Source of the DNA: Alloacidobacterium dinghuense
GTDB lineage: Bacteria; Acidobacteriota; Terriglobia; Terriglobales; Acidobacteriaceae
Assembly: GCF_014274465.1 (NCBI RefSeq)
Contig: NZ_CP060394.1
Span: 1,550,001 to 1,614,000, forward strand
Length of the DNA: 64,000 nt
Direction: 5' to 3'
Made by a program: the position numbers and the translations under genes. The notes below the pieces were generated by a model. The model was not told the DNA's origin. It saw nothing but the letters and a program-made list of their open reading frames with translations, and made no database searches. Below, piece by piece: positions 1 through 64,000 of this stretch; positions within the stretch are counted from its first letter, which is position 1, and every line of letters starts with the position of its first letter.

Positions 1-2
1 AT

Positions 3-2426
3 GCGCCGTTTCACAGCAATAATATTTCGGCGACGATCGGGGGCCCCATCATTCCTCATCGCAACGCGGGCTTCTTCTTCTTCGCCATTGAGCCTTTACG
101 GTCATCGGCCGCAGTGAGCAACAACATTACATTTGAAGACCCAGCCTTCACCGCGTTTGCTCAATCCACGTTCCCAAATACGATCGGAACGCAGTTGTTG
201 ACGACGTATCCAGTGAGCAAGGTGAATGATATAACCGTGGCGTCTACAGCGGCCGCGCTCTATCCAGACACCTGCGGTACTCCTGCAACGAACAATCTGC
301 CGTGTGGTCTCGCCATGATCGATACAGGCAATTACACGGATTCTGCGTACAGGAACGGGACGCAGTACAACATACGGGTGGATAAGGACTTTGCGAAAGA
401 TCGTCTCTATGGGACTTTTTATCGGACGACACTGAGTACGAATGGCGTAAATCAGCGCGCGGCCTTTAATACGACGAGCACATTCAGTCAGTACGCGATT
501 CAAGTGAACGAAACGCACACATTCAGCCCGTCGACTTTAAACGAAGCGTCTTTCGCCGCCATGCGAGTCGAGGGAGTCCAACCGGCAAAAGGGCTTTTTT
601 CCGTTCCTGTTGTGAACGTTACGGGTATCGGATCGGGATTTGGCGCAGGATTTGCGCAGGGTGATTTTATTCAGCACAACTATCATTGGCGCGACGTGCT
701 AACGCACACTATTAAATCTCACGTCATTAAGGTTGGTTACGAGGGATTGTTTGGCGATGACGTTGAGATTTTCAATGGCCCATACGATCAGCCAACATTC
801 CAATTCAATAGCCTGCTTGATCTGGCAAAGGACAATGTCTATACCGAGACCGGTCTTGCCTACAATCCTTTAGCGGGCGAGCGCGATCAATACAATTGGA
901 ATGCAGCTGGCGTCACCAACGGGGTGTTTGCAGAAGATACATGGCGGGTCAAGCCCAACCTGACAGTCAACTTCGGCTTGCGGTGGGATGACTTCGGGAA
1001 TCCCTGGTCAAGGAGCGCGAACACTGCCTTTTCGAACTTTTACTATGGGCCAGGCCAGACGCTGCAAGAGCAAACAGCAAATGGCATATTGATTCGTCAT
1101 AATCATGCCCTTAATCGGGCTATCACGGATGTGTTCAGTCCGCGCGGCGGAGTTGCGTGGGATGTGATGGGAGACAGCAAGTGGCTGGTAAAGGGCGGAG
1201 CCGGATTCTTCCACAACTGGCCTACGCTGGCTAATCTGCAGGAGCAGTATCGTGGTAATCCTCCAGGAGATATCTTCCCGACCTTCTATGGTGGCCAGAC
1301 TCCAGCGCCTGTATTCGGATTCGGCACCTCCAATGAGAAGCCCTTTAATTTCCCCGCACCGGATGTTTCCGCTTACACGTTGAATGCAAAAGGCGGAATC
1401 AATGGATTGCAGTTTGGTATTGGTGGTATCGATCCGAACCTGCACTCGCCCGTCACGTATACCTATTCCGCGTCTTTGGAACATCCGCTTTCATCCGCGC
1501 TGGCAGCCAGCATCGCCTATTCGGGTGCTACTGGCAGAAGCTTGCTGTCTGGCGGAGGACAGGTCTATAACGTCAGCTATGGGCAGAATATCAACGAACT
1601 TCCGGGCGACCTGATCATTCACAACAGCCTTACACCCACACGTCTAAATACCAGCTTTGGTCCTGTTCTCTATACGCAGAACGATAGAGAATCGAACTAC
1701 AATGCGCTGATTCTTTCGCTGAGAGGGCGCTTCAAGCGAGCGTTTTTCACAGCTTCTTACACTCACTCAGCATCGCAGGATGACACACAGGTCTATCCGA
1801 CCTACATCAATCCGCATCAGTTTTATGGCCCATCATTGTGGGATGTTCCCAATCGTTTTTCGCTCGGATGGAACTACCAATTCCCCGACGTGAATGGTGG
1901 ACGGGGACTTGTTGGCCGAATCGCGAGCGGATGGCAGATAAGCGGCACCACCATCCTGCAGGACGGTACGCCGATCTTTGTGTCGACGAATGCTGCATTT
2001 GCTCCGATTACTGATGCAAGCGGAGCGTACACTGGCTACGCAACGGGAAGCGGTGATTACAACGCGGATGGGGACAACTTCGACTTTCCCAATGTGACCA
2101 GTTATCACTATCCCAATGGGCGGCACGATTACCTTCAGGGGATTTTCACGCAGGATAATTTTCCGCAACCCAGCTTTGGATCCGAGGGCAACGAACGCTA
2201 CAACGCTTTCCGTGGCCCGGGGTTTGAGGAGTGGGACACCTCATTTATGAAGAACACTGCGATCACGGAGCGCGTCTCGCTACAGCTGCGCTTTGAGTTC
2301 TACAATTTGTTCAACCGGCCAAACCTCAACACTGTTGACACAAATCTTCCGGACGGAAACTTCGGAAAGGCCACTGGTCAATACACTCCTCGCTATCTTC
2401 AGGTTGGAGCCAACATTATCTTCTGA
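3..2426 (+). CDS. TonB-dependent receptor (SusC-like), 5' part outside the window
   Basis: Outer-membrane TonB-dependent receptor of the acidobacterial carboxypeptidase-regulatory family, expected to take up oligosaccharides. The reading frame is open from the first complete codon, so the signal peptide, regulatory domain and most of the plug lie upstream of the window. The first visible residues include SATIGGPIIPHRNAGFFFF, the conserved plug/barrel junction of this family (usually GGTLGGPI..KNKTFFF). The rest is a 22-strand type barrel with typical motifs such as WRVKPNLTVNFGLRWDDF and RVSLQLRFEFYNLFNRPN, and it ends in a terminal Phe as outer-membrane barrels do. The GH127 gene follows after 96 bp on the same strand, so the two may be co-transcribed. 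The family is certain; the substrate is inferred from neighbours (arabinose-containing glycan). Confidence 0.93.
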   Translation, partial: APFHSNNISATIGGPIIPHRNAGFFFFAIEPLRSSAAVSNNITFEDPAFTAFAQSTFPNTIGTQLLTTYPVSKVNDITVASTAAALYPDTCGTPATNNLPCGLAMIDTGNYTDSAYRNGTQYNIRVDKDFAKDRLYGTFYRTTLSTNGVNQRAAFNTTSTFSQYAIQVNETHTFSPSTLNEASFAAMRVEGVQPAKGLFSVPVVNVTGIGSGFGAGFAQGDFIQHNYHWRDVLTHTIKSHVIKVGYEGLFGDDVEIFNGPYDQPTFQFNSLLDLAKDNVYTETGLAYNPLAGERDQYNWNAAGVTNGVFAEDTWRVKPNLTVNFGLRWDDFGNPWSRSANTAFSNFYYGPGQTLQEQTANGILIRHNHALNRAITDVFSPRGGVAWDVMGDSKWLVKGGAGFFHNWPTLANLQEQYRGNPPGDIFPTFYGGQTPAPVFGFGTSNEKPFNFPAPDVSAYTLNAKGGINGLQFGIGGIDPNLHSPVTYTYSASLEHPLSSALAASIAYSGATGRSLLSGGGQVYNVSYGQNINELPGDLIIHNSLTPTRLNTSFGPVLYTQNDRESNYNALILSLRGRFKRAFFTASYTHSASQDDTQVYPTYINPHQFYGPSLWDVPNRFSLGWNYQFPDVNGGRGLVGRIASGWQISGTTILQDGTPIFVSTNAAFAPITDASGAYTGYATGSGDYNADGDNFDFPNVTSYHYPNGRHDYLQGIFTQDNFPQPSFGSEGNERYNAFRGPGFEEWDTSFMKNTAITERVSLQLRFEFYNLFNRPNLNTVDTNLPDGNFGKATGQYTPRYLQVGANIIF

Positions 2427-2522
2427 GGGAATTTGTTGGGCACGAGGCGGCAGAGTCACTCAGGCGATTGGCTCTGCCGAATTATCTGCACGTGTTCTAC
2501 GTGAAGAAAAACGAAGAAGGCT

Positions 2523-4370
2523 ATGAATAAGACTTCAAGAAGAACATTTCTTAAAGCGAGCGCCGCTGCTGCCGGGAGTATGCTATTGGCGCGCAAGACC
2601 GAGCTTGGGTACGCTGCCGTGGCTAAAGATGCCATCGTTCCGACGCTGTCACAGTTTGAGTATTCCGAAGTGCGATTGCTGGACGGGACTGCTTTGGAGC
2701 AATTCAATGCGAATCACGCATTCTTTCTGGCTCTCGATGACAACAGGTTGCTGAAACCATTTCGCCAGCGTGCCGGGCTACCTGCACCGGGTGAGGATAT
2801 GGGAGGCTGGTACACCTTCTCTGATGAGTTCGATCCACCAAAGAATATGACCGGGTATATTCCCGGCCACACTTTCGGACAGTATCTCTCCGGACTGGCG
2901 AGGGCTTATGCCGTTACGGGCTCTAAGCCAACACAGGAGAAAGTGCAGCGCCTGGTGCGCGGCTTTGCCCCGACGGTTACAGGCAAATTTTATGTCGACT
3001 ATCCACTGCCTGCTTACACCTTCGACAAGACGAATTGTGGTTTGATTGATGCTCACCAGTTTGCCGCTGATCCGCAAGCGCTGGCGGTTCTGAATCACGC
3101 GACGGATGCTGTGCTGCCCTTCTTGCCGGAAAAGGCGCTCACACGCGCCGAGCAGAACGCGCGACCACACAAAAACATTGCTTTTACCTGGGATGAGACT
3201 TACACGCTGCCGGAAAATCTCTACCTTGCATACAAACGCGGTGCGGGAGATCGCTATCAACAATTGGCCGCACGCTATCTTCAAAACAAGGACTACTTCG
3301 ATCCGTTGGCTGATGGCAAGAATGTGCTTCCTGGCGAGCACGCGTATAGCCACGTAAATGCGCTGTGTTCTGCGTTTCAGGCTTATCTTTCAACCGGGAA
3401 CGAGAAATATCTTCGCGCTGCGAGAAATGGCTTCGATTTTGTAAGAACAACACAGAGCTTTGCGACCGGGGGATGGGGGCCAGATGAGACATTCCGTGCG
3501 CCGGGTAGCGGCGAGATGGGTGAAAGTCTCGCGCAAACGCACGCCAGCTTTGAGACTCCTTGCGGGGCATACGGTCATTTCAAGGTGACCAGATATTTGC
3601 TGCGTGCGACCGGAGACAGCCGCTACGGCGACAGCATGGAGCGAGTTCTATACAACACCATTTTTGGGGCAAAGCCGCTGCTTGAAGATGGAACGACCTT
3701 TTACTATTCGGATTACAACAATACCGCCTCGAAGTTTTACCACCAGGATAAGTGGCCGTGCTGCTCGGGCACATTCCCGCAAATTACCGCCGACTACGGC
3801 ATCAGTTCGTATTTCCGTAGCGCACGCGGCGTGTATGTCAACCTGTATATCCCGTCGAGAGTTACCTGGATGCAGAATGGCGTTCGCACGTCGCTGATCC
3901 AAAAGACCAGTTATCCAGATGTTCCCGAAACTTCGCTTGAAGTGAATGTGGATCGACTCTCGTCGTTTGTAGTCGCCTTGCGTATTCCTCAATGGGCCGG
4001 GCCGGGAACAACGATTACAGTGAATGGCGCGCGTTTCGCTTCCGACCTTAAGCCGGGAGCCTTCCTTCCTATTGATCGCAGTTGGAAGAGTGGCGACCGC
4101 ATCGAAATCAGCTTTGATATGCCGACGCAGCTAGAGGCGATCGACCCGCAGCATCCTAATACTGTGGCCCTGCTTAAGGGTCCTCTCGCCCTCTTTGCTA
4201 CGGGGGATCTCTCGGCGAAAGCTTCAAAAGCACAGCTTCTTGGCGTTCGTCAGTTCGCTCGCGGTTCAAGCGACTGGATTGTAGAAACCGGGGCGGAGCG
4301 AATGACCATGAAGACCTTTCCAGCGATCAAAGACGAGAAGTACAGGCTCTATCACGAAGTAAATAGCTAG
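2523..4370 (+). CDS. GH127/146-type beta-L-arabinofuranosidase (DUF1680), Tat-exported
   Basis: Predicted to remove beta-L-arabinofuranosyl residues from plant glycans. The N-terminus carries a Tat signal (SRRTFLK at residues 5-11, then an Ala-rich hydrophobic stretch), so it is exported folded to the periplasm. The 615-residue length and the (alpha/alpha)6 barrel motifs fit DUF1680. The family uses a cysteine nucleophile in a Cys-Cys pair with a zinc site made from a Glu, another Cys and that pair; here the pair is Cys413-Cys414 in WPCCSGTFPQ, and Glu344 with Cys347 (ETPC) are the likely partners. In the characterised Bifidobacterium enzyme the Glu and Cys are spaced as E-x-C, here E-x-x-C, so the subfamily may be GH146 or another branch. 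The start is preceded by AAGAAGG. Likely transcribed with the receptor upstream. Confidence 0.85.
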   Translation: MNKTSRRTFLKASAAAAGSMLLARKTELGYAAVAKDAIVPTLSQFEYSEVRLLDGTALEQFNANHAFFLALDDNRLLKPFRQRAGLPAPGEDMGGWYTFSDEFDPPKNMTGYIPGHTFGQYLSGLARAYAVTGSKPTQEKVQRLVRGFAPTVTGKFYVDYPLPAYTFDKTNCGLIDAHQFAADPQALAVLNHATDAVLPFLPEKALTRAEQNARPHKNIAFTWDETYTLPENLYLAYKRGAGDRYQQLAARYLQNKDYFDPLADGKNVLPGEHAYSHVNALCSAFQAYLSTGNEKYLRAARNGFDFVRTTQSFATGGWGPDETFRAPGSGEMGESLAQTHASFETPCGAYGHFKVTRYLLRATGDSRYGDSMERVLYNTIFGAKPLLEDGTTFYYSDYNNTASKFYHQDKWPCCSGTFPQITADYGISSYFRSARGVYVNLYIPSRVTWMQNGVRTSLIQKTSYPDVPETSLEVNVDRLSSFVVALRIPQWAGPGTTITVNGARFASDLKPGAFLPIDRSWKSGDRIEISFDMPTQLEAIDPQHPNTVALLKGPLALFATGDLSAKASKAQLLGVRQFARGSSDWIVETGAERMTMKTFPAIKDEKYRLYHEVNS

Positions 4371-4697
4371 ATATGCGGTGAACATTACTGCTTCATGCAG
4401 GTGAATGGTCGCCGTTCTTTGCATTCCGTAAATTCCTGGCCCGGTTCGATCTCCGTCACAGGCTAACCTTCTCGATTGTCAGCACTTGCGGGTGATCGAG
4501 AGCGCTCACCCATCTTGTGAAGTGAGATAATTAAAGTGTGGAATTTAATGGTGTTGGCCAATGCCGATTGCTGCGAATTCCGCAGCAGTAAAAGGGTCGG
4601 TGTGAACTCGTAGTACATACAGCCGGTTCTCTGCTGTGGTCAATAAACCACATTTCCGAGCGTTAGTCAGACTCAAGGCGACCAAACAGATATATAT
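4371..4697 (+). promoter_or_regulatory. Hairpin-rich leader upstream of the methionine synthase genes
   Basis: This 327-bp gap holds no gene. It contains three inverted repeats: GGGTGA/TCACCC at 4490-4511 (10-nt loop), TGCTGCG/CGCAGCA at 4569-4587 (5-nt loop) and TGTGGT/ACCACA at 4635-4652 (6-nt loop). No T-run follows any of them, so they are not intrinsic terminators. GATAAT at 4526-4531 could be a -10 box, but no good -35 sits at the right distance. The gene start at 4698 lacks a near Shine-Dalgarno sequence: AAGG is 19 nt away and ATATATAT directly precedes the ATG. A metabolite-sensing leader is possible for a methionine synthase, but I could not match it to a SAM, SAH or cobalamin riboswitch consensus. 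Confidence 0.35.
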
Positions 4698-5812
4698 ATG
4701 ACGACAAATAGCCATCCTCTCAAGAAGATCCTCGAGAACCGAATCGCCATCATCGATGGAGCCATGGGAACAACGATCCGCACCTACGGAATGAAGGAAG
4801 CCGATATCCGGGGTGAGCGCTTCAAGGATTCCAGAAAGGATCTGCTGAATAACGGCGATCTGTTTTCTCTGACCCAGCCCGAAATGATTTGCGACATCCA
4901 TCGCCGCTTCCTGGAGGCAGGGGCGGACATCATCGAGACGAACACATTCGGTGCGACCAGTATCGCCCAGAGCGAATTTTTTGTGGATGATCCTCGCGAG
5001 CACGGGGGACGAAAAGATCCTGAGTTTTATCAGAAGATCATTGATGATCGATTCCTCAACAATCTGGCTGGGGAGATTAATGAGCAGTCGGCACGGCAAT
5101 GTCGTGAGTGGGCTGATCGCATCGCCAACCAGACAGGGCGTCAACGGTTCGTAGCTGGGGCGATCGGCCCGCTGACGGTCTCGCTCTCGAACTCGCCAGA
5201 TGCTGATGATCCGGGCTTCCGTGTCGTTACGTTCGATCAAGTGAAAACCGCATACGCGCAACAAGTGCGCGGTCTCATTGCGGGTGGTTCGGATCTTTTG
5301 CTGGTCGAGACAATCTTCGATTCACTGAACGCGAAGGCGGCACTCGTGGCCATACGCGAGGTATTTGATGAGGACGGCAAGGAATTGCCAGTCATGATTT
5401 CGGCGGCAGTAGGACGTGGTGGCGAGACGATGATATCAGCGCAGACGGTTGAGGCCTTCTGGAACGCTGTGGAGCACGCGAAACCGTTCTCTGTGGGGCT
5501 CAATTGTTCTCTCGGCCCCGATCTGATGTACCCATTTCTGGAAGACCTTTCGGAGAAGGCGGATGTGCCGATCTCCTGCTATCCGAATGCAGGTTTGCCG
5601 AATCCGCTCTCGCCGACTGGGTTCGATTTGGAGCCTTCGGACATGGCGCGGTATCTGGGTGACTTTGCGCGCGGTGGATTGATCAATATTGCCGGCGGCT
5701 GCTGCGGCAACACGCCGGAGCACATCGCGGCAATCGCCAAGGCGCTTGAAGGCCAGCCTCCGCGAAAACTTTGGAACTCCGCTGTGGAGGCCTACGCCAG
5801 CGAGAGCCGACC

Positions 5813-5816
<4 letters not shown>
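4698..5816 (+). CDS. metH: Methionine synthase, homocysteine-binding subunit (split MetH, N-terminal part)
   Basis: Homocysteine S-methyltransferase module of cobalamin-dependent methionine synthase, on its own as a 372-residue protein. It binds homocysteine thiolate through a zinc ion held by three cysteines: Cys270 in GLNCSLG and Cys335-Cys336 in [10 protein letters not shown]. The N-terminal GAMGTT motif (21-26) and ETNTFGAT (80-87) are typical of this TIM barrel. In E. coli MetH this corresponds to roughly the first 353 of 1227 residues; here the protein ends where the pterin-binding domain would begin. The stop overlaps the start of the next gene in an ATGA, so translation is probably coupled and the two products act as one enzyme. 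The break falls exactly between modules, which argues for a real gene fission and not a sequencing error. The start has no close Shine-Dalgarno sequence. Confidence 0.93.
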
Positions 5817-8551
<2,735 letters not shown>

Positions 8552-9077
8552 TCACGATTCCAGGATTTGAGCGGTGGTTATCGCGAAATGGCATACAGCC
8601 TTAAGCGATAAGGTGGAGAGGATTTCCAGCGGCGAGCCGTCGGCAGCAAATGCTCTTGGAAAGCGGTTTGTATCTGACTTGACCCAGACCGGAGCATATT
8701 CCGAGAATTGCGTTCTTCCAGCTTCCAAAACCACAACAACACGAGATGAAGGTTCTGTTAGCGCGCAACGTCGATCCAGTGATCCAGAATATTGAAATCG
8801 ACGATGCCTTCCTGAGGCTCTATCTGTTCCCACGCAACTGGCATGAGAACGGTATTCAGGTTCAGCTTCGCCATCGAAGGCAGAATTTGATCGGCCTGTG
8901 CCGCAGCCCCGGCTGACGAGTTGCCCAACTCGCCGCCCGGGATAAGGAATGGCTTGCCTTGAATCAGAAGCTGCCCGCTAGCTTTGTCTATTCGAACCTG
9001 CGTCTGGTTTTGAGCCTGACCATAACCAGCTAGCAAAAGAAGCGCGCAGCCAACAGAATAGCAATGCCGCGTAGCAT
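8552..9077 (-). pseudogene. Remnant of a GH35-like (DUF5597) beta-galactosidase
   Basis: Only the N-terminal third of a roughly 550-residue glycosidase survives, and it is broken several times. Recognisable pieces are the strand 1-2 region (GKPFLIPGGELGNSSAG ... LNTVLMPVAWEQIEPQEG) and, in another frame, EYAPVWVKSDTNRFPRA. A TAA stop interrupts the chain after HWIDVAR. The frame continues as QNLHLVLLWF, then shifts at an extra T in TGGTTTTGG to give GSWKNA, then shifts again to reach EYAPVW. The likely original ATG at 9077, with AGGA upstream, is also out of frame with the body because of a lesion in the signal peptide. Everything after LEILSTLS is missing. It ends right at the stop of metH, so a deletion joined the two. 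It lies at the end of the leftward ROK-esterase cluster and was presumably its last gene. Confidence 0.85.
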
Positions 9078-9144
9078 CTCTAAGATCCTTTCAAGCTTAG
9101 AAACTGATCTGAACTCTGCCGATTCCTAACATTGCCAGCGATTA

Positions 9145-10737
9145 CTACTGCGGAGGTGTGTGGCCGATGAACTTGTCGGCCCACTGGATAAACCACTTCA
9201 TATTGGGCGCGTCGGTGTGGCCGCCGTCATGCTGCCGCCAGGCAAGTTGACCATCAAGAATGCCCTGATTTACTGGCGGCATCTTTGCTGTGTGATAGTC
9301 TCCTTCTACTTTCAGACCCTTTGCGCCTAGAAGTTCAAACACCCTGCTCGCGTCGACTGTTGCCATGAAGCTTCCCTCATGATCGAGCCAATGCGCATCA
9401 CCTTTTTCGGGGATGCCATAACTGATAAATGTGAGACGCGGGGCGCAGAGCGCAATCAGTTCATTGGAATCGACAGGAATATCCCCCGGCGTTTTGGTGC
9501 CGAATGTTGCTTCGGATGCGCCATACTTCATGAAGTTGCCGGCCATCCAGTAATATTCGCCCCCTGTCAGGCTTTCCACTGCTTCTCCATAGTTGCGGCG
9601 CAGGGGGGTGGCTCCACCCTTGCCAGACGAGCCAACCAGCACCATTGCAAATCGCTGGTCGAAGGCCATTGTCACAAGTGCGGCCTTGCCATAACGCGAG
9701 ACGCCTTCGATGCCAACGTGTTTCGCGTCTACAGCAGGATCCGTTTCAAGGTAGTCGAGTCCGCGGCTGGCTCCCCATGCCCACGCGCGCAACGCGCCCC
9801 AATTCTCGGGCTTGCGCGGCTGTCCTTTGTTCACAAGCCCAATGATGCCTCGCGTGATCCCCGCGCCGTTGTCAGCCTGAACGCTCGCGGGGTCGAACAG
9901 CACAAATCCCCATCCTGCCGCAATCAACTGCCACGTATTCGGCGAGTCGCCATCTTCGTTTCGTTGCGGAAACTGGAAAGGTGTGGGCTTGACCAGATCC
10001 CACGCTGGGTGCTGTTCGAACACTTCCTTGAGAGACGGGTCCTGCTGCACGAGTAATGTCTTCCAGGCTTTGTTGACGCGGTCCATGTCATCCGCCGAGG
10101 GCTCGTTGGGAGACGGGAAGCCGGCCCGGCCAAACATCATTAAAACCGGGACTGGGCCTCTTGCGGCAGCAGGCAATACAAGGGTCATGTGAATTTTTAC
10201 GCTGATCTCGGGGTAGGAAGAATTGTCCACCTGCCCGATCAGATCCTTTGCGATGACGGGGTTGAAGCCAATCATTTCGTGATCGATTGCGTTGACCGTC
10301 CATGTCACCTTGGGCACATCATGCGGAACTCGCCCGTAGACGTACTTCTCGTACATGTCAACGATTTCCGGTCGACGTTTCTCCCACCACATCTTGGCTG
10401 TCGTTACCTTCTCGCCATCATTGAGCGTCAGCGGATCGGGGAGAGTCGGAAATGGGTTTGCCTTGGACTCGTCATAGTTAGCATGATTGGGAGCCTTTTC
10501 GTCTCCGCTTGGACCGGGCCGAAGCGCCTTGATACCGAGTTGGTCCATCATGTTCTGATGATCCTGATCCGCAGTGAATGTGACCGGAGTGGACACGGTC
10601 GTGCTCTGGGCACGGGACGCAATTGAAAACAGTAGAGCGATAGCAATGGCAGAACATCCAAAGAGATGCTGGCCGGTCACCCACGTCGATCGATGTACTT
10701 GTCGTCCTCGATGAAAGCGTTGTAGCTCAGTGTTCAT
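9145..10737 (-). CDS. Secreted glucuronoyl esterase family protein (CE15)
   Basis: Alpha/beta hydrolase of carbohydrate esterase family 15, which cleaves ester bonds between lignin alcohols and the 4-O-methyl-glucuronic acid side chains of xylan. The nucleophile elbow GVSRYGK carries Ser347, matching the family signature G-[CV]-S-R-x-G-K. The C-terminal HDGGHTD (His503, His507) supplies the catalytic histidine. A hydrophobic signal segment (AIAIALLFSIASRAQS) points to export. The chosen start has GGAG six bases upstream; a second ATG four codons earlier has no such site. At 530 residues it is longer than fungal enzymes but normal for bacterial CE15. It is the third gene of a leftward cluster with the ROK regulator and SGNH esterase, which together suggest decoration-removing enzymes for glucuronoxylan. 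Confidence 0.85.
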   Translation of the reverse strand: MNTELQRFHRGRQVHRSTWVTGQHLFGCSAIAIALLFSIASRAQSTTVSTPVTFTADQDHQNMMDQLGIKALRPGPSGDEKAPNHANYDESKANPFPTLPDPLTLNDGEKVTTAKMWWEKRRPEIVDMYEKYVYGRVPHDVPKVTWTVNAIDHEMIGFNPVIAKDLIGQVDNSSYPEISVKIHMTLVLPAAARGPVPVLMMFGRAGFPSPNEPSADDMDRVNKAWKTLLVQQDPSLKEVFEQHPAWDLVKPTPFQFPQRNEDGDSPNTWQLIAAGWGFVLFDPASVQADNGAGITRGIIGLVNKGQPRKPENWGALRAWAWGASRGLDYLETDPAVDAKHVGIEGVSRYGKAALVTMAFDQRFAMVLVGSSGKGGATPLRRNYGEAVESLTGGEYYWMAGNFMKYGASEATFGTKTPGDIPVDSNELIALCAPRLTFISYGIPEKGDAHWLDHEGSFMATVDASRVFELLGAKGLKVEGDYHTAKMPPVNQGILDGQLAWRQHDGGHTDAPNMKWFIQWADKFIGHTPPQ

Positions 10738-10840
10738 CAGAATCTCCATCTTTATGCGTGCACTTAAGTTTTAAAGGTCCTGGGCTGTGCTTATTTGTTC
10801 GCGCGACGGGATGTTCTTCGCCTTGTAGGTTTCTCGTTTG

Positions 10841-12151
10841 TCATTTCTGGAAGAGCGAAAACGGAATTGCATCCGCCATGGCGTGATAGCCCGCGGGAGA
10901 CGGATGCAGGTGATCGCCACTGTCGTAATCCGGACGCAGGCGATCGGGATGAGCCGGATCTGCCATGGTCTTGTCGAAATCGACCATCGCGTCGAAGTGC
11001 CCTGCCGCTCGAATCCATGCGTTGACCATTTGCCGGTCGGACTCGTTTGCATCATCAGGGTGGTAAAAGGCAGACCCCATGAACGGCATGATAGTTCCTC
11101 CAATGACCTTGATGCCGTGTTCATGGGCGCGCATGATGATCTGCTGATAAGCGCCAATCATCCTCTGCACAAGGTCTTCGTGCTGTGCTTTCGTGGCTGC
11201 GGCGGTGCGGGTCAATGTGCCGATGTCGTTGATCCCTTCGAGCACGATGAGATAGCGGACGCCGTTTTGCGCGAGGACATCTCGATCGCAGCGCGCGAGA
11301 GCATTCGGTCCGAGTCCGTCAGCGAGTAGACGGTTTCCGCCGATGCCTTCGTTGAGAACAGCGATTGTGTTCGCAAATGCTGAGTGCTGTAGCCGTGAGG
11401 CCAGATCATCTGTCCAGCGGTCATTGCGGTTCGTCGTTGCGCCGTGTCCGTCGGTGATTGAATCACCGAGTACCACGATAGAGGATGTTTCGGAAGAAGC
11501 AGCCACATCAACGCCTGCTAGAAAGTACCAATGATCGATCGACTGCGCGGACGGCAGATCGCCTGCAGAGGCCGGCAGTCCGCTGAACAGATATGAAGTA
11601 GTACGTGAGCCTGGATGACCGGTTTCCTGGCCAGGTGTTGCCTCGATCTGCATGGTGATCGCGAGATCTGACAACGCTGCTGCTGGATAGTTCAGTGGAT
11701 CAGAGATGTACTCGGCGCCCATCGGGATCAGAACATCGGAATGTTCATTGAAGGTAAGAGCGTGATCAGAGTCGGGGTCGATGCGGCTCGTAGCTGGCGA
11801 TATCGGGCGCGCAACATGTACCGCAATGAGATGTAGCGGGGAAGTGCCGAAAGCATTCGAGACATGCACTCGGATCATGGAGCCGCCAACGGAGAGATGC
11901 ACGATCTGTCGAAGCGTTGCGTGATTGAGACTTTCGAGTGGCACAGCATTATCCGGCTCCGGAATCTGCTGAGAGGCCGCCCAGGAACCTACCCAATGGC
12001 GATTCCAATCTAATTGAGTAGCAGAAGACGATCTGGACGCAGTAGAGGAAGCCTGAGAGTGCGCGGCACACTCGGCTGCAAAAAAGAGTATGCAGCAGAG
12101 AAGTAGAGACGAAGCCCGCACGAAAGATTCCAACCCAGACAGTCGTTCCAT
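10841..12151 (-). CDS. Secreted SGNH/GDSL-family esterase
   Basis: SGNH hydrolase with an N-terminal beta-rich region (about 50-215) and a C-terminal SGNH fold. Block I is VLGDSITDG with the catalytic Ser at residue 231; GIGGNRLL gives block II, EGINDIG block III, and DHLHPSPAGY the Asp-His pair of block V. Members next to CE15 genes commonly act as acetyl or other carbohydrate esterases, but the exact ester cannot be read from sequence. I start at the ATG giving MERLSGLESF followed by a clear signal peptide (SLLLCCILFFAAECAAHSQ); GGAG lies about nine bases upstream. Longer in-frame starts would overlap the end of the ROK gene. The gene sits 49 bp behind the ROK gene and 103 bp ahead of CE15, consistent with one transcript. 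Confidence 0.85.
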   Translation of the reverse strand: MERLSGLESFVRASSLLLCCILFFAAECAAHSQASSTASRSSSATQLDWNRHWVGSWAASQQIPEPDNAVPLESLNHATLRQIVHLSVGGSMIRVHVSNAFGTSPLHLIAVHVARPISPATSRIDPDSDHALTFNEHSDVLIPMGAEYISDPLNYPAAALSDLAITMQIEATPGQETGHPGSRTTSYLFSGLPASAGDLPSAQSIDHWYFLAGVDVAASSETSSIVVLGDSITDGHGATTNRNDRWTDDLASRLQHSAFANTIAVLNEGIGGNRLLADGLGPNALARCDRDVLAQNGVRYLIVLEGINDIGTLTRTAAATKAQHEDLVQRMIGAYQQIIMRAHEHGIKVIGGTIMPFMGSAFYHPDDANESDRQMVNAWIRAAGHFDAMVDFDKTMADPAHPDRLRPDYDSGDHLHPSPAGYHAMADAIPFSLFQK

Positions 12152-12200
12152 CCGGCAACACTCCGTTAGACACCTGACCCGTTGGGCGCCGATCATGGCA

Positions 12201-13484
12201 TCACGCGGACTCAGTTGTGCTTGACGTTTCGGAGGTCGAGTTTGTTCGACGCGCTCCTCGTTGAAACACGAGAGCTGCAGCACCACGCAGCCGAGCGATT
12301 TCGCCTTCATGAGTCGGCTTGATCACAGGCGGAGTACCGGCCAAAGTGAGAGTAGCAACCTCTTTCTCGATCACCGGTCCAAAACGATGCCAAGTGGATG
12401 TGAGGTCGCCCGCAATCAGAATCATGCTTGGGGAAACGCCGGCGATAATTGTCCGCAGTCCGCGGCCAATCCACGTGGCCTGCATGGTGAGGGCTTGCGC
12501 TGCAGCCGAATCACCTCCCTCTGCGAGATTGAGCAACTCCTGAAATGGGACAGAAGGTCCTTTCGGTCGAAGCTCCCGATAATAACGCAAGGCGGCCCGG
12601 CTCGAACTGAAAACCTCCCAGCACCCCTTCTTTCCGCATCCGCAACGAGGACCATTGGGATCGATAGGAACATGGCCGAACTCTCCCGCCATTCCGTTAT
12701 GACCGGCGACTAACTGTCCGTTGGTAAGAACGCAGGTTCCGACACCCTCGGCGACTGCGACCAGCACGGCATCGCGTACTCCATCCATTCGCGCGAAGGT
12801 AAGTTCTGCGAGCAAGCAGGCAGTTGCATCATTCTCCATCATGACGGGCATGCCCATCCTCGTCTCGACCAGTTTCTTGATATCGAAGTCTGCCCATTTC
12901 AGATTGGGGGCAAATATCAGCCGCTGTGTGGTGGGGTTAATTCTTCCGGGCAGACTGATGCCGATGCCCTCTGTCGATTTGCGCGGCGCATTGTGGTGCA
13001 TTCGCTGTATGCAGTCGATGATCAGTCGCATAGAGGCTTCCGGATCCGACGTAAGCGGCACTGGCCAACGCGAAAGCAATCGCCCATTCAGGTCCACGAG
13101 TGCGACGCTCGCCTGTTTTGGATGAATGTCGACCGCGATCGCCACCAAATCTTCGTTCAGCCCGACCATTGTTGGTCTGCGTCCTCGGGGAAGCGAACCC
13201 ATTGCGCCTTCGCGCACCCAATTTTCACCGATGAGCTGCTCGACGATTTGCGAGATCGTGCTCCTGCCAAGGCCCGATCGCCGCGCCAGGTCCGCGCGGG
13301 AAATAGGCTGGCTGGCCCGGATGAGTTCGAGGACGATATCCCGGTTGATGATCCGGGCTGTTTCACTCGAAGCGAGCTGCAATTCAGCCAGATCGATGAG
13401 TCTTATGCCATGCCTGTCGTGTCGCAAATCTCCTGAACCCCCACGCCCAAGACTGCGATAAAGCGTTCCCAACCTCGATGACAA
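12201..13484 (-). CDS. ROK-family transcriptional regulator
   Basis: Sugar-responsive repressor of the NagC/XylR type. An N-terminal winged helix (about 42-95; ISRADLARRSGLGRSTIS is the turn-helix) precedes a sugar-kinase-like ROK domain from about residue 110. The kinase domain keeps MMENDATA (215-222) and the ROK zinc site: His271 with Cys281, Cys283 and Cys288 in PRCGCGKKGCWE. The domain order is that of a regulator and not of a free glucokinase. It is the first gene of the leftward esterase cluster and diverges from the 1261-residue receptor gene across a 507-bp gap, so it probably controls both directions in response to a pentose or related sugar. The start used gives a full N-terminal extension before the helix-turn-helix; an internal start is possible. 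Confidence 0.9.
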   Translation of the reverse strand: MSSRLGTLYRSLGRGGSGDLRHDRHGIRLIDLAELQLASSETARIINRDIVLELIRASQPISRADLARRSGLGRSTISQIVEQLIGENWVREGAMGSLPRGRRPTMVGLNEDLVAIAVDIHPKQASVALVDLNGRLLSRWPVPLTSDPEASMRLIIDCIQRMHHNAPRKSTEGIGISLPGRINPTTQRLIFAPNLKWADFDIKKLVETRMGMPVMMENDATACLLAELTFARMDGVRDAVLVAVAEGVGTCVLTNGQLVAGHNGMAGEFGHVPIDPNGPRCGCGKKGCWEVFSSSRAALRYYRELRPKGPSVPFQELLNLAEGGDSAAAQALTMQATWIGRGLRTIIAGVSPSMILIAGDLTSTWHRFGPVIEKEVATLTLAGTPPVIKPTHEGEIARLRGAAALVFQRGARRTNSTSETSSTTESA

Positions 13485-13853
13485 CCGAGATATCTACCGG
13501 AGAAAAGGAAGAGTACCAGCATGCGATGCTTTCTACGAGCAGATAAGGTCTCAAGTCTAATGCAATTTGTTTGTGATGCAAAAGAAATTATGAACCTGGG
13601 TCTAGAGAGATAAGGATCGCGGCCGCCCGCTTCAAAGCCACAGCACGTATGAATCTTAAATAAAACGAATTATCTGATGTTAACGGTTTCATCGATTCTA
13701 AATGCAGCTCTCCGTAAGGAAGCAGGATCAAGCCGTTATTCAGTGATGAAATGCCCCGCTCATATGTAATAAAAGCAGAGTTGATTGCGGCTGCATACAG
13801 AACGATAATCCTGCAGAAAGCCTTAGTATTCCCAGCAAAAATAAGTTTTACTC
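13485..13853. other. Intergenic region between divergent ROK and receptor genes
   Basis: No convincing gene. The stretch is AT-richer than its surroundings, especially 13640-13850, as expected for a shared control region. I could not identify a clear ROK operator or a strong leftward promoter by eye. The rightward promoter and leader are listed separately. Confidence 0.5.
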
Positions 13854-13883
13854 TTGACAGTGTCTAAATTCTGTATCTATAGT
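13854..13883 (+). promoter_or_regulatory. Sigma-70-type promoter of the receptor gene
   Basis: TTGACA (13854-13859) matches the -35 consensus perfectly and TATAGT (13878-13883) matches the -10 at five of six positions, with an 18-bp spacer. Transcription would begin near 13890, which is the first base of the left arm of the structured leader described next. Confidence 0.7.
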
Positions 13884-13889
13884 TTCGGT

Positions 13890-13966
13890 CGCTAACAAAA
13901 GTGGGATCTCGTGAATCGAGAAAAAGAGGAGATCGAGCTTCCGCGCGGAGGGCTCGTTTGTTAGCG
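13890..13966 (+). ncRNA. Candidate structured 5' leader RNA (three-way junction) before the receptor gene
   Basis: The predicted transcript starts with CGCTAACAAA, which pairs perfectly with TTTGTTAGCG at 13957-13966 (10-bp closing stem). Inside lie two further helices in tandem: GATCTC/GAGATC (13905-13910 with 13929-13934) and, directly abutting it, an eight-pair hairpin from 13935 to 13955 (GAGC/GCTC, then TTCC/GGAG with one U-G pair, loop GCGC). Only five bases join helix 1 to 2, none joins 2 to 3, and one joins 3 to 1, so the element is a compact three-way junction. The Shine-Dalgarno AGGAGG (13975-13980) begins eight bases after it. CTTCC in the third helix could alternatively pair with that GGAGG, so an on/off switch is possible. 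This is a paper fold; no known riboswitch class was recognised. Confidence 0.5.
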
Positions 13967-13991
13967 AAATCTTCAGGAGGCAAGGCAAAAA

Positions 13992-16900
13992 ATGAATGGG
14001 ATATCTGGCGCTCTTATACGGCGAGGACTAAAGCAAGACCTGCGAAAACACTGCAGAGTCGGTCACTGGCTCTTTTCTCTCATCGGACTAGCGTTGTTCC
14101 TTGTCGGAGGACCGCTAACCCAGGCGCAGACCACGGCCCAGTTGACGGGGACTGTGCAGGATAACTCGGGCGGCATGATTCCGGGCGCCCAGGTAACGCT
14201 GATCAATGAATCGACTTCCGCATCACGCGTCGTTCAGACGAATGCCGAGGGATTGTATGCGTTTCCTGCGCTTGTCCCGGATTCCTACACGCTGAAGGTC
14301 GACGCCAAGGGTTTTCAAGTCAAGGAGATTACTGGAATCATGCTGCACGCCGGAGACCAACGAACGATTCCGGCGTTCACGCTAACCGTTGGCTCTGAAT
14401 TGACAACCGTCACAGTGAGTGCGGCCTCTGAGATAATTTCCACGGATAGCGGACAGCGCACGAATGTCCTGGACTCCAAACAAATCAATAACCTGGTTCT
14501 TGTGGGCCGTGACACGACAGAACTGCTGAAAGTGTTACCGGGCGCTACAACGGTCTCCTCGGGTCTGACTCAAAACAGTCCGATGTACAACGATCTCAAC
14601 GTGTCAGTTCAGCAAAGTGCGATCGGCAACGGTATCAACATTAACGGCGCCGTGAATCGCGGCGGCACGGCGTTGCTCGCTGACGGTGCCAACATCATTG
14701 ACCCGGGCAACATGGCGTCGTCTGTCTCGATTGTCAATCCGGAAATGACTGCGGAAGTCAGTGTGCAGGCGTCGAACTTCGGCGCCGATACGGCATTTGG
14801 TCCGGTAGTGGTAAGCACCATCAGTAAATCGGGAACGGATCGGTATCACGGCGAAGCTTACTTCGATGCGCGGAACAGCGTTTTGAATGCGAACGACTGG
14901 CAGAGCAACCATCAGGGAATCCCACAGGGGTCACAACACTACTACTATCCAGGTGGAAACTTTGGCGGCCCAGTGCCTGGTACCAACAAGAAACTCCTCT
15001 TCTGGGGAGGCTATGAGCGGTGGCTGCAGAACCAGGGCAACGCGAACGTGCTGAAGTCCTACATCCCCAGTCCGGAGATGATGGCTGGAGACTTCACTAA
15101 CGACAATGCAGATAACCAAGCCCTTTGCCCTCAGGGATTTTTCGCGACTCCGAAGTCAAGCTATCCTCAGGGCGCATGGTGCAATGATCTTTCCGGAACG
15201 GTCTTTCCGGACGGCAGCAGTATTCCGGTGAATACCTCCGCTGCTGCGAACGCCGGTAATAAGATTCCCGCGCAATTCATCGATCCAGGCGCACAGGCGC
15301 TGGCCAAAATCTGGCCAAAGGCCAACGCGAACCCGGCGACGACTCCCGGTGGTTACAACTACTTTGAGCCTATTCCGAACCTGAATAACGGCTGGATCTA
15401 CCGCTTCAGGATTGACTATCAACTCGGGGAAAATACAAAGATTTACGGGTCCTATCAGCAGGCATACGATTCGCAACTGGCGCAGGGTAATGGTGCACAC
15501 CTGTACTGGACCCCTGGTAATGCCATCCCCTACCCTGGCGGCGGTGAATCCGAGGCTTTCTACGGCAAATCGATCGCGGGTCACTTCGTACACAACTTCA
15601 ACTCCACAACCACCAACGACTTCATGGCGGCCTGGGCCTTCGGCAGCTTCCCGTTTGTCCAGCCAGACCCATCAGCGGCCAGCCGGACCACGCTGGGCTA
15701 TCCTTACGGCAAGGTCTTTCAGACCAAATCGCTCAACATACCGGCTTACAGCAGTGCAGGGACGGCCAGCTTTCCAGATTTCTCGCAGGCTTCTATCTTT
15801 GAGAACCCTCCAGGTCAGTATGCGGTTAAGAAGGAAGCCCCTCAGTTCAATGATGTGTTGACCAAGGTCTGGGGCGCTCACACGGTGAAGATGGGCGGAT
15901 TTACGCAGAACACCGATAATTTCCAGAGTACTTTCAGCACCTACCAGGATGGAAATCTCACGGTTCGCGCAGGTCAGTCGCCGAATATCTTTACTGGGAA
16001 TCAGCTTGGTTCACCGAATAACCCTGTGGCCAACTTTACGATGGGTGTGCTGACGGGTTACAGCGAAAACGATTCGTCTCCGATTGCGGACACGGCCTAC
16101 CAGGCAACGGCATTTTTTGTGGCCGATACCTGGAAAACAACTCGGCGCCTGACGCTGGAGCTAGGCGCGCGCGTTGAGCACATAGGTCATTGGTATGACC
16201 GTGGTCGCGTCGGTATGGCTGTTTTCTATCCTGACCGAGTATTGCCTGACTTCAACGCGGGCAAGTACGCTCCGGGATACTACTGGCACGCCATTGATGC
16301 GGGTGTTCCGCTTAGCGGTCAGCCGAACCGCTTTGCCTATTTCGATCCGCGAATAGGTCTTGCCTATGACCTTCACGGAGACGGCAACACCGTTATCCGA
16401 GGCGGATGGGGCGCCTACCGTTTCGTCACGCAGGTGAATGATGTTTCCGGTCCGCTGGTAACCGCACAGCACGTGCTGAACTATAACCTGCCCGGTCAAA
16501 AGACCGTCATGCTGTCGCAACTCAACCAACTGGCATATAAACCCTGCACATCTCAATGCGGAAGCGGATCACAGACGGGCTTCGATCCAAGCGACTATAG
16601 TCAACCGCTGACGTATGCCTACAATCTAACCGTCGACCAGAGGTTGAAGTGGAATTCTGTGCTCGATATTGCATACGTTGGGAGCCAAACCAGCCAGCTT
16701 TCCGATAATAGCGAGGGCATTGAAGGCAGTAATTTTGCCGCACTCGCCGATCAGAACAAAACTCCGATCGGAGCGTTCTTCCAACCTGACCCAGTCACCG
16801 GTGTGCTCTCCACCAATCCGGAAAACCTGGGAACGAATCCTGGCAACGGCGGCGGAACCTCTACCGGAAACAAGGCGGCAGATTACCATCCTTATGGTTA

Positions 16901-17777
16901 TGCATATGGCACCGCTTCCGCCTATATGAATCAAGGCATCTCTTACACCAACTACAACGCATTGCAGGTGGCGTGGATCAAGACAGCCGGCCACGTCAAT
17001 TTCAACTTGAATGGGACTTGGTCGAAAACGCTAGGTTCAAGCCTGCAGGAAAATCCGTTTGATATTAACCTGAACTACGGCCCGACCGCGGTTGACCGGC
17101 CATTTGTCTTCAATGCCTCCTATACCTATCAAACAGGGAAGATCAATAACTTCAATCGGTTCGTCAATGGGCTGTTGGGAGATTGGACGATCTCCGGCAT
17201 TTCCACGTGGCAGGGAGGCGGGTACATTCCCGCTGCGCTTGGAAATGGCGTGCCGAACTTTGGTCTGGGACTAACGTATACCGGGTTGCCAGCGGATGCA
17301 AAGGCGCAGGGCATTACCAGTGGTATTGGTTCTGCAGCATACTTCGGGACGGACGCTCCTGTCCCGATTCTCCCCGCACTGACTTGCAATCCAACCGCGG
17401 ATCTTAAGCACTACCAACGTATCAATGGAAACTGCTTTATTGCGCCGCCGGTGGGATCGCAGGGAGGTCAGAAATTCCCCTACATGAGTGCCGGTGCCTA
17501 CTTTAATAACGATCTGGCACTTTACAGGTCGTTTCCCCTGCCCTTCCGTGAAGGGCAGCAGATCCAGTTCCGGGCCAGCGCCTTTAACTGGCTGAACCAT
17601 CCGCTCCCGGGTTTCAGTACCCTGAGCGGAGGCCCACTCTCGTTGGCTTACAACGTGGACTACGCCAGCAAAACCATCACGCGAAACTATAACACCAGCA
17701 CCTTCGGTGTTATGGACACAAAGACCGGCGCTCCTTACCAGCGCATCATCGAATTGAATGTGAAGTATTTCTTCTAG
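13992..17777 (+). CDS. TonB-dependent receptor with carboxypeptidase-regulatory domain
   Basis: Full-length 1261-residue outer-membrane receptor. An N-terminal signal (LFSLIGLALFLVGGPLTQAQ) is followed by a carboxypeptidase-regulatory-like domain (about 48-140; TGTVQDNSGGMIPGAQVTL), a plug (about 150-290) and a large barrel ending in NVKYFF with a terminal Phe. It should import oligosaccharides using TonB energy. The start has AGGAGG eleven bases upstream. It diverges from the ROK regulator and esterase genes, so xylan- or pectin-derived oligosaccharides are the probable ligands, by inference only. A strong promoter and an unusual structured leader precede it, and a strong terminator follows it, so it is probably its own transcript. 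A TPR protein lies downstream, as it does for the other complete receptor in this window. Confidence 0.95.
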   Translation: MNGISGALIRRGLKQDLRKHCRVGHWLFSLIGLALFLVGGPLTQAQTTAQLTGTVQDNSGGMIPGAQVTLINESTSASRVVQTNAEGLYAFPALVPDSYTLKVDAKGFQVKEITGIMLHAGDQRTIPAFTLTVGSELTTVTVSAASEIISTDSGQRTNVLDSKQINNLVLVGRDTTELLKVLPGATTVSSGLTQNSPMYNDLNVSVQQSAIGNGININGAVNRGGTALLADGANIIDPGNMASSVSIVNPEMTAEVSVQASNFGADTAFGPVVVSTISKSGTDRYHGEAYFDARNSVLNANDWQSNHQGIPQGSQHYYYPGGNFGGPVPGTNKKLLFWGGYERWLQNQGNANVLKSYIPSPEMMAGDFTNDNADNQALCPQGFFATPKSSYPQGAWCNDLSGTVFPDGSSIPVNTSAAANAGNKIPAQFIDPGAQALAKIWPKANANPATTPGGYNYFEPIPNLNNGWIYRFRIDYQLGENTKIYGSYQQAYDSQLAQGNGAHLYWTPGNAIPYPGGGESEAFYGKSIAGHFVHNFNSTTTNDFMAAWAFGSFPFVQPDPSAASRTTLGYPYGKVFQTKSLNIPAYSSAGTASFPDFSQASIFENPPGQYAVKKEAPQFNDVLTKVWGAHTVKMGGFTQNTDNFQSTFSTYQDGNLTVRAGQSPNIFTGNQLGSPNNPVANFTMGVLTGYSENDSSPIADTAYQATAFFVADTWKTTRRLTLELGARVEHIGHWYDRGRVGMAVFYPDRVLPDFNAGKYAPGYYWHAIDAGVPLSGQPNRFAYFDPRIGLAYDLHGDGNTVIRGGWGAYRFVTQVNDVSGPLVTAQHVLNYNLPGQKTVMLSQLNQLAYKPCTSQCGSGSQTGFDPSDYSQPLTYAYNLTVDQRLKWNSVLDIAYVGSQTSQLSDNSEGIEGSNFAALADQNKTPIGAFFQPDPVTGVLSTNPENLGTNPGNGGGTSTGNKAADYHPYGYAYGTASAYMNQGISYTNYNALQVAWIKTAGHVNFNLNGTWSKTLGSSLQENPFDINLNYGPTAVDRPFVFNASYTYQTGKINNFNRFVNGLLGDWTISGISTWQGGGYIPAALGNGVPNFGLGLTYTGLPADAKAQGITSGIGSAAYFGTDAPVPILPALTCNPTADLKHYQRINGNCFIAPPVGSQGGQKFPYMSAGAYFNNDLALYRSFPLPFREGQQIQFRASAFNWLNHPLPGFSTLSGGPLSLAYNVDYASKTITRNYNTSTFGVMDTKTGAPYQRIIELNVKYFF

Positions 17778-17788
17778 AACGCCTCTCA

Positions 17789-17827
17789 AGAGGAAGGTGA
17801 GCGAATCGCTCACCTTTCCTCTTTTTT
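17789..17827 (+). terminator. Rho-independent terminator after the receptor gene
   Basis: A 15-bp stem with one bulged T (AGAGGAAGGTGAGCG with CGCTCACCTTTCCTCT), loop AAT, followed by six T residues. It lies 12 bp after the receptor stop and separates that gene from the TPR gene. Confidence 0.93.
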
Positions 17828-17993
17828 CCAGATGTGGAAGGCGAATGACATTCATCCGTTGAGGATTCTTCAATACAGTCAGAGCTGCTGTCGCCGGGCA
17901 TTGGGGAGATGGCATCTGCTGTGCTTGCGGTGCACCACTGGGTGGTACGATGTGAAATCGATGGAAGACCGCCCATCGAGTGTTGGCTTCATC

Positions 17994-20069
17994 ATGCCGC
18001 TCCGACGCAACCCTCTTGGAATATGCCTGTGTTTCACAGTGTTTTCTGTTGCGACCCATGGTGCGCAGACAGGGAATAGCAAGTCCGTCAAAACCGGATC
18101 ATTGCAGCAGCATTACGATGCAGCGCAGGAGTTCCAGCGGACGGGCAAGCTCAGCGAGGCAGCGGAGCAATATCGTGCGTTTCTTGCTGATGCCTTGGGT
18201 AAGTTGGCGATCGGGTATGGGCTGGCGCAGGATTATTCAAATGCAGCTCCATTGTTCGACGAAGCTCTAGCCCTAGATAGTGATTCCCGGTCTTTGCTTC
18301 TGGATTACGCTCGAACGGCATTCATGCTGGGAGAGTTTGCTCATGCCAAGACGTTGGCGACGGAATATATACGAAAATACACGGGCGATCGTGAGCAACT
18401 CGCTCAGGCTCATCAGGTGCTTGGACGGACTCTTCTGAAACTGAATCAAGATCAGGAAGCAAGGAAGGAGCTGGAGGCAGCTGTAGCGCTGGATCCAACC
18501 TTTGCCAATGGTTATGACCTTGCCGTGGCTTGTCTTGACCTTGAGGACGAAAAGTGTGCCGTGCAGATCTTCGGCGAGATGCAGGCATCATTTGGAGATA
18601 CTTCAGAGATTCACATGGCGTTCGGGCGTGCATACGGCGACTCGGATTTTCAGTCACGAGCAGCAGCCGAATTCAAGCGGGCGATTGAGGAAAATCCGCG
18701 TTTGCCAAGTGCACACTATTCGCTCGCTGCGATCCTACTGGCGACCGGTGGCGACGAAAGCCACATGGAGGCGGCGGAAACGGACCTGAAGAAAGAACTG
18801 ATTATTTCTCCAAAAGATTCAAAGACGTACGCAGCGCTCGGTAAGATTGCCGTGAATCGCAAGAAATACTCTGAGGCTGAAACATACTTGCAAAAGGCGA
18901 TTTCACTTGATCCGCAAAATCCAGACGCCTATCTGTACCTAGGTCAGATGTATTTTGAAGCGAACCGCCCAGCCGAGGCGGAAACAGCTCTTCGTCAATG
19001 CATCCGGCTGACAGCGGATGTTTCAAGGAATCGGTATCAAGTACAGAATGCTCATTTTCTTTTAGGTAGACTGCTGATGCAAAAGGGACAACATGATGCG
19101 GCTCACGCGGAGATGGAGACTGCACGAGTACTGGCCAACAAAACGCTAACACAGGACAAAGACAAGCTGGCGGGATTGCTGGATGCGTCGGATGTCCACG
19201 ATGTTCAAGCTCCTAAGTCGGAAGCCGGGGTTTCCCTCACTGCTTCAAACCTGGATCCGTTGGCAATGCAGAAGGTCGAAGCGATGAAAGAGCAGGTCAG
19301 GCCTGCTGTAGCCGATAGTTATAACAACCTAGGAGCTCTCGCAGCAACGAATAGCGACTATTCGGGCGCTGTTACATATTTCAAACGTGCCGCTGCGTGG
19401 AATCCCTCGCTGGAGGGTCTTGACTACAATTGGGCGAGAGCAGCGTTTGCAGGGTCACAATTTGCGGATGCCATTCTGCCCGTGTCTCGCTATCTGAAGT
19501 CGTACCCGGATGATAATGGCGCACGCAGCGTTCTGGCTATTAGTCAATTTATGACCGGCGACTATCATGGTTGCATTGAGACCCTCCAGCCTGTGATCGG
19601 AAAGGCCGACCTCGTTCCCCAGGTGGAGTATGCCTACGCGGAATCGATGGTCAGGACGGGCCAGGTCGACTCAGGTAGAGAACGGTTGGAAGCACTGGAG
19701 AAGGCGCATCCGGAGATTTCCGAGGTGCATCGCTTCCTGGGAGAGACGCTGTGGCATCAGGGAGTGAAGCAGAGGGCGATCGAGGAACTCAGAACTGCGA
19801 TTCAGCTTAGCCCACGTGACGCAGACTCGCGTTTCGATCTCGGGAAGATGGAACTCGAAGGCGGGGACATAGCCGCGTCGATTCCAGCGCTCGAATCGGC
19901 GGTCAAGCTATCGCCGAACAGTGAGAAATTCCATCAGGCGTTGGCTGAAGCATATACTGCTGCTCGGCGACCGGCAGACGCCAGGAAAGAGATGGAAGCT
20001 TGTGAACTGCTCAGGACACGCGCGCAAAACGGCGCCGCACCTCACCGGACCGACGCTCCCGAGCAATAA
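17994..20069 (+). CDS. Secreted tetratricopeptide-repeat protein
   Basis: A 691-residue protein built almost entirely of TPR helices after a signal peptide (PLGICLCFTVFSVATHGAQ). Clear repeats include YAALGKIAVNRKKYSEAETY followed by LQKAISLDPQNPDAYLYLG, and the C-terminal HRFLGETLWHQGVKQRAIEE. No catalytic domain is present, so it is a periplasmic or surface scaffold for protein contacts; TPR proteins next to SusC-like receptors may help assemble uptake complexes, which is inference. The start is uncertain: I use the ATG that directly begins the signal peptide, but the frame is open upstream and no start has a good ribosome site. It is separated from the receptor by a terminator and so needs its own promoter, which I could not define. 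Confidence 0.8.
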   Translation: MPLRRNPLGICLCFTVFSVATHGAQTGNSKSVKTGSLQQHYDAAQEFQRTGKLSEAAEQYRAFLADALGKLAIGYGLAQDYSNAAPLFDEALALDSDSRSLLLDYARTAFMLGEFAHAKTLATEYIRKYTGDREQLAQAHQVLGRTLLKLNQDQEARKELEAAVALDPTFANGYDLAVACLDLEDEKCAVQIFGEMQASFGDTSEIHMAFGRAYGDSDFQSRAAAEFKRAIEENPRLPSAHYSLAAILLATGGDESHMEAAETDLKKELIISPKDSKTYAALGKIAVNRKKYSEAETYLQKAISLDPQNPDAYLYLGQMYFEANRPAEAETALRQCIRLTADVSRNRYQVQNAHFLLGRLLMQKGQHDAAHAEMETARVLANKTLTQDKDKLAGLLDASDVHDVQAPKSEAGVSLTASNLDPLAMQKVEAMKEQVRPAVADSYNNLGALAATNSDYSGAVTYFKRAAAWNPSLEGLDYNWARAAFAGSQFADAILPVSRYLKSYPDDNGARSVLAISQFMTGDYHGCIETLQPVIGKADLVPQVEYAYAESMVRTGQVDSGRERLEALEKAHPEISEVHRFLGETLWHQGVKQRAIEELRTAIQLSPRDADSRFDLGKMELEGGDIAASIPALESAVKLSPNSEKFHQALAEAYTAARRPADARKEMEACELLRTRAQNGAAPHRTDAPEQ

Positions 20070-20115
20070 GTCTGGACAAACAGCGAGCGCGTCGCGACAG
20101 TTATCGATTGCCATT

Positions 20116-20142
20116 ATTATTGCCAAGCCAATAGGTAATAAT
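20116..20142. repeat. Inverted repeat upstream of the formate dehydrogenase gene
   Basis: ATTATTGCC and GGTAATAAT form an imperfect inverted repeat (8 of 9 positions) around a 9-bp centre, in the 223-bp gap before the formate dehydrogenase gene. It could be an operator, but no promoter could be placed with confidence. Confidence 0.3.
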
Positions 20143-20292
20143 CACCATTCTGCCCAGACCAGATGGGAACTTCTTCGTCAATAGCCGACACCGCGACTGT
20201 CCTCATTATTTCTAAGTCCAAAGTTGCAACAGAACATCGTATAGTCAAAGCCTGACTTTCCGTGACTCGTCGATTGAAGCAAGGAGTTGCAT

Positions 20293-23200
20293 ATGACCCT
20301 GAGCACAACTGCAGCCGGAATGAATCCACTGAGTGATCGAAGCAAAATGGTCAGTATTTCCATTGATGGACATACTGCGAGCGTGAGCGATGGGGAACTG
20401 CTGGTTGAAGCAATACTCCGCGAAAAGGAAATTCCGCATATCTGCTATCACTCCCCGCTCATGGGGCCGATTCAGACATGCGATACCTGCCTGGTAGAGG
20501 TCGATGGAAAGATAACTCGCGCTTGCGGTATCAAGGTTAGTTCCGGCATGGAGGTAGTTACGGATTCAAAGCGCGCCAGGGATGCGCGTGCCGAAGCCTT
20601 TGACGTGATTCTCGGCAATCATATGCTCTATTGCACGGTCTGTGACAACAATAATGAGAACTGCAGGGTTCACAATACAGCGCTTGCTCTGAATGTTCAG
20701 CACCAGAGTCATCCTTTCAAGCCGAAGCCGTATGAAGTGGACATGTCCAACCCTTTCTATCGTTACGACCCCAGTCAGTGCATTCTTTGCGGACAGTGCG
20801 TACAAGCCTGCCAGACCGTCGAGGTCAATGAGACGCTGTCAATTGGCTGGGAACTGGAGCATCCACGTGTTCTCTGGGATGGGGGTATGCAGATTGCCGG
20901 TTCAAGCTGCGTCTCCTGCGGCCATTGCGTGACGGTGTGTCCCTGCAATGCGCTGATGGAAAAATCTATGTTGGGTGAAGCTGGTTACCTTAGCGGTATG
21001 CCGAAAGACGCCTTGAACAAGATGATCGAGGTAGTCAAAGCGGTCGAGCCCGAAATGGGTTATGGCATGATCATGCAGGTTTCGCAGACCGAAGCGAAGA
21101 TGCGTGAGGAACGCATCGAGAGAACAAAAACGGTTTGTACTTATTGCGGCGTTGGGTGCAGCTATGATGTCTGGACCAAAGAGCGCAAGATTCTGAAGAT
21201 TGTCCCATTGCACGGTGATGCGAATCAGATCTCCACTTGCGTCAAAGGCAAGTTCGGCTGGGACTATGTGAATCATCCAGATCGCCTGCAAAAGCCACTC
21301 ATCCGCGAGGGGAGCAACTTCCGCGAGGCTGACTGGAAAGAGGCCTTGAATCTAGTCACAACGAAATTGTCCAGCATCAAGCAGCAATATGGCCCAGACT
21401 CGATCGGCGTGATTGTCTCGTCGAAGACCACCAACGAAGATGGCTATCTAATGCAGAAGTTTGCGCGTGCCGTTATTGGGACGAACAACGTCGACAATTG
21501 TTCTCGCTACTGCCAGTCTCCAGCAACGATGGGATTATTCAGGACCGTGGGATACGGTGGCGATTCCGGTTCCATCAAAGATATTGGAAGCTCAGCTCTG
21601 GTTGTGATCGTCGGCGCAAACACTGCAGAGAGCCATCCTGTGCTGGCTACGCGCGTCAAACGTGCTCACAAGCTGCATGGTCAACGCCTGATCGTTGCTG
21701 ATCCCCGCACGAACGAGATGGCAGAGAGGGCGGACATTCACTTTCGTCCGCGTCCGGGTACTGATCTGGTCTGGATCTCGGCCATGAGCCGATACATGTT
21801 CGATAACGGTCACGCCAAAATAGATTTCATCGAGGAGTGGGTGAACGGTCTCGATGAGTTCCGCAAGAGTCTCGAACCTTTCACGATTGATTACGCTTCG
21901 AGGATCTGTGAAGTTCCTCTTGAAACATTGCAACGAGTGGCACAGGAGATTGCAACTGCCGAAAGCATGTGCATTCTATGGGCCATGGGAATTACACAGC
22001 ATACGACCGCCTCTGACGAATCGACCGCCGTTTCGAATCTGCTTCTGGTGACAGGCAATTATATGCGCCCAGGTTGCGGCGCTTATCCATTGCGTGGCCA
22101 CAACAATGTACAGGGGGCAAGTGACATTGGTGCAATGCCGGATAACTACCCTGGCTACCAACATGTCAATGATCCAGGAATCCGCGAACGTTTCGAAAAG
22201 AGCTGGGGAGTTAAGCTCCCTTCCCTGCGAGGTCTGGATAACCACCAGATGGTAGACGCGGTGTACGATGGGAAATTGCGCGCGATCTATCTGGCTGGGG
22301 AAGACATGATCTCGGCTGACTCGAATGCCAACGTCGTTGCCGGAGCATTCGAGAAGCTGGACTTTTTTGTCGTGCAGGATATCTTCTTTACTGAAACCTG
22401 TCGCTATGCCGATGTTGTGCTTCCTGGCGCTCCCGCCCTTGAGAAAGACGGCACTTTTACCAATACAGAAAGGCGCATTCAAAGGTTGTACAAGGCATTG
22501 CCGGAATTAGGTGATAGTAGGGCTGACTGGAAGATCACACAGGATATTGCCAATCGTATGGGAGCCAATTGGAGATACGAGCATCCGTCAGAAGTCATGG
22601 ATGAGTTGGCCTCATTGACGCCACTTTACGCAGGGGTCAATTACGAACGGCTCGAAGGTTATAAGACTCTGCAGTGGCCGGTTGCAGCAGACGGCACAGA
22701 TCAACCAATCCTCTATCTCAACGGCTTTGCTTTTCCTGACAAAAAAGCGAGATTGTATCCAGTAACATTCAATGAACCAACTGAAAGGCCTGATAAAGAT
22801 TTCGACCTCTTTCTCAACAATGGGCGTCTGCTTGAACATTTTCACGAAGGCAATATGACGTATCGCATTCAGGGCATTCGAGAAGAGACTCCGGAGCGAT
22901 TCCTGGAAATCTCAGAGGAGTTGGCCAAAGAACGTAGCATAGAATCTGGACACTGGGTACGAGTTACGAGTCGTCACGGCTCGCTGGTGATTAAGACGCT
23001 CGTGACGCATCGGGTTCATGGAAAACAGGTTTACCTGCCGCTTCTCTCGCGAGAAGGTCCCATCAACGTCCTCACGGGTTCACATGCGGATCCTGCTACC
23101 AATACTCCCGCCTATAAGGAGACGGCAGTCAATATTAAGGTATTGCCGGAACGAGGAACGAACCCACTGAAACGGCTGAACTTTCGCTACTCGGGCAAGC

Positions 23201-23301
23201 CAACACCACAGACTGGAGTTGAAATCGAGCGCAAGTGGAAGCGGAAAGACTACCGAATGCCGGGTGCAGAACAATTGGTTCAAATTCAAACGCAGAAGTA
23301 G
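20293..23301 (+). CDS. fdhF: Formate dehydrogenase catalytic subunit, cysteine type (ForC/FdhF-like)
   Basis: Molybdenum- or tungsten-bis-MGD enzyme that oxidises formate to CO2. Domains in order: a 2Fe-2S ferredoxin domain (Cys51, Cys63, Cys66, Cys78), a Cys-His cluster site (HMLYCTVCDNNNENC), two 4Fe-4S motifs (CILCGQCVQAC and CVSCGHCVTVC), the CTYCGVGCSYDV cluster at the head of the molybdopterin domain, and the C-terminal molydopterin dinucleotide domain. The metal ligand is Cys407 in the motif NNVDNCSRYCQSP, where E. coli FdhH has selenocysteine. At 1002 residues it matches the Bacillus YjgC/YrhE type. AAGGAG lies six bases before the chosen ATG. The next gene is a DUF1641 protein, the partner known from the menaquinone-linked ForCE enzymes, so a quinone-linked formate oxidation role is likely. 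No NADH-binding subunit or FdhD sulfurtransferase gene is nearby. Confidence 0.92.
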   Translation: MTLSTTAAGMNPLSDRSKMVSISIDGHTASVSDGELLVEAILREKEIPHICYHSPLMGPIQTCDTCLVEVDGKITRACGIKVSSGMEVVTDSKRARDARAEAFDVILGNHMLYCTVCDNNNENCRVHNTALALNVQHQSHPFKPKPYEVDMSNPFYRYDPSQCILCGQCVQACQTVEVNETLSIGWELEHPRVLWDGGMQIAGSSCVSCGHCVTVCPCNALMEKSMLGEAGYLSGMPKDALNKMIEVVKAVEPEMGYGMIMQVSQTEAKMREERIERTKTVCTYCGVGCSYDVWTKERKILKIVPLHGDANQISTCVKGKFGWDYVNHPDRLQKPLIREGSNFREADWKEALNLVTTKLSSIKQQYGPDSIGVIVSSKTTNEDGYLMQKFARAVIGTNNVDNCSRYCQSPATMGLFRTVGYGGDSGSIKDIGSSALVVIVGANTAESHPVLATRVKRAHKLHGQRLIVADPRTNEMAERADIHFRPRPGTDLVWISAMSRYMFDNGHAKIDFIEEWVNGLDEFRKSLEPFTIDYASRICEVPLETLQRVAQEIATAESMCILWAMGITQHTTASDESTAVSNLLLVTGNYMRPGCGAYPLRGHNNVQGASDIGAMPDNYPGYQHVNDPGIRERFEKSWGVKLPSLRGLDNHQMVDAVYDGKLRAIYLAGEDMISADSNANVVAGAFEKLDFFVVQDIFFTETCRYADVVLPGAPALEKDGTFTNTERRIQRLYKALPELGDSRADWKITQDIANRMGANWRYEHPSEVMDELASLTPLYAGVNYERLEGYKTLQWPVAADGTDQPILYLNGFAFPDKKARLYPVTFNEPTERPDKDFDLFLNNGRLLEHFHEGNMTYRIQGIREETPERFLEISEELAKERSIESGHWVRVTSRHGSLVIKTLVTHRVHGKQVYLPLLSREGPINVLTGSHADPATNTPAYKETAVNIKVLPERGTNPLKRLNFRYSGKPTPQTGVEIERKWKRKDYRMPGAEQLVQIQTQK

Positions 23302-23319
23302 GCGGAGGAGGGAAGAACA

Positions 23320-23769
23320 ATGGCGAAGGCCGTCGATTTCAGGGTATTTACACCGAGCAATTCTCGCGATGACCTCATTCGCAGAATCGAGCATGCTCCT
23401 GTTGAGCATGCTGAGGCCATCCTCGCAGCTTACGACTTGCTGCAGAGGCTTCATGAGAAAGGCGTCATTGATCTTCTGAACGGCCTGCTCAATGCTGGTG
23501 ATACTGTAGTAGATCGTGTTGTCGATGTGATCAGCTCAAAGGAATTGGTAACCGCGCTTCGGATTGCTCTCATGTTCAGCAACCGTCTCAGCTCAATCGA
23601 TGCGGACAAGCTTCACTCTGTCATCGCCGATGCAGAGAAAGAGCCACCTTCGTTGCTGACCATCGGAAAACAAGCGATCTCAAGAGATGCGCGTAGGGGC
23701 ATGGCCGTCGCGGTGGGGCTTTTGAATATCCTCGGGAAGGCGCTGGAAACACAGCAGACTAAAGAATAA
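23320..23769 (+). CDS. DUF1641 protein, formate dehydrogenase partner (ForE-like)
   Basis: A 149-residue alpha-helical protein with the DUF1641 pattern (LLNGLLNAGDTVVDRVVDVI ... LRIALMFSNRLSSIDADKL). In Bacillus subtilis the homologous gene follows the catalytic formate dehydrogenase gene and its product forms the non-canonical ForCE complex. Here it begins 18 bp after the catalytic gene behind a strong GGAGG, so the two form one operon. It has no cofactor motif of its own; a structural or electron-transfer coupling role is inferred from the family. Confidence 0.85.
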   Translation: MAKAVDFRVFTPSNSRDDLIRRIEHAPVEHAEAILAAYDLLQRLHEKGVIDLLNGLLNAGDTVVDRVVDVISSKELVTALRIALMFSNRLSSIDADKLHSVIADAEKEPPSLLTIGKQAISRDARRGMAVAVGLLNILGKALETQQTKE

Positions 23770-23839
23770 CCGTGGCATCATACGGAAATCGGCAATTAAC
23801 CTTGTACACGAACAAACACAAGTACAGTTCTGCATTGCC

Positions 23840-25981
23840 ATGGCGACCCAAAGAGCTTACCTTCCGCACGCGGAGCGTTTTACAACATGGTTTCCTGATT
23901 TTCTGCGGAAAGAACTTGCTCCCTATCCGGGCCGCGGAGCCGTCGTTGCGCGGATGGTCATTTCCGCAACGTTTACTACCATCTTAATCGTTACCTTTCG
24001 CATCCCCTTTGGAGCAATTGGGGCGCTCTGCGCTTTCCTTTTGTCACGCGAAAATCTCTTATCGACGGCCAGGTCCGGACTCTACCTTGTCGCTGCCTTC
24101 GTGCTCGGCGGCCTTTTTATTCCCGTCGGCGGGCGTTTTTTCGCTTCAACTCCCATTACGCACTTTTTGTGGGAAGCAGTTAGCATCTTTTTTCTCTTCT
24201 TTTTGCTCAGGACTCTTACAAACTATGTGGTAGCTATCGGCCTTGCGGCGATGGTGACCAACATCTTTACTATTTGGTATCTGCCGGGACCCGGAGAGCA
24301 AAATGTCGAGACCTCTTTATGGCAAGTAGGGGCGGCCTCGATCGGCGTTCTTGTGACGGTCGGTGTCGAAGTAATTTTTTATGCTATTTATCGCGGTGAC
24401 GAAATACTCGATGGGCTAGACGTCAGGCTGAAGCACATCGAAGATCTGATGGAAGACTATGCAGCTAATCGTCCGTCGTCGCCAGAAACCAGTCGTATGC
24501 TTGCGCAATATGCTGTTGTAGGGGTGGGAGCATTGCGCGCACACGTTACGCGGACAAGTAATCAATCATCCGATCGTAATCGCATCAGCGCATTGATCTC
24601 GCTTACCGGTCGTTCGATTGATTTTGCAGCGGCTCTCGCCACCACAGGTGCCAGTGGGATTACCGCCTCTGAGCGGGAACGAGGTGCACGCCTTGCACAG
24701 CATATCGCTGAGATTCGCCTGTGCCTGCGGTCAAACAATCAGCCACCTCAATGGGAGCCTGAGGTCGTAGCGAACGAGGGAACGCCACTTCTCTATGAAC
24801 TCGAGGGAATAACTTCACTCATGGCCTCCGTGTTAAGCGGTGCGAGTTCAGTTGATCCACGTCTTGAGGTCCTCGATAGTCCGCCTGTTGCCAATCGCAT
24901 CTTCGTGGCGGACGCATTTTCTAATCCTGAGCACTTGCGCTATGTTCTCGGCGGAACGCTGGCGGCGATGATGTGTTACATCCTTTATGTGTCGCTGGAT
25001 TGGCCGGGGATTTCTACTTCGGTGACCACCTGCGTATTTACCGCTCTCTCAAACATTGGTGCCTCGCGCCAGAAACAAGTATTGCGCATCGCGGGAGCAG
25101 TACTCGGCGGTTTCGTTTTCGGTTTAGGGGCGCAGATTTTTATCCTGCCGAATATAGACTCCGTCGGCGGCCTGGCCGTGCTCTTTGCCGTTGTGACCGC
25201 TGTCGCAGCCTGGGTTGCTACGTCGAGTACGCGCCTTTCGTATGCGGGGTTGCAGATCGCCCTGGCGTTTTATCTGATAAATCTGAGCGAGTTCCGTATT
25301 CAAACCTCGCTCACTCTGGGACGAGACCGTGCAGTCGGCGTGTTGCTGGGAATTTTCGCAATGTGGCTTGTCTTTGAACGTCTCTATCCACATCCTGCAG
25401 GAGATGAGATGGTTCGTATTTTCGTTCGCAATCTTCGTCTTATGACGGAGCTTATCACTGCATCCCCGACAAGCACGGATACTGGAGCGATCCTCAAGAT
25501 TCGTCGACAGAGGGAGCAGGTCTACCGCAATTTTGGCGACGTGACCGCACAAACCGATGCAGTGCCCTTTGAAACTGGACGCCGCCGCGCCGTAGATATG
25601 GCAGCGCGCGATCGTATTCGCCGCTGGCAGTCATCCATTCGCACGTTCTATCTGCTGGAGGGACCCCTTGTTCAATTCCGTGTATTTGGAGAAGTCGGTG
25701 AGAAATCGACTGCCTTCAGGCAGATGGATGACGCTTTTCGCGAAGAATGTGCCCGCGCTCTTCAGCATATGGCAGAGTGTCTCGAGAATCAGCTGAATAA
25801 GAAACCGCTTGAGCGCAGCACCTCGCAGAGTCTGTTGAAACTGTTGGAGTCATCCGCTGCCGAACAGGCTACGTATTCGGAAAGGGAGCATGCTTTGTTT
25901 GGCTTGTTGCGCACGATTGCATTGCTCGTCGATCGCATGAAAGACGAAGTCGCATCTGAGCCGTTGTACGCGATACAGTAG
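23840..25981 (+). CDS. FUSC-family inner-membrane transporter
   Basis: A 713-residue protein with the FUSC arrangement: an N-terminal block of membrane helices (about 38-190), a cytoplasmic helical region (about 195-360), a second membrane block (about 370-520) and a long soluble C-terminal tail. Relatives include YccS and the aromatic-acid exporter component AaeB. Such proteins usually work with a membrane-fusion protein and an outer-membrane channel; those functions are present next door on the opposite strand (EmrA- and TolC-like genes), which suggests a shared export role, though this is inference. It starts 70 bp after the DUF1641 gene with no strong ribosome site, so it could be a separate gene or the last of the formate operon. 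Substrate unknown. Confidence 0.82.
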   Translation: MATQRAYLPHAERFTTWFPDFLRKELAPYPGRGAVVARMVISATFTTILIVTFRIPFGAIGALCAFLLSRENLLSTARSGLYLVAAFVLGGLFIPVGGRFFASTPITHFLWEAVSIFFLFFLLRTLTNYVVAIGLAAMVTNIFTIWYLPGPGEQNVETSLWQVGAASIGVLVTVGVEVIFYAIYRGDEILDGLDVRLKHIEDLMEDYAANRPSSPETSRMLAQYAVVGVGALRAHVTRTSNQSSDRNRISALISLTGRSIDFAAALATTGASGITASERERGARLAQHIAEIRLCLRSNNQPPQWEPEVVANEGTPLLYELEGITSLMASVLSGASSVDPRLEVLDSPPVANRIFVADAFSNPEHLRYVLGGTLAAMMCYILYVSLDWPGISTSVTTCVFTALSNIGASRQKQVLRIAGAVLGGFVFGLGAQIFILPNIDSVGGLAVLFAVVTAVAAWVATSSTRLSYAGLQIALAFYLINLSEFRIQTSLTLGRDRAVGVLLGIFAMWLVFERLYPHPAGDEMVRIFVRNLRLMTELITASPTSTDTGAILKIRRQREQVYRNFGDVTAQTDAVPFETGRRRAVDMAARDRIRRWQSSIRTFYLLEGPLVQFRVFGEVGEKSTAFRQMDDAFREECARALQHMAECLENQLNKKPLERSTSQSLLKLLESSAAEQATYSEREHALFGLLRTIALLVDRMKDEVASEPLYAIQ

Positions 25982-26081
25982 ATGCTGTGATGGTCCCATT
26001 CAGGCGATGACTTCGAGGCGCGCTCTTCGCCATCGAGTGACAAGGAACCGCGCGAGTTGCTTATGAGAACGCTACCCCTGC

Positions 26082-27473
26082 TTAACGGGGAGCCTCTCCG
26101 ATAGTGCGCTTTAGATCTGCCTGTGCCAGGGACAACCCCAGAACTGCTTCAAGATACGACGCTTTTGCTGAGGCGGCTTTCGCGTGGGCCTCTTCGCGTG
26201 CAGATGCAAGTGCGGCAGTCTGCTCAAATTGTCGATCAGACAGGCGCGCACCTTCCATCCTGACTTTCAAAGCCTGGTCAGCAACGTCCACCATGCTTTG
26301 TAATTGTTCGACCTTGTCATACGCTGTCTCGACCTGCACACTTACTTCGTCTTTCACTTTTTCAAGGTTGAGTGCGGCCTCAGAGAGAAGAGTTCGCGAC
26401 TCCTTGATTTCACCCTCACGGCGACCGCCATCGAACAGATCGTATGTCAAATTGAATCCGAAGGTGCCAAAGTTGTGCACAAGAAACGGCACTCCGCTTT
26501 GATAGCTGTAGCGTGCAAGGCCAGTGACATCGGGGATGTAAGCATCCTTTGCTGCCGAGAGCCCGGCCTTCGCCTTCTCTATGGCCTGTTGTGCGGATCG
26601 AATCGCCGGGCTCTGATCTTCCGCGATTCGAACACATTCTTCGCGGCTGGGTATAACCAAAGTTGAGGCGGATGAATCGCTGTCTAGTTGCAGCTGTGTA
26701 CTCAGAGGCAGACCGAGCAGGTCATTCAGGGACAACGACAGCGAATGAATCTGAAGGCGTTGAGTCAGCTCTGTTTGTTTCGCGTCCAACAAGTCAGCGC
26801 GGCTTTCGAGGGCCGCTACATCCAGGGCTTGCCCATTGTTGACTGCATCTTGCGCTTCCTGGTCTTTGATCTGGCTGGCTTGGATTTCCTCTGTTGCCGC
26901 TTGTTGCTTGAGTTGTGCGACCAGCAGTCCGTAGTAAAGCTGACGCACTTTAAACGTAACTTCATTTTCTGCTTGGTCAACTTGGATCTTCGCCGTGTTT
27001 GTATCCGCCGTTGCAGCTCGATTCGATTCACGGATCTTGAACATCTGCGTGAGCGGCTGTGCCAGTCCTGTGCCACTGGTGTATGCAGTCAACGCTCCTT
27101 GATCGATGAAAAGAGTCTGTCCGGGAATCGGCCCGGTGACCGGATGGACGCCAAAGGCGCCCGCTGGAATTTCTACACCGGCCAGTTCTGTAATGTGGAG
27201 AACGCTGCTTTCATTCTTTATGTTGGGGAAATATGCAGAACGAGCGATCTCTTTTTTATGTTCGCTATCGACAACGGAGAGTCGCGCCAGGCCAAGACTA
27301 CGATTCTGCTTCAGTGCAAGGTCAATGGCCTGAGGAAGAGTCAAATGCATTGGCGCAGATTCCTGCGCTGGCATGATGCCAATGGATCCGAAGAGCCATG
27401 CGACGCCTAAGACCAAGAGTGAGCGTTTTATTTTTGTCTGCCACATATCAGGAACCTTCGGGTTTGCGCTCAT
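26082..27473 (-). CDS. TolC-type outer-membrane efflux channel
   Basis: Outer-membrane efflux protein of 463 residues with a signal peptide (LLVLGVAWLFGSIGIMPAQ) and two OEP repeats of long alpha-helical hairpins, e.g. LPQAIDLALKQNRSLGLARL and the second-half LSLAQADLKRTIGEA. It should form the trimeric exit duct for the EmrA/EmrB-type pump encoded just upstream. Its ATG overlaps the stop of the MFS gene (ATGA), showing translational coupling. It is the last gene of the leftward operon and ends 100 bp from the end of the convergent FUSC gene; I saw no strong terminator between them. Confidence 0.92.
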   Translation of the reverse strand: MSANPKVPDMWQTKIKRSLLVLGVAWLFGSIGIMPAQESAPMHLTLPQAIDLALKQNRSLGLARLSVVDSEHKKEIARSAYFPNIKNESSVLHITELAGVEIPAGAFGVHPVTGPIPGQTLFIDQGALTAYTSGTGLAQPLTQMFKIRESNRAATADTNTAKIQVDQAENEVTFKVRQLYYGLLVAQLKQQAATEEIQASQIKDQEAQDAVNNGQALDVAALESRADLLDAKQTELTQRLQIHSLSLSLNDLLGLPLSTQLQLDSDSSASTLVIPSREECVRIAEDQSPAIRSAQQAIEKAKAGLSAAKDAYIPDVTGLARYSYQSGVPFLVHNFGTFGFNLTYDLFDGGRREGEIKESRTLLSEAALNLEKVKDEVSVQVETAYDKVEQLQSMVDVADQALKVRMEGARLSDRQFEQTAALASAREEAHAKAASAKASYLEAVLGLSLAQADLKRTIGEAPR

Positions 27474-29098
27474 GCTGGTTTAGGCGTAGCCGTTACAATT
27501 TCGCGGTATTGAGTGGGCACACCTCCCATGCAGGCGACGATGAGCAGGCAGCAAATCGCAGCCGACGCCAGCAGCATGAAGCTGTCCGAGATGGCTAGCG
27601 TGAAGGCCTGCTGCCGCACCTGGAGACCTAGCAGCGTTCCGGCTTTCTCCACGGCCGCTGCGATTCCGGACGAATGGTGCGCCATATCTGCGGTGAGTCC
27701 GGATAGCCGTTGACCGGTAGCAGGCTGGCCCAGTTGGACGTTTAGGCCGAGAATATTCGAATGAAACTTTTCGCGTGTGGGGATGAAGTGTTGCATGAAG
27801 GCCGCTCCAAGCTCACCTCCGAGAAGCCGCACAGTCTGGAAATATCCCGCGAAGGTGAGAACATCGATCGGACGACTGAGTGCTCCAGTGTTAAGAAGCT
27901 CAAGAATGATGGAGCCGACCATCGAGTTGAATGCCAGAGCCAGTCCAGCTGCCAGCACAGCTTGTGACGCCCAAAAATTATCGCCTGACCAGACCGAAGA
28001 CACTCGCGAGTTCATGAAACATGCGATCCCAACGAGAGCAAAGCCAACTGTGAGGATGAGTCGGGGATCGACGTATTTCAGCGAGTACATTGCGAAAAGT
28101 CCCAGCACGAACTGTGGCAAGGCAACCCAAAGCAGCACAGGACCAGTCTGAAGCGGGCGGTAACCCTGGATCGAAGCTAGATAGCTGGGGATCGCGACGA
28201 CTGTTGCCAGCATGACAAAGCGAAATAAGATCAGCACTCCGGTCAATAGCAGTGTGTTCCGCCGGGCCAGAAACTTAAAGTTGATGAGTGGGTTCGGCGT
28301 CTTGAAATGACGCACCATCGTGGCAAGGAGCAGAAAGGCTCCGGAGACGATTAGAGCAACGATGGTCCCCGAGTTAAACCAGTCCAGGCGTTGTCCCTGA
28401 TCGAGCCCTGTGTACAAAAGGGCGAATCCAAAGCTAGCGTACAGGAATCCTCTCCAATTTGGCTTTGGTTGACCTTCTTTCGGTTGCGGCAACGGCTGCC
28501 AGGGAATGCCGAAATAAATCAGAACCATCATGATCGGGGTTAAAACGGTGCCGTTCCAAAAGATCCAGTGCCATGACAAATGGTCCATGAACCAGGCCTG
28601 CAGCGATGTAGCGAAGTTGGTTGTTACAAGAATGTCGACGGCATACATCGCAATTCCGAGGAGCACAAAGCGCATCGACAGATTACGTAGAACAAAGGAT
28701 AGCGTAAGAGGATAGAAGGTCCCGGCCGTGAGCCCTGCAAGGACGAGCAACGTGAGCATTGTTGGCAGATTAGGGGCCAAGGGCAGCAGCAAGCTGATCA
28801 GCGTGAAAAGACTTGCGCAGGCTAGCAGAACACGGCGTGCCCCCAACAGTCCGCCAAGGTACACAGAAAATGGTCCGATGAACATCATCGCCCCATTGAA
28901 AGCGGTGCTCAGCCACGAGGCCTCATCGACTCCAAGATGTAAGGCGCCTCGTAAGTCCGCCAATCCTACACTGATCAGGCGTCCAGTGCAGGTCGCAATC
29001 ATCGCGCCAAGCAGGACACCAAAAATTCCTAACCAAGGATGCGTCGTAATTACCCTGGATGTGGGCGGAGCGAGGGGTTTTGCCGGCGGAGTGCTCAA
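27470..29098 (-). CDS. MFS drug exporter, DHA2/EmrB family
   Basis: Inner-membrane proton-driven exporter of 542 residues with about 14 predicted membrane helices, typical of the DHA2 family. The conserved early region (LRGALHLGVDEASWLSTAFN) is the EmrB signature: a helix-1 loop followed by the D-E-A-S/x-W motif of these pumps. It should work with the EmrA-like adaptor and the TolC-like channel encoded on either side as a tripartite system. Start and stop both overlap the neighbours by ATGA, so the three are one tight operon. Substrate cannot be read from sequence; hydrophobic or aromatic toxic compounds are typical for the family. Confidence 0.92.
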   Translation of the reverse strand: MSTPPAKPLAPPTSRVITTHPWLGIFGVLLGAMIATCTGRLISVGLADLRGALHLGVDEASWLSTAFNGAMMFIGPFSVYLGGLLGARRVLLACASLFTLISLLLPLAPNLPTMLTLLVLAGLTAGTFYPLTLSFVLRNLSMRFVLLGIAMYAVDILVTTNFATSLQAWFMDHLSWHWIFWNGTVLTPIMMVLIYFGIPWQPLPQPKEGQPKPNWRGFLYASFGFALLYTGLDQGQRLDWFNSGTIVALIVSGAFLLLATMVRHFKTPNPLINFKFLARRNTLLLTGVLILFRFVMLATVVAIPSYLASIQGYRPLQTGPVLLWVALPQFVLGLFAMYSLKYVDPRLILTVGFALVGIACFMNSRVSSVWSGDNFWASQAVLAAGLALAFNSMVGSIILELLNTGALSRPIDVLTFAGYFQTVRLLGGELGAAFMQHFIPTREKFHSNILGLNVQLGQPATGQRLSGLTADMAHHSSGIAAAVEKAGTLLGLQVRQQAFTLAISDSFMLLASAAICCLLIVACMGGVPTQYREIVTATPKPA

Positions 29099-30243
29099 GA
29101 CTGGGAACCCTCGGTCTTTTCTTTTTTGCCGGAAGCATGGATTGTCACCACTGCGGAGAATCCAGGACGGAGCTGGTTATGTAGAGGATGTCCGGGGTCA
29201 AGCACGATCTTCACTGGAATGCGTTGCACTACCTTAGTGAAGTTTCCGGTCGCGTTATCAGGAGGAAGAAGCGCAAACTGTGATCCACTTGCAGGAGAGA
29301 TTTCAGCAACGCTTCCATGAAGAACGACACCGGGAAATGTGTCGATTCTGACATCGGCCCGATCACCTTTGCGGATATTGGTGAGTTGCGTCTCTTTGTA
29401 GTTTGCTTCGATCCACACATCACCTTTCACCAGATCGACGACCTGCATCCCCGGCGCTACCAGCTGACCTTCCTGGACATGACGTTCGCCAATCGCTCCT
29501 TCAGCAGGCGCGACAATCTTCGTGTAGTCGAGATTGACATTAGCGACAACGATCGCTGCCTCCCTGGCCTGGATTTGGGCTTTGTAAACGGCGTCTTTGA
29601 CGTCGAGAGCATCGCGCTGACGCTTCTCCGCTTCGAGCGCTGCGCGACTGCTTGTAAGCGCCGCTTGAGCACGATCCAGATCAGCCTGACGGCTGGCTAA
29701 CATTCCGGAATATCGATCGGCATCAGCGGTTGCTTGTTCCAGCTGTTGATGCGTCGCAGCTTTGGCAGCAAAGAGCGCTTTTTGACGCTTCAACTCTGTC
29801 TGCGTTCGCTCAACGTCAGGGCTCACAGCGTCGACGCCAGCTTTGGCAGCGTTCATTGCTGCTGTTGCCTGAATAATGCTTGCTTGAGCGCTCTGTATTT
29901 TTGCATCCTGGATTCGTTTGGCCGCCTGATTGTCCTCAAGTTCTGCCTTTGCCCCCGCCAAGGCTGCCTTCGCTTCTGCTAATGCCGCGTTATAGTCGTC
30001 GTCGTCGAGTTCAACCAGAATCTGACCCGGCTTCACCGCCTCATAATCATTGACGCTGACTTTCCGAACAGTACCCGAGATGCGAGTGCTCAGCGGGGCC
30101 ATATCCGCTCGTACGTAGGCGTCGTCGGTTCGCTGGTCGGCATGCCCTCCTTCCCAGGAAGTCCAGCAACCTTGAATCGTGAACAGCAGAGCCGCCGCTG
30201 TACCTAACGTGACAATCGGAACGATGACTGCTCTCTTTGACAT
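29095..30243 (-). CDS. HlyD/EmrA-type membrane-fusion protein
   Basis: Periplasmic adaptor of 382 residues with one N-terminal membrane helix (VIVPIVTLGTAAALLFTIQG), the usual TDDAYVRAD motif, a biotinyl-lipoyl half (VSVNDYEAVKPGQILVELDD), a long coiled-coil hairpin (about 95-215) and the returning lipoyl and beta-barrel domains (KIVAPAEGAIGERHVQEGQLV). It links the MFS pump to the TolC-like channel. It follows the sigma-like gene by 25 bp and overlaps the MFS gene by ATGA. Confidence 0.92.
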   Translation of the reverse strand: MSKRAVIVPIVTLGTAAALLFTIQGCWTSWEGGHADQRTDDAYVRADMAPLSTRISGTVRKVSVNDYEAVKPGQILVELDDDDYNAALAEAKAALAGAKAELEDNQAAKRIQDAKIQSAQASIIQATAAMNAAKAGVDAVSPDVERTQTELKRQKALFAAKAATHQQLEQATADADRYSGMLASRQADLDRAQAALTSSRAALEAEKRQRDALDVKDAVYKAQIQAREAAIVVANVNLDYTKIVAPAEGAIGERHVQEGQLVAPGMQVVDLVKGDVWIEANYKETQLTNIRKGDRADVRIDTFPGVVLHGSVAEISPASGSQFALLPPDNATGNFTKVVQRIPVKIVLDPGHPLHNQLRPGFSAVVTIHASGKKEKTEGSQS

Positions 30244-30268
30244 GTCTGCCTGCTCCCAAAAAGTAGGG

Positions 30269-30862
30269 CTAAGAATGTATTTGCCTAGACGTGTTGTAAC
30301 TATTGCTTAATGTCATGCCCAATTCAGGTGAGAATCTGCTGCTCGGAGCAGAAGCGTCCTGGCCGTGAATCAATGATGTGAGCGATGAAATAGCGTGCAC
30401 TTTTCTGCGCTCGATGAGGGCCGACGGAAGACGCAACCAAAGGGCAACGACGTGTGGCCGGTATTGCTCGTAAACCCGCAATAGAAGTACGGCACGATCA
30501 AAGGCGTTTAGTTGCTGTAGCGATGCCAAGAAGCGGTCGGCACAAGTCGTTCCAAGATTCGGAACGCGCATGCGAATTGTGCAGACCGTAATGTGGTCCG
30601 TTGTGTCGCTCAGCGCGTAATGTCTAATCTCTTTCATTACTTTTCGCAGGCCATGCTTGATTGTTGCCAGTCTCGCGGTCTCATATGCGAACTCCCGTGA
30701 CACAAGGAATGAGTCGTGCAAACTTTCAAACGCTTCGACAATGCACTCACTGGCGGCTTCAGAAGAACCTGTGAGTATCGACGCCAGCAAATGCAGTCTT
30801 CCAAGCTGAGAACAAAACACTTCGCTCAGAGCGTGGCAATCCAAATTACTTTTGTTCTTCAC
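30269..30862 (-). CDS. Degenerate ECF sigma-factor-like protein heading the efflux operon
   Basis: A 197-residue protein with the outline of an ECF sigma factor but poor conservation. The N-terminal stretch (LGRLHLLASILTGSSEAASE, CIVEAFESLHDSF) resembles region 2, and LNAFDRAVLLLRVYEQYRPH followed by a short helix-turn-helix resembles region 4. The DNA-contacting residues of region 2.4 are not evident, so it may be a sigma-derived regulator and not a working sigma factor. I start at a GTG with GGAGG four bases upstream; a TTG one codon earlier would leave only one base of spacing. It lies 25 bp before the adaptor gene, so it is co-transcribed with the efflux genes and probably regulates them. 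Confidence 0.6.
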   Translation of the reverse strand: MKNKSNLDCHALSEVFCSQLGRLHLLASILTGSSEAASECIVEAFESLHDSFLVSREFAYETARLATIKHGLRKVMKEIRHYALSDTTDHITVCTIRMRVPNLGTTCADRFLASLQQLNAFDRAVLLLRVYEQYRPHVVALWLRLPSALIERRKVHAISSLTSLIHGQDASAPSSRFSPELGMTLSNSYNTSRQIHS

Positions 30863-30991
30863 CAAACCTCCGCTCGCATGTCGGAAGACAACGCTGGTGC
30901 GGGAAAACTTGCAGAACGAATCTTGTACACCGTGCTCTTTCTAGGAGAAGAGGGTGATCAGTTGGATCGGCCTACACCTAACACACTCTGC

Positions 30992-31020
30992 CATCTCGAT
31001 ATGAAAAACATCCCGAGATG
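30992..31020. repeat. Inverted repeat upstream of the efflux operon
   Basis: CATCTCG (30992-30998) and CGAGATG (31014-31020) are a perfect 7-bp inverted repeat with a 15-bp centre, 130 bp upstream of the sigma-like gene in the 327-bp gap behind the pseudo-receiver gene. No T-run follows on the leftward strand, so an operator is more likely than a terminator. The rest of the gap shows no gene. Confidence 0.35.
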
Positions 31021-31189
31021 AAGTATTTGTCCCCTACCACGAAAGGATGATGGTTCAGTACCACGTTTTGGGAGTCGTCATTCAGACTCGTCGTATGCTG
31101 CAGCAATATTCCTAAACATGGTACGCCTCGCTATCTTCCCATGTGGTCGCTATACTGGCCGACTGAACTTGATCTGTAGATGAAGGGTG

Positions 31190-31603
31190 TCAGTGCGTTG
31201 CTGCATCGCTTTCGAGTCTGTCTCTAAAACTTTGTGCAGCGCGGTGTACGGCCTCCTGAATCTCCTGATCTGAAAATGGTTCAACGATAAGGTCATATCC
31301 TCCCAGGTCCAGCACGCTGGTCCATAGCTCAAACGTCGCGGAACGGGTGTAGACTAGAATCGCGGGACACGGGTTGATTGAACTGATTTCGCCCCAAACG
31401 GCCCACCACTCGGCGTTCGGCAGTTCTGCTGGCAAGATCGCTACCTCGAAAGTCTTTCCATCGTTAACCAGACGCGCAACTCCTGCTGCCCTGGCTGCCC
31501 GCTCGATCTTCGGATGCAAGGGTGCAAGCTGGCGAGCAATCGTTATCCATATCTCATCTGAGACAACCGCCAGAATTCGAATCTCATTTTGCCGCTCGTC
31601 CAC
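31190..31603 (-). CDS. Pseudo-receiver (response-regulator-like) protein
   Basis: A 137-residue single-domain protein that follows the CheY-like pattern from IRILAVVSDE (first strand) to GGYDLIVEPFSDQEIQEAV (fifth strand and last helix). The usual phospho-acceptor Asp after the third strand is replaced: FEVAILPAELP has Pro where D is expected, and the conserved Lys before PF is Glu. It therefore probably cannot be phosphorylated by a histidine kinase and would act through protein contacts. It starts with GTG and weak ribosome site. It diverges from the TolB/TPR regulator gene, with a 16-bp palindrome in the 75-bp gap, so the two may share control. Confidence 0.6.
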   Translation of the reverse strand: MDERQNEIRILAVVSDEIWITIARQLAPLHPKIERAARAAGVARLVNDGKTFEVAILPAELPNAEWWAVWGEISSINPCPAILVYTRSATFELWTSVLDLGGYDLIVEPFSDQEIQEAVHRAAQSFRDRLESDAATH

Positions 31604-31664
31604 AATGTAGCTTTCGCATCCTTAGAGATGATGACGGATTCAGGGTCTCCCATGGGAGTGAGCA

Positions 31665-31680
31665 ACCGTTAGCTAACGGT
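31665..31680. promoter_or_regulatory. Perfect 16-bp palindrome overlapping a start codon
   Basis: ACCGTTAGCTAACGGT is identical to its own reverse complement. It lies between two divergent genes and its last two bases are the first two of the GTG assigned to the rightward regulator. A gap-free palindrome of this length is typical of a dimeric repressor's operator; binding here would block translation initiation or elongation of transcription and could give autoregulation. Confidence 0.55.
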
Positions 31681-33547
31681 GATTTTCAAAGTGAATGAGC
31701 TATTTGAGCGCTATGATCAAATCGGATTCAAGTGTAGAAATCTTGAGGGTTACCAAAACTTGGTCGAAGCATCTATATCTGACAATTGCGACGAAACGGA
31801 AGTCCGAGCGGAACTCTCTCGTATTCTGCAAAGCCCCCTATTCATGCAATCTGACCGGCTCGGGCGCTTTTTGCGATTTACAGTCGAGAGCGTGCTCGCG
31901 GGCAAGGGAGAATCTCTGAAGGAGTATGTGATCGGGATCGAGGTCTATGATCGCAAGCCACCGTATCATCCCAGTCAGGACTCGATTGTGCGCACGGAAG
32001 CGCGTCGTCTGCGAGGGAAGCTCAAGGAGTATTACGAGGTGGAGGGCAAAGAGGATGCCGTGTTCATCTATTTTCGTCCAGGCACATACATCCCAATTTT
32101 CAGAAGAAACAAATCTGCTTCGTCTCTGCCGGTAATCGCGCATAATAACGGTGATTTGCTGATCGAAGGAAGTGGCGTTCCCGTCGCCGTCCTGCCTTTT
32201 CTCGATCTATCGAATCTGCCCCTGTCTTCCCAGTGTGCGAGGGGAATTACTGATGAGATCACGCATCACCTTACGCTCACGGAAGGAGTGCGCGTTGTTT
32301 CCACCGCTTCAGTTGCTCAAGGAATTGCTATTCCATACGACATTCCATCGTTGTCGCAAAAGTTAGGGGTGTTGAACATTCTAGAAGGCACGGTCAGAGA
32401 GGATCACAAGCGGTTGCGGATCACCGCCAGGGTATTAGGTGCAGATGGTTTTCAACTGAGTTCACATCGTTTCGAAACTGAAGTTGATGCCGAATCTTTG
32501 CTTCATGTGCAGGAGCAAATCGCGACTGCCTTTGTCTGCCGAGCTCGTCCGGAACAGTCTCACATTCGCAAACGTAGAGCCACTCCCGGTGCATTGATTT
32601 ATGCTGCCTATCCTCTCATCTTGCATGCTGAAGCACTACTCGATGAGGGGTCGGTGTCAGACTTGCAGGCGGCACTCCTGAAGTTTCAAGAGGCAAGAGC
32701 CGTAGCTCCGATGTTCGCGCGGCCTCACTGTGGAATTTCTCATTGCAGCATTGAGCTCGCGCTGCGGGGTGCGAGTTCTTCTGCCGCTCTGATTGCTGAA
32801 GCGAAAGCTGCTGCTTTACGCGCTATCGAGTTGGACCCCGAAATGATCGAATCCTATTCATGCCTCGCCAGCGCCCAGGCTCTCGAATGGGACTGGTCAA
32901 ATGCGGAGAAGAATTTCCTGTATGGCATCAAGTTGGGGCTTCATGTTTCATCTTCTCGGCGATATGCAATGTTTCTCGCCTCGTTAGGGCGTTTCGACGA
33001 AGCCTGGCACCACCTCGAAATAGCTCAACGGATCGATCCGTTCTCAAACCGCCAAAAAGTGGCCCGCGCAAAATTCCTCCACATTACGCGGCGATACGAA
33101 GAAGGGCTGAGAGAGTTCTCGCAGCCATTGATCTACGGCCCATATCCAGTGGAGGCCCGGTTCCTACTCGCTTTGATGTCTGCACACCTGGAAAATAAAG
33201 AGAGAGCTAAACAACTGATTGAGAGCATTCGGCCGGATTCAGGTGCTTACTTACCGATGATGGCTGGTGTCGCAGAGGTACTTGCTCTGATAGGAGAAAA
33301 AGAGCAAGCGAGCCAGATCGTGAATGTTTTTAAGCTTATGTCTCCAGACGCAATGATCAGCAGATTTCGTCAAGCGTTGTTGGCACTTGCTCTCGACAAC
33401 AAAGAACACTCCCTTTCGGTTCTGACTCAAGCATTTGAAGATCGAGAGGCAGAACTGGTGTGGATTGGGGTTGATCCAAGATTCGATTCCATTCGCGAAG
33501 ACCCGAGGTTCGCAAGACTTCGTCAAGGATGTTGTCCAGGGAGTTAG
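31679..33547 (+). CDS. Regulator with winged-helix-like N-domain, TolB-like domain and TPRs
   Basis: A 622-residue cytoplasmic protein. The N-terminal domain (about 40-140) has the motif FLRFTVESVLAG followed by LKEYVIGIEVYDR, then DSIVRTEARRLRGKLKEYY and the wing-like PGTYIPIF. I read this as a divergent winged helix: the second motif matches the recognition-helix pattern of OmpR/CadC regulators, whose wing also ends in a G-Y hairpin. It is followed by a TolB-like nucleotide-cyclase-associated domain (VAVLPFLDLSN, about 165-285) and TPR helices to the end. The order winged helix, TolB-like, TPR is that of CadC-type regulators often misnamed adenylate cyclases; no cyclase domain is present. 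Two GTG codons (31679, 31691) could start it, neither with a clear ribosome site. A paralogous N-domain occurs in the membrane protein upstream of the second receptor. Confidence 0.75.
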   Translation: MIFKVNELFERYDQIGFKCRNLEGYQNLVEASISDNCDETEVRAELSRILQSPLFMQSDRLGRFLRFTVESVLAGKGESLKEYVIGIEVYDRKPPYHPSQDSIVRTEARRLRGKLKEYYEVEGKEDAVFIYFRPGTYIPIFRRNKSASSLPVIAHNNGDLLIEGSGVPVAVLPFLDLSNLPLSSQCARGITDEITHHLTLTEGVRVVSTASVAQGIAIPYDIPSLSQKLGVLNILEGTVREDHKRLRITARVLGADGFQLSSHRFETEVDAESLLHVQEQIATAFVCRARPEQSHIRKRRATPGALIYAAYPLILHAEALLDEGSVSDLQAALLKFQEARAVAPMFARPHCGISHCSIELALRGASSSAALIAEAKAAALRAIELDPEMIESYSCLASAQALEWDWSNAEKNFLYGIKLGLHVSSSRRYAMFLASLGRFDEAWHHLEIAQRIDPFSNRQKVARAKFLHITRRYEEGLREFSQPLIYGPYPVEARFLLALMSAHLENKERAKQLIESIRPDSGAYLPMMAGVAEVLALIGEKEQASQIVNVFKLMSPDAMISRFRQALLALALDNKEHSLSVLTQAFEDREAELVWIGVDPRFDSIREDPRFARLRQGCCPGS

Positions 33548-34028
33548 TCGTTGTTGACACGACTGCGTATCCGAGATCGCCTCTCTTGCCAATCGGGCAG
33601 AAGAGTCGCCGCATATAGAGGAAGGATTGTGATTCCTTGAAGTGCAATCCGCTTCCATTGGCGGATACACAAAATGACGGATCAGCGACCGCCGACTTCT
33701 AACGATGCGCCTCATATCGGGGCACCTCACTCTAAAGCACTCCCAATCTAAGAGCTGCTTTGGTGGCTTTTTATTATGAATGTCAGGTTTTGGGGGGGCC
33801 GTTTTGTTTTGCTACTTGGCTTAGGGATGCGTCCGACGCGTCGGAAGCAAGAGAGGAGGGACCCCTTCGGACTTACGATTGCCTAGACGAAAGAGGAAAG
33901 ATAACGCAATAACTTTCGCGTGCTGTTGTCCTCGATCGCTAGTTGCAGTTCAAAAGATCTCGATGTAGGCTGGAGTGCTCTTAAAGAGGACTGCTTGAGA
34001 CTCGCACGATGGATGCAATTCGAGCGCT
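33548..34028. other. Gene-free gap with small palindromes
   Basis: No convincing gene in about 480 bp. Visible structure: a weak hairpin ATCCGC/GCGGAT near 33647-33666, a possible weak terminator around 33735-33775 (AAAGCA/TGCTTT then GGCTTTTT), a G-run GGGGGGG near 33792, and the TCCGACGCGTCGGA palindrome. Together with the broken kinase fragment that follows, this looks like a decayed stretch. Confidence 0.5.
33832..33845. repeat. Perfect 14-bp palindrome
   Basis: TCCGACGCGTCGGA is its own reverse complement. It stands alone in a non-coding gap and no gene begins close to it. Confidence 0.4.
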
Positions 34029-34240
34029 ATGTCTGCGCTGAGTACGAGACACGACACGTGGTTAGGATTGCTTGCGGCCATGGTATCGGTCGTCGGGATC
34101 TTACAGCACCTGGCCGCTCCGAATGAAATGCATTGGATCTATATTCTTCAGCGGCTTTACTACATTCCGACTGTACTCGCCGGCCTGACCATGGGCTGGA
34201 GAGGCGGTCTGGTGATACCTTTGTTTGCCGTGGCGCCTGC
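34029..34240 (+). pseudogene. N-terminal fragment of a membrane sensor histidine kinase
   Basis: About 70 residues resemble the membrane input domain common to acidobacterial histidine kinases: two hydrophobic helices with HWIYILQRLYYIPTVLAGLT and GWRGGL. After that the chain loses similarity, and no HisKA or ATPase domain follows; the frame runs on into the convergent hydrolase gene as nonsense. The family continues at this point into further membrane helices and a kinase core of several hundred residues, so this is a truncated remnant. The identification rests on remembered family patterns. Confidence 0.5.
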
Positions 34241-34338
34241 GCCATGGGCACGCGCCAGTCGCAATGCGGTGGCACGACCGATTCCCTGGCTTGCGCCTGT
34301 GACGATAGCAACAGAACCGTTTTTCATGGGTTCTCAGC

Positions 34339-35040
34339 TCATTTTCGAATTGCTTCTCGCGCAGCTTCCAAAACAAGGTCAACTACGAGATTCGGCGCAG
34401 TGTACATCGGCGAGTGGTCTACGGCGTGTGATTGGATGGTTGCGCCCATCCTTTCAGCCATGAACCTTTGGGTTTCCGGAACAATCATGCGGTCCTCCTC
34501 TGCAAGGAGAAACCACGATGGTTTCGTTTTCCATGCGGGCGTAGGGGCTTTCTCTTGAATGCACTTCAGCGCGATCGGCCGCTGCACCGCAGACAGGATC
34601 GTTGCTTGATCCCGCGGAACCTTGTGAGCTACCGCATTGCTGAAACCCTCTTCCGGCATCCAGATGAAACCATGTTCATCGGGTGCGAGGTGCGGAGCGT
34701 CCGGATGCGGCTCAGCGCGATAAAACACATCCGCGACTGTTTCACCTTCATCGGGTGCTAACGCCGCCACGTATACGAGCGACTTTACTCGATCGTTATT
34801 TGATCCGGCGATCACAGCACCGCCATAGGCATGTCCGGCTAGTACTACCGGCCCATTCGTTCTATCGAGCACGCGTTGGAGAGCGGCTATGTCATCCCTA
34901 AGCGATGTAAGGGGAATCGGAGCACACGTTACGTTCAGCCCTTGTTGTCGCAACGGCAGAATTATCTTGTGCCAACAGGACCCATCAGCCCATGCTCCAT
35001 GAACTAATACGACTGTCGCATTTGGAAGAGAGGAACTCAT
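34339..35040 (-). CDS. Alpha/beta hydrolase-fold protein lacking the nucleophile Ser
   Basis: A 233-residue alpha/beta hydrolase-fold protein with the oxyanion region VVLVHGAWADGSCWHKII near the N-terminus and a C-terminal His (HSPMYTAPN) in the usual place. The nucleophile elbow reads LAGHAYGGAVI: Ala71 stands where Ser is expected. The same GHAY replacement occurs, to my recollection, in many members of this subfamily, so it may be a lineage trait and not a recent mutation; it suggests a non-hydrolytic lyase-like or binding role. Its ATG overlaps the stop of the next hydrolase gene upstream (ATGA), so the two form a coupled pair. No signal peptide. Confidence 0.8.
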   Translation of the reverse strand: MSSSLPNATVVLVHGAWADGSCWHKIILPLRQQGLNVTCAPIPLTSLRDDIAALQRVLDRTNGPVVLAGHAYGGAVIAGSNNDRVKSLVYVAALAPDEGETVADVFYRAEPHPDAPHLAPDEHGFIWMPEEGFSNAVAHKVPRDQATILSAVQRPIALKCIQEKAPTPAWKTKPSWFLLAEEDRMIVPETQRFMAERMGATIQSHAVDHSPMYTAPNLVVDLVLEAAREAIRK

Positions 35041-35963
35041 CGCGATGCTCCGCTACCTTTCTGTCGAGATACGCCGTTCGCCTCCAGGAACTCTTTGATC
35101 GCAGCAGCGATCTCGGCGGAGTGCGTCTCGGTTGCAAAATGCCCCGTATCCAGGAACTGAACGCGCGCGTTCGGCAGGTCCTTTCGATACGCCTCCGCCC
35201 CGGCTGGGATAAAGAAGGGATCGTTCTTGCCCCAGATCGCCAGTAAAGGCGGCTTCGACTTCCGGAAGTACTCTTGAAACTTGGGATAAAGCTTCACGTT
35301 CGATGCGTAATCGAGGAACAGATCAAGCTGAATCTCTTTGTTCCCCGGACGTTCCATGAGAGCCGTGTCCAACGTGTAAGATTCAGGGGCCACGCTATCA
35401 GGATCTGCAACACCGTGCGTGTACTGCCAGCGCGTTGCTTCCAGAGTCAAGATGTTCTGCCGGAGCACTTCTCGGTTCTCTGCTGTCGGTGCAGACCAAT
35501 AAGTCCTGATCGGTCCCCACGCATCGCCGAGTCCCTCTTCATAGGCATTGCCGTTCTGCGAAACGATGGCCGTAACTCGTTCGGGATGAGCCATGGCTAG
35601 ACGCAAACCTGTTGGGGCTCCATAGTCGAAGATGTAAATTGCGTAACTGTTGAGGCCGAGCGCATCTGTGAAGGCCTCAACCGTGTGGGCTAGCGCGTCG
35701 AATGAATACGTATAGTTTCGTTTTTCGGGTACTTCCGTAAATCCAAATCCAGGCAGGTCCGGCGCAATGACTCGATACTCATCAGCAAGACGCGGGATGA
35801 GTTCGCGAAACATGAAGGATGAAGTTGGGAACCCATGGAGCAAGAGCAACACAGGTGCGGCCGCGTGGCCGGCGGATCGGTAGAAGATCTGGATTCCGTC
35901 CGCTTCAACTTTGTGTACGGATATGGCGGTGTTCGCAGTCTCTCCTGAAAGGACTCTACTCAT
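35037..35963 (-). CDS. Alpha/beta hydrolase, epoxide hydrolase/haloalkane dehalogenase-like
   Basis: A 308-residue alpha/beta hydrolase. HGFPTSSFMFRELIP carries the HG oxyanion motif; the nucleophile position in IYIFDYGAPTG is Asp113, as in epoxide hydrolases and dehalogenases, and DTGHFATE gives the catalytic His. The family as a whole is annotated loosely, so substrate is unknown. I start at the ATG behind GAGGAGG; the frame is open 49 codons further, but those codons run out of frame through a fragment of a second hydrolase and are not coding. The stop overlaps the start of the downstream GHAY-type hydrolase. Confidence 0.87.
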   Translation of the reverse strand: MSRVLSGETANTAISVHKVEADGIQIFYRSAGHAAAPVLLLLHGFPTSSFMFRELIPRLADEYRVIAPDLPGFGFTEVPEKRNYTYSFDALAHTVEAFTDALGLNSYAIYIFDYGAPTGLRLAMAHPERVTAIVSQNGNAYEEGLGDAWGPIRTYWSAPTAENREVLRQNILTLEATRWQYTHGVADPDSVAPESYTLDTALMERPGNKEIQLDLFLDYASNVKLYPKFQEYFRKSKPPLLAIWGKNDPFFIPAGAEAYRKDLPNARVQFLDTGHFATETHSAEIAAAIKEFLEANGVSRQKGSGASR

Positions 35964-35969
35964 AAAACT

Positions 35970-36120
35970 CCTCCTCGCTCTTGCTGGTCTGATTGGCTGT
36001 GGATGATAGATTTCTGAACATGTGACTCGCAGTTTGGAACCCGTGCAACAGCAGTGTGGGTGCATCTGTAGGGATGGCGTCTCGATAGAAGATCTGTATT
36101 CCGCGAACATTTACTGTGCA
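35970..36120 (-). pseudogene. Fragment of a second, paralogous alpha/beta hydrolase
   Basis: Read leftward in a different frame from the open one, this stretch encodes VRGIQIFYRDAIPTDAPTLL followed by LHGFQTASHMFRNL, closely matching the intact downstream gene's ADGIQIFYRSAGHAAAPVLL and LHGFPTSSFMFREL. It stops resembling a hydrolase after MFRNL, directly before the ribosome site of the intact gene. The fragment is therefore the N-terminal stub of a tandem duplicate, most of which was deleted. Confidence 0.75.
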
Positions 36121-36558
36121 ATACCGGCAATTTTTCCGACTGGGGTGAATCTTGTCTTTCTTGCTTTGGAAGAACTCGACTCATGGCAATCTTTACTCAC
36201 GTTCATGGCGTTTCATTTCAAGTGTCACGAATCCTGTGGCCTGAGTGCAACCGTAATGCCACTGAAGACGACGCTCTGCCCGGGGCGAGCTATGGAAGTA
36301 AAGCTCTTTCGGCACAACACGATCCCTTAACAAGAGCAGCGGAAAGTCTTGCGTTGGCGCTGACGAATCCGTGACGGGCGCCCAACACTGACAGGATTTG
36401 GTCGAGACTTTCGTCACAGCATTTCGGTTTCCGCCTGCTGCCCACGATGTTCCGAATTCGGAAAGCTTGACCCACTGAGGAAGCACACCAATTTCGATGA
36501 CGATGATGTGAACTTCGTGCCGCCAGCCAGTCCGATTGTTACTCTGCGGGACGGGTAT
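36121..36558. other. Gap without recognisable gene
   Basis: Several short open frames occur but none resembles a protein family or has a good start site. Nothing else was seen. Confidence 0.5.
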
Positions 36559-37815
36559 CTACCAGAAGTAAGTAGCCTCTATTTTGGGAGTTCCTGGTTC
36601 GCCATCGATAATCTGGGTGCTTAGTACGATCTCGATGTTTTTCTTGTTTCCTCCCAGAATCGCAGCGCGTGCCACCTGTGCGAGATCATCGGGATCAGTG
36701 AGAAATTCACCTGCCACGATAGTTCCACCCCGTCCGATCCCTGCGGCTACAACAGCCAGCTTGCCAGTCGTTGCATCTGTGAAACGGGCGACAATCGCGT
36801 AATCGCGGTAGTTATTTGTCGACATTTGTTCAGCGCGATTTACGATCCAACGCTTTTGCTCTGACGCACTGCTGTCAACAATGCCGAACTCGGTCATTTC
36901 GGGATTGTTGGAAAAGTGGTAGCGAAGAGGTCCGGTGAGTCGAAGCGTCCAGGCATTGTCGAATGCGCCGACGAAAACCGTAGGGCCATTGCGCAGATCC
37001 ATCAGATTGGTTGAGCCCTCGCCTTTCAGGCTGTATTTTTTCCCGTTGGCCTGAAGAATACCCGCGATTTTGACGATTGGACTGAGATCATCGATGATGA
37101 CAGCGGTGAGATTGTCCTTTAGCACGATCTGATGATTTGGATCTACGGCATCTCGTAAGGCAATGGCTGAGTACTGTGTCTGATCCGCAACACAGAACAG
37201 GACAGGGTCGCCACTATTCAGAACTGGCGCCCAGAAAGAGGCGAAGCCAGACCGCTGCGTCATTTTCCAGAACACGGCCGCCGATATCAGCAGCAGCACC
37301 GCAATGACGGCGATAGCGCGCCAGCGCCTGCGAGGACGAGAGACGTCGTCGATCGGCGCAGGAAACTCGGCGGGAAGAGGCTCAAGCTCAACCAGCGTTG
37401 TCGCGGGAATTGAATTCTCCTCAACCGCATTTGCAGGCCAGGCGAAGTGCGGGACATACGAGCCGCTTGGAAGAGAGATGCGAAGTTCATTCTCGTGGCC
37501 CGGTTCCTGATAATACTGTGCGATTCGCTTGCGGATTTCAGCCGCGGTGACGCGCACAATGGGGTCGGAAGCCGTATCGTAGTCGGCTGGCCGACCAAAT
37601 ATCTCAATCCCAAGCGTGCGCTCTTTAAGCAGGTCAGTTTGGCCCGACAGGGTTCGCTCGACAGTGAACCGTAAGAACGACGGAAAGCGGCGGCTGTGAC
37701 TGAAATAAGGGTTGACCAGCAGGCGTTCCAGTTGCTTCTGAACCTCAGTCTTTTCCTCGTCACTGAGTACCGCTTGACCGCTAACCAACGGTTCAACCAA
37801 CGCCTGCTTCTCCAA
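36559..37815 (-). CDS. Membrane-spanning regulator-like protein with winged-helix-like N-domain
   Basis: A 418-residue protein with three parts. The N-terminal domain (about 20-125) shares its motifs with the TolB/TPR regulator: SFLRFTVERTLSGQ, LKERTLGIEIFGR, SDPIVRVTAAEIRKRIAQYY and PSGSYVPHF. One membrane helix follows (about 168-187; AIAVIAVLLLISAAVFW), then a periplasmic domain of about 225 residues that I do not recognise. The layout, DNA-binding-like domain inside, one helix, sensor outside, is that of ToxR/CadC one-component regulators. It diverges from the second complete receptor gene, so it may sense and control that uptake system. The start is problematic: the only near in-frame start is TTG at 37815 without a ribosome site, while GGAGGAGG at 37842-37849 serves a GTG in another frame. 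Confidence 0.7.
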   Translation of the reverse strand: MEKQALVEPLVSGQAVLSDEEKTEVQKQLERLLVNPYFSHSRRFPSFLRFTVERTLSGQTDLLKERTLGIEIFGRPADYDTASDPIVRVTAAEIRKRIAQYYQEPGHENELRISLPSGSYVPHFAWPANAVEENSIPATTLVELEPLPAEFPAPIDDVSRPRRRWRAIAVIAVLLLISAAVFWKMTQRSGFASFWAPVLNSGDPVLFCVADQTQYSAIALRDAVDPNHQIVLKDNLTAVIIDDLSPIVKIAGILQANGKKYSLKGEGSTNLMDLRNGPTVFVGAFDNAWTLRLTGPLRYHFSNNPEMTEFGIVDSSASEQKRWIVNRAEQMSTNNYRDYAIVARFTDATTGKLAVVAAGIGRGGTIVAGEFLTDPDDLAQVARAAILGGNKKNIEIVLSTQIIDGEPGTPKIEATYFW

Positions 37816-37943
37816 TGGAAAGAGAATTATACACGTTAAGACCTCCTCCGCTTTCGTTGGAACGCTGATGTGTAAGCTATTGATATCGCGTCGCTTAGGC
37901 GAGTCTTTTCAGGTAAAGCACCGTATCGTTTTCCGCAAGGACC

Positions 37944-37973
37944 TTACCAGTCGAATAGGCGCGTCCATATAAG
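37944..37973 (+). promoter_or_regulatory. Candidate promoter of the second complete receptor gene
   Basis: TTACCA (37944-37949, 4 of 6 to -35 consensus) and TATAAG (37968-37973, 5 of 6 to -10) are spaced by 18 bp. The predicted start, near 37980, coincides with the first bases of the hairpin described next. Confidence 0.45.
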
Positions 37974-37981
37974 TCCTCCCG

Positions 37982-38050
37982 GTTGAAGAATCCCTCGGCT
38001 CTGCAAATTTCTTCGCTTGCGGAAAACCGCAGAGACCGGGATTTCTCAAC
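37982..38050 (+). ncRNA. Candidate 5'-terminal leader hairpin before the second receptor gene
   Basis: A long imperfect stem: GTTGAAGAATCC (37982-37993) pairs with GGATTTCTCAAC (38039-38050) at 11 of 12 positions including one G-U; then, after a 2-nt and a 1-nt bulge, CGG/CCG and CTCTGC/GCAGAG. The 24-nt apex contains TGCGG, which could instead pair with CCGCA (38027-38031) around AAAA, breaking the upper stem. The Shine-Dalgarno GGAGG (38056-38060) begins five bases after the structure. The overall plan, transcription start, structure, then ribosome site, repeats that of the first receptor, although the sequences are unrelated. Confidence 0.45.
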
Positions 38051-38064
38051 TACTTGGAGGCTTT

Positions 38065-41000
38065 GTGAAAAAGAGAAAAATACAATGGATGCGATTCACG
38101 GCGCTCTTTGTCGCGTTCGTGTGCGGCATTCCATGGATACATGCACAATTAGCAGTAACCACAGCAACACTGAGCGGTACGGTAACCGATGCATCGGGAG
38201 CAATCGTGCCAAGCGCCAGCGTAAAGCTGTCGAGCGTGGAAAAAGGCATAGCGCGGACGCAGGAGACCGATTCGAGCGGGCACTACTCCTTTACCCAATT
38301 ACCCCCTGCAAACTATTTGCTTTCCATCCAGTCCGGCGGGTTCAAGGCGTATCAGCAGAAGGGTATCGTCCTGGACGCGGGGCAGTCCGCGACTCAGAAC
38401 GTTACGCTTGTCCCGGGCGCGAACACAGAGCAGGTCGTCGTCAACGCTCAGGCATCTCTGCTTAACACCGAAAACGCGAATCTCTCAGCGGATATCGATG
38501 CGAAGCAGGTGGTCGAACTGCCGCTGAACCTCAGAAATGTTTATGGTCTGGCTACACTGAATTCATCAGTAAACAACACCTCTGAAAGCCAGATGCTGCT
38601 GGGTGGTGGCGGTCCAAGTACCGATGATGCCGACCAGGACATTTCCTTCCTCAATTTCGCGGGCGGGTTCTTTGGAACTTCGGCCTATTTGCTTGACGGA
38701 GCATGGGACACCGATCCGGAATGGGGCGCCGTCGATTATGTTCCCTCCGTCGACGCAGTCCAGGAGTTCAAAGTCCAGAACAACTCCTTCACCGCTCAAT
38801 ACGGATGGAGCACGGGCAATGTCGTGAACGTTGTCACGAAGTCAGGAACGAATGCGTTTCACGGCGACGTGTACGAGTTTTATCGCAATGACGCGCTAGA
38901 CGCCAACCTCTGGTTCAACAACCACAACAATCTGAAGAAGGGCGATTTCAACCGCAACCAGGTCGGTGGATCGGCGGGCGGCCCGCTATATATTCCCGGT
39001 CTGTATAAGCAGCGCGAGAAGACTTTCATCTTCGGACTATTCGAGCATTTGAGCCTGTCTACCCCAGCGAACAGTACTTTCACGGTACCGGATAGCAATT
39101 TTCTAAACGGAAACTTTTCCGAACTTCTCGGCGCGCAAGGAGGGGTGGATGCTTTAGGTCGGCCCATCTATGTGGGACAGATTTACGATCCACGCAGCAC
39201 GCGCACGATTACGGCCGGGCAGGTCGATCCGAAGACGGGACTGGTCGCCACCAAAACCGGCTATATCCGTGATCCCATCCAGAACAACAACATCAACTCG
39301 CTGGGTCCGCTCGATCCAATCGGCACTAAGCTGGTCAACTACTATCCGAAGGCGACAGGCTCTGGTATCACAAACAACCTGGTGACGACTGGAACCAATC
39401 CAGCGCATTCGAATGAATACCTGATCCGCGTAGACCACAACCTCAACAATGCATCGCGACTCTACTTCCGCTATTCCTACAAGGAGGAATTCAAGACCGG
39501 AACGCCCAATTATTGGGGCGATAATCCTGCCGGGCCAGGCAATGCGCGTCCGAACAACCGCTGGAACATGGCCGCCGGGTATAGCCAGGTCTTCAGCCCA
39601 ACCTTCACCATGAACATCATGTCAGGCGTGGAAGTATGGCATGAAACCTCGACCAACCAGTCAAGGGGATTCAAGCCAACCACCCTCGGGCTGCCAGCGT
39701 ATCTCGATGCAAACAGTCCGGAGTTCCCGATCGTCACAGTCGGGGGAGAGTCGCCGCTTGGCCCGCTTACCAACGAAACAGTAACGAATCATGGCCCAAT
39801 CGGCAGCGTCGCTGTCGATTTCATTAAGAGCCTGCACCGGCACACGTTGAACTTCGGCTTTATGTTCGTCGAGCAGGAAGATGATCAGGCGAACTTCTTC
39901 CAATCGACTCTGAAATCCGGTGGCCAGTTTACGACGGGGCCCGATCCTAACGCCGCCACTGGTTTCACAACCGGTAATGGACTGGCTCAGCTCATGCTGG
40001 GCGTGTTGGATGGAGGCGCAACCGGAACGACGTACAATCCGGCGGTTGCCGTGCACTATTACGGCGGCTACGTACAGGATGACTGGAACGTGCTTCGCAA
40101 CTTAACCCTGAATCTGGGTCTGCGGTACGAAATCCAGACAGCCCCGACGTATCGCCACAACGTCGCGTCGGTCTTCAACCCCACGGCTCTGAACCCGATC
40201 GGTACTACGATCGGACAGACATTGCCTGGTGCGCTGCAGTTCCTTTCGGATAATCAGCGCGCTTCTTACGATACAAATTTCAGCAATTGGGCTCCGCGCA
40301 TCGGGTTTTCCTATCAGGCTCGCCCGAACGTGGTTGTTCGCGGCGGGTACGGAATTTTCTACCCGCCATCGATCTCATGCTGCTTCGAGGCAAGCGCATC
40401 GGGCTTTGCCAGCCAGACCAATATCCCTTACACCCTGGACGCAATCACTCCGAACCCCGCAGTGACAACGGCGAATCCATGGCCCAATGGGTTTATCCCT
40501 ATCACTGGAAATTCCCTGGGTGAACTGCAACAAGTCGGCTATGGAGTTGCAAGTAACTTCAGGCAGCGGAACTCCAGCTACGTTCAGCAGTATCTATTAG
40601 GCTGGCAGTGGGCTATCACGCCAAATGATGTGCTTGACGTCAACTACGTGGGAAATCACGGCACCCATCTGCTGACATCTTCCCTCAATCGAAGCCAGTT
40701 GGACCCGAAGTATCTTCCGATGGGGCAGGCGGCCCTTAACGCTCTTGTTCCGAACCCGTTCTACGGAGCGATTGCGCCTGGAGACAGCAGCTGCGCACTG
40801 GACCAGCCAAACGTAGTGCAGTCGCAGTTGCTGCAGCCCTACTCGCAGTTCTGCGGCGTTCAGGAAAACGACGTGAACACCGGCTTCTCCAACTACAACG
40901 CTTTGCAAATGAACTTTAACCATCGCTTCAGCAAAGGCCTTACGGCGCTGGTTTCCTACACCTACTCAAAGTTCCTGGATAACGTGGAAGGAAATAACTC

Positions 41001-41649
41001 CTGGTCGTACTCCGGAAACCCCGGACCGGCCAACAACTACAACCTCGCAGCGGAAAAGAGCGTAGACGGCTCCGATACGCCGCACAGCCTGGTCGCAAAC
41101 TACATTTATGAATTGCCGTTTGGCCGTGGAAAGGCTTTCGGTTCAAACATGAACAAAGCGGCGAACGCGGTTCTGGGCGGCTGGGAAGTTTCTCAGATTG
41201 CCACGTTCAAGCAGGGCATTCCCATCGGTGTCAGCGGTGCGGATATTGCATCCTATGGCGGCAATCCAAGGCCGGATGTCGTCGGAGACGTGCATGTCGC
41301 GCATCCGAATATTCACGAATGGTTCAATACCGGAGCGTTCGCCTACGCTCCCTATGGAACCTTTGGAACAGCTCCTCGCTTCTTCTCCTATCTTCGCGGA
41401 CCCGGCTATCAGAACTGGGATACGTCGATCATGAAGAACTGGTATTTCTCGGAATCGATGCGGTTGCAGTTCCGTGCGGAGATGTTCAACACCTTCAACC
41501 ATGCGCAGTTCTATGCTCCGCAGTTCGGCGGCGAAACCTACACGGGTTGCGACCCGAATGCGCAAGCAGGCTGTGCTTCCAGCTTGGGACAGATCACAAA
41601 TGCCTTCCCCAGCAGAACCGTTCAATTCGCAGGAAAGTTCTACTGGTGA
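38065..41649 (+). CDS. TonB-dependent receptor with carboxypeptidase-regulatory domain
   Basis: Outer-membrane receptor of 1195 codons including start, same family as the other two. Signal peptide RFTALFVAFVCGIPWIHAQ, regulatory domain (about 40-120; LSGTVTDASGAIVPSASVKL), plug (about 130-250; the junction NQVGGSAGGPLYIPG) and barrel ending in VQFAGKFYW with a terminal aromatic. I start at the GTG four bases after GGAGG; the frame is open 16 codons upstream but those codons form the leader hairpin, and an ATG 8 codons downstream (MRFTALF) is an alternative. The divergent membrane regulator and the downstream TPR and GH31 genes suggest import of alpha-linked gluco- or xylo-oligosaccharides, by inference. 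Confidence 0.94.
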   Translation: MKKRKIQWMRFTALFVAFVCGIPWIHAQLAVTTATLSGTVTDASGAIVPSASVKLSSVEKGIARTQETDSSGHYSFTQLPPANYLLSIQSGGFKAYQQKGIVLDAGQSATQNVTLVPGANTEQVVVNAQASLLNTENANLSADIDAKQVVELPLNLRNVYGLATLNSSVNNTSESQMLLGGGGPSTDDADQDISFLNFAGGFFGTSAYLLDGAWDTDPEWGAVDYVPSVDAVQEFKVQNNSFTAQYGWSTGNVVNVVTKSGTNAFHGDVYEFYRNDALDANLWFNNHNNLKKGDFNRNQVGGSAGGPLYIPGLYKQREKTFIFGLFEHLSLSTPANSTFTVPDSNFLNGNFSELLGAQGGVDALGRPIYVGQIYDPRSTRTITAGQVDPKTGLVATKTGYIRDPIQNNNINSLGPLDPIGTKLVNYYPKATGSGITNNLVTTGTNPAHSNEYLIRVDHNLNNASRLYFRYSYKEEFKTGTPNYWGDNPAGPGNARPNNRWNMAAGYSQVFSPTFTMNIMSGVEVWHETSTNQSRGFKPTTLGLPAYLDANSPEFPIVTVGGESPLGPLTNETVTNHGPIGSVAVDFIKSLHRHTLNFGFMFVEQEDDQANFFQSTLKSGGQFTTGPDPNAATGFTTGNGLAQLMLGVLDGGATGTTYNPAVAVHYYGGYVQDDWNVLRNLTLNLGLRYEIQTAPTYRHNVASVFNPTALNPIGTTIGQTLPGALQFLSDNQRASYDTNFSNWAPRIGFSYQARPNVVVRGGYGIFYPPSISCCFEASASGFASQTNIPYTLDAITPNPAVTTANPWPNGFIPITGNSLGELQQVGYGVASNFRQRNSSYVQQYLLGWQWAITPNDVLDVNYVGNHGTHLLTSSLNRSQLDPKYLPMGQAALNALVPNPFYGAIAPGDSSCALDQPNVVQSQLLQPYSQFCGVQENDVNTGFSNYNALQMNFNHRFSKGLTALVSYTYSKFLDNVEGNNSWSYSGNPGPANNYNLAAEKSVDGSDTPHSLVANYIYELPFGRGKAFGSNMNKAANAVLGGWEVSQIATFKQGIPIGVSGADIASYGGNPRPDVVGDVHVAHPNIHEWFNTGAFAYAPYGTFGTAPRFFSYLRGPGYQNWDTSIMKNWYFSESMRLQFRAEMFNTFNHAQFYAPQFGGETYTGCDPNAQAGCASSLGQITNAFPSRTVQFAGKFYW

Positions 41650-41656
41650 TCGCAGA

Positions 41657-43297
41657 TTGAGAAACCGGTTTTCATTGCCGCTATTGCTCCTGCTGGCCAC
41701 GCCTTTGTTCGGGTTTGGCCAGCAGGAACAGAACGCAACGCTCGAGTCACTGCTGGCCACGGCGCAACAAGCCCAGGCTGGCAGCGACTACAAAGCCGCT
41801 GCTGACGCCTATAAACAGGCGGTAAAGATTCGCCCCGATGTTCCGGAGATGTGGGCAAACCTGGGTCTTATGGAACATGAGACCGCGGACTACACGGGTG
41901 CTATCGAGACCTTTCAGCGGGCTTATAAGCTCAAGCCGTCGTTGTATGTTCCGAACCTGTTTCTTGGAATTGATTTGACTCACGCAGGCAAGGCCAAAGA
42001 GGCCATCCCTTATCTGCTGACTGCCGAAAAAATAAATAACACGGATTCGCAACCGCATCTGGCTCTGGGCCGTGCTTATTTCTCTCTGCAGGAGTATTCA
42101 CTGGCCGCGCACGAATTCGCGAATGTAACGCATCTCGATCCGAAGCAGAGCACGGCCTGGTTCTCACTCGGCATTGCGTACTTGGATCAGGTGGAGGCCG
42201 ATGCGCGCATCATGTCGGAGAAGGATCAGGATTCCCCTTACGCGAAAGCCCTCTTCGCCGAATCGCTTGCAAACCAATCCCGCTACCTGGAGGCCGTGGA
42301 CTTATACAAGAATGTCATCGCTTCGAACTCACAGCCGCCATGCATGCACACTCAATTAGGCCTAGTCTATGCGAAACAACACGACGATGTAGATGCCGCA
42401 AAAGAATTCGAGGCGGAAGATCAGAAGGCTTTTCCCTGCGCTCTCGCGGCATCTGGCAAACCGGCTGAGTCGCCTGAAGCAGAATACACATCAGCACGCA
42501 GTAAGTCATGCGGCAACCAGTCGGCGAGCAACTTCAAAACGAAAGACGAGACCAAACTCCAGCTACTGGCAGCTTGTTCATTCCTGGCCGGAAATTATGA
42601 GCTTTCGTCCCGTGCGGCATCCACTCTTCCGCAATCGGCTGAAGCGCTTTACTGGTCCATACAAGCGAACGAAAACCTCGCGTTTCAGGCCTTGGAACAT
42701 TACGAAGAGTTGGAGCCGAATTCCGAGCGGAGTCACCTGCTGCTGGGTGACATTTACATCCAGCGCGAACGCTACGATGATGCGCAGGCCGAATATCAGA
42801 AGGCTATCGACCTTTCGCCGAATGATCCTGGCGCAGTGCTGGGATTGGGATCAGCTTATTTCCGAAACGGCAACGTTTCTAAAACAGTCGAAACTGCTCA
42901 GTTGGCACTCAACCAGCTTCCTGACGATCCGGAGATCAACCTGCTTATGGGAGAAGCGCTGATGGCGCGTCACGATTTCACAAACGCCGAACCCTTCTTG
43001 AAAAAGGCGTTGCAGGCAAAGCCGCAGATGCTTCCCCATGTGCACGCGCTGCTTGGGCGCGCATATGCAGCAGAGGGAAGAGTGCCGCAGGCAATCGACG
43101 AATTAAGGCTCGGCCTTGCGAGCGATGAAGATGGCAGCGTTCATTATCAGCTCGCGCGGCTTTATCGACAGACTGGCGATGCGAAGGATGCAGCGGCTGC
43201 CATGGACCAGATGAAAGCAATCCAGCAGAAACGCCGCGAGAACGCCGTGATTGCATTTAAGGATTCGCATCCCTCGACGCTCGATGATGAGCCGTAA
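41657..43297 (+). CDS. Secreted tetratricopeptide-repeat protein
   Basis: About 547 residues: a signal peptide (LPLLLLLATPLFGFGQQ) and then TPR helices throughout, such as YKAAADAYKQAVKIRPDVPE and YDDAQAEYQKAIDLSPNDPG. No catalytic motif. It follows the receptor gene almost without a gap, so the two are co-transcribed, and it parallels the TPR gene behind the first receptor. The start is inferred: no ATG precedes the signal peptide closely, so I use TTG eight bases after the receptor stop, with GGTGA seven bases upstream; an ATG at 41600 inside the receptor gene is the alternative. Probable role is a periplasmic or outer-membrane-associated partner of the receptor. Confidence 0.82.
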   Translation: MRNRFSLPLLLLLATPLFGFGQQEQNATLESLLATAQQAQAGSDYKAAADAYKQAVKIRPDVPEMWANLGLMEHETADYTGAIETFQRAYKLKPSLYVPNLFLGIDLTHAGKAKEAIPYLLTAEKINNTDSQPHLALGRAYFSLQEYSLAAHEFANVTHLDPKQSTAWFSLGIAYLDQVEADARIMSEKDQDSPYAKALFAESLANQSRYLEAVDLYKNVIASNSQPPCMHTQLGLVYAKQHDDVDAAKEFEAEDQKAFPCALAASGKPAESPEAEYTSARSKSCGNQSASNFKTKDETKLQLLAACSFLAGNYELSSRAASTLPQSAEALYWSIQANENLAFQALEHYEELEPNSERSHLLLGDIYIQRERYDDAQAEYQKAIDLSPNDPGAVLGLGSAYFRNGNVSKTVETAQLALNQLPDDPEINLLMGEALMARHDFTNAEPFLKKALQAKPQMLPHVHALLGRAYAAEGRVPQAIDELRLGLASDEDGSVHYQLARLYRQTGDAKDAAAAMDQMKAIQQKRRENAVIAFKDSHPSTLDDEP

Positions 43298-43370
43298 CTC
43301 TCATCACGAATGAATCGACGCGATCTTCACCTACGTATCAAATAAAAGTTGGACTCATCGAGGAACGACG

Positions 43371-45920
43371 ATGCAACGCTCTGCCTCTTTTTTTGCGGCT
43401 TTCCTGGCTATCGTGCTGCTTTTCAGCCTGATCATTCTTCCGCTCCAGGCGCAATCGGACGGGGCCAACGGCGGCGTCTTATTACTCGACCATGTAACCG
43501 GATTCACTTCTCTGCCCAATGGTATCGAAGTGCGTGATGGCGAAGCGTTGGAAGAGATTGTGGCATTGCGCGATGACATCCTGCGTGTTCGGATTTCGAG
43601 GAATGACAAATTACCCGAAGATGCATCGTGGGCTGTCCTGCCGGAAGCACGCCATAGTTCGGTTTCCGTTGCGCCGGAGATTACTGCCGATCATGTTGGC
43701 TTCAAGACGCACTCCCTCAGCGTTGAAATCGCCAGAAAGACTCTTGCATTAACGATTCGCGACCTCGATGGAAAACCGATCCAGCAAGATGCCCTCCCGG
43801 CTCGCTTTGAAGGCAGTTCTTTCCGTGTCTACAAATCCAAGGGAGCAGACGAGCATTTCTTCGGCCTTGGGGATAAAACCGGGTCGCTGGATCGCGCGAA
43901 TCAAGCCTTTACGCTCTGGAATACAGACGCGTATCGCTTTCAGGAATCGACCGACCCGATCTATAAAGCGATTCCTTTTTTCATCAGTTATCAGGCGGGT
44001 CGCGCCAGCGGCGTTCTAATGGATAATACGTGGCGTAGCAGCTTCGACTTTGGCAGGGAATTCGAGAGCATCTATTCATTTGGTGCTGCCAATGGCCCGA
44101 TAGACTACTACTTTATCTACGGCCCTGCTCCCAAACAGGTTATCCAGGCATATGCGTGGCTTACCGGTAAGCCCCCCCTGCCGCCGATGTGGATGCTTGG
44201 GTTCCAACAGTCCCGCTACACCTATTATCCGCAGTCACGAGTGCTTGAGATTGCAGAACGTCTCCGAGCCGACCATATTCCCGCAGATGCTATCTATCTC
44301 GACATCGACTTTCAGGAGAAGCACCGCCCATTCACAATCGACCGCAAAGGCTTCCCAGACTTCGCGGGCATGATCGCCAAACTCAGCGCGGAGAATTTTC
44401 ATGTCGTCACGATTACTGATCTGCACATCGCGAACCTTCCAGGGCAAAACTATGCGCCTTATGACAGTGGCATCATCGGCGATCACTTCGTTAAGAATCC
44501 CGACGGCTCCATCTACACGGGACGTGTGTGGCCGGGCCCAAGCGTCTTTCCTGACTTCACGCAAGCAGAGACACGCGCGTGGTGGGGCACTCTCTACAAC
44601 GATTTTCACAAAATGGGAGTCGCTGGCTTCTGGAATGACATGAATGAGCCGTCAGTCTTCGACACTCCCTCAAAGACGATACCGCTCGACGTCATCCATC
44701 GCATCGATGAGCCAGGGTTTTGCAAACGCACCGCAACGCACGCCGAGATTCACAATGTTTACGGCATGGAGAACTCGCGCGCGACCTTTGAAGGACTCAG
44801 GAAGCTGGATCCAAATACGCGTCCGTTTGTGCTGACGCGCGCCAGCTACGCGGGGGGACAGCGGTACGCGGCCACATGGACTGGAGACAACAGCAGCAGC
44901 TGGAACCATCTCCGCATGACCACGCCGATGCTTGAGAACCTTGGCCTGAGCGGCTTTGCCTTCAGCGGTGCAGACGTCGGCGGATTCGCCGGGACTCCAA
45001 CGCCCGAGCTTTTGACAAAGTGGCTTGAGATAGGGGCGTTCCAGCCCATCGACCGTGACCACTCGGAAAAGGGAACTGGCGATCAGGAGCCATGGATCGG
45101 CGGCCCAGAGCAGGAAGAGATCCGCAGGCACTTCATCGAGGAACGCTATCATCTGCTGCCCTATCTCTACACGCTCGCAGAAGAAACTTCCCGCACAGGC
45201 CTGCCGATGGTGCGTCCTTTGCTCCTTGAATTTCCCGATGCCGCACCCGATCATCACCCGATTGATGTGGACCCGCAAGCCGCGGGCGAATTTCTTCTCG
45301 GTCCTGATCTGCTGATTGCGCCTCCGCATTACCCTGACGAACTTGACGCTTATACGATCGAATTTCCTTCGCCCGATTGGTATGACTACTGGACTGGACA
45401 AAGGGTTCCCAAGCCTGTGTCGTCCGGCTCCGCGGATCCGGCACAACCCGTGAATCCTGCAGAACAACCGCCGCTGACAACGCAGGTGCATCCTGAATTG
45501 GCTGCGCTTCCTGTCTTTGTTCGTGCAGGTTCCATTCTTCCAATGCAGCCGTTGGTGCAAAGCGTTTATGAAAAGCCTGACGGTCCCCTGACACTTCGCA
45601 TCTATGCGGGTTCTCGCTGCGAGGGAGAACTTTATCTCGACGACGGCAAGACTTACGCCTATCAACACGGCGAGTATCTGCGGATGAAACTTGCCTGCCA
45701 GGTCAACGATGAAGGACTCAATCTGCGAGTGTCTGCGCATGATGGCTCATATCCCGCGTGGTGGAAGGAAATTCGGGCAGAAGTGTATGGATGGGAACCG
45801 AAGCAGAATCAGGTTGTGGTGAACGGTAACGCGACATCGCTCCCGTTCGTGCGTTCTGCATCGGCGACGATCTTTAACGTTCGGGATGATGGTCGAGGTT
45901 TGGAGATAGAACTGAAATAG
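43371..45920 (+). CDS. GH31 alpha-glucosidase, secreted
   Basis: Family 31 glycoside hydrolase of 849 residues with a signal peptide (FLAIVLLFSLIILPLQAQ). The N-terminal beta-sandwich (about 30-250) precedes the TIM barrel: YLDIDFQEKHRPFTID marks strand 3, GFWNDMNEPS carries the nucleophile Asp423, and WTGDNSSSW the acid/base Asp506. DVGGFAG and the C-terminal beta domains are also typical. The family hydrolyses terminal alpha-linked glucose, or xylose in some members; the WNDMNEPS form is most usual for alpha-glucosidases. GAGGAA lies upstream of the ATG. It follows the receptor and TPR genes on the same strand after 73 bp and probably trims imported oligosaccharides in the periplasm. Confidence 0.93.
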   Translation: MQRSASFFAAFLAIVLLFSLIILPLQAQSDGANGGVLLLDHVTGFTSLPNGIEVRDGEALEEIVALRDDILRVRISRNDKLPEDASWAVLPEARHSSVSVAPEITADHVGFKTHSLSVEIARKTLALTIRDLDGKPIQQDALPARFEGSSFRVYKSKGADEHFFGLGDKTGSLDRANQAFTLWNTDAYRFQESTDPIYKAIPFFISYQAGRASGVLMDNTWRSSFDFGREFESIYSFGAANGPIDYYFIYGPAPKQVIQAYAWLTGKPPLPPMWMLGFQQSRYTYYPQSRVLEIAERLRADHIPADAIYLDIDFQEKHRPFTIDRKGFPDFAGMIAKLSAENFHVVTITDLHIANLPGQNYAPYDSGIIGDHFVKNPDGSIYTGRVWPGPSVFPDFTQAETRAWWGTLYNDFHKMGVAGFWNDMNEPSVFDTPSKTIPLDVIHRIDEPGFCKRTATHAEIHNVYGMENSRATFEGLRKLDPNTRPFVLTRASYAGGQRYAATWTGDNSSSWNHLRMTTPMLENLGLSGFAFSGADVGGFAGTPTPELLTKWLEIGAFQPIDRDHSEKGTGDQEPWIGGPEQEEIRRHFIEERYHLLPYLYTLAEETSRTGLPMVRPLLLEFPDAAPDHHPIDVDPQAAGEFLLGPDLLIAPPHYPDELDAYTIEFPSPDWYDYWTGQRVPKPVSSGSADPAQPVNPAEQPPLTTQVHPELAALPVFVRAGSILPMQPLVQSVYEKPDGPLTLRIYAGSRCEGELYLDDGKTYAYQHGEYLRMKLACQVNDEGLNLRVSAHDGSYPAWWKEIRAEVYGWEPKQNQVVVNGNATSLPFVRSASATIFNVRDDGRGLEIELK

Positions 45921-45954
45921 AAACCACGCCTCAACTGAGTTGGGTCTCGCGGCC

Positions 45955-46410
45955 CTACTCCAGTGTTTCGCAGGTAAGATAAATCGGAGCTGATCCGGTA
46001 ATCTTGCTTACCTCCGGAATTGTCGAAGAGAGGCGATTCGAAGTTCCGTACAATACGGCGCCGCTGGAAGGCGGGAGCCACCGCAAAAGCTCAATCAGCC
46101 GATCCGGTTCGGTGTACAGCACATGCGACTCGGGAAAGGGAATTGGTTTGGTCTCGGTCTTTTTTCGGAGGGCAATAAGGATCAGATCGTCCTGGCGGCA
46201 ACACAGGGTTTGAAATTCTCTCGCTGAGAGCCACTTAACCTGTCGCTTCATTAAAGAGGGGGCTTGCGGGATCGGCAAGTCGCGGATCGGCTTTCCAGAC
46301 CGAACCTCCACGTTTCGCGGCGGCTTAGCTCTCTCTTCGCGTGCAATAAAGCAAATAGTGTAAACGAAACCCAGCACAGGCAAGACGCTTAGGAACGAGA
46401 GGAGCGGCAT
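45955..46410 (-). CDS. Hypothetical membrane-anchored protein, weakly rhodanese-like
   Basis: A 151-residue protein with one N-terminal membrane helix (PLLSFLSVLPVLGFVYTICF). The rest has the order of elements of a rhodanese fold: a helix SAREFQTL, a strand DLILIALR, IPFPESHVL, then LLRWLPPSSGAVLYGTS, where an active rhodanese would have Cys after VLY. That Cys is absent, so sulfur transfer is unlikely. AGGAAG five bases before the ATG supports a real gene. It is convergent with the GH31 gene and divergent from the RND operon. Function unknown; the rhodanese reading is tentative. Confidence 0.55.
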   Translation of the reverse strand: MPLLSFLSVLPVLGFVYTICFIAREERAKPPRNVEVRSGKPIRDLPIPQAPSLMKRQVKWLSAREFQTLCCRQDDLILIALRKKTETKPIPFPESHVLYTEPDRLIELLRWLPPSSGAVLYGTSNRLSSTIPEVSKITGSAPIYLTCETLE

Positions 46411-46803
46411 AATTACTTCCTGAGTCGGAATGGTGCTGGACCGCGCTGCCTATATACTTTAAGCCTAAGGGAAAAGCTGAAGCAAGTCTGCGCGTTTCCC
46501 ACAAAACGAAAGACAATCTGAATCGAAAAGGTAGCCTGTTGCGGAGCAGTTTCCCTATTCTCATGAATGGCCCCACGCCTCCCGATCCCTCGCTTTCTAT
46601 TGGGTATCATGACAGTACGAAAGGGGTTGCAACTATTCGCTGTACCGGGTCGTCCAAAACCATGTACCAAAAAAATTAGCAAGTTTCGGGTAGATAAAGG
46701 TTTGCGCCAAGTCCGGCGTCTTCTGTTGCAGTAACTTCAGAAAATAGCGCTACTTCTCCGAGCAAATTTCGCCAGGAACTCTTGATCAAAGGTAAGACTA
46801 AGG
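46411..46803. other. Control region upstream of the RND operon
   Basis: A 393-bp gap between divergent genes without a credible gene. It should hold the promoters of both sides, but no strong -35/-10 pair or operator palindrome was identified by eye. Confidence 0.45.
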
Positions 46804-48057
46804 ATGGACCAAAGATTGACTGAGTCAATTCCGCCCGATCATCAGCTACCGAGCGCCTCCTCAGGTGACTCAGCACGCCGTTCTTCCAAACGGCGCCAAT
46901 GGCTTTGGATTCTTCTGCTTTTGGCCTTCGCGGTCGTCCTCTTCGTCATCCTGCGGCGCCATGACGATCCCGCAAAAACCGCAGCGGCGCCTGGCGGTGG
47001 TCGTCGCGGTTTTGGTGGCCCCGTGACGCTCACTGTCGCGACTGCTCAAAAAGGCGACATCGGGGTGTATCGCGATGCCATTGGTACGGTAACCCCCGTC
47101 TACACGGCCTCCATATATAACCAGGTAACCGGAGTCATCACCCAGGTGCATTATCGCGAAGGACAGACTGTCCAAAAGGGCGACCCTCTGGTGGACATCG
47201 ACCCTCGCCAATATGAGGCACAGGTCGAGTCGGCTCAGGGCGCGCTGGAACGCGACACGAATCTTCTGGCGCAGGCCAAGATGGATCTGAACCGCTACCA
47301 GCAAGCCTGGGACCGCAAGGCGATTGCAAAACAGCAACTCGATGATCAGGAAAAGATTGTTGCTCAAAATGAAGGGCTGGTCCGAGCCGATCAGGGGACC
47401 CTTGATTTCGACAAGGTGCAGCTTTCCTACTGTCATATCACCGCTCCTTTCACTGGACGCGTCGGTTTGCGCCTCATCGATCCCGGGAATCTCGTTCAGT
47501 CCAGCGGCAGCACGGTCCTGGCGGTTCTTACTCAAGTCCAGCCCATCACCGTGGTCTTCACTCTGGCTCAGGATTATCTTCCCGATGTTTTCGCGCAGAA
47601 AGGGCGAGGGGTCGGCCTGAGTGTCGATGCATACGACCGAGAACAGACGAAGAAACTCGCTTCCGGAAAGCTGCTGGCTCTCGACAATCAGATCGATACC
47701 ACTACTGGCACTGTTAAGCTCCGCGCGACTTTCGATAATCGTGACGGCGCACTATTCCCGAACCAGTTTGTAAACACGCGCCTGCTCGTAACCACAGAAC
47801 ATGGCATGACGCTCATTCCATCCTCAGCCATTCAGCACAACGGACAGGTATCCTTTGTCTATGTCATCGCCGACGGTACCGCGCATCTGAAAAACGTCAA
47901 AGCTGGCGTTTCAGATCACGGAATTACCGCTGTAGAAGGTATCAATCCAGGCGATCAATTGGCGACCAGCAGTTTCGAAAAACTGCAGAGCGGTTCCAAG
48001 GTCACCATTTCCAAACAACCTCTGTCACAAAGCAATTCGGAAACTGAGGCGCCGTGA
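46804..48057 (+). CDS. RND efflux periplasmic adaptor (MdtA-like)
   Basis: Membrane-fusion protein of 417 residues: N-terminal membrane anchor ([20 protein letters not shown]), lipoyl half ([20 protein letters not shown]), alpha-hairpin (about 135-205), second lipoyl half ([18 protein letters not shown]), beta-barrel and membrane-proximal domain. It joins the two RND pumps to the outer-membrane channel. The two pump genes that follow match the MdtBC arrangement, in which two different RND subunits form the trimer. Its stop overlaps the GTG start of the first pump gene. The only ribosome-site-like bases (AAGG) touch the ATG, so initiation may be weak. Confidence 0.92.
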
Positions 48058-51000
48058 ACCCATCTCGCCCATTCATCATGCGGCCGGTCGCCACGGCATT
48101 GCTGATGGCGGCGATTCTCCTTGTGGGCCTTGTAGCATTCACGCAGTTGCCAGTCTCGGCCCTGCCTGAGGTGGATTATCCAACCATCCAGGTGCTGACT
48201 TTTTATCCAGGCGCCAGTCCGCAGGTGATGGCGACTACCGTCACAGCTCCCTTGGAGCGTCAGTTTGGTGAACTGCAGGGGTTGAGTCAGATGACCTCGA
48301 CCAGTTCCGGGGGCAGCTCGATTATTGTTTTGCAGTTCAATCTCTCGCTCAACATTGATGTTGCCGAAGAAGAGGTCCAGTCTGCGATCAACGCTGCGCA
48401 AAGCCTTTTGCCATCCGTGCTGCCTGCGCCTCCCGTCTACAGTAAAACTAACCCTGCCGATGCTCCGGTTCTCACGCTAGCGATTACCTCGAAATCAATC
48501 CCGCTCCCGCAGGTCGAGGATCTTGTCGACACGCGCCTGGCTCCCAAAATTTCCCAGCTCAGTGGCGTTGGTTTAGTCAGCATCAGCGGTGGACAAAAGC
48601 CTGCGGTGCGCATCCAGGTCAACCCGGGACAGTTATCTTCCTATGGCGTCAATCTGGAGGATGTACGAACCGCGCTTACCCAAACCAGCGTAAACGGAGC
48701 CAAAGGGAATTTTGACGGGCCGCGACAGGATTATCAGATTGATGCGAATGACCAACTCCGAACCAGCGACGACTATAAGAATGTCGTGGTTGCGTTTCGC
48801 AACGGCGCTCCCGTTTTTCTAAAAGATGTAGCGTCGATCGTGAATGGGGTTGAGAACAGCAAGCAGGCTGCCTGGATGAATCAAACACCGGCGGTCATCT
48901 TGAATGTGCAGCGCCAACCTGGCGCCAACACCATTACTGTAGTTAAAAGTATCAAAAAGCTTCTTCCGCAGCTTCAGGCCAATCTGCCTGTAGGCATTGA
49001 CGTAACAACACTCACGGATCTCACTGTCCCGATCCAGGCCTCGGTCGACGACGTAGAATTCGAAATGATGCTCACCATTGCGCTCGTCGTAATGGTGATT
49101 TTCCTCTTCTTGCGCAGCCTTTCTGCCACCATCATTCCCAGCGTCGCAGTACCGCTTTCTCTTGTTGGTACATTCGGCGCAATGTACGTACTGGGTTACA
49201 GTCTCGATAACTTGTCGCTCATGGCCCTCACCATCTCCACTGGCTTTGTCGTGGATGATGCCATTGTCATGATCGAGAACATCTCCCGTTACCTTGAGGA
49301 AGGGCTCAACCCGATGGAGGCCGCGCTGAAGGGCGCCGGGCAGATCGGTTTCACGATTGTGTCGCTTACGGTCTCCCTCATCGCAGTGCTGATTCCTCTG
49401 CTTTTCATGGGCGATGTTGTCGGACGGCTCTTTCGTGAATTTGCTGTGACCCTCGCAGTCACGATTGTCATTTCTGCGGTTGTTTCTCTTACGCTCACAC
49501 CGATGATGTGTTCGCGTATTCTGCGTCACAATCCGGAGGCCCAGCAGGGAAGGCTCTATCGCGCATCCGAGAGAGCCTTCGAGCGCATGATCGCCTTTTA
49601 CGGAAGAACGCTCAAAGTGGTCCTGAGGTACCAGACGCTTACCCTGCTGGTAGCTCTTGCTACACTCGTCCTTACCGTCCTTCTCTATATCGCCATTCCA
49701 AAGGGATTTTTCCCGGTGCAGGATACGGGCGTCATTCAGGGAATTTCGCAGGCGCCACAATCGATATCGTTTCAAGCCATGTCGGAACAGCAGCAACAGC
49801 TGGCTAAGATCATACTCACCGATCCGGCAGTGGAAAGCCTGTCATCTTTCATCGGCGCGGATGGAACCAATACCACCCTGAATAGTGGTCGCTTCTCTAT
49901 CAATCTCAAGCCTCTGAAGCAGAGAGATGGCAACGCCTCAGACATCATTCGTAGATTGCAGAAGAAGCTTAGCGACATTCATAGCGTAAAGCTCTATATG
50001 CAGCCGGTACAGAACATCACGGTGGATGACCGCGTAAGCCGAACGCAATATCAGTACACGCTTGAAGATCCCGACATCAATGAGCTCAACGATTGGACCA
50101 ATCGATTTGTCACAAAGCTTAAGAAACTGCCTCAACTTGAAGATGTCGCTACAGATCAGCAAACAGGAGCCGCCGCCGTCTCGCTCATGATTGATCGTGT
50201 GACAGCATCGCGATTGGGGATTGCACCGGCCACAATCGACAACACCCTCTATGATGCTTTCGGTCAGCGCCAGATCAGCACGATGTACACACAGCTGAAC
50301 CAATATCACGTGATTCTGGAAGCTCAACCTGATTTTCAGCAGCATCCGGGCCAACTCAGCAACATCTATGTGCAAAGTGGCGCCTCGAATGGAACCAGCG
50401 GTCCAGGCGCGGCAACTTCGTTTGCATCGTCTGCCTCCGTTTCCGCCGGTTCGAACGCAACAACCACATCCGTTCTCTATACGCCTTCTTCAAACGCTCT
50501 CGCGCCGCCATCAAGAGTCCTTACGCCAACCTCAACAACTACTTCGAATACGGCCAGTTCCTCCAGCGGAGCGAGCGCGATTCCGCTGAGCTCTTTCAGC
50601 AGCTACGCAACTACAACAGAAGATCTGTCCATCAACCACCAGGGTCAGTTTCCTTCCGTTACCATTTCCTTCAATCTTGCCCCTGATGCATCTCTGGGCG
50701 ATGCCATTACAGCGATCGATAAGACCGCCGCTGATATGCGCTTTCCAGCGAGTCTGCAGTACGACTTTCAGGGAACGGCGGCGTCTTTCAAGAATTCGCT
50801 TTCGAATGAAGCGCTTCTCATTCTGGCAGCGCTGGTGACCGTGTACATCGTTCTCGGTGTTCTCTACGAAAGCTTCATCCATCCCATCACAATTCTCTCG
50901 ACGCTGCCTTCCGCTGGAGTGGGTGCATTGTTGGCCCTCATGATCTTTAAACAGGATCTCAGCGTTGTTGCCATTATCGGAATCATCCTGCTTATTGGCA

Positions 51001-51365
51001 TTGTGAAGAAAAATGGCATCATGATTGTCGACTTCGCGCTGGAAGCTGAGCGGGAGCACGGTATGGACTCCACCGAGGCAATTTACCAGGCCAGCCTTCT
51101 ACGCTTCCGGCCCATCATGATGACCACCATGGCCGCGCTTCTCGGCGGCATTCCGCTTGCCTTCGGCTCAGGCATCGGATCTGAAATCCGGCGTCCCCTC
51201 GGCATCGCCATGGTCGGCGGACTTCTCCTGAGCCAGATCCTCACGCTTTACACCACTCCAGTGATCTACATCTTCTTTGATCGCCTCGGAGAAAGATTGA
51301 TAGGCAGACGAGCCGCGAAGAAGTCCGAGAAGCCCAGCCCGGAACCCGCAGAGAGTGAAGTATGA
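48054..51365 (+). CDS. RND efflux pump, first subunit (MdtB-like), with Ser/Thr-rich insertion
   Basis: Inner-membrane RND transporter of 1103 residues with 12 membrane helices in two halves and two large periplasmic loops. The proton-relay motif [20 protein letters not shown] in helix 4 is intact, as is the N-terminal [15 protein letters not shown]. It starts with GTG overlapping the adaptor stop. Compared with the next subunit it carries an extra 66 residues (about 776-841) made almost only of Ser, Thr, Ala, Gly and Pro, placed in the second periplasmic loop between NIYVQ and [10 protein letters not shown]. This is the docking/pore region in related pumps. Substrate unknown; MdtBC-type pumps export bile salts, novobiocin and similar compounds in enterobacteria. 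Confidence 0.94.
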
Positions 51366-54300
51366 ACATCTCTGCGCCATTTATCCGGCGGCCCGTCGCT
51401 ACAACCTTACTAACAATTGCAGTGGCCATCGCCGGTGCGGTGGGATTCACGGTATTGCCTGTTTCTCCTCTGCCGCAGGTTGATTTTCCGACGATCTCTG
51501 TCCAGGCCAGTTTGTCCGGTGCCAGCGCGCAGATCATGGCGTCCTCAGTGGCCACGCCTCTCGAACGCCAGTTTGGACATATTGCCGGCGTCAGCGAGAT
51601 GACATCCTCCAGTTCTTTGGGATCGACTTCCATTACGCTGCAGTTCGATCTCAGTCGCGATATCAATGGTGCGGCGCGTGACGTTGAGGCCGCCATCAAT
51701 GCGGCTCGAACCTATTTGCCCGCGAATCTGCCCGGCAATCCTACGTATCGCAAAGTCAATCCGGCTGACGCGCCGATCATGATTATCGGCCTTACCTCCG
51801 ATATCTACGATCGCTCAAAGCTTTACGATGAAGCCTCAACCGTAATACAGCAAAAGCTCTCGCAGATTCAGGGAGTCGGGCAGGTCGTCGTCGGTGGGGG
51901 GGCCCTGCCTTCTGTCCGCGTGGAAGTAAATCCCACACAGCTTAATAGCTACGGGTTGACACTCTCCAACATTCAATCCGTTTTGAGCACACAGAACTCG
52001 CAGCTCGCACGCGGTCAGATTGCCAATGATATTGCATCTTCTGACATCGTCGTTAACGGACAGCTTTCTCGCGCTGCTGAATATGCCCCGCTGATTATTG
52101 GGTACAAGAATGGAGCGGCAGTCCGCCTATCGGACGTCGCTCAGGTCATCGATTCCACCGAGAATATCCGAAACGGTGGCTATCTTAACGGTAAGCAGTC
52201 CATCGCAATCATCATCTTCCGTCAGCCCGGCGCCAACATCATTCAGACTGTTGATCGAATCCGCAGTCAGCTGGGCTTCCTTAAGGCCGCGATTCCGCAG
52301 GGAGTTGACATGACCGTTGTCATGGATCGCACTACAACGATCCGTGCCTCGGTCAATGATGTCGAGCGCAGTCTGATGATCTCGATTGCGCTCGTTATTC
52401 TGGTCGTCTTCCTCTTCCTGCGCAGCGGGCGTGCCACTCTCATTCCCAGTGTGGCTGTTCCGGTCTCGCTCATTGGCACTTTTGCAGTCATGTACCTCTT
52501 CGGCTTCAGCCTCGACAATCTCTCGCTGATGGCTCTGACCATCTCGACAGGATTCGTGGTGGATGACGCAATTGTCGTGATGGAAAACATCACGCGCCAT
52601 CTGGAAGAGGGCATGAAACCGTTTGCCGCCGCCCTCCAAGGTGCCAAAGAGATTGGCTTTACGGTTTTTTCCATCAGCATTTCGCTGGTTGCCGTCTTCA
52701 TTCCGATTCTGCTGATGGGCGGCATTGTTGGGCGACTCTTCCGCGAATTTGCCATCACGCTTTCGACCGCGATCATCGTTTCGATGATCATTTCAGTTAC
52801 AACCACGCCTATGATGTGCGCCCACCTTCTAAAGGAACCCAAGAAGGAAAAACATGGACGCTTCTATCGCGCAAGCGAGAAAATTTTTGATGGCATGCTG
52901 CATGGTTACCGCCGCAGCCTCGAATGGGTCCTCGAAAACCCGGGACTGACTCTCGTTGTCTTGATCATGGTTGTGGCTCTTAACGTCGTCTTCATCATCA
53001 AAATTCCCAAAGGATTTTTCCCGCAACAGGATACGGGAGCGCTTGTCGGAGGAGTGCAAGGGCCGCAGGATGCTTCATTTCCCGTGATGGATGAGTCTGT
53101 ACAGGAGATAGTCAAGACCATTAAGGCCGATCCAGCCGTTGCGAATGTTGTGGGCTATGTGGGCACGGGCAATGGTGGTTTCGTTTACACGGCTCTAAAG
53201 CCGCTTAACCAACGCAAAATCGGGGCGCCCGAAATCATTAATCGCCTTCGTCCTAAACTCAACCGCTTGCCGGTTGCCTCCGTCTTTCTCCAGGCAGCGC
53301 AAGACCTGCGCATCGGAGGCAGGGGATCGAATGCGCTCTATCAATATACGATCCAGTCTGACAATATCTCCGATCTCGCCCACTGGGCTCCTATTCTGTT
53401 GGAACAAATAAAGAAATTGCCCGGACTTCAGGACGTCAACTCGGATTTTCAAAATTCAGGGCTGTCTGAATACCTGACATATGACCGCGTCACTGCCGCG
53501 CGTCTAGGCGTTTCTGCTCAGGCCCTCGATTCAGCACTCTATGCGGCTTTCGGTCAATCCCAGGTCTCTCTCATCTATACCCAATTCAATCAGTATTATG
53601 TGGTATTAGAGGTCGCGCCTCCGTACTGGCAATCGCCTGAAGGACTCAAGAACATTTATCTGTATACCGGTCATGGGGTCATTCCGTTGGCTGCCATGAC
53701 CCAGGCTAAGTCCACAACGACGCCCATCTCCGTCGCCCACACCGGCCTTTTCCCATCCGTCACCGTCTCCTTCAATCTCGCTCCGGGTGTTTCGCTGAGC
53801 CAGGCGACGGAGCGCATTCAACAAATGCAGGAGAGTCTCGGCACTCCTGAAACCATCCATGGATTCTTTGCCGGAACGCTGCAAGCGTACCAGCAATCAC
53901 TCAGTAGCGAACCCTATCTCATCATCACTGCCCTCTTGGCCGTGTATATCGTTCTTGGCATCCTCTACGAAAGTCTCATGCACCCTCTTACCATCATTTC
54001 TACCCTGCCATCGGCCAGCGTTGGCGCAATCCTCGCGCTCATGCTTTTCAAGATTGATCTCAATGTCATCTCCATCATCGGAATCATCCTGCTCATTGGT
54101 ATCGTTAAGAAAAATGCCATCATGATGATCGATTTCGCACTCATGGAAGAGCGCGAACATGGAAAGACGACTGCCGATGCCATCTTCCGTGCCTGCCTGC
54201 TGCGCTTCCGCCCGATTCTCATGACGACCATGGCGGCTCTCTTCGGTGCATTGCCGCTGGCTTTTGGCACAGGAACAGGCTCCGAGTTACGGCGTCCCCT

Positions 54301-54448
54301 TGGCATCACGATTGTCGGCGGACTTATCATGAGTCAACTGCTTACTCTCTATACGACGCCAGTCGTCTATCTGTATCTCGATCGCCTTAGACTTCGCGCT
54401 CAAGGAAAACATCGCGACACATTCCATCACGAAGGAGAACCAGCGTAG
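51362..54448 (+). CDS. RND efflux pump, second subunit (MdtC-like)
   Basis: RND transporter of 1028 residues, paralogous to the preceding pump (both keep APFIRRPVA- or [10 protein letters not shown]-type N-termini and the DD motif, here [20 protein letters not shown]). The second periplasmic loop lacks the low-complexity insertion: [18 protein letters not shown] runs straight through. Presence of two unlike pump subunits in one operon fits a heterotrimer. Its ATG overlaps the stop of the previous gene, and its TAG shares its last base with the GTG of the channel gene. Confidence 0.94.
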
Positions 54449-55989
54449 TGAGATCGCTTCTCCAAAGTACAGTTCAGTTACGACTTCGTGATCTATCGTT
54501 GATCGGCAGTGGCCTCTTGTTATCTTCCCTGTTAGTTGCCTGCACTCCAGGGCCTAAATATCACGCTCCTGCTCCGCCCGCTCCAACTGCAAAGTCTTAT
54601 AAGGAGTCGACCATTAACTTCCAGGATGCCAATGGTTGGAAAGTCGCCAGCCCTCAGGATGGAATGCTCCGCGGCAAATGGTGGGAAATCTTTCACGACG
54701 AAGAGCTGAATGGATATGAAGAGCAACTCGATGTCAACAACCAGAACATTAAACAGAGTTTTGAGAATTTGATGGCTGCGCGGGCTTTGATTCGCGAAGC
54801 TCGCGCCCAATACTGGCCCACAGTCACAGCTGGCGCTTCTTGGAACCGCTCCAAGACTTCAGGAAACCTTACCCACAGCTCTACGGCGAATGCCGGATTT
54901 ACGAGCAGCACATGGTCCCTTCCACTTGATGTTTCCTGGACTCCCGACTTTTTCGGAAAGATCCGCAATGAGGTTCGCGAAGCCCAAAATGCAGCCCAAG
55001 TAAGTGCCGCCGACCTCGAAAATGAGAAGTTGATCGAGCAGGCGACGCTTGCCGAAACTTATTTCCAGCTTCGTGGGCAGGATGCTCTTGAAAAGGTTCT
55101 CAACGATACTGTCGAGTCAGACAAGAAAGCTCTCGAACTCAACAAGACACTCTACGAAACAGGAATCAACGACTACCTCTCTGTTGCCGCAGCCGAAAGC
55201 ACATTGAAAAGTGCTGAATCAGCCGCTTTGAATGTTGGCGTTACCCGTGCTCAATTCGAACATGCGATTGCCACTCTCCTCGGCAAGCCTGCCAGTGATT
55301 TTTCCATCGCAGTAAAGCCGCTGCTCATCGTGCCCCCACCCATTCCTACGGGTGTACCTTCGCAGCTATTGGAGCGTCGCCCTGATGTTGCGGCAACAGA
55401 ACGCACGATTGCTCAAGCCAATGCCACAATCGGCATTGGATACGGAGCTTTCTTCCCAAGTGTTACGCTTTCCGCTGCTGGTGGCTTCGAATCGTCCACC
55501 TTTCAGCACTGGTTTGACTGGCCAAGTCGATTCTGGTCCATAGGTCCTTCCTTTTCACAGCTCATTTACGACGGCGGCCTTTATCGCGCAACGCTCCATC
55601 AATACCAAGCTACTTACAATGCTGATGTGGCAATTTATCGTCAGACTACGCTCACCGCATTCCAGCAGGTAGAGGACTATCTGGCGGCAACCCGTATTCT
55701 CTCGCAGCAGATTATTAAGCAGCATGAAGCCGTCGATGCCGCTCAGACGACCCTTGATCTTGAAACGGAACGGTTTCGAACAGGCATCGATCCGTATATC
55801 GACGTCACAACAGCGCAGGTGACTTTACTTTCTGATCAGGAGTCGCTCGTCACGCTCCAGATCCAGGAGGCCGTTGCCTCGATCGAGTTAATCCAGGCCC
55901 TCGGAGGCGGTTGGGATGAGTCGCAATTGCCCACGCCAGCTCAGCTATCGGCGAAACCTGCCAAGACTGACTACGAGATTCAACGCTGA
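54448..55989 (+). CDS. RND efflux outer-membrane lipoprotein (NodT/OprM family)
   Basis: Outer-membrane channel of 513 residues. A lipobox LLVACT follows the hydrophobic signal, so it is a lipoprotein of the NodT type. Two OEP repeats are visible; SQLLERRPDVAATERTIAQA is the family signature in the middle, and YDGGLYRATLHQY precedes the second hairpin. It completes the tripartite pump with the three genes upstream. It begins with GTG, overlapping the pump gene stop by one base (TAGTG). The convergent ADOP gene ends 67 bp away; no strong terminator was seen between. Confidence 0.93.
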   Translation: MRSLLQSTVQLRLRDLSLIGSGLLLSSLLVACTPGPKYHAPAPPAPTAKSYKESTINFQDANGWKVASPQDGMLRGKWWEIFHDEELNGYEEQLDVNNQNIKQSFENLMAARALIREARAQYWPTVTAGASWNRSKTSGNLTHSSTANAGFTSSTWSLPLDVSWTPDFFGKIRNEVREAQNAAQVSAADLENEKLIEQATLAETYFQLRGQDALEKVLNDTVESDKKALELNKTLYETGINDYLSVAAAESTLKSAESAALNVGVTRAQFEHAIATLLGKPASDFSIAVKPLLIVPPPIPTGVPSQLLERRPDVAATERTIAQANATIGIGYGAFFPSVTLSAAGGFESSTFQHWFDWPSRFWSIGPSFSQLIYDGGLYRATLHQYQATYNADVAIYRQTTLTAFQQVEDYLAATRILSQQIIKQHEAVDAAQTTLDLETERFRTGIDPYIDVTTAQVTLLSDQESLVTLQIQEAVASIELIQALGGGWDESQLPTPAQLSAKPAKTDYEIQR

Positions 55990-56056
55990 AGTCTCTTAGC
56001 AAACACCGATTTCAACTCCCTCCGCAAGGAAAGGCAAAGCGCACCAATCCTCCATA

Positions 56057-58736
56057 TCACTCCGACCGCAAAGCCTGCATCGGATCGACCGAGGCAGCGC
56101 GGCGAGCGGGAACAAGACCCGATACCAACACCGTGAGCAACAATAAGATGGCGGCTGCACAATAGCTGACCGGATCGAATGATGCCACTCCAAATAGCAT
56201 GGAACGCAGCAAGTGCACCGCAATGATAGAGCCAAGGCCGCCGATCACGATGCCCAGGACGGCAACGCCGGTGGCTCCACGCAATACCAGGCGGACGACA
56301 CTCTCGCGAGTTGAGCCCAACGCAATACGGACCGCGAACTCACGATGCCGCTCGATGACCGAATAGGCCATGACGGCATAGAGCCCCATCATTGCAACGA
56401 GCACGCTGGCAATGGAATACACTCCGAGCAACTCAGCAACGACGCGAGAGTCCTGGTACTGTTCGTCTGTGACCTCTTCCAGAGTCCGTACCTCTTCGAG
56501 CGGTAATTCGCGGTCGAGCGCTGCTACCGTCTGCCGCAGTTGATCAGCCACGGCCGCCGTCGTAGTTCGCGACCGGATCGCCAGGATCGCGTAGCCGTAG
56601 CCCGAGGGGCCCTGCAGATACGGCAGAAAAACCACTGGGCTGGGATCGGTGTCAGAGGCGCTGTGGTATGCGAAATTAGGAACCACGCCCATGATTTGCC
56701 GTTCGATCTTGTCCACAACAATGCGGCTGCCAAGTGCATTGCCTTTTGGCCAATACTGGTGTGCCATTGCTTCGTTGATCACTGCCACTTTAGGCGAGGT
56801 AGCATTGTCGGCAGGCGTAAAGTCGCGGCCCTGCAGCAGGCCAATTCCCATGGTGCGGAAGAAATCCGGCCCATCGAAGTCGGTTACCACTACCGTGTCC
56901 TCTCCTCTGTTGGGAACATAACCGGGAACGCTGAAGTTGCGGGTATTGCCTGAACCGTTGTCGCCCATGGGCAGATGTGTGGTCAGCGTGGCGGACGCAA
57001 CTCCGGGCGCATTGCGTAGGCGATCGAGCAATGCCGTTAAAAAAACTTGCGCGCGCTCCTGACTGTAACCCAATCTGGACAAGTCAACGGTGGCCGTCAT
57101 CGTATTGTGACGGTCGAATCCAGGGTCGCGGCGGAAGATGTTCAGTGCTGTTCGGGTCAGAAGCCCGCAGCAGACGAGGACCATGAAGCAAATGCCCAGC
57201 TGAATTCCGAGAAGGATCTGCTGGCCGATCCGCTTGCGCGGAGCGCCGGCAACGGCTGATCCACCCTCGTGCAGTGCCTCCTGCTGCGCGACGCGCAGTG
57301 ACTGGCGCAAGGGAACCAGGCCACAGGCGAGTGTGACAAGAACTGCGAGCGCGCAACGAATACCTCGGCACGGATATCGCTCCGGAGATTGAACGCGATT
57401 GGAAAGCCAAAATTCGGCAATATGAAATAGAGGGCCTTCGACAGCCATAAGCTCGCCACCCACCCCATTAACGCTCCAGCGGAGGCCAGAATTCCGGTTT
57501 CAACAAGTACCTGTGAAGCGATGCGGGAGGGGACCGCTCCGAGTGCCGTCCGGATAGCCACTTCGCGCCTCCTCCTCGCGGCGTGCTGGCCCAGTAGAGA
57601 TGCGATGTTGATACAAACCAGTATCATGAGCAACGCCGATGCACCTGCCAGCATCGGCAATTGCTCGGTAATTCCATAAAACAAGCCGCGTTCGAAATGA
57701 GCAGAATCACGCAGGTTCAGATCCCATCCGTTGGAGTTGCTGTTGTGCTGTTCCGCTGCCAGGGATCGCGCAAGTGTGTGCAGCTCAGCTGCGGCGGCTG
57801 TATCACGCACACCGGGACGGAGACGGACGACAGCCTGGAGGCCATAATGCTCCAGCGGGTCCGCCTGCGCATCGGACGAGAGATCCCGAAGGTCGAAAGC
57901 GGAAGCCATGCGGCCTCGGCGATGCCGCCGAAGATTCCCAGAAAGCCACTTGGGGCAATGCCAACGACAGTGAAGAGATGCTGATTGACAGAGATCGTGC
58001 GGCCCACGAGTCCAGGATCGGCGTCGAACCGACTACGCCAGAGTGCATCCGAAAGAACAACTTCGTCTTGAGCGCCATACGCGCGATCATTGGCATCCGG
58101 CTGGAAAAATCGCCCGAGCTCCGGCTTTACGCCGAGAAGGTGAAAATAGTTCGACGACACAGTTCCAGCATTAATCACTTGAGGCTGCGCGTTCTCGGAA
58201 TTCAGGTTCACGTTGGTGAGGGAAAACGCCGCTGCTTCACCGAAGGATTGGCTGCTTCGCCGTAAATATTGAAGTTGGTCATAGTGCACCGAATAGCCTT
58301 GATTCCCCAGCACGGTCGCATCGATGAATCGCAAAGAGCGTACATCGCTCACTTGCGGCCATGGATTGAAAAGCACCGCGTTGGTCCACGTCACGACTGT
58401 CGTGAGCGCCGCGATGCCCAGCGCCAGCGTGAGCGCCGCCGTCAGCGTAAATCCAGGCGATTTGCGCAATTGGCGCAGGGCGTATCGAATGTCATGCAGC
58501 AGATTTTCCATCAACGGCAGCCCTTCCTCGGCGTGATAATGCTCACGCACAGTTTCAACGGCTCCGAGCTTCAGCCTGGCTTCCCGACGAGCTTCGATCG
58601 GCGACATACCGGCGCGAATGTTCTCTTCAGTCTGCATCGCCAGATGCGCTTCCATCTCTTCTCGAAGCCGTTCGTCGCCACGGGACCCGGCCGCGAAATT
58701 CCGGATCCGCACAAAGAAGCGCTTCAGGGCTCTCAT
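56057..58736 (-). pseudogene. ADOP-type ABC transporter permease with two frameshifts
   Basis: Acidobacterial duplicated orphan permease: an N-terminal cytoplasmic helix region (RLREEMEAHLAMQTEENI, then LLHDIRYALRQLRKSPGFTL), then two MacB periplasmic/FtsX membrane modules, about 893 codons in all as usual. The chain is split over three frames. The first break is near 57884-57895, where AAWLPLSTF should run on into RDLSSDAQADPLEHYG. The second is at the alternating run GCGAGCGCGC (57346-57355), where AEVFVA should join LAVLVTLACG. Each break equals one missing base. All three pieces stay well conserved, so the lesions are recent or are sequencing errors. ADOPs lack their own ATPase; function is unknown. 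It is translationally coupled to the PadR gene upstream. Confidence 0.88.
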
Positions 58737-59080
58737 GCCAGATCCTCTGCTTTCACCTCAAAGAACCGCGCGATGATGGCCGTAGTCTGCTCCCAGTCGC
58801 GCTTCTCGGCCTCGAGGAGTTTATGGCCCACGCGCGTCAGCCGATAGAAACGCGCCCGCCGGTTGTTCTCAGAAGGGCCCCAATCGGATGCGATTGCACC
58901 TTCCTGTTCCAGCCTGAGCAGGATCGGGTAGAGAGTACCCTGATTGACGGAGAGCAGTTCACCACTGATCTGCTCGATTCGGCGCGCAATTCCGTACCCG
59001 TGTAGCGACCCGAGGACCTCAAGTGTCTTCAACACCATCAGCGCCAGCGTCCCGTGCTGAACATCCTTTTTCTGCTTCAT
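58733..59080 (-). CDS. PadR-family transcriptional regulator
   Basis: A 115-residue PadR repressor: winged helix with LALMVLKTLEVLGSLHGYGI, the central SVNQGTLYPILLRLEQEGAI and the wing ending in RARFYRLTRVGHKLL, then a short dimerisation helix. Its stop overlaps the start of the ADOP permease gene (ATGA), the usual pairing in Acidobacteria, where PadR is thought to control the permease. I start at ATG giving MKQKKDVQHG; a start 17 codons upstream is possible but adds non-family residues. Confidence 0.92.
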   Translation of the reverse strand: MKQKKDVQHGTLALMVLKTLEVLGSLHGYGIARRIEQISGELLSVNQGTLYPILLRLEQEGAIASDWGPSENNRRARFYRLTRVGHKLLEAEKRDWEQTTAIIARFFEVKAEDLA

Positions 59081-59273
59081 GCGGTTATGGGCTTCCTTTT
59101 GAGTGCCAACAGGAGGATGGCACATCTTCATTGGGAAAGCAACAGGTAGACGCCAACTTTGCTAGTCAATGGAAATTCCAGGAATGTTAACAGGAGCGTT
59201 ACGATCAACAGTTGATAACGGCTTCTAACGTATTTCCTGCTCAAGCCAGAGTAGGCCCAAGAAGGCAAATCAC

Positions 59274-59808
59274 ATGAGAAGGTTCATCATCACCGGCGCG
59301 CCTGGTGCAGGGAAGACAGCGATCATCCGTCAGTTGGAACTCGACGGTTTCAGCGTTGTCGAAGAAGCCGCCACTGACGTTATCGTCGCTGCGCAAGCTC
59401 AAGGAACGGCTCAACCCTGGACGCATCCCTCGTTCATTGATGCAATCTCTAAACTGCAAAGAGATCGTCAGATTCGAGCGTCTTCTCAGTCAGGCGTAGT
59501 TCAGTTTCACGACCGTTGCGTCGTGTGTACCGCCGCGTTGGCCGTCTACCTCGGATCCTCTTTCGCCCTTTCTAACGAGCGAGCTGGAGCGCGTCAGGAA
59601 AGAAGCAATCTACCAAAACAGAGTCTTCTTCATTCGCAATCTTGGCTTCGTCGCGCCTACAGAAGTCCGGCGAATCAGCTTTGAAGAGGCTGTGCGTTTT
59701 GAGAAAATTCACGAGGAGACTTACCGGGACTTCGGTTTCGAACTATTCTCAGTCGAGCCAGGAAGTCTGGTGGAACGTGTCAGCACCATCAAAGCAGCGA
59801 TTCGTTAG
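59274..59808 (+). pseudogene. AAA-type ATPase/NTPase (AAA_28-like), frameshifted
   Basis: Small P-loop NTPase. GAPGAGKT is at residues 8-15, followed by VVEEAATDVI and VQFHDRCVVCTAALAVYLG. After YLG the frame is wrong; shifting it restores the family C-terminus, SPFLTSELERVRKEAIYQNR ... RISFEEAVRFEKIHEETYRD ... VERVSTIKAAIR and a stop at 59806. The lesion lies within 59551-59570 (GGATCCTCTTTCGCCC), one base out. About 178 codons in total, a normal length. Both halves are well conserved, so the break is recent or an error in the sequence. Role unknown. Confidence 0.82.
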
Positions 59809-60169
59809 CGGATTGGGTGTTCGTCGGAACTGCATCGAAAACAAATGACTATGCAGTGACAAACCAATGACAAGGGTACAGCTGAGAATTGGGTTATTAT
59901 GATTCCTTGCTGGCGCGCTTTATTGCGACAGAGCGAAGGTTCATGATTTCGTTCCGCTACTTGTCATCGAAGTGCGCTACTCGGCCAAGGAATAGTAATC
60001 ACTTCTCTTGTATGGCTGGATCGCCTACTATCATGGCAAATCTGCCATCTTGTGCATGAGACTCTTCCGGACTAGCTTTGCAATTAGCCTCCGAAGGCGT
60101 GCGCTTTTTGGAGTTTAGCGGAGAAATTATTTGAAGGGACTGCGGCGTTCAAGAATTAAACAGATTTAT
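59809..60169. other. Gap upstream of the sigma/kinase operon
   Basis: No gene-like frame. The stretch becomes AT-rich towards 60170, where two CACACGTGTG sites begin. No clear promoter elements could be assigned. Confidence 0.45.
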
Positions 60170-60204
60170 TATACACACGTGTGTATACTTGATTCACACG
60201 TGTG
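60170..60204. promoter_or_regulatory. Pair of CACACGTGTG palindromes 21 bp apart
   Basis: TATACACACGTGTGTATA (60170-60187) is a perfect 18-bp palindrome. A second CACACGTGTG core follows at 60195-60204. Their centres are 21 bp apart, two helical turns, so two dimers would bind the same face of the DNA. They lie 110 bp before the sigma factor gene and are probable operator sites for its operon. Confidence 0.55.
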
Positions 60205-60313
60205 CAATAAGAATTGACTCGGGGGCCTCAAGAGCGCGTGCATTCCAAGGTCATTGGTCCACTCCTACCGGTGTGGATCGCTATAACCATCAGGAATTGG
60301 AGGATAGAAGTCG

Positions 60314-60871
60314 ATGTTTTTTTCGCTCGAGACCGCTGCCAGCAACCATGACAATTTAGCAACCGACGCACTGTTCAGTACCTTGTACTCAGAACTGCAC
60401 AGGCTGGCAAAACGGGAGTTGGCCAGGCAATGGAAGCCTTTGAGTCTAAGCGTCACCACGCTCTTACATGAAGCCTACTTAGATATTGCGTCGCGCGACG
60501 AACTCTCGTTTCCCGACAACGCCCGCTTCATAGGATACGCGGCACGGGTAATGCGCGGACTGATTATTGATCACACGCGGAATCGTAAAGCGACGAAACG
60601 CGGGGGTGAATTCGAAATTACATCGCTCGAAATCGATGTGGCAGCAGTGTCTTCAGACACAAAGGAGCTGACCATGATCAGCGATGCGATGGACCAGCTT
60701 GCCGAGATTGAACCGGAACTTGCTGAAATAGTCGACCTGAAATTCTTTTGTGGATTTTCGTTTGGCGAGATTGCGGCAATAAAGAAGTTGTCCGAGCGGA
60801 CAGTTCAAAGAAAGTGGGAAAAGGCGCGCATCTACCTCCATCAAGGCGTCAGTCAACAACTTTCGTTCTGA
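60314..60871 (+). CDS. ECF-type RNA polymerase sigma factor (TIGR02999-like)
   Basis: A 185-residue sigma factor of the type common in Acidobacteria and Planctomycetes. Region 2 covers about 18-95 (LHRLAKRELARQ ... ARFIGYAARVMRGLIIDHTR, including the 2.4 part) and region 4 about 125-180 (VDLKFFCGFSFGEIAAIKKL, then SERTVQRKWEKARIYL). No anti-sigma gene is adjacent; instead a TPR Ser/Thr kinase gene follows after 15 bp, so phosphorylation may regulate it, as proposed for similar pairs. GGAGG precedes the ATG by about 11 bases. Two CACACGTGTG sites lie upstream. Confidence 0.9.
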   Translation: MFFSLETAASNHDNLATDALFSTLYSELHRLAKRELARQWKPLSLSVTTLLHEAYLDIASRDELSFPDNARFIGYAARVMRGLIIDHTRNRKATKRGGEFEITSLEIDVAAVSSDTKELTMISDAMDQLAEIEPELAEIVDLKFFCGFSFGEIAAIKKLSERTVQRKWEKARIYLHQGVSQQLSF

Positions 60872-60886
60872 GGAGCGCTGACGCTT

Positions 60887-63655
60887 ATGCTAAGTGCGGA
60901 TGAATGGCATGCCCTAAGTCCTCACCTGGACAAGGCCCTGGGATTGAACGATGAAGAGCGGTCGATTTGGCTGACGAGGCTACGCGCTCGGGAGCCGGCC
61001 ATTGCACGCCAGCTTGAAACGCTTCTCTGCGAGCATCAGATCCTGACGGAAAAGAGCTTTTTAGAAAGACGTTCTGTTGCATTGCCGCGCGGGGCGGCTG
61101 CAGCCGGCGAAACTGTTGGCACTTACAAATTGTTGTCACAGATCGGTCGAGGCGGCATGAGCAGCGTTTGGCTCGCGAAGCGTGTAGACGGCCGATTCGA
61201 GCGGCACGTTGTGGTCAAGTTCCTCCATATCGCACTCATGGGAAAGGTTGGCGAGGAGCGATTTAAACGTGAGGGGCGAATCCTCGGGCTGCTCACGCAT
61301 GCCAACATCGCTGAATTGATCGATGCCGGCGTTTCGCAGAATGGGCAACCGTTCTTGGTTCTTGAATATGTTGACGGGGATCACATCGATCGCTATTGCG
61401 ATGAGCATAAGCTCAACATTCATCTGCGCATCCGGTTGTTTCTCGACGTCCTGGCTGCCGTAGCGCTAGCGCACGCCAACCTGATCGTACATCGAGATCT
61501 CAAGCCCTCGAACGTGTTGGTGAGAAACGACGGACAGGTGAAGCTGCTTGATTTCGGCATTGCCAAGCTGTTGGAAAGTGAAGAGCAGGTAGGGCAGGCA
61601 ACACAGCTTACCGTCGAAGGCGGGCGAGCCATGACGCCGGAATACGCAGCGCCCGAACAACTGAATGATCAAGGTGTTACAACAGCGACGGATGTTTATG
61701 CGCTGGGTGTGTTGCTTTTTCGATTGCTGACGGGGCATCATCCAACCGGCACAAGCCCTTCAACACCCGCTGAACTGATCAAGGCTATCGTCGATACCGA
61801 ACCTATGCGTCTCTCAGACGCCGCGACGATGAGGCGGCCTGACAACGAGACTCCCATCACGAATGCCGAGAAGCGTTCCGCCACACCAGACAAACTGAGT
61901 CGCTCGTTGCGCGGAGATCTAGACACCATTGTTGCGAAAGCGCTGAAGAAAGAGCCCAAAGAGCGCTATGCCTCGGTTACCGCCTTCGCTGAAGATTTGC
62001 GCCGATACTTACGAAGCCAGCCGATCAACGCGCGACCCGACACTCTTGTCTATCGGATTACCAAGTTCGTACGTCGGAATCGCACCGTGGTAGTTCTGGC
62101 GATGCTGGCGGTTGTAGCCTCGATGGCCGGCGTAATTGGAACCTTGATTCAGAGCCGCACTGCGCGCGCTGAACGCGACTTTGCGTTTGGGCAATTGTCA
62201 CGCGCGGAAGCAGTCAACGATCTGAACGAGATTCTTCTTTCCGATGCGGCTCCTTCGGGCAAGCCTTTCACGGTGAACGACCTCCTCATGCGCGCGGAGC
62301 ACATTGCTGAACGCCAGGAAAATAAGCATGATCCACAACGCGTAGAGATGCTCATTTCTCTGGGCCGTCAATATAACGTGCTGGACGAACAGGCAAAGTC
62401 GCGTCATCTATTGAGTGAGGCATACGAGCTTTCCCGTCAGTTGACCGATCGCTCCATCCGTGCGCGAGCTTCCTGTGCGCTTGCGAGTGCCGTTGCCTTG
62501 ACCGGTGAGCATGTCCGCGCGGAAAAGCTGGTCGAAGAGGGGCTTAATGAACTGGGTCAGGAATTACGGTTTGCTCCCGATCAGATGTTCTGCCTCATAC
62601 GGGGAACCGAAGTCGCACGAGAGCGTGGCGATTCGCGTGAGGCAGTCACGCGCGTGGAGGCAGCTCAGAAGGTGCAGAAACGACTACCGTTTGAGTCTGG
62701 CCTCGTAAATTCGCAACTCCTTATGGACATGGCTGAGTCATACCGTTACGCAGGCCGATACGAAGAAGCGAACGCTGCTTTTGCACGTGCGTCAGCGCAA
62801 CTCACTGCGTTGGGACGCGACGAGACTCAGACTGCCGTAACGCTTCTAAACAACTGGGGCACTTTGTTAGTTTTGGCTGGGCGCCCGCGAGACAGCGAGA
62901 TCGTTCTCTGGCGCGCGATCGAGATCAGTCGCGATGGCCAGACCGAAGATGCAGTGGCCCCGATGCTTCTTGTCAACTACGCGCGCTCGCTGCATGAATT
63001 GCATCAATTCGACAAGGCTGCCGATTACGCCGAGCGTGGTTACGCAAAGGCGAAAGAATCGGGAGCCGAAGTAGTCGTCGGCCAATCGTTGTTACTGCGT
63101 GCGCTGATTTATACCGACCGGAAGGATCTGGGACGTGCAACGGCGATGCTGAACGAGGTAGAGCCGAGGTTGCGGCGAGGTCTTCCTCCTGGACATATTG
63201 CCTTCGCCACTCTCGCATCGAATCGGGCACTCATTGCTCAGGCTCGCGGCGATTTGTCAGCGGCACTTGAAGACTCCAATGAAGCGGTGGCCATTTCAGA
63301 GGCAGCGATGAAAGCAGGCCATCTGGGCGGCGATTATCTGCCCATCTTCCTGGCTCGTCGATCCGATGTTGAACTGCAACTGGGCCATCTCGACCAGGCC
63401 GAAGCAGATGCGACTCGGGGATTGAGCATGTTGCAGGCTTCCGCCCAGGTAGGAATGTTTTCGAGCACGCTGGGACACACATATTTTACGCTGGGGAAAG
63501 TTCTGCAGGCAGAGGGCAAATCTCAAGAAGCTCACATTGCATTTCGTTCTGCGGCGGAACATCTGCAAAGTGCCCTTGGTCCCGATCATGTCGACACGCG
63601 CAGTGCTTTACAACTGGCAGAGTCCGGATCGCTACAACCGATGAGTTTCCGTTGA
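60887..63655 (+). CDS. Ser/Thr protein kinase with membrane helix and C-terminal TPRs
   Basis: A 922-residue Hanks-type kinase. The kinase domain (about 80-370) keeps IGRGGMSSVW, the ATP-binding Lys111 in VVVKF, catalytic Asp204 in HRDLKPSN, Asp222 in DFGIAKLL, and TPEYAAPEQ in the activation segment. One membrane helix follows at about 400-420 (VVVLAMLAVVASMAGVIGTL), then TPR-like repeats outside the membrane to the end. An N-terminal helical region of about 75 residues (LNDEERSIWLTRLRAREPAI) is typical of kinases linked to this sigma family. The ribosome site GAGGAG overlaps the stop of the sigma gene, so the two are coupled. Likely a signal receptor that acts on the co-encoded sigma factor; this partner assignment is inference. 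Confidence 0.93.
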   Translation: MLSADEWHALSPHLDKALGLNDEERSIWLTRLRAREPAIARQLETLLCEHQILTEKSFLERRSVALPRGAAAAGETVGTYKLLSQIGRGGMSSVWLAKRVDGRFERHVVVKFLHIALMGKVGEERFKREGRILGLLTHANIAELIDAGVSQNGQPFLVLEYVDGDHIDRYCDEHKLNIHLRIRLFLDVLAAVALAHANLIVHRDLKPSNVLVRNDGQVKLLDFGIAKLLESEEQVGQATQLTVEGGRAMTPEYAAPEQLNDQGVTTATDVYALGVLLFRLLTGHHPTGTSPSTPAELIKAIVDTEPMRLSDAATMRRPDNETPITNAEKRSATPDKLSRSLRGDLDTIVAKALKKEPKERYASVTAFAEDLRRYLRSQPINARPDTLVYRITKFVRRNRTVVVLAMLAVVASMAGVIGTLIQSRTARAERDFAFGQLSRAEAVNDLNEILLSDAAPSGKPFTVNDLLMRAEHIAERQENKHDPQRVEMLISLGRQYNVLDEQAKSRHLLSEAYELSRQLTDRSIRARASCALASAVALTGEHVRAEKLVEEGLNELGQELRFAPDQMFCLIRGTEVARERGDSREAVTRVEAAQKVQKRLPFESGLVNSQLLMDMAESYRYAGRYEEANAAFARASAQLTALGRDETQTAVTLLNNWGTLLVLAGRPRDSEIVLWRAIEISRDGQTEDAVAPMLLVNYARSLHELHQFDKAADYAERGYAKAKESGAEVVVGQSLLLRALIYTDRKDLGRATAMLNEVEPRLRRGLPPGHIAFATLASNRALIAQARGDLSAALEDSNEAVAISEAAMKAGHLGGDYLPIFLARRSDVELQLGHLDQAEADATRGLSMLQASAQVGMFSSTLGHTYFTLGKVLQAEGKSQEAHIAFRSAAEHLQSALGPDHVDTRSALQLAESGSLQPMSFR

Positions 63656-63665
63656 TTCTCTGGTC

Positions 63666-64000
63666 TCACGACGGAGCCGACGTCGACTCCCTGATCATTA
63701 ATTCGCCTGGAATTACAATTTGAGACTTCTTCGGGCCTTTTCCGTTCTGAGAAGGAGCCACGAGTTCAAGAAGCAATCGCATCGCGCGTTCGCCCATTTC
63801 GCGCATCGGTTGTCTGATCGTGGTCAATGATGGCTGCAGATGCGAGGAAAAAAACAGATCGTCGAAACCAGCAACCGAAATATCTTTGGAGACCCGAAGC
63901 CCGGCGGTGTGGATCGCCCGATACGCTCCAAGAGCCGTGATATCGTCATAGCAAAAAACTGCGGTTGGACGGGTCGGCAGTTCCAATAGATGCTGCATGC
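63666..64000 (-). CDS. LacI-family transcriptional regulator, C-terminal part
   Basis: The last 111 or so codons of a LacI/GalR repressor; the frame runs out of the window at its 5' side. Visible are TAVFCYDDITALGAYRAIHT, the conserved SVAGFDDLFFSSHLQPSLTT and IRQPMREMGERAMRLLLELV, all from the sugar-binding periplasmic-protein-like domain. The DNA-binding domain lies outside. It is convergent with the kinase gene, 10 bp away, with no visible terminator between. Confidence 0.93.
   Translation of the reverse strand, partial: MQHLLELPTRPTAVFCYDDITALGAYRAIHTAGLRVSKDISVAGFDDLFFSSHLQPSLTTIRQPMREMGERAMRLLLELVAPSQNGKGPKKSQIVIPGELMIRESTSAPS

Follow-up and report, generated by a model that had tools for sequence, protein, structure and literature searches.

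What does a perfect 10-bp inverted repeat do at the very start of the predicted transcript of an outer-membrane receptor gene in Alloacidobacterium dinghuense? The original prediction, made within a window of 64,000 nucleotides (the whole stretch of DNA analysed), took the arms of this repeat to close a metabolite-sensing three-way junction in front of a SusC-like receptor. To our knowledge, the control of the many SusC-like receptors of the Acidobacteria is little described, and among the titles listed in a survey of the literature on TonB-dependent receptors, xylan or ROK proteins in Acidobacteria, none announces a ROK-controlled receptor.

Materials and Methods

Receptor orthologues were taken from 100 relatives (28 matched), from 398 genomes of the family (74 matched, E up to 1e-250), from two genera (7 of 12 and 4 of 9 genomes matched) and from GTDB contigs (18 loci). 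Co-occurrence of the arms with a regulator was counted over a set of 44 leaders. Excluded from the counts were L065-L071, L075 and L081, which duplicate loci carrying G handles, and L074, which has no start; L018-L036, L038 and L130-L135 lie outside the 44-leader set. The leader L040 (genome G199) has 52 bp of upstream sequence before the contig ends and is uninformative, and the upstream stretches of L058 (486 bp) and L073 (635 bp) are short. Start codons were picked by Shine-Dalgarno score; that of L044 may be misassigned, there being a TTGACA several hundred bp farther upstream. Two receptor trees were built, the first of 30 sequences (L053, with an in-frame stop, was dropped) and the second of 22 drawn from those 30. 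Stem pairs were counted by a script operating on the arms; the MAFFT alignment A1 had misaligned the 3' arms.

Results

The receptor gene (13992-17777, forward strand) encodes 1261 residues, and domain searches (OMP_b-brl_4 and CarboxypepD_reg) describe the product as an outer-membrane beta-barrel with a carboxypeptidase-regulatory-like domain; its named relatives come from Silvibacterium and other Acidobacteria. Upstream on the same strand lie a predicted -35 box, TTGACA (13854-13859), and, after an 18-bp spacer, a predicted -10 box, TATAGT (13878-13883), from which a transcription start at about 13890 is predicted. The 5' arm of the repeat, CGCTAACAAA (13890-13899), begins at this predicted +1. 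The 3' arm, TTTGTTAGCG (13957-13966), is its exact reverse complement, so that CGCTAACAAA is read there on the reverse strand, and it is followed 8 nt later by the Shine-Dalgarno sequence AGGAGG (13975-13980) and then by the receptor ATG at 13992. Two inner helices (13905-13934 and 13935-13955) occupy the interior, the second containing a CTTCC (13938-13942) that could pair with the Shine-Dalgarno sequence. On inspection of the sequence all coordinates of the original prediction proved correct, and sequence and RNAfold together bear out the promoter, the 10-bp stem, the two inner helices, the AGGAGG and the CTTCC.

Folded alone, the window leader (13885-13991) adopts the terminal stem and both inner helices at -30.5 kcal/mol, the ten stem pairs having probabilities of 0.69-0.99. 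At -27.4 kcal/mol, the fold in which CTTCC pairs with the Shine-Dalgarno sequence lies 1.5 kcal/mol above its competitor (-28.9 kcal/mol). The folding energy itself is ordinary (z = -1.02; an equal or better fold in 29 of 200 shuffles), and so is the occurrence of such a repeat: counting perfect inverted repeats with arms of 10 bp or more and spacers of 3-100, the window has 11, and five Markov-1 random sequences have 11, 6, 8, 6 and 4. Searched as DNA against its own genome, a single 6.27-Mb contig, the leader gave eight matches with E values of 10 or less; the only strong one was the leader itself, and the next had an E value of 0.06 over 18 bases. It is the return of both arms in four related leaders, with dissimilar interiors, that sets the leader apart from chance.

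These four leaders, with the window's own (G000), belong to genomes G214, G220, G280 and G288, whose receptors are 85%, 74%, 74% and 65% identical to that of the window. All five keep TTGACA and CTATAGT, and all five carry the 5' arm at the predicted +1 with 10 of 10 positions identical. The core of the 3' arm, TGTT(A/G)GC, is likewise present in all five, 9-13 nt ahead of GGAGG, with A in the window and G in the other four, so that a U-A pair becomes U.G. Over the 50 stem pair cells of the five leaders, 43 are Watson-Crick, four are U.G and three are broken, the breaks being 3' arm changes at or beside the stem ends. Both arms have been kept while most of the intergenic and leader sequence has strongly diverged, apart from the promoter, the Shine-Dalgarno sequence and a few short boxes. 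The invariance of the 5' arm, with every break coming from the 3' arm, argues for a constraint on sequence more than on pairing: the arms are conserved by sequence, and the junction is not conserved.

This last result bears directly on a ligand-sensing RNA, in which the three-way junction would bind a metabolite and toggle between folds that free and sequester the Shine-Dalgarno sequence. Two such exclusive folds were predicted, and in the window both can indeed be computed within 1.5 kcal/mol of each other, as described above, which speaks for a switch of this kind. However, between the arms the five leaders differ in sequence and in fold and offer no alignment, leaving no conserved core or junction, and neither the inner helices nor the alternative fold is conserved, since CTTCC is present in the window alone among the five (G220 has just TCTCT). 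Nor does Rfam hold a match to the leader, whether at the gathering threshold or with E values of up to 5 allowed. We therefore regard a riboswitch as very improbable, and the metabolite-sensing junction of the original prediction as unsupported by the comparison.

A stem without a sensor is a more serious competitor. The arms would here close the mRNA at about +1 and protect it from 5'-end-dependent decay, the variable interior serving as a spacer. In keeping with this, the terminal stem is predicted to be closed with high probability in all five leaders despite their unlike interiors (arm positions 2-7 pair with the 3' arm at 0.96 or above), 47 of the 50 cells hold standard pairs, the A/G difference preserves pairing, and the arms stay in place relative to the predicted start and the Shine-Dalgarno sequence. 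Against it, the 5' arm does not vary, the folding energies of the five leaders are ordinary (z from -1.49 to 0.04), and the Shine-Dalgarno sequence is not uniformly free, that of G220 being predicted to pair at 0.52-0.97 over most of its length. The original prediction named a lack of conserved pairing among orthologous leaders as its refutation; pairing is in fact kept in the four, but the compensatory double changes that would have spoken for RNA are missing (0 of 50 cells). Although it is the main rival to the reading that we favour below, we consider a functional 5'-terminal stem, as the explanation of the arms, to be somewhat unlikely.

The distribution of the arms points elsewhere. Upstream of the receptor, and divergent from it, lies a ROK-family regulator gene (12201-13484, reverse strand; start codon uncertain; Pfam ROK at 201 bits against a cut-off of 22.9), whose product we propose as the arm binder. 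Its N-terminus is winged-helix-like, helix-turn-helix models matching residues 42-92 weakly and below their cut-offs. Sequence matches in the PDB include Lmo0178, Mlc and XylR (4ija, a distant match at E 1.2e-11). With the NCBIfam models for NagC and Mlc the regulator scores 163 and 137 bits, far under their respective cut-offs of 650 and 530, and therefore cannot be assigned to either. Beyond it lie a GDSL-lipase-like gene and a glucuronyl-esterase-like gene. The same genome has a ROK paralogue at C1:3943748-3944926 (L149), 61% identical to the window regulator and with an in-frame TGA. Across the class (399 genomes, E up to 1e-200) no additional regulator came up besides the window's own.

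Both arms are present in 5 of the 44 leaders, and each of these five has a divergent upstream ROK gene with an 80-100% identical protein. Setting aside G199, the uninformative one of the 39 arm-less leaders, whose genome has the regulator (85%) on another contig, none of the remaining 38 has the arms or a close regulator beside it; L050 has a relative at 53%. In all five regulator-linked leaders the stem falls at the extreme 5' end of the predicted transcript. An autonomous mRNA stabiliser does not predict that the arms should be absent from every informative leader lacking the ROK gene. It is important to note that, since the regulator and the leader adjoin, their co-occurrence may partly reflect physical linkage.

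The segment SGLGRST, which we take to be the recognition helix from general knowledge of winged helix-turn-helix proteins, is found in six of six regulators (the five and that of G199). At the position of this putative helix where the six have glycine, all 25 other ROK relatives compared, the paralogue of the same genome included, have glutamine.

The receptor trees allow the linkage to be considered further. On the 22-receptor tree the five arm-bearing receptors do not form one clade (p-AU 1.4e-44); at least two changes in the presence of the arms are forced by its starred branches, three being the most parsimonious number. The receptor of G288 (L045/L139) falls in another clade, among arm-less receptors, while its regulator is nearest to those of G220 and G280 (86%). 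The arms therefore follow the regulator and not the receptor, and the G288 locus suggests that receptors have been swapped behind a stable regulatory block. The receptor of G107 is either sister to the other four arm-bearing receptors or not resolved from them. At this G107 locus no regulator is found next door; the 5' arm has become CGCCTAAGAAA and the 3' arm has gone, while the -35, -10 and Shine-Dalgarno sequences are retained. A GCTAAC at +1 is also seen in G036 and G206, where no regulator of this type adjoins (for G206, in the 486 bp of upstream sequence examined). Linkage by itself, with regulator, intergenic DNA and leader recombining as one block and the 3' arm a functionless relic, would fit the contiguity of the block and the joining in G288 of a G220/G280-type regulator to a receptor of another clade. 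It sits badly with the retention of both arms in sequence that has otherwise so largely diverged, and we rate it as quite improbable.

Reading in the regulator's direction, an AACAAA recurs on the regulator side of the intergenic region in five of six loci (window 13566-13571, reverse strand, within AATTTGTTTGTGATGCAAAAGAAATT at 13564-13589), against a shuffled mean of 0.53 and with none of 3000 shuffles reaching as high; in either orientation the count is again five of six (P 0.002), and in both cases the shuffles ignore relatedness. The sixth locus, G280, has GACAAA in its place. Five 6-mers, AACAAA included, are common to at least five of the six loci on the regulator side, where shuffles, again ignoring relatedness, average 0.12; three of the other four overlap within TATGCTTC. 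Scored with the arm matrix, the regulator-side site does well in G220 and G280, whereas it is weak, below 9, in G000, G214, G288 and G199. In the G280 intergenic region (L159), two more copies, CGCCAACAAC and CGCTGACAAA, sit close to the regulator gene, inverted and about 52 bp apart. By eye, 13564-13589 forms an imperfect dyad, which is not kept in full in the other loci compared.

Another sequence in these intergenic regions deserves mention. A box, TGTTAACGGTTTCA, at window positions 13678-13691 is matched in G220 (TGTTATCGGTTTCA) and G280 (TGGTAACGGTTTCA) and may be another operator.

Within the leaders the half-sites are everted (AACAAA ... TTTGTT) and lie 58-68 bp apart. Helical phasing of this spacing, as for a DNA loop, is unsupported by the values of 6.48, 5.52, 6.10, 6.00 and 6.29 turns, a result that is again more comfortable for an RNA stem, and no good partner half-site was seen beside either arm.

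Exact copies of TCGCTAACAAA occur at five sites in the genome: two at the locus, two inside open reading frames and one before a hydrolase-like gene. The last (C1:3597986-3597996; L104 1501-1511) is 32 nt ahead of an alpha/beta-hydrolase-like gene's ATG, within the final part of a short open reading frame, and is possibly a second target or possibly chance. A genome-wide TCGCTAACAAA regulon is not evident, 95 sites being found at up to one mismatch against 131 for the reversed control. The two-armed pattern GCTAACAA-N40-70-TTGTTRGC matches 11 of the 398 family genomes, four of them through the arm-bearing leaders of G000, G214, G280 and G288 (G220 is one base off); the remaining seven matches are probably chance, because the reversed control matches 26 genomes.

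The same receptor family offers a second view of this position. LacI-type sites, TAAANCGN(A/T)TTA, occur within 400 bp upstream in 20 of 43 receptor leaders, where 0.08 are expected; the carriers are L046, L048, L051, L053, L056, L011, L057, L059, L061-L064, L078, L072, L082, L037, L015-L017 and the window itself (13661-13672). By eye, the slot just past the -10 box in ROK-less orthologues is often taken by a LacI-type TAAANCGNTTTA site, which gives the slot the look of an operator position within this family of receptors. The pattern suggests widespread LacI-type control of the orthologous receptors. In the window's own genome, the LacI-type palindrome TGTTAGCGCTAACA was rejected as a wider signal, with six sites at up to two mismatches against 40 for the reversed control.

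Discussion

The invariant 5' arm and its co-occurrence with a divergent ROK gene point to DNA operator sites, and our best reading of the locus is that the arms are probably ROK operator half-sites at a repressible receptor promoter. A ROK regulator with a DNA-binding type of N-terminus is encoded nearby, and a TTTGTT/AACAAA half-site is conserved at the promoter. One half-site would cover the predicted start and the other would lie in the leader near the Shine-Dalgarno sequence, with a further candidate on the regulator side. We infer three steps, namely binding, repression and release by ligand: with the sugar ligand absent, the ROK protein would occupy its sites and block the receptor promoter, and with the ligand present it would be released. 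At a guess, prompted by the neighbouring glucuronyl-esterase-like gene, the ligand is perhaps a xylan-derived sugar. A carbohydrate-responsive element before the receptor, as suggested in the original prediction, is plausible.

Several observations make us cautious about reading the arms as operator half-sites. The half-sites are everted, widely spaced and unphased and do not form a compact inward-facing dyad; the regulator has no evident regulon, and its regulator-side site is weak in some loci; and the placing of the 3' arm at a nearly constant distance before GGAGG would suit a role in RNA equally well. The inverted orientation of the two half-sites in the leader also lets the transcript form a 5'-terminal stem, which may add to mRNA stability and is unneeded to explain the conservation; possibly such a stem acts in addition to the operator. 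A stronger version, which we think unlikely, is a dual-purpose element in which inverted ROK half-sites, one at the beginning of the leader and one close to its end, double as the closing stem of the mRNA. The same bases would then carry both the repression of transcription and the stability or translation of the mRNA, and the two would be lost together.

A ROK regulator matched with a receptor of its own and with a predicted operator makes a directly testable switch, and the changed residue of the putative recognition helix, beside the predicted site, offers a natural experiment, if a small one, on the specificity of ROK proteins. The locus is also a reminder that an inverted repeat at +1 with the look of a stem can be a DNA site.

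Three known systems are useful for comparison. In Escherichia coli, a 5' stem-loop is described as protecting ompA mRNA from 5'-end-dependent decay. Like it, the leaders described here place a predicted stem at the very 5' terminus of an outer-membrane protein's mRNA, with the Shine-Dalgarno sequence downstream; they differ from it in that the stem, known here from sequence, has a fixed sequence and is tied to the presence of a regulator gene. Among operators, the Bacillus xylO sequence contains TTTGTT.

The ROK-type regulator RokB of Streptomyces coelicolor binds TTTGTTC-N11-GAACAAA (PMC4856308). As in our proposal, its operators are built from TTTGTT/AACAAA half-sites, with one site covering a target gene's 5' end and others ahead of the gene for RokB itself. 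In contrast, its novH site is a compact 28-bp inward-facing repeat, whereas the arms here are everted and far apart; two genomic RokB sites are, however, said to lack a perfect repeat (PMC4856308). RokB also belongs to another phylum and acts on another target, and the sites of the present locus are predicted.

The XylR proteins of the Firmicutes are ROK sugar regulators encoded near hemicellulose genes, with a site over the promoter or 5' UTR (PMC2873477, PMC8579813). One XylR group has a 25-bp inverted repeat as its motif (PMC2873477, PMC8579813) and the targets are xylose utilisation genes, where ours is an outer-membrane receptor gene under a putative regulator that is only distantly related. 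Nevertheless, sites of the ROK protein XylR of Caldicellulosiruptor are reported to fall within 5' UTRs or to overlap candidate promoter elements (PMC8579813), and the like position of the arms, over the promoter and in the 5' UTR of the receptor gene, suggests repression.
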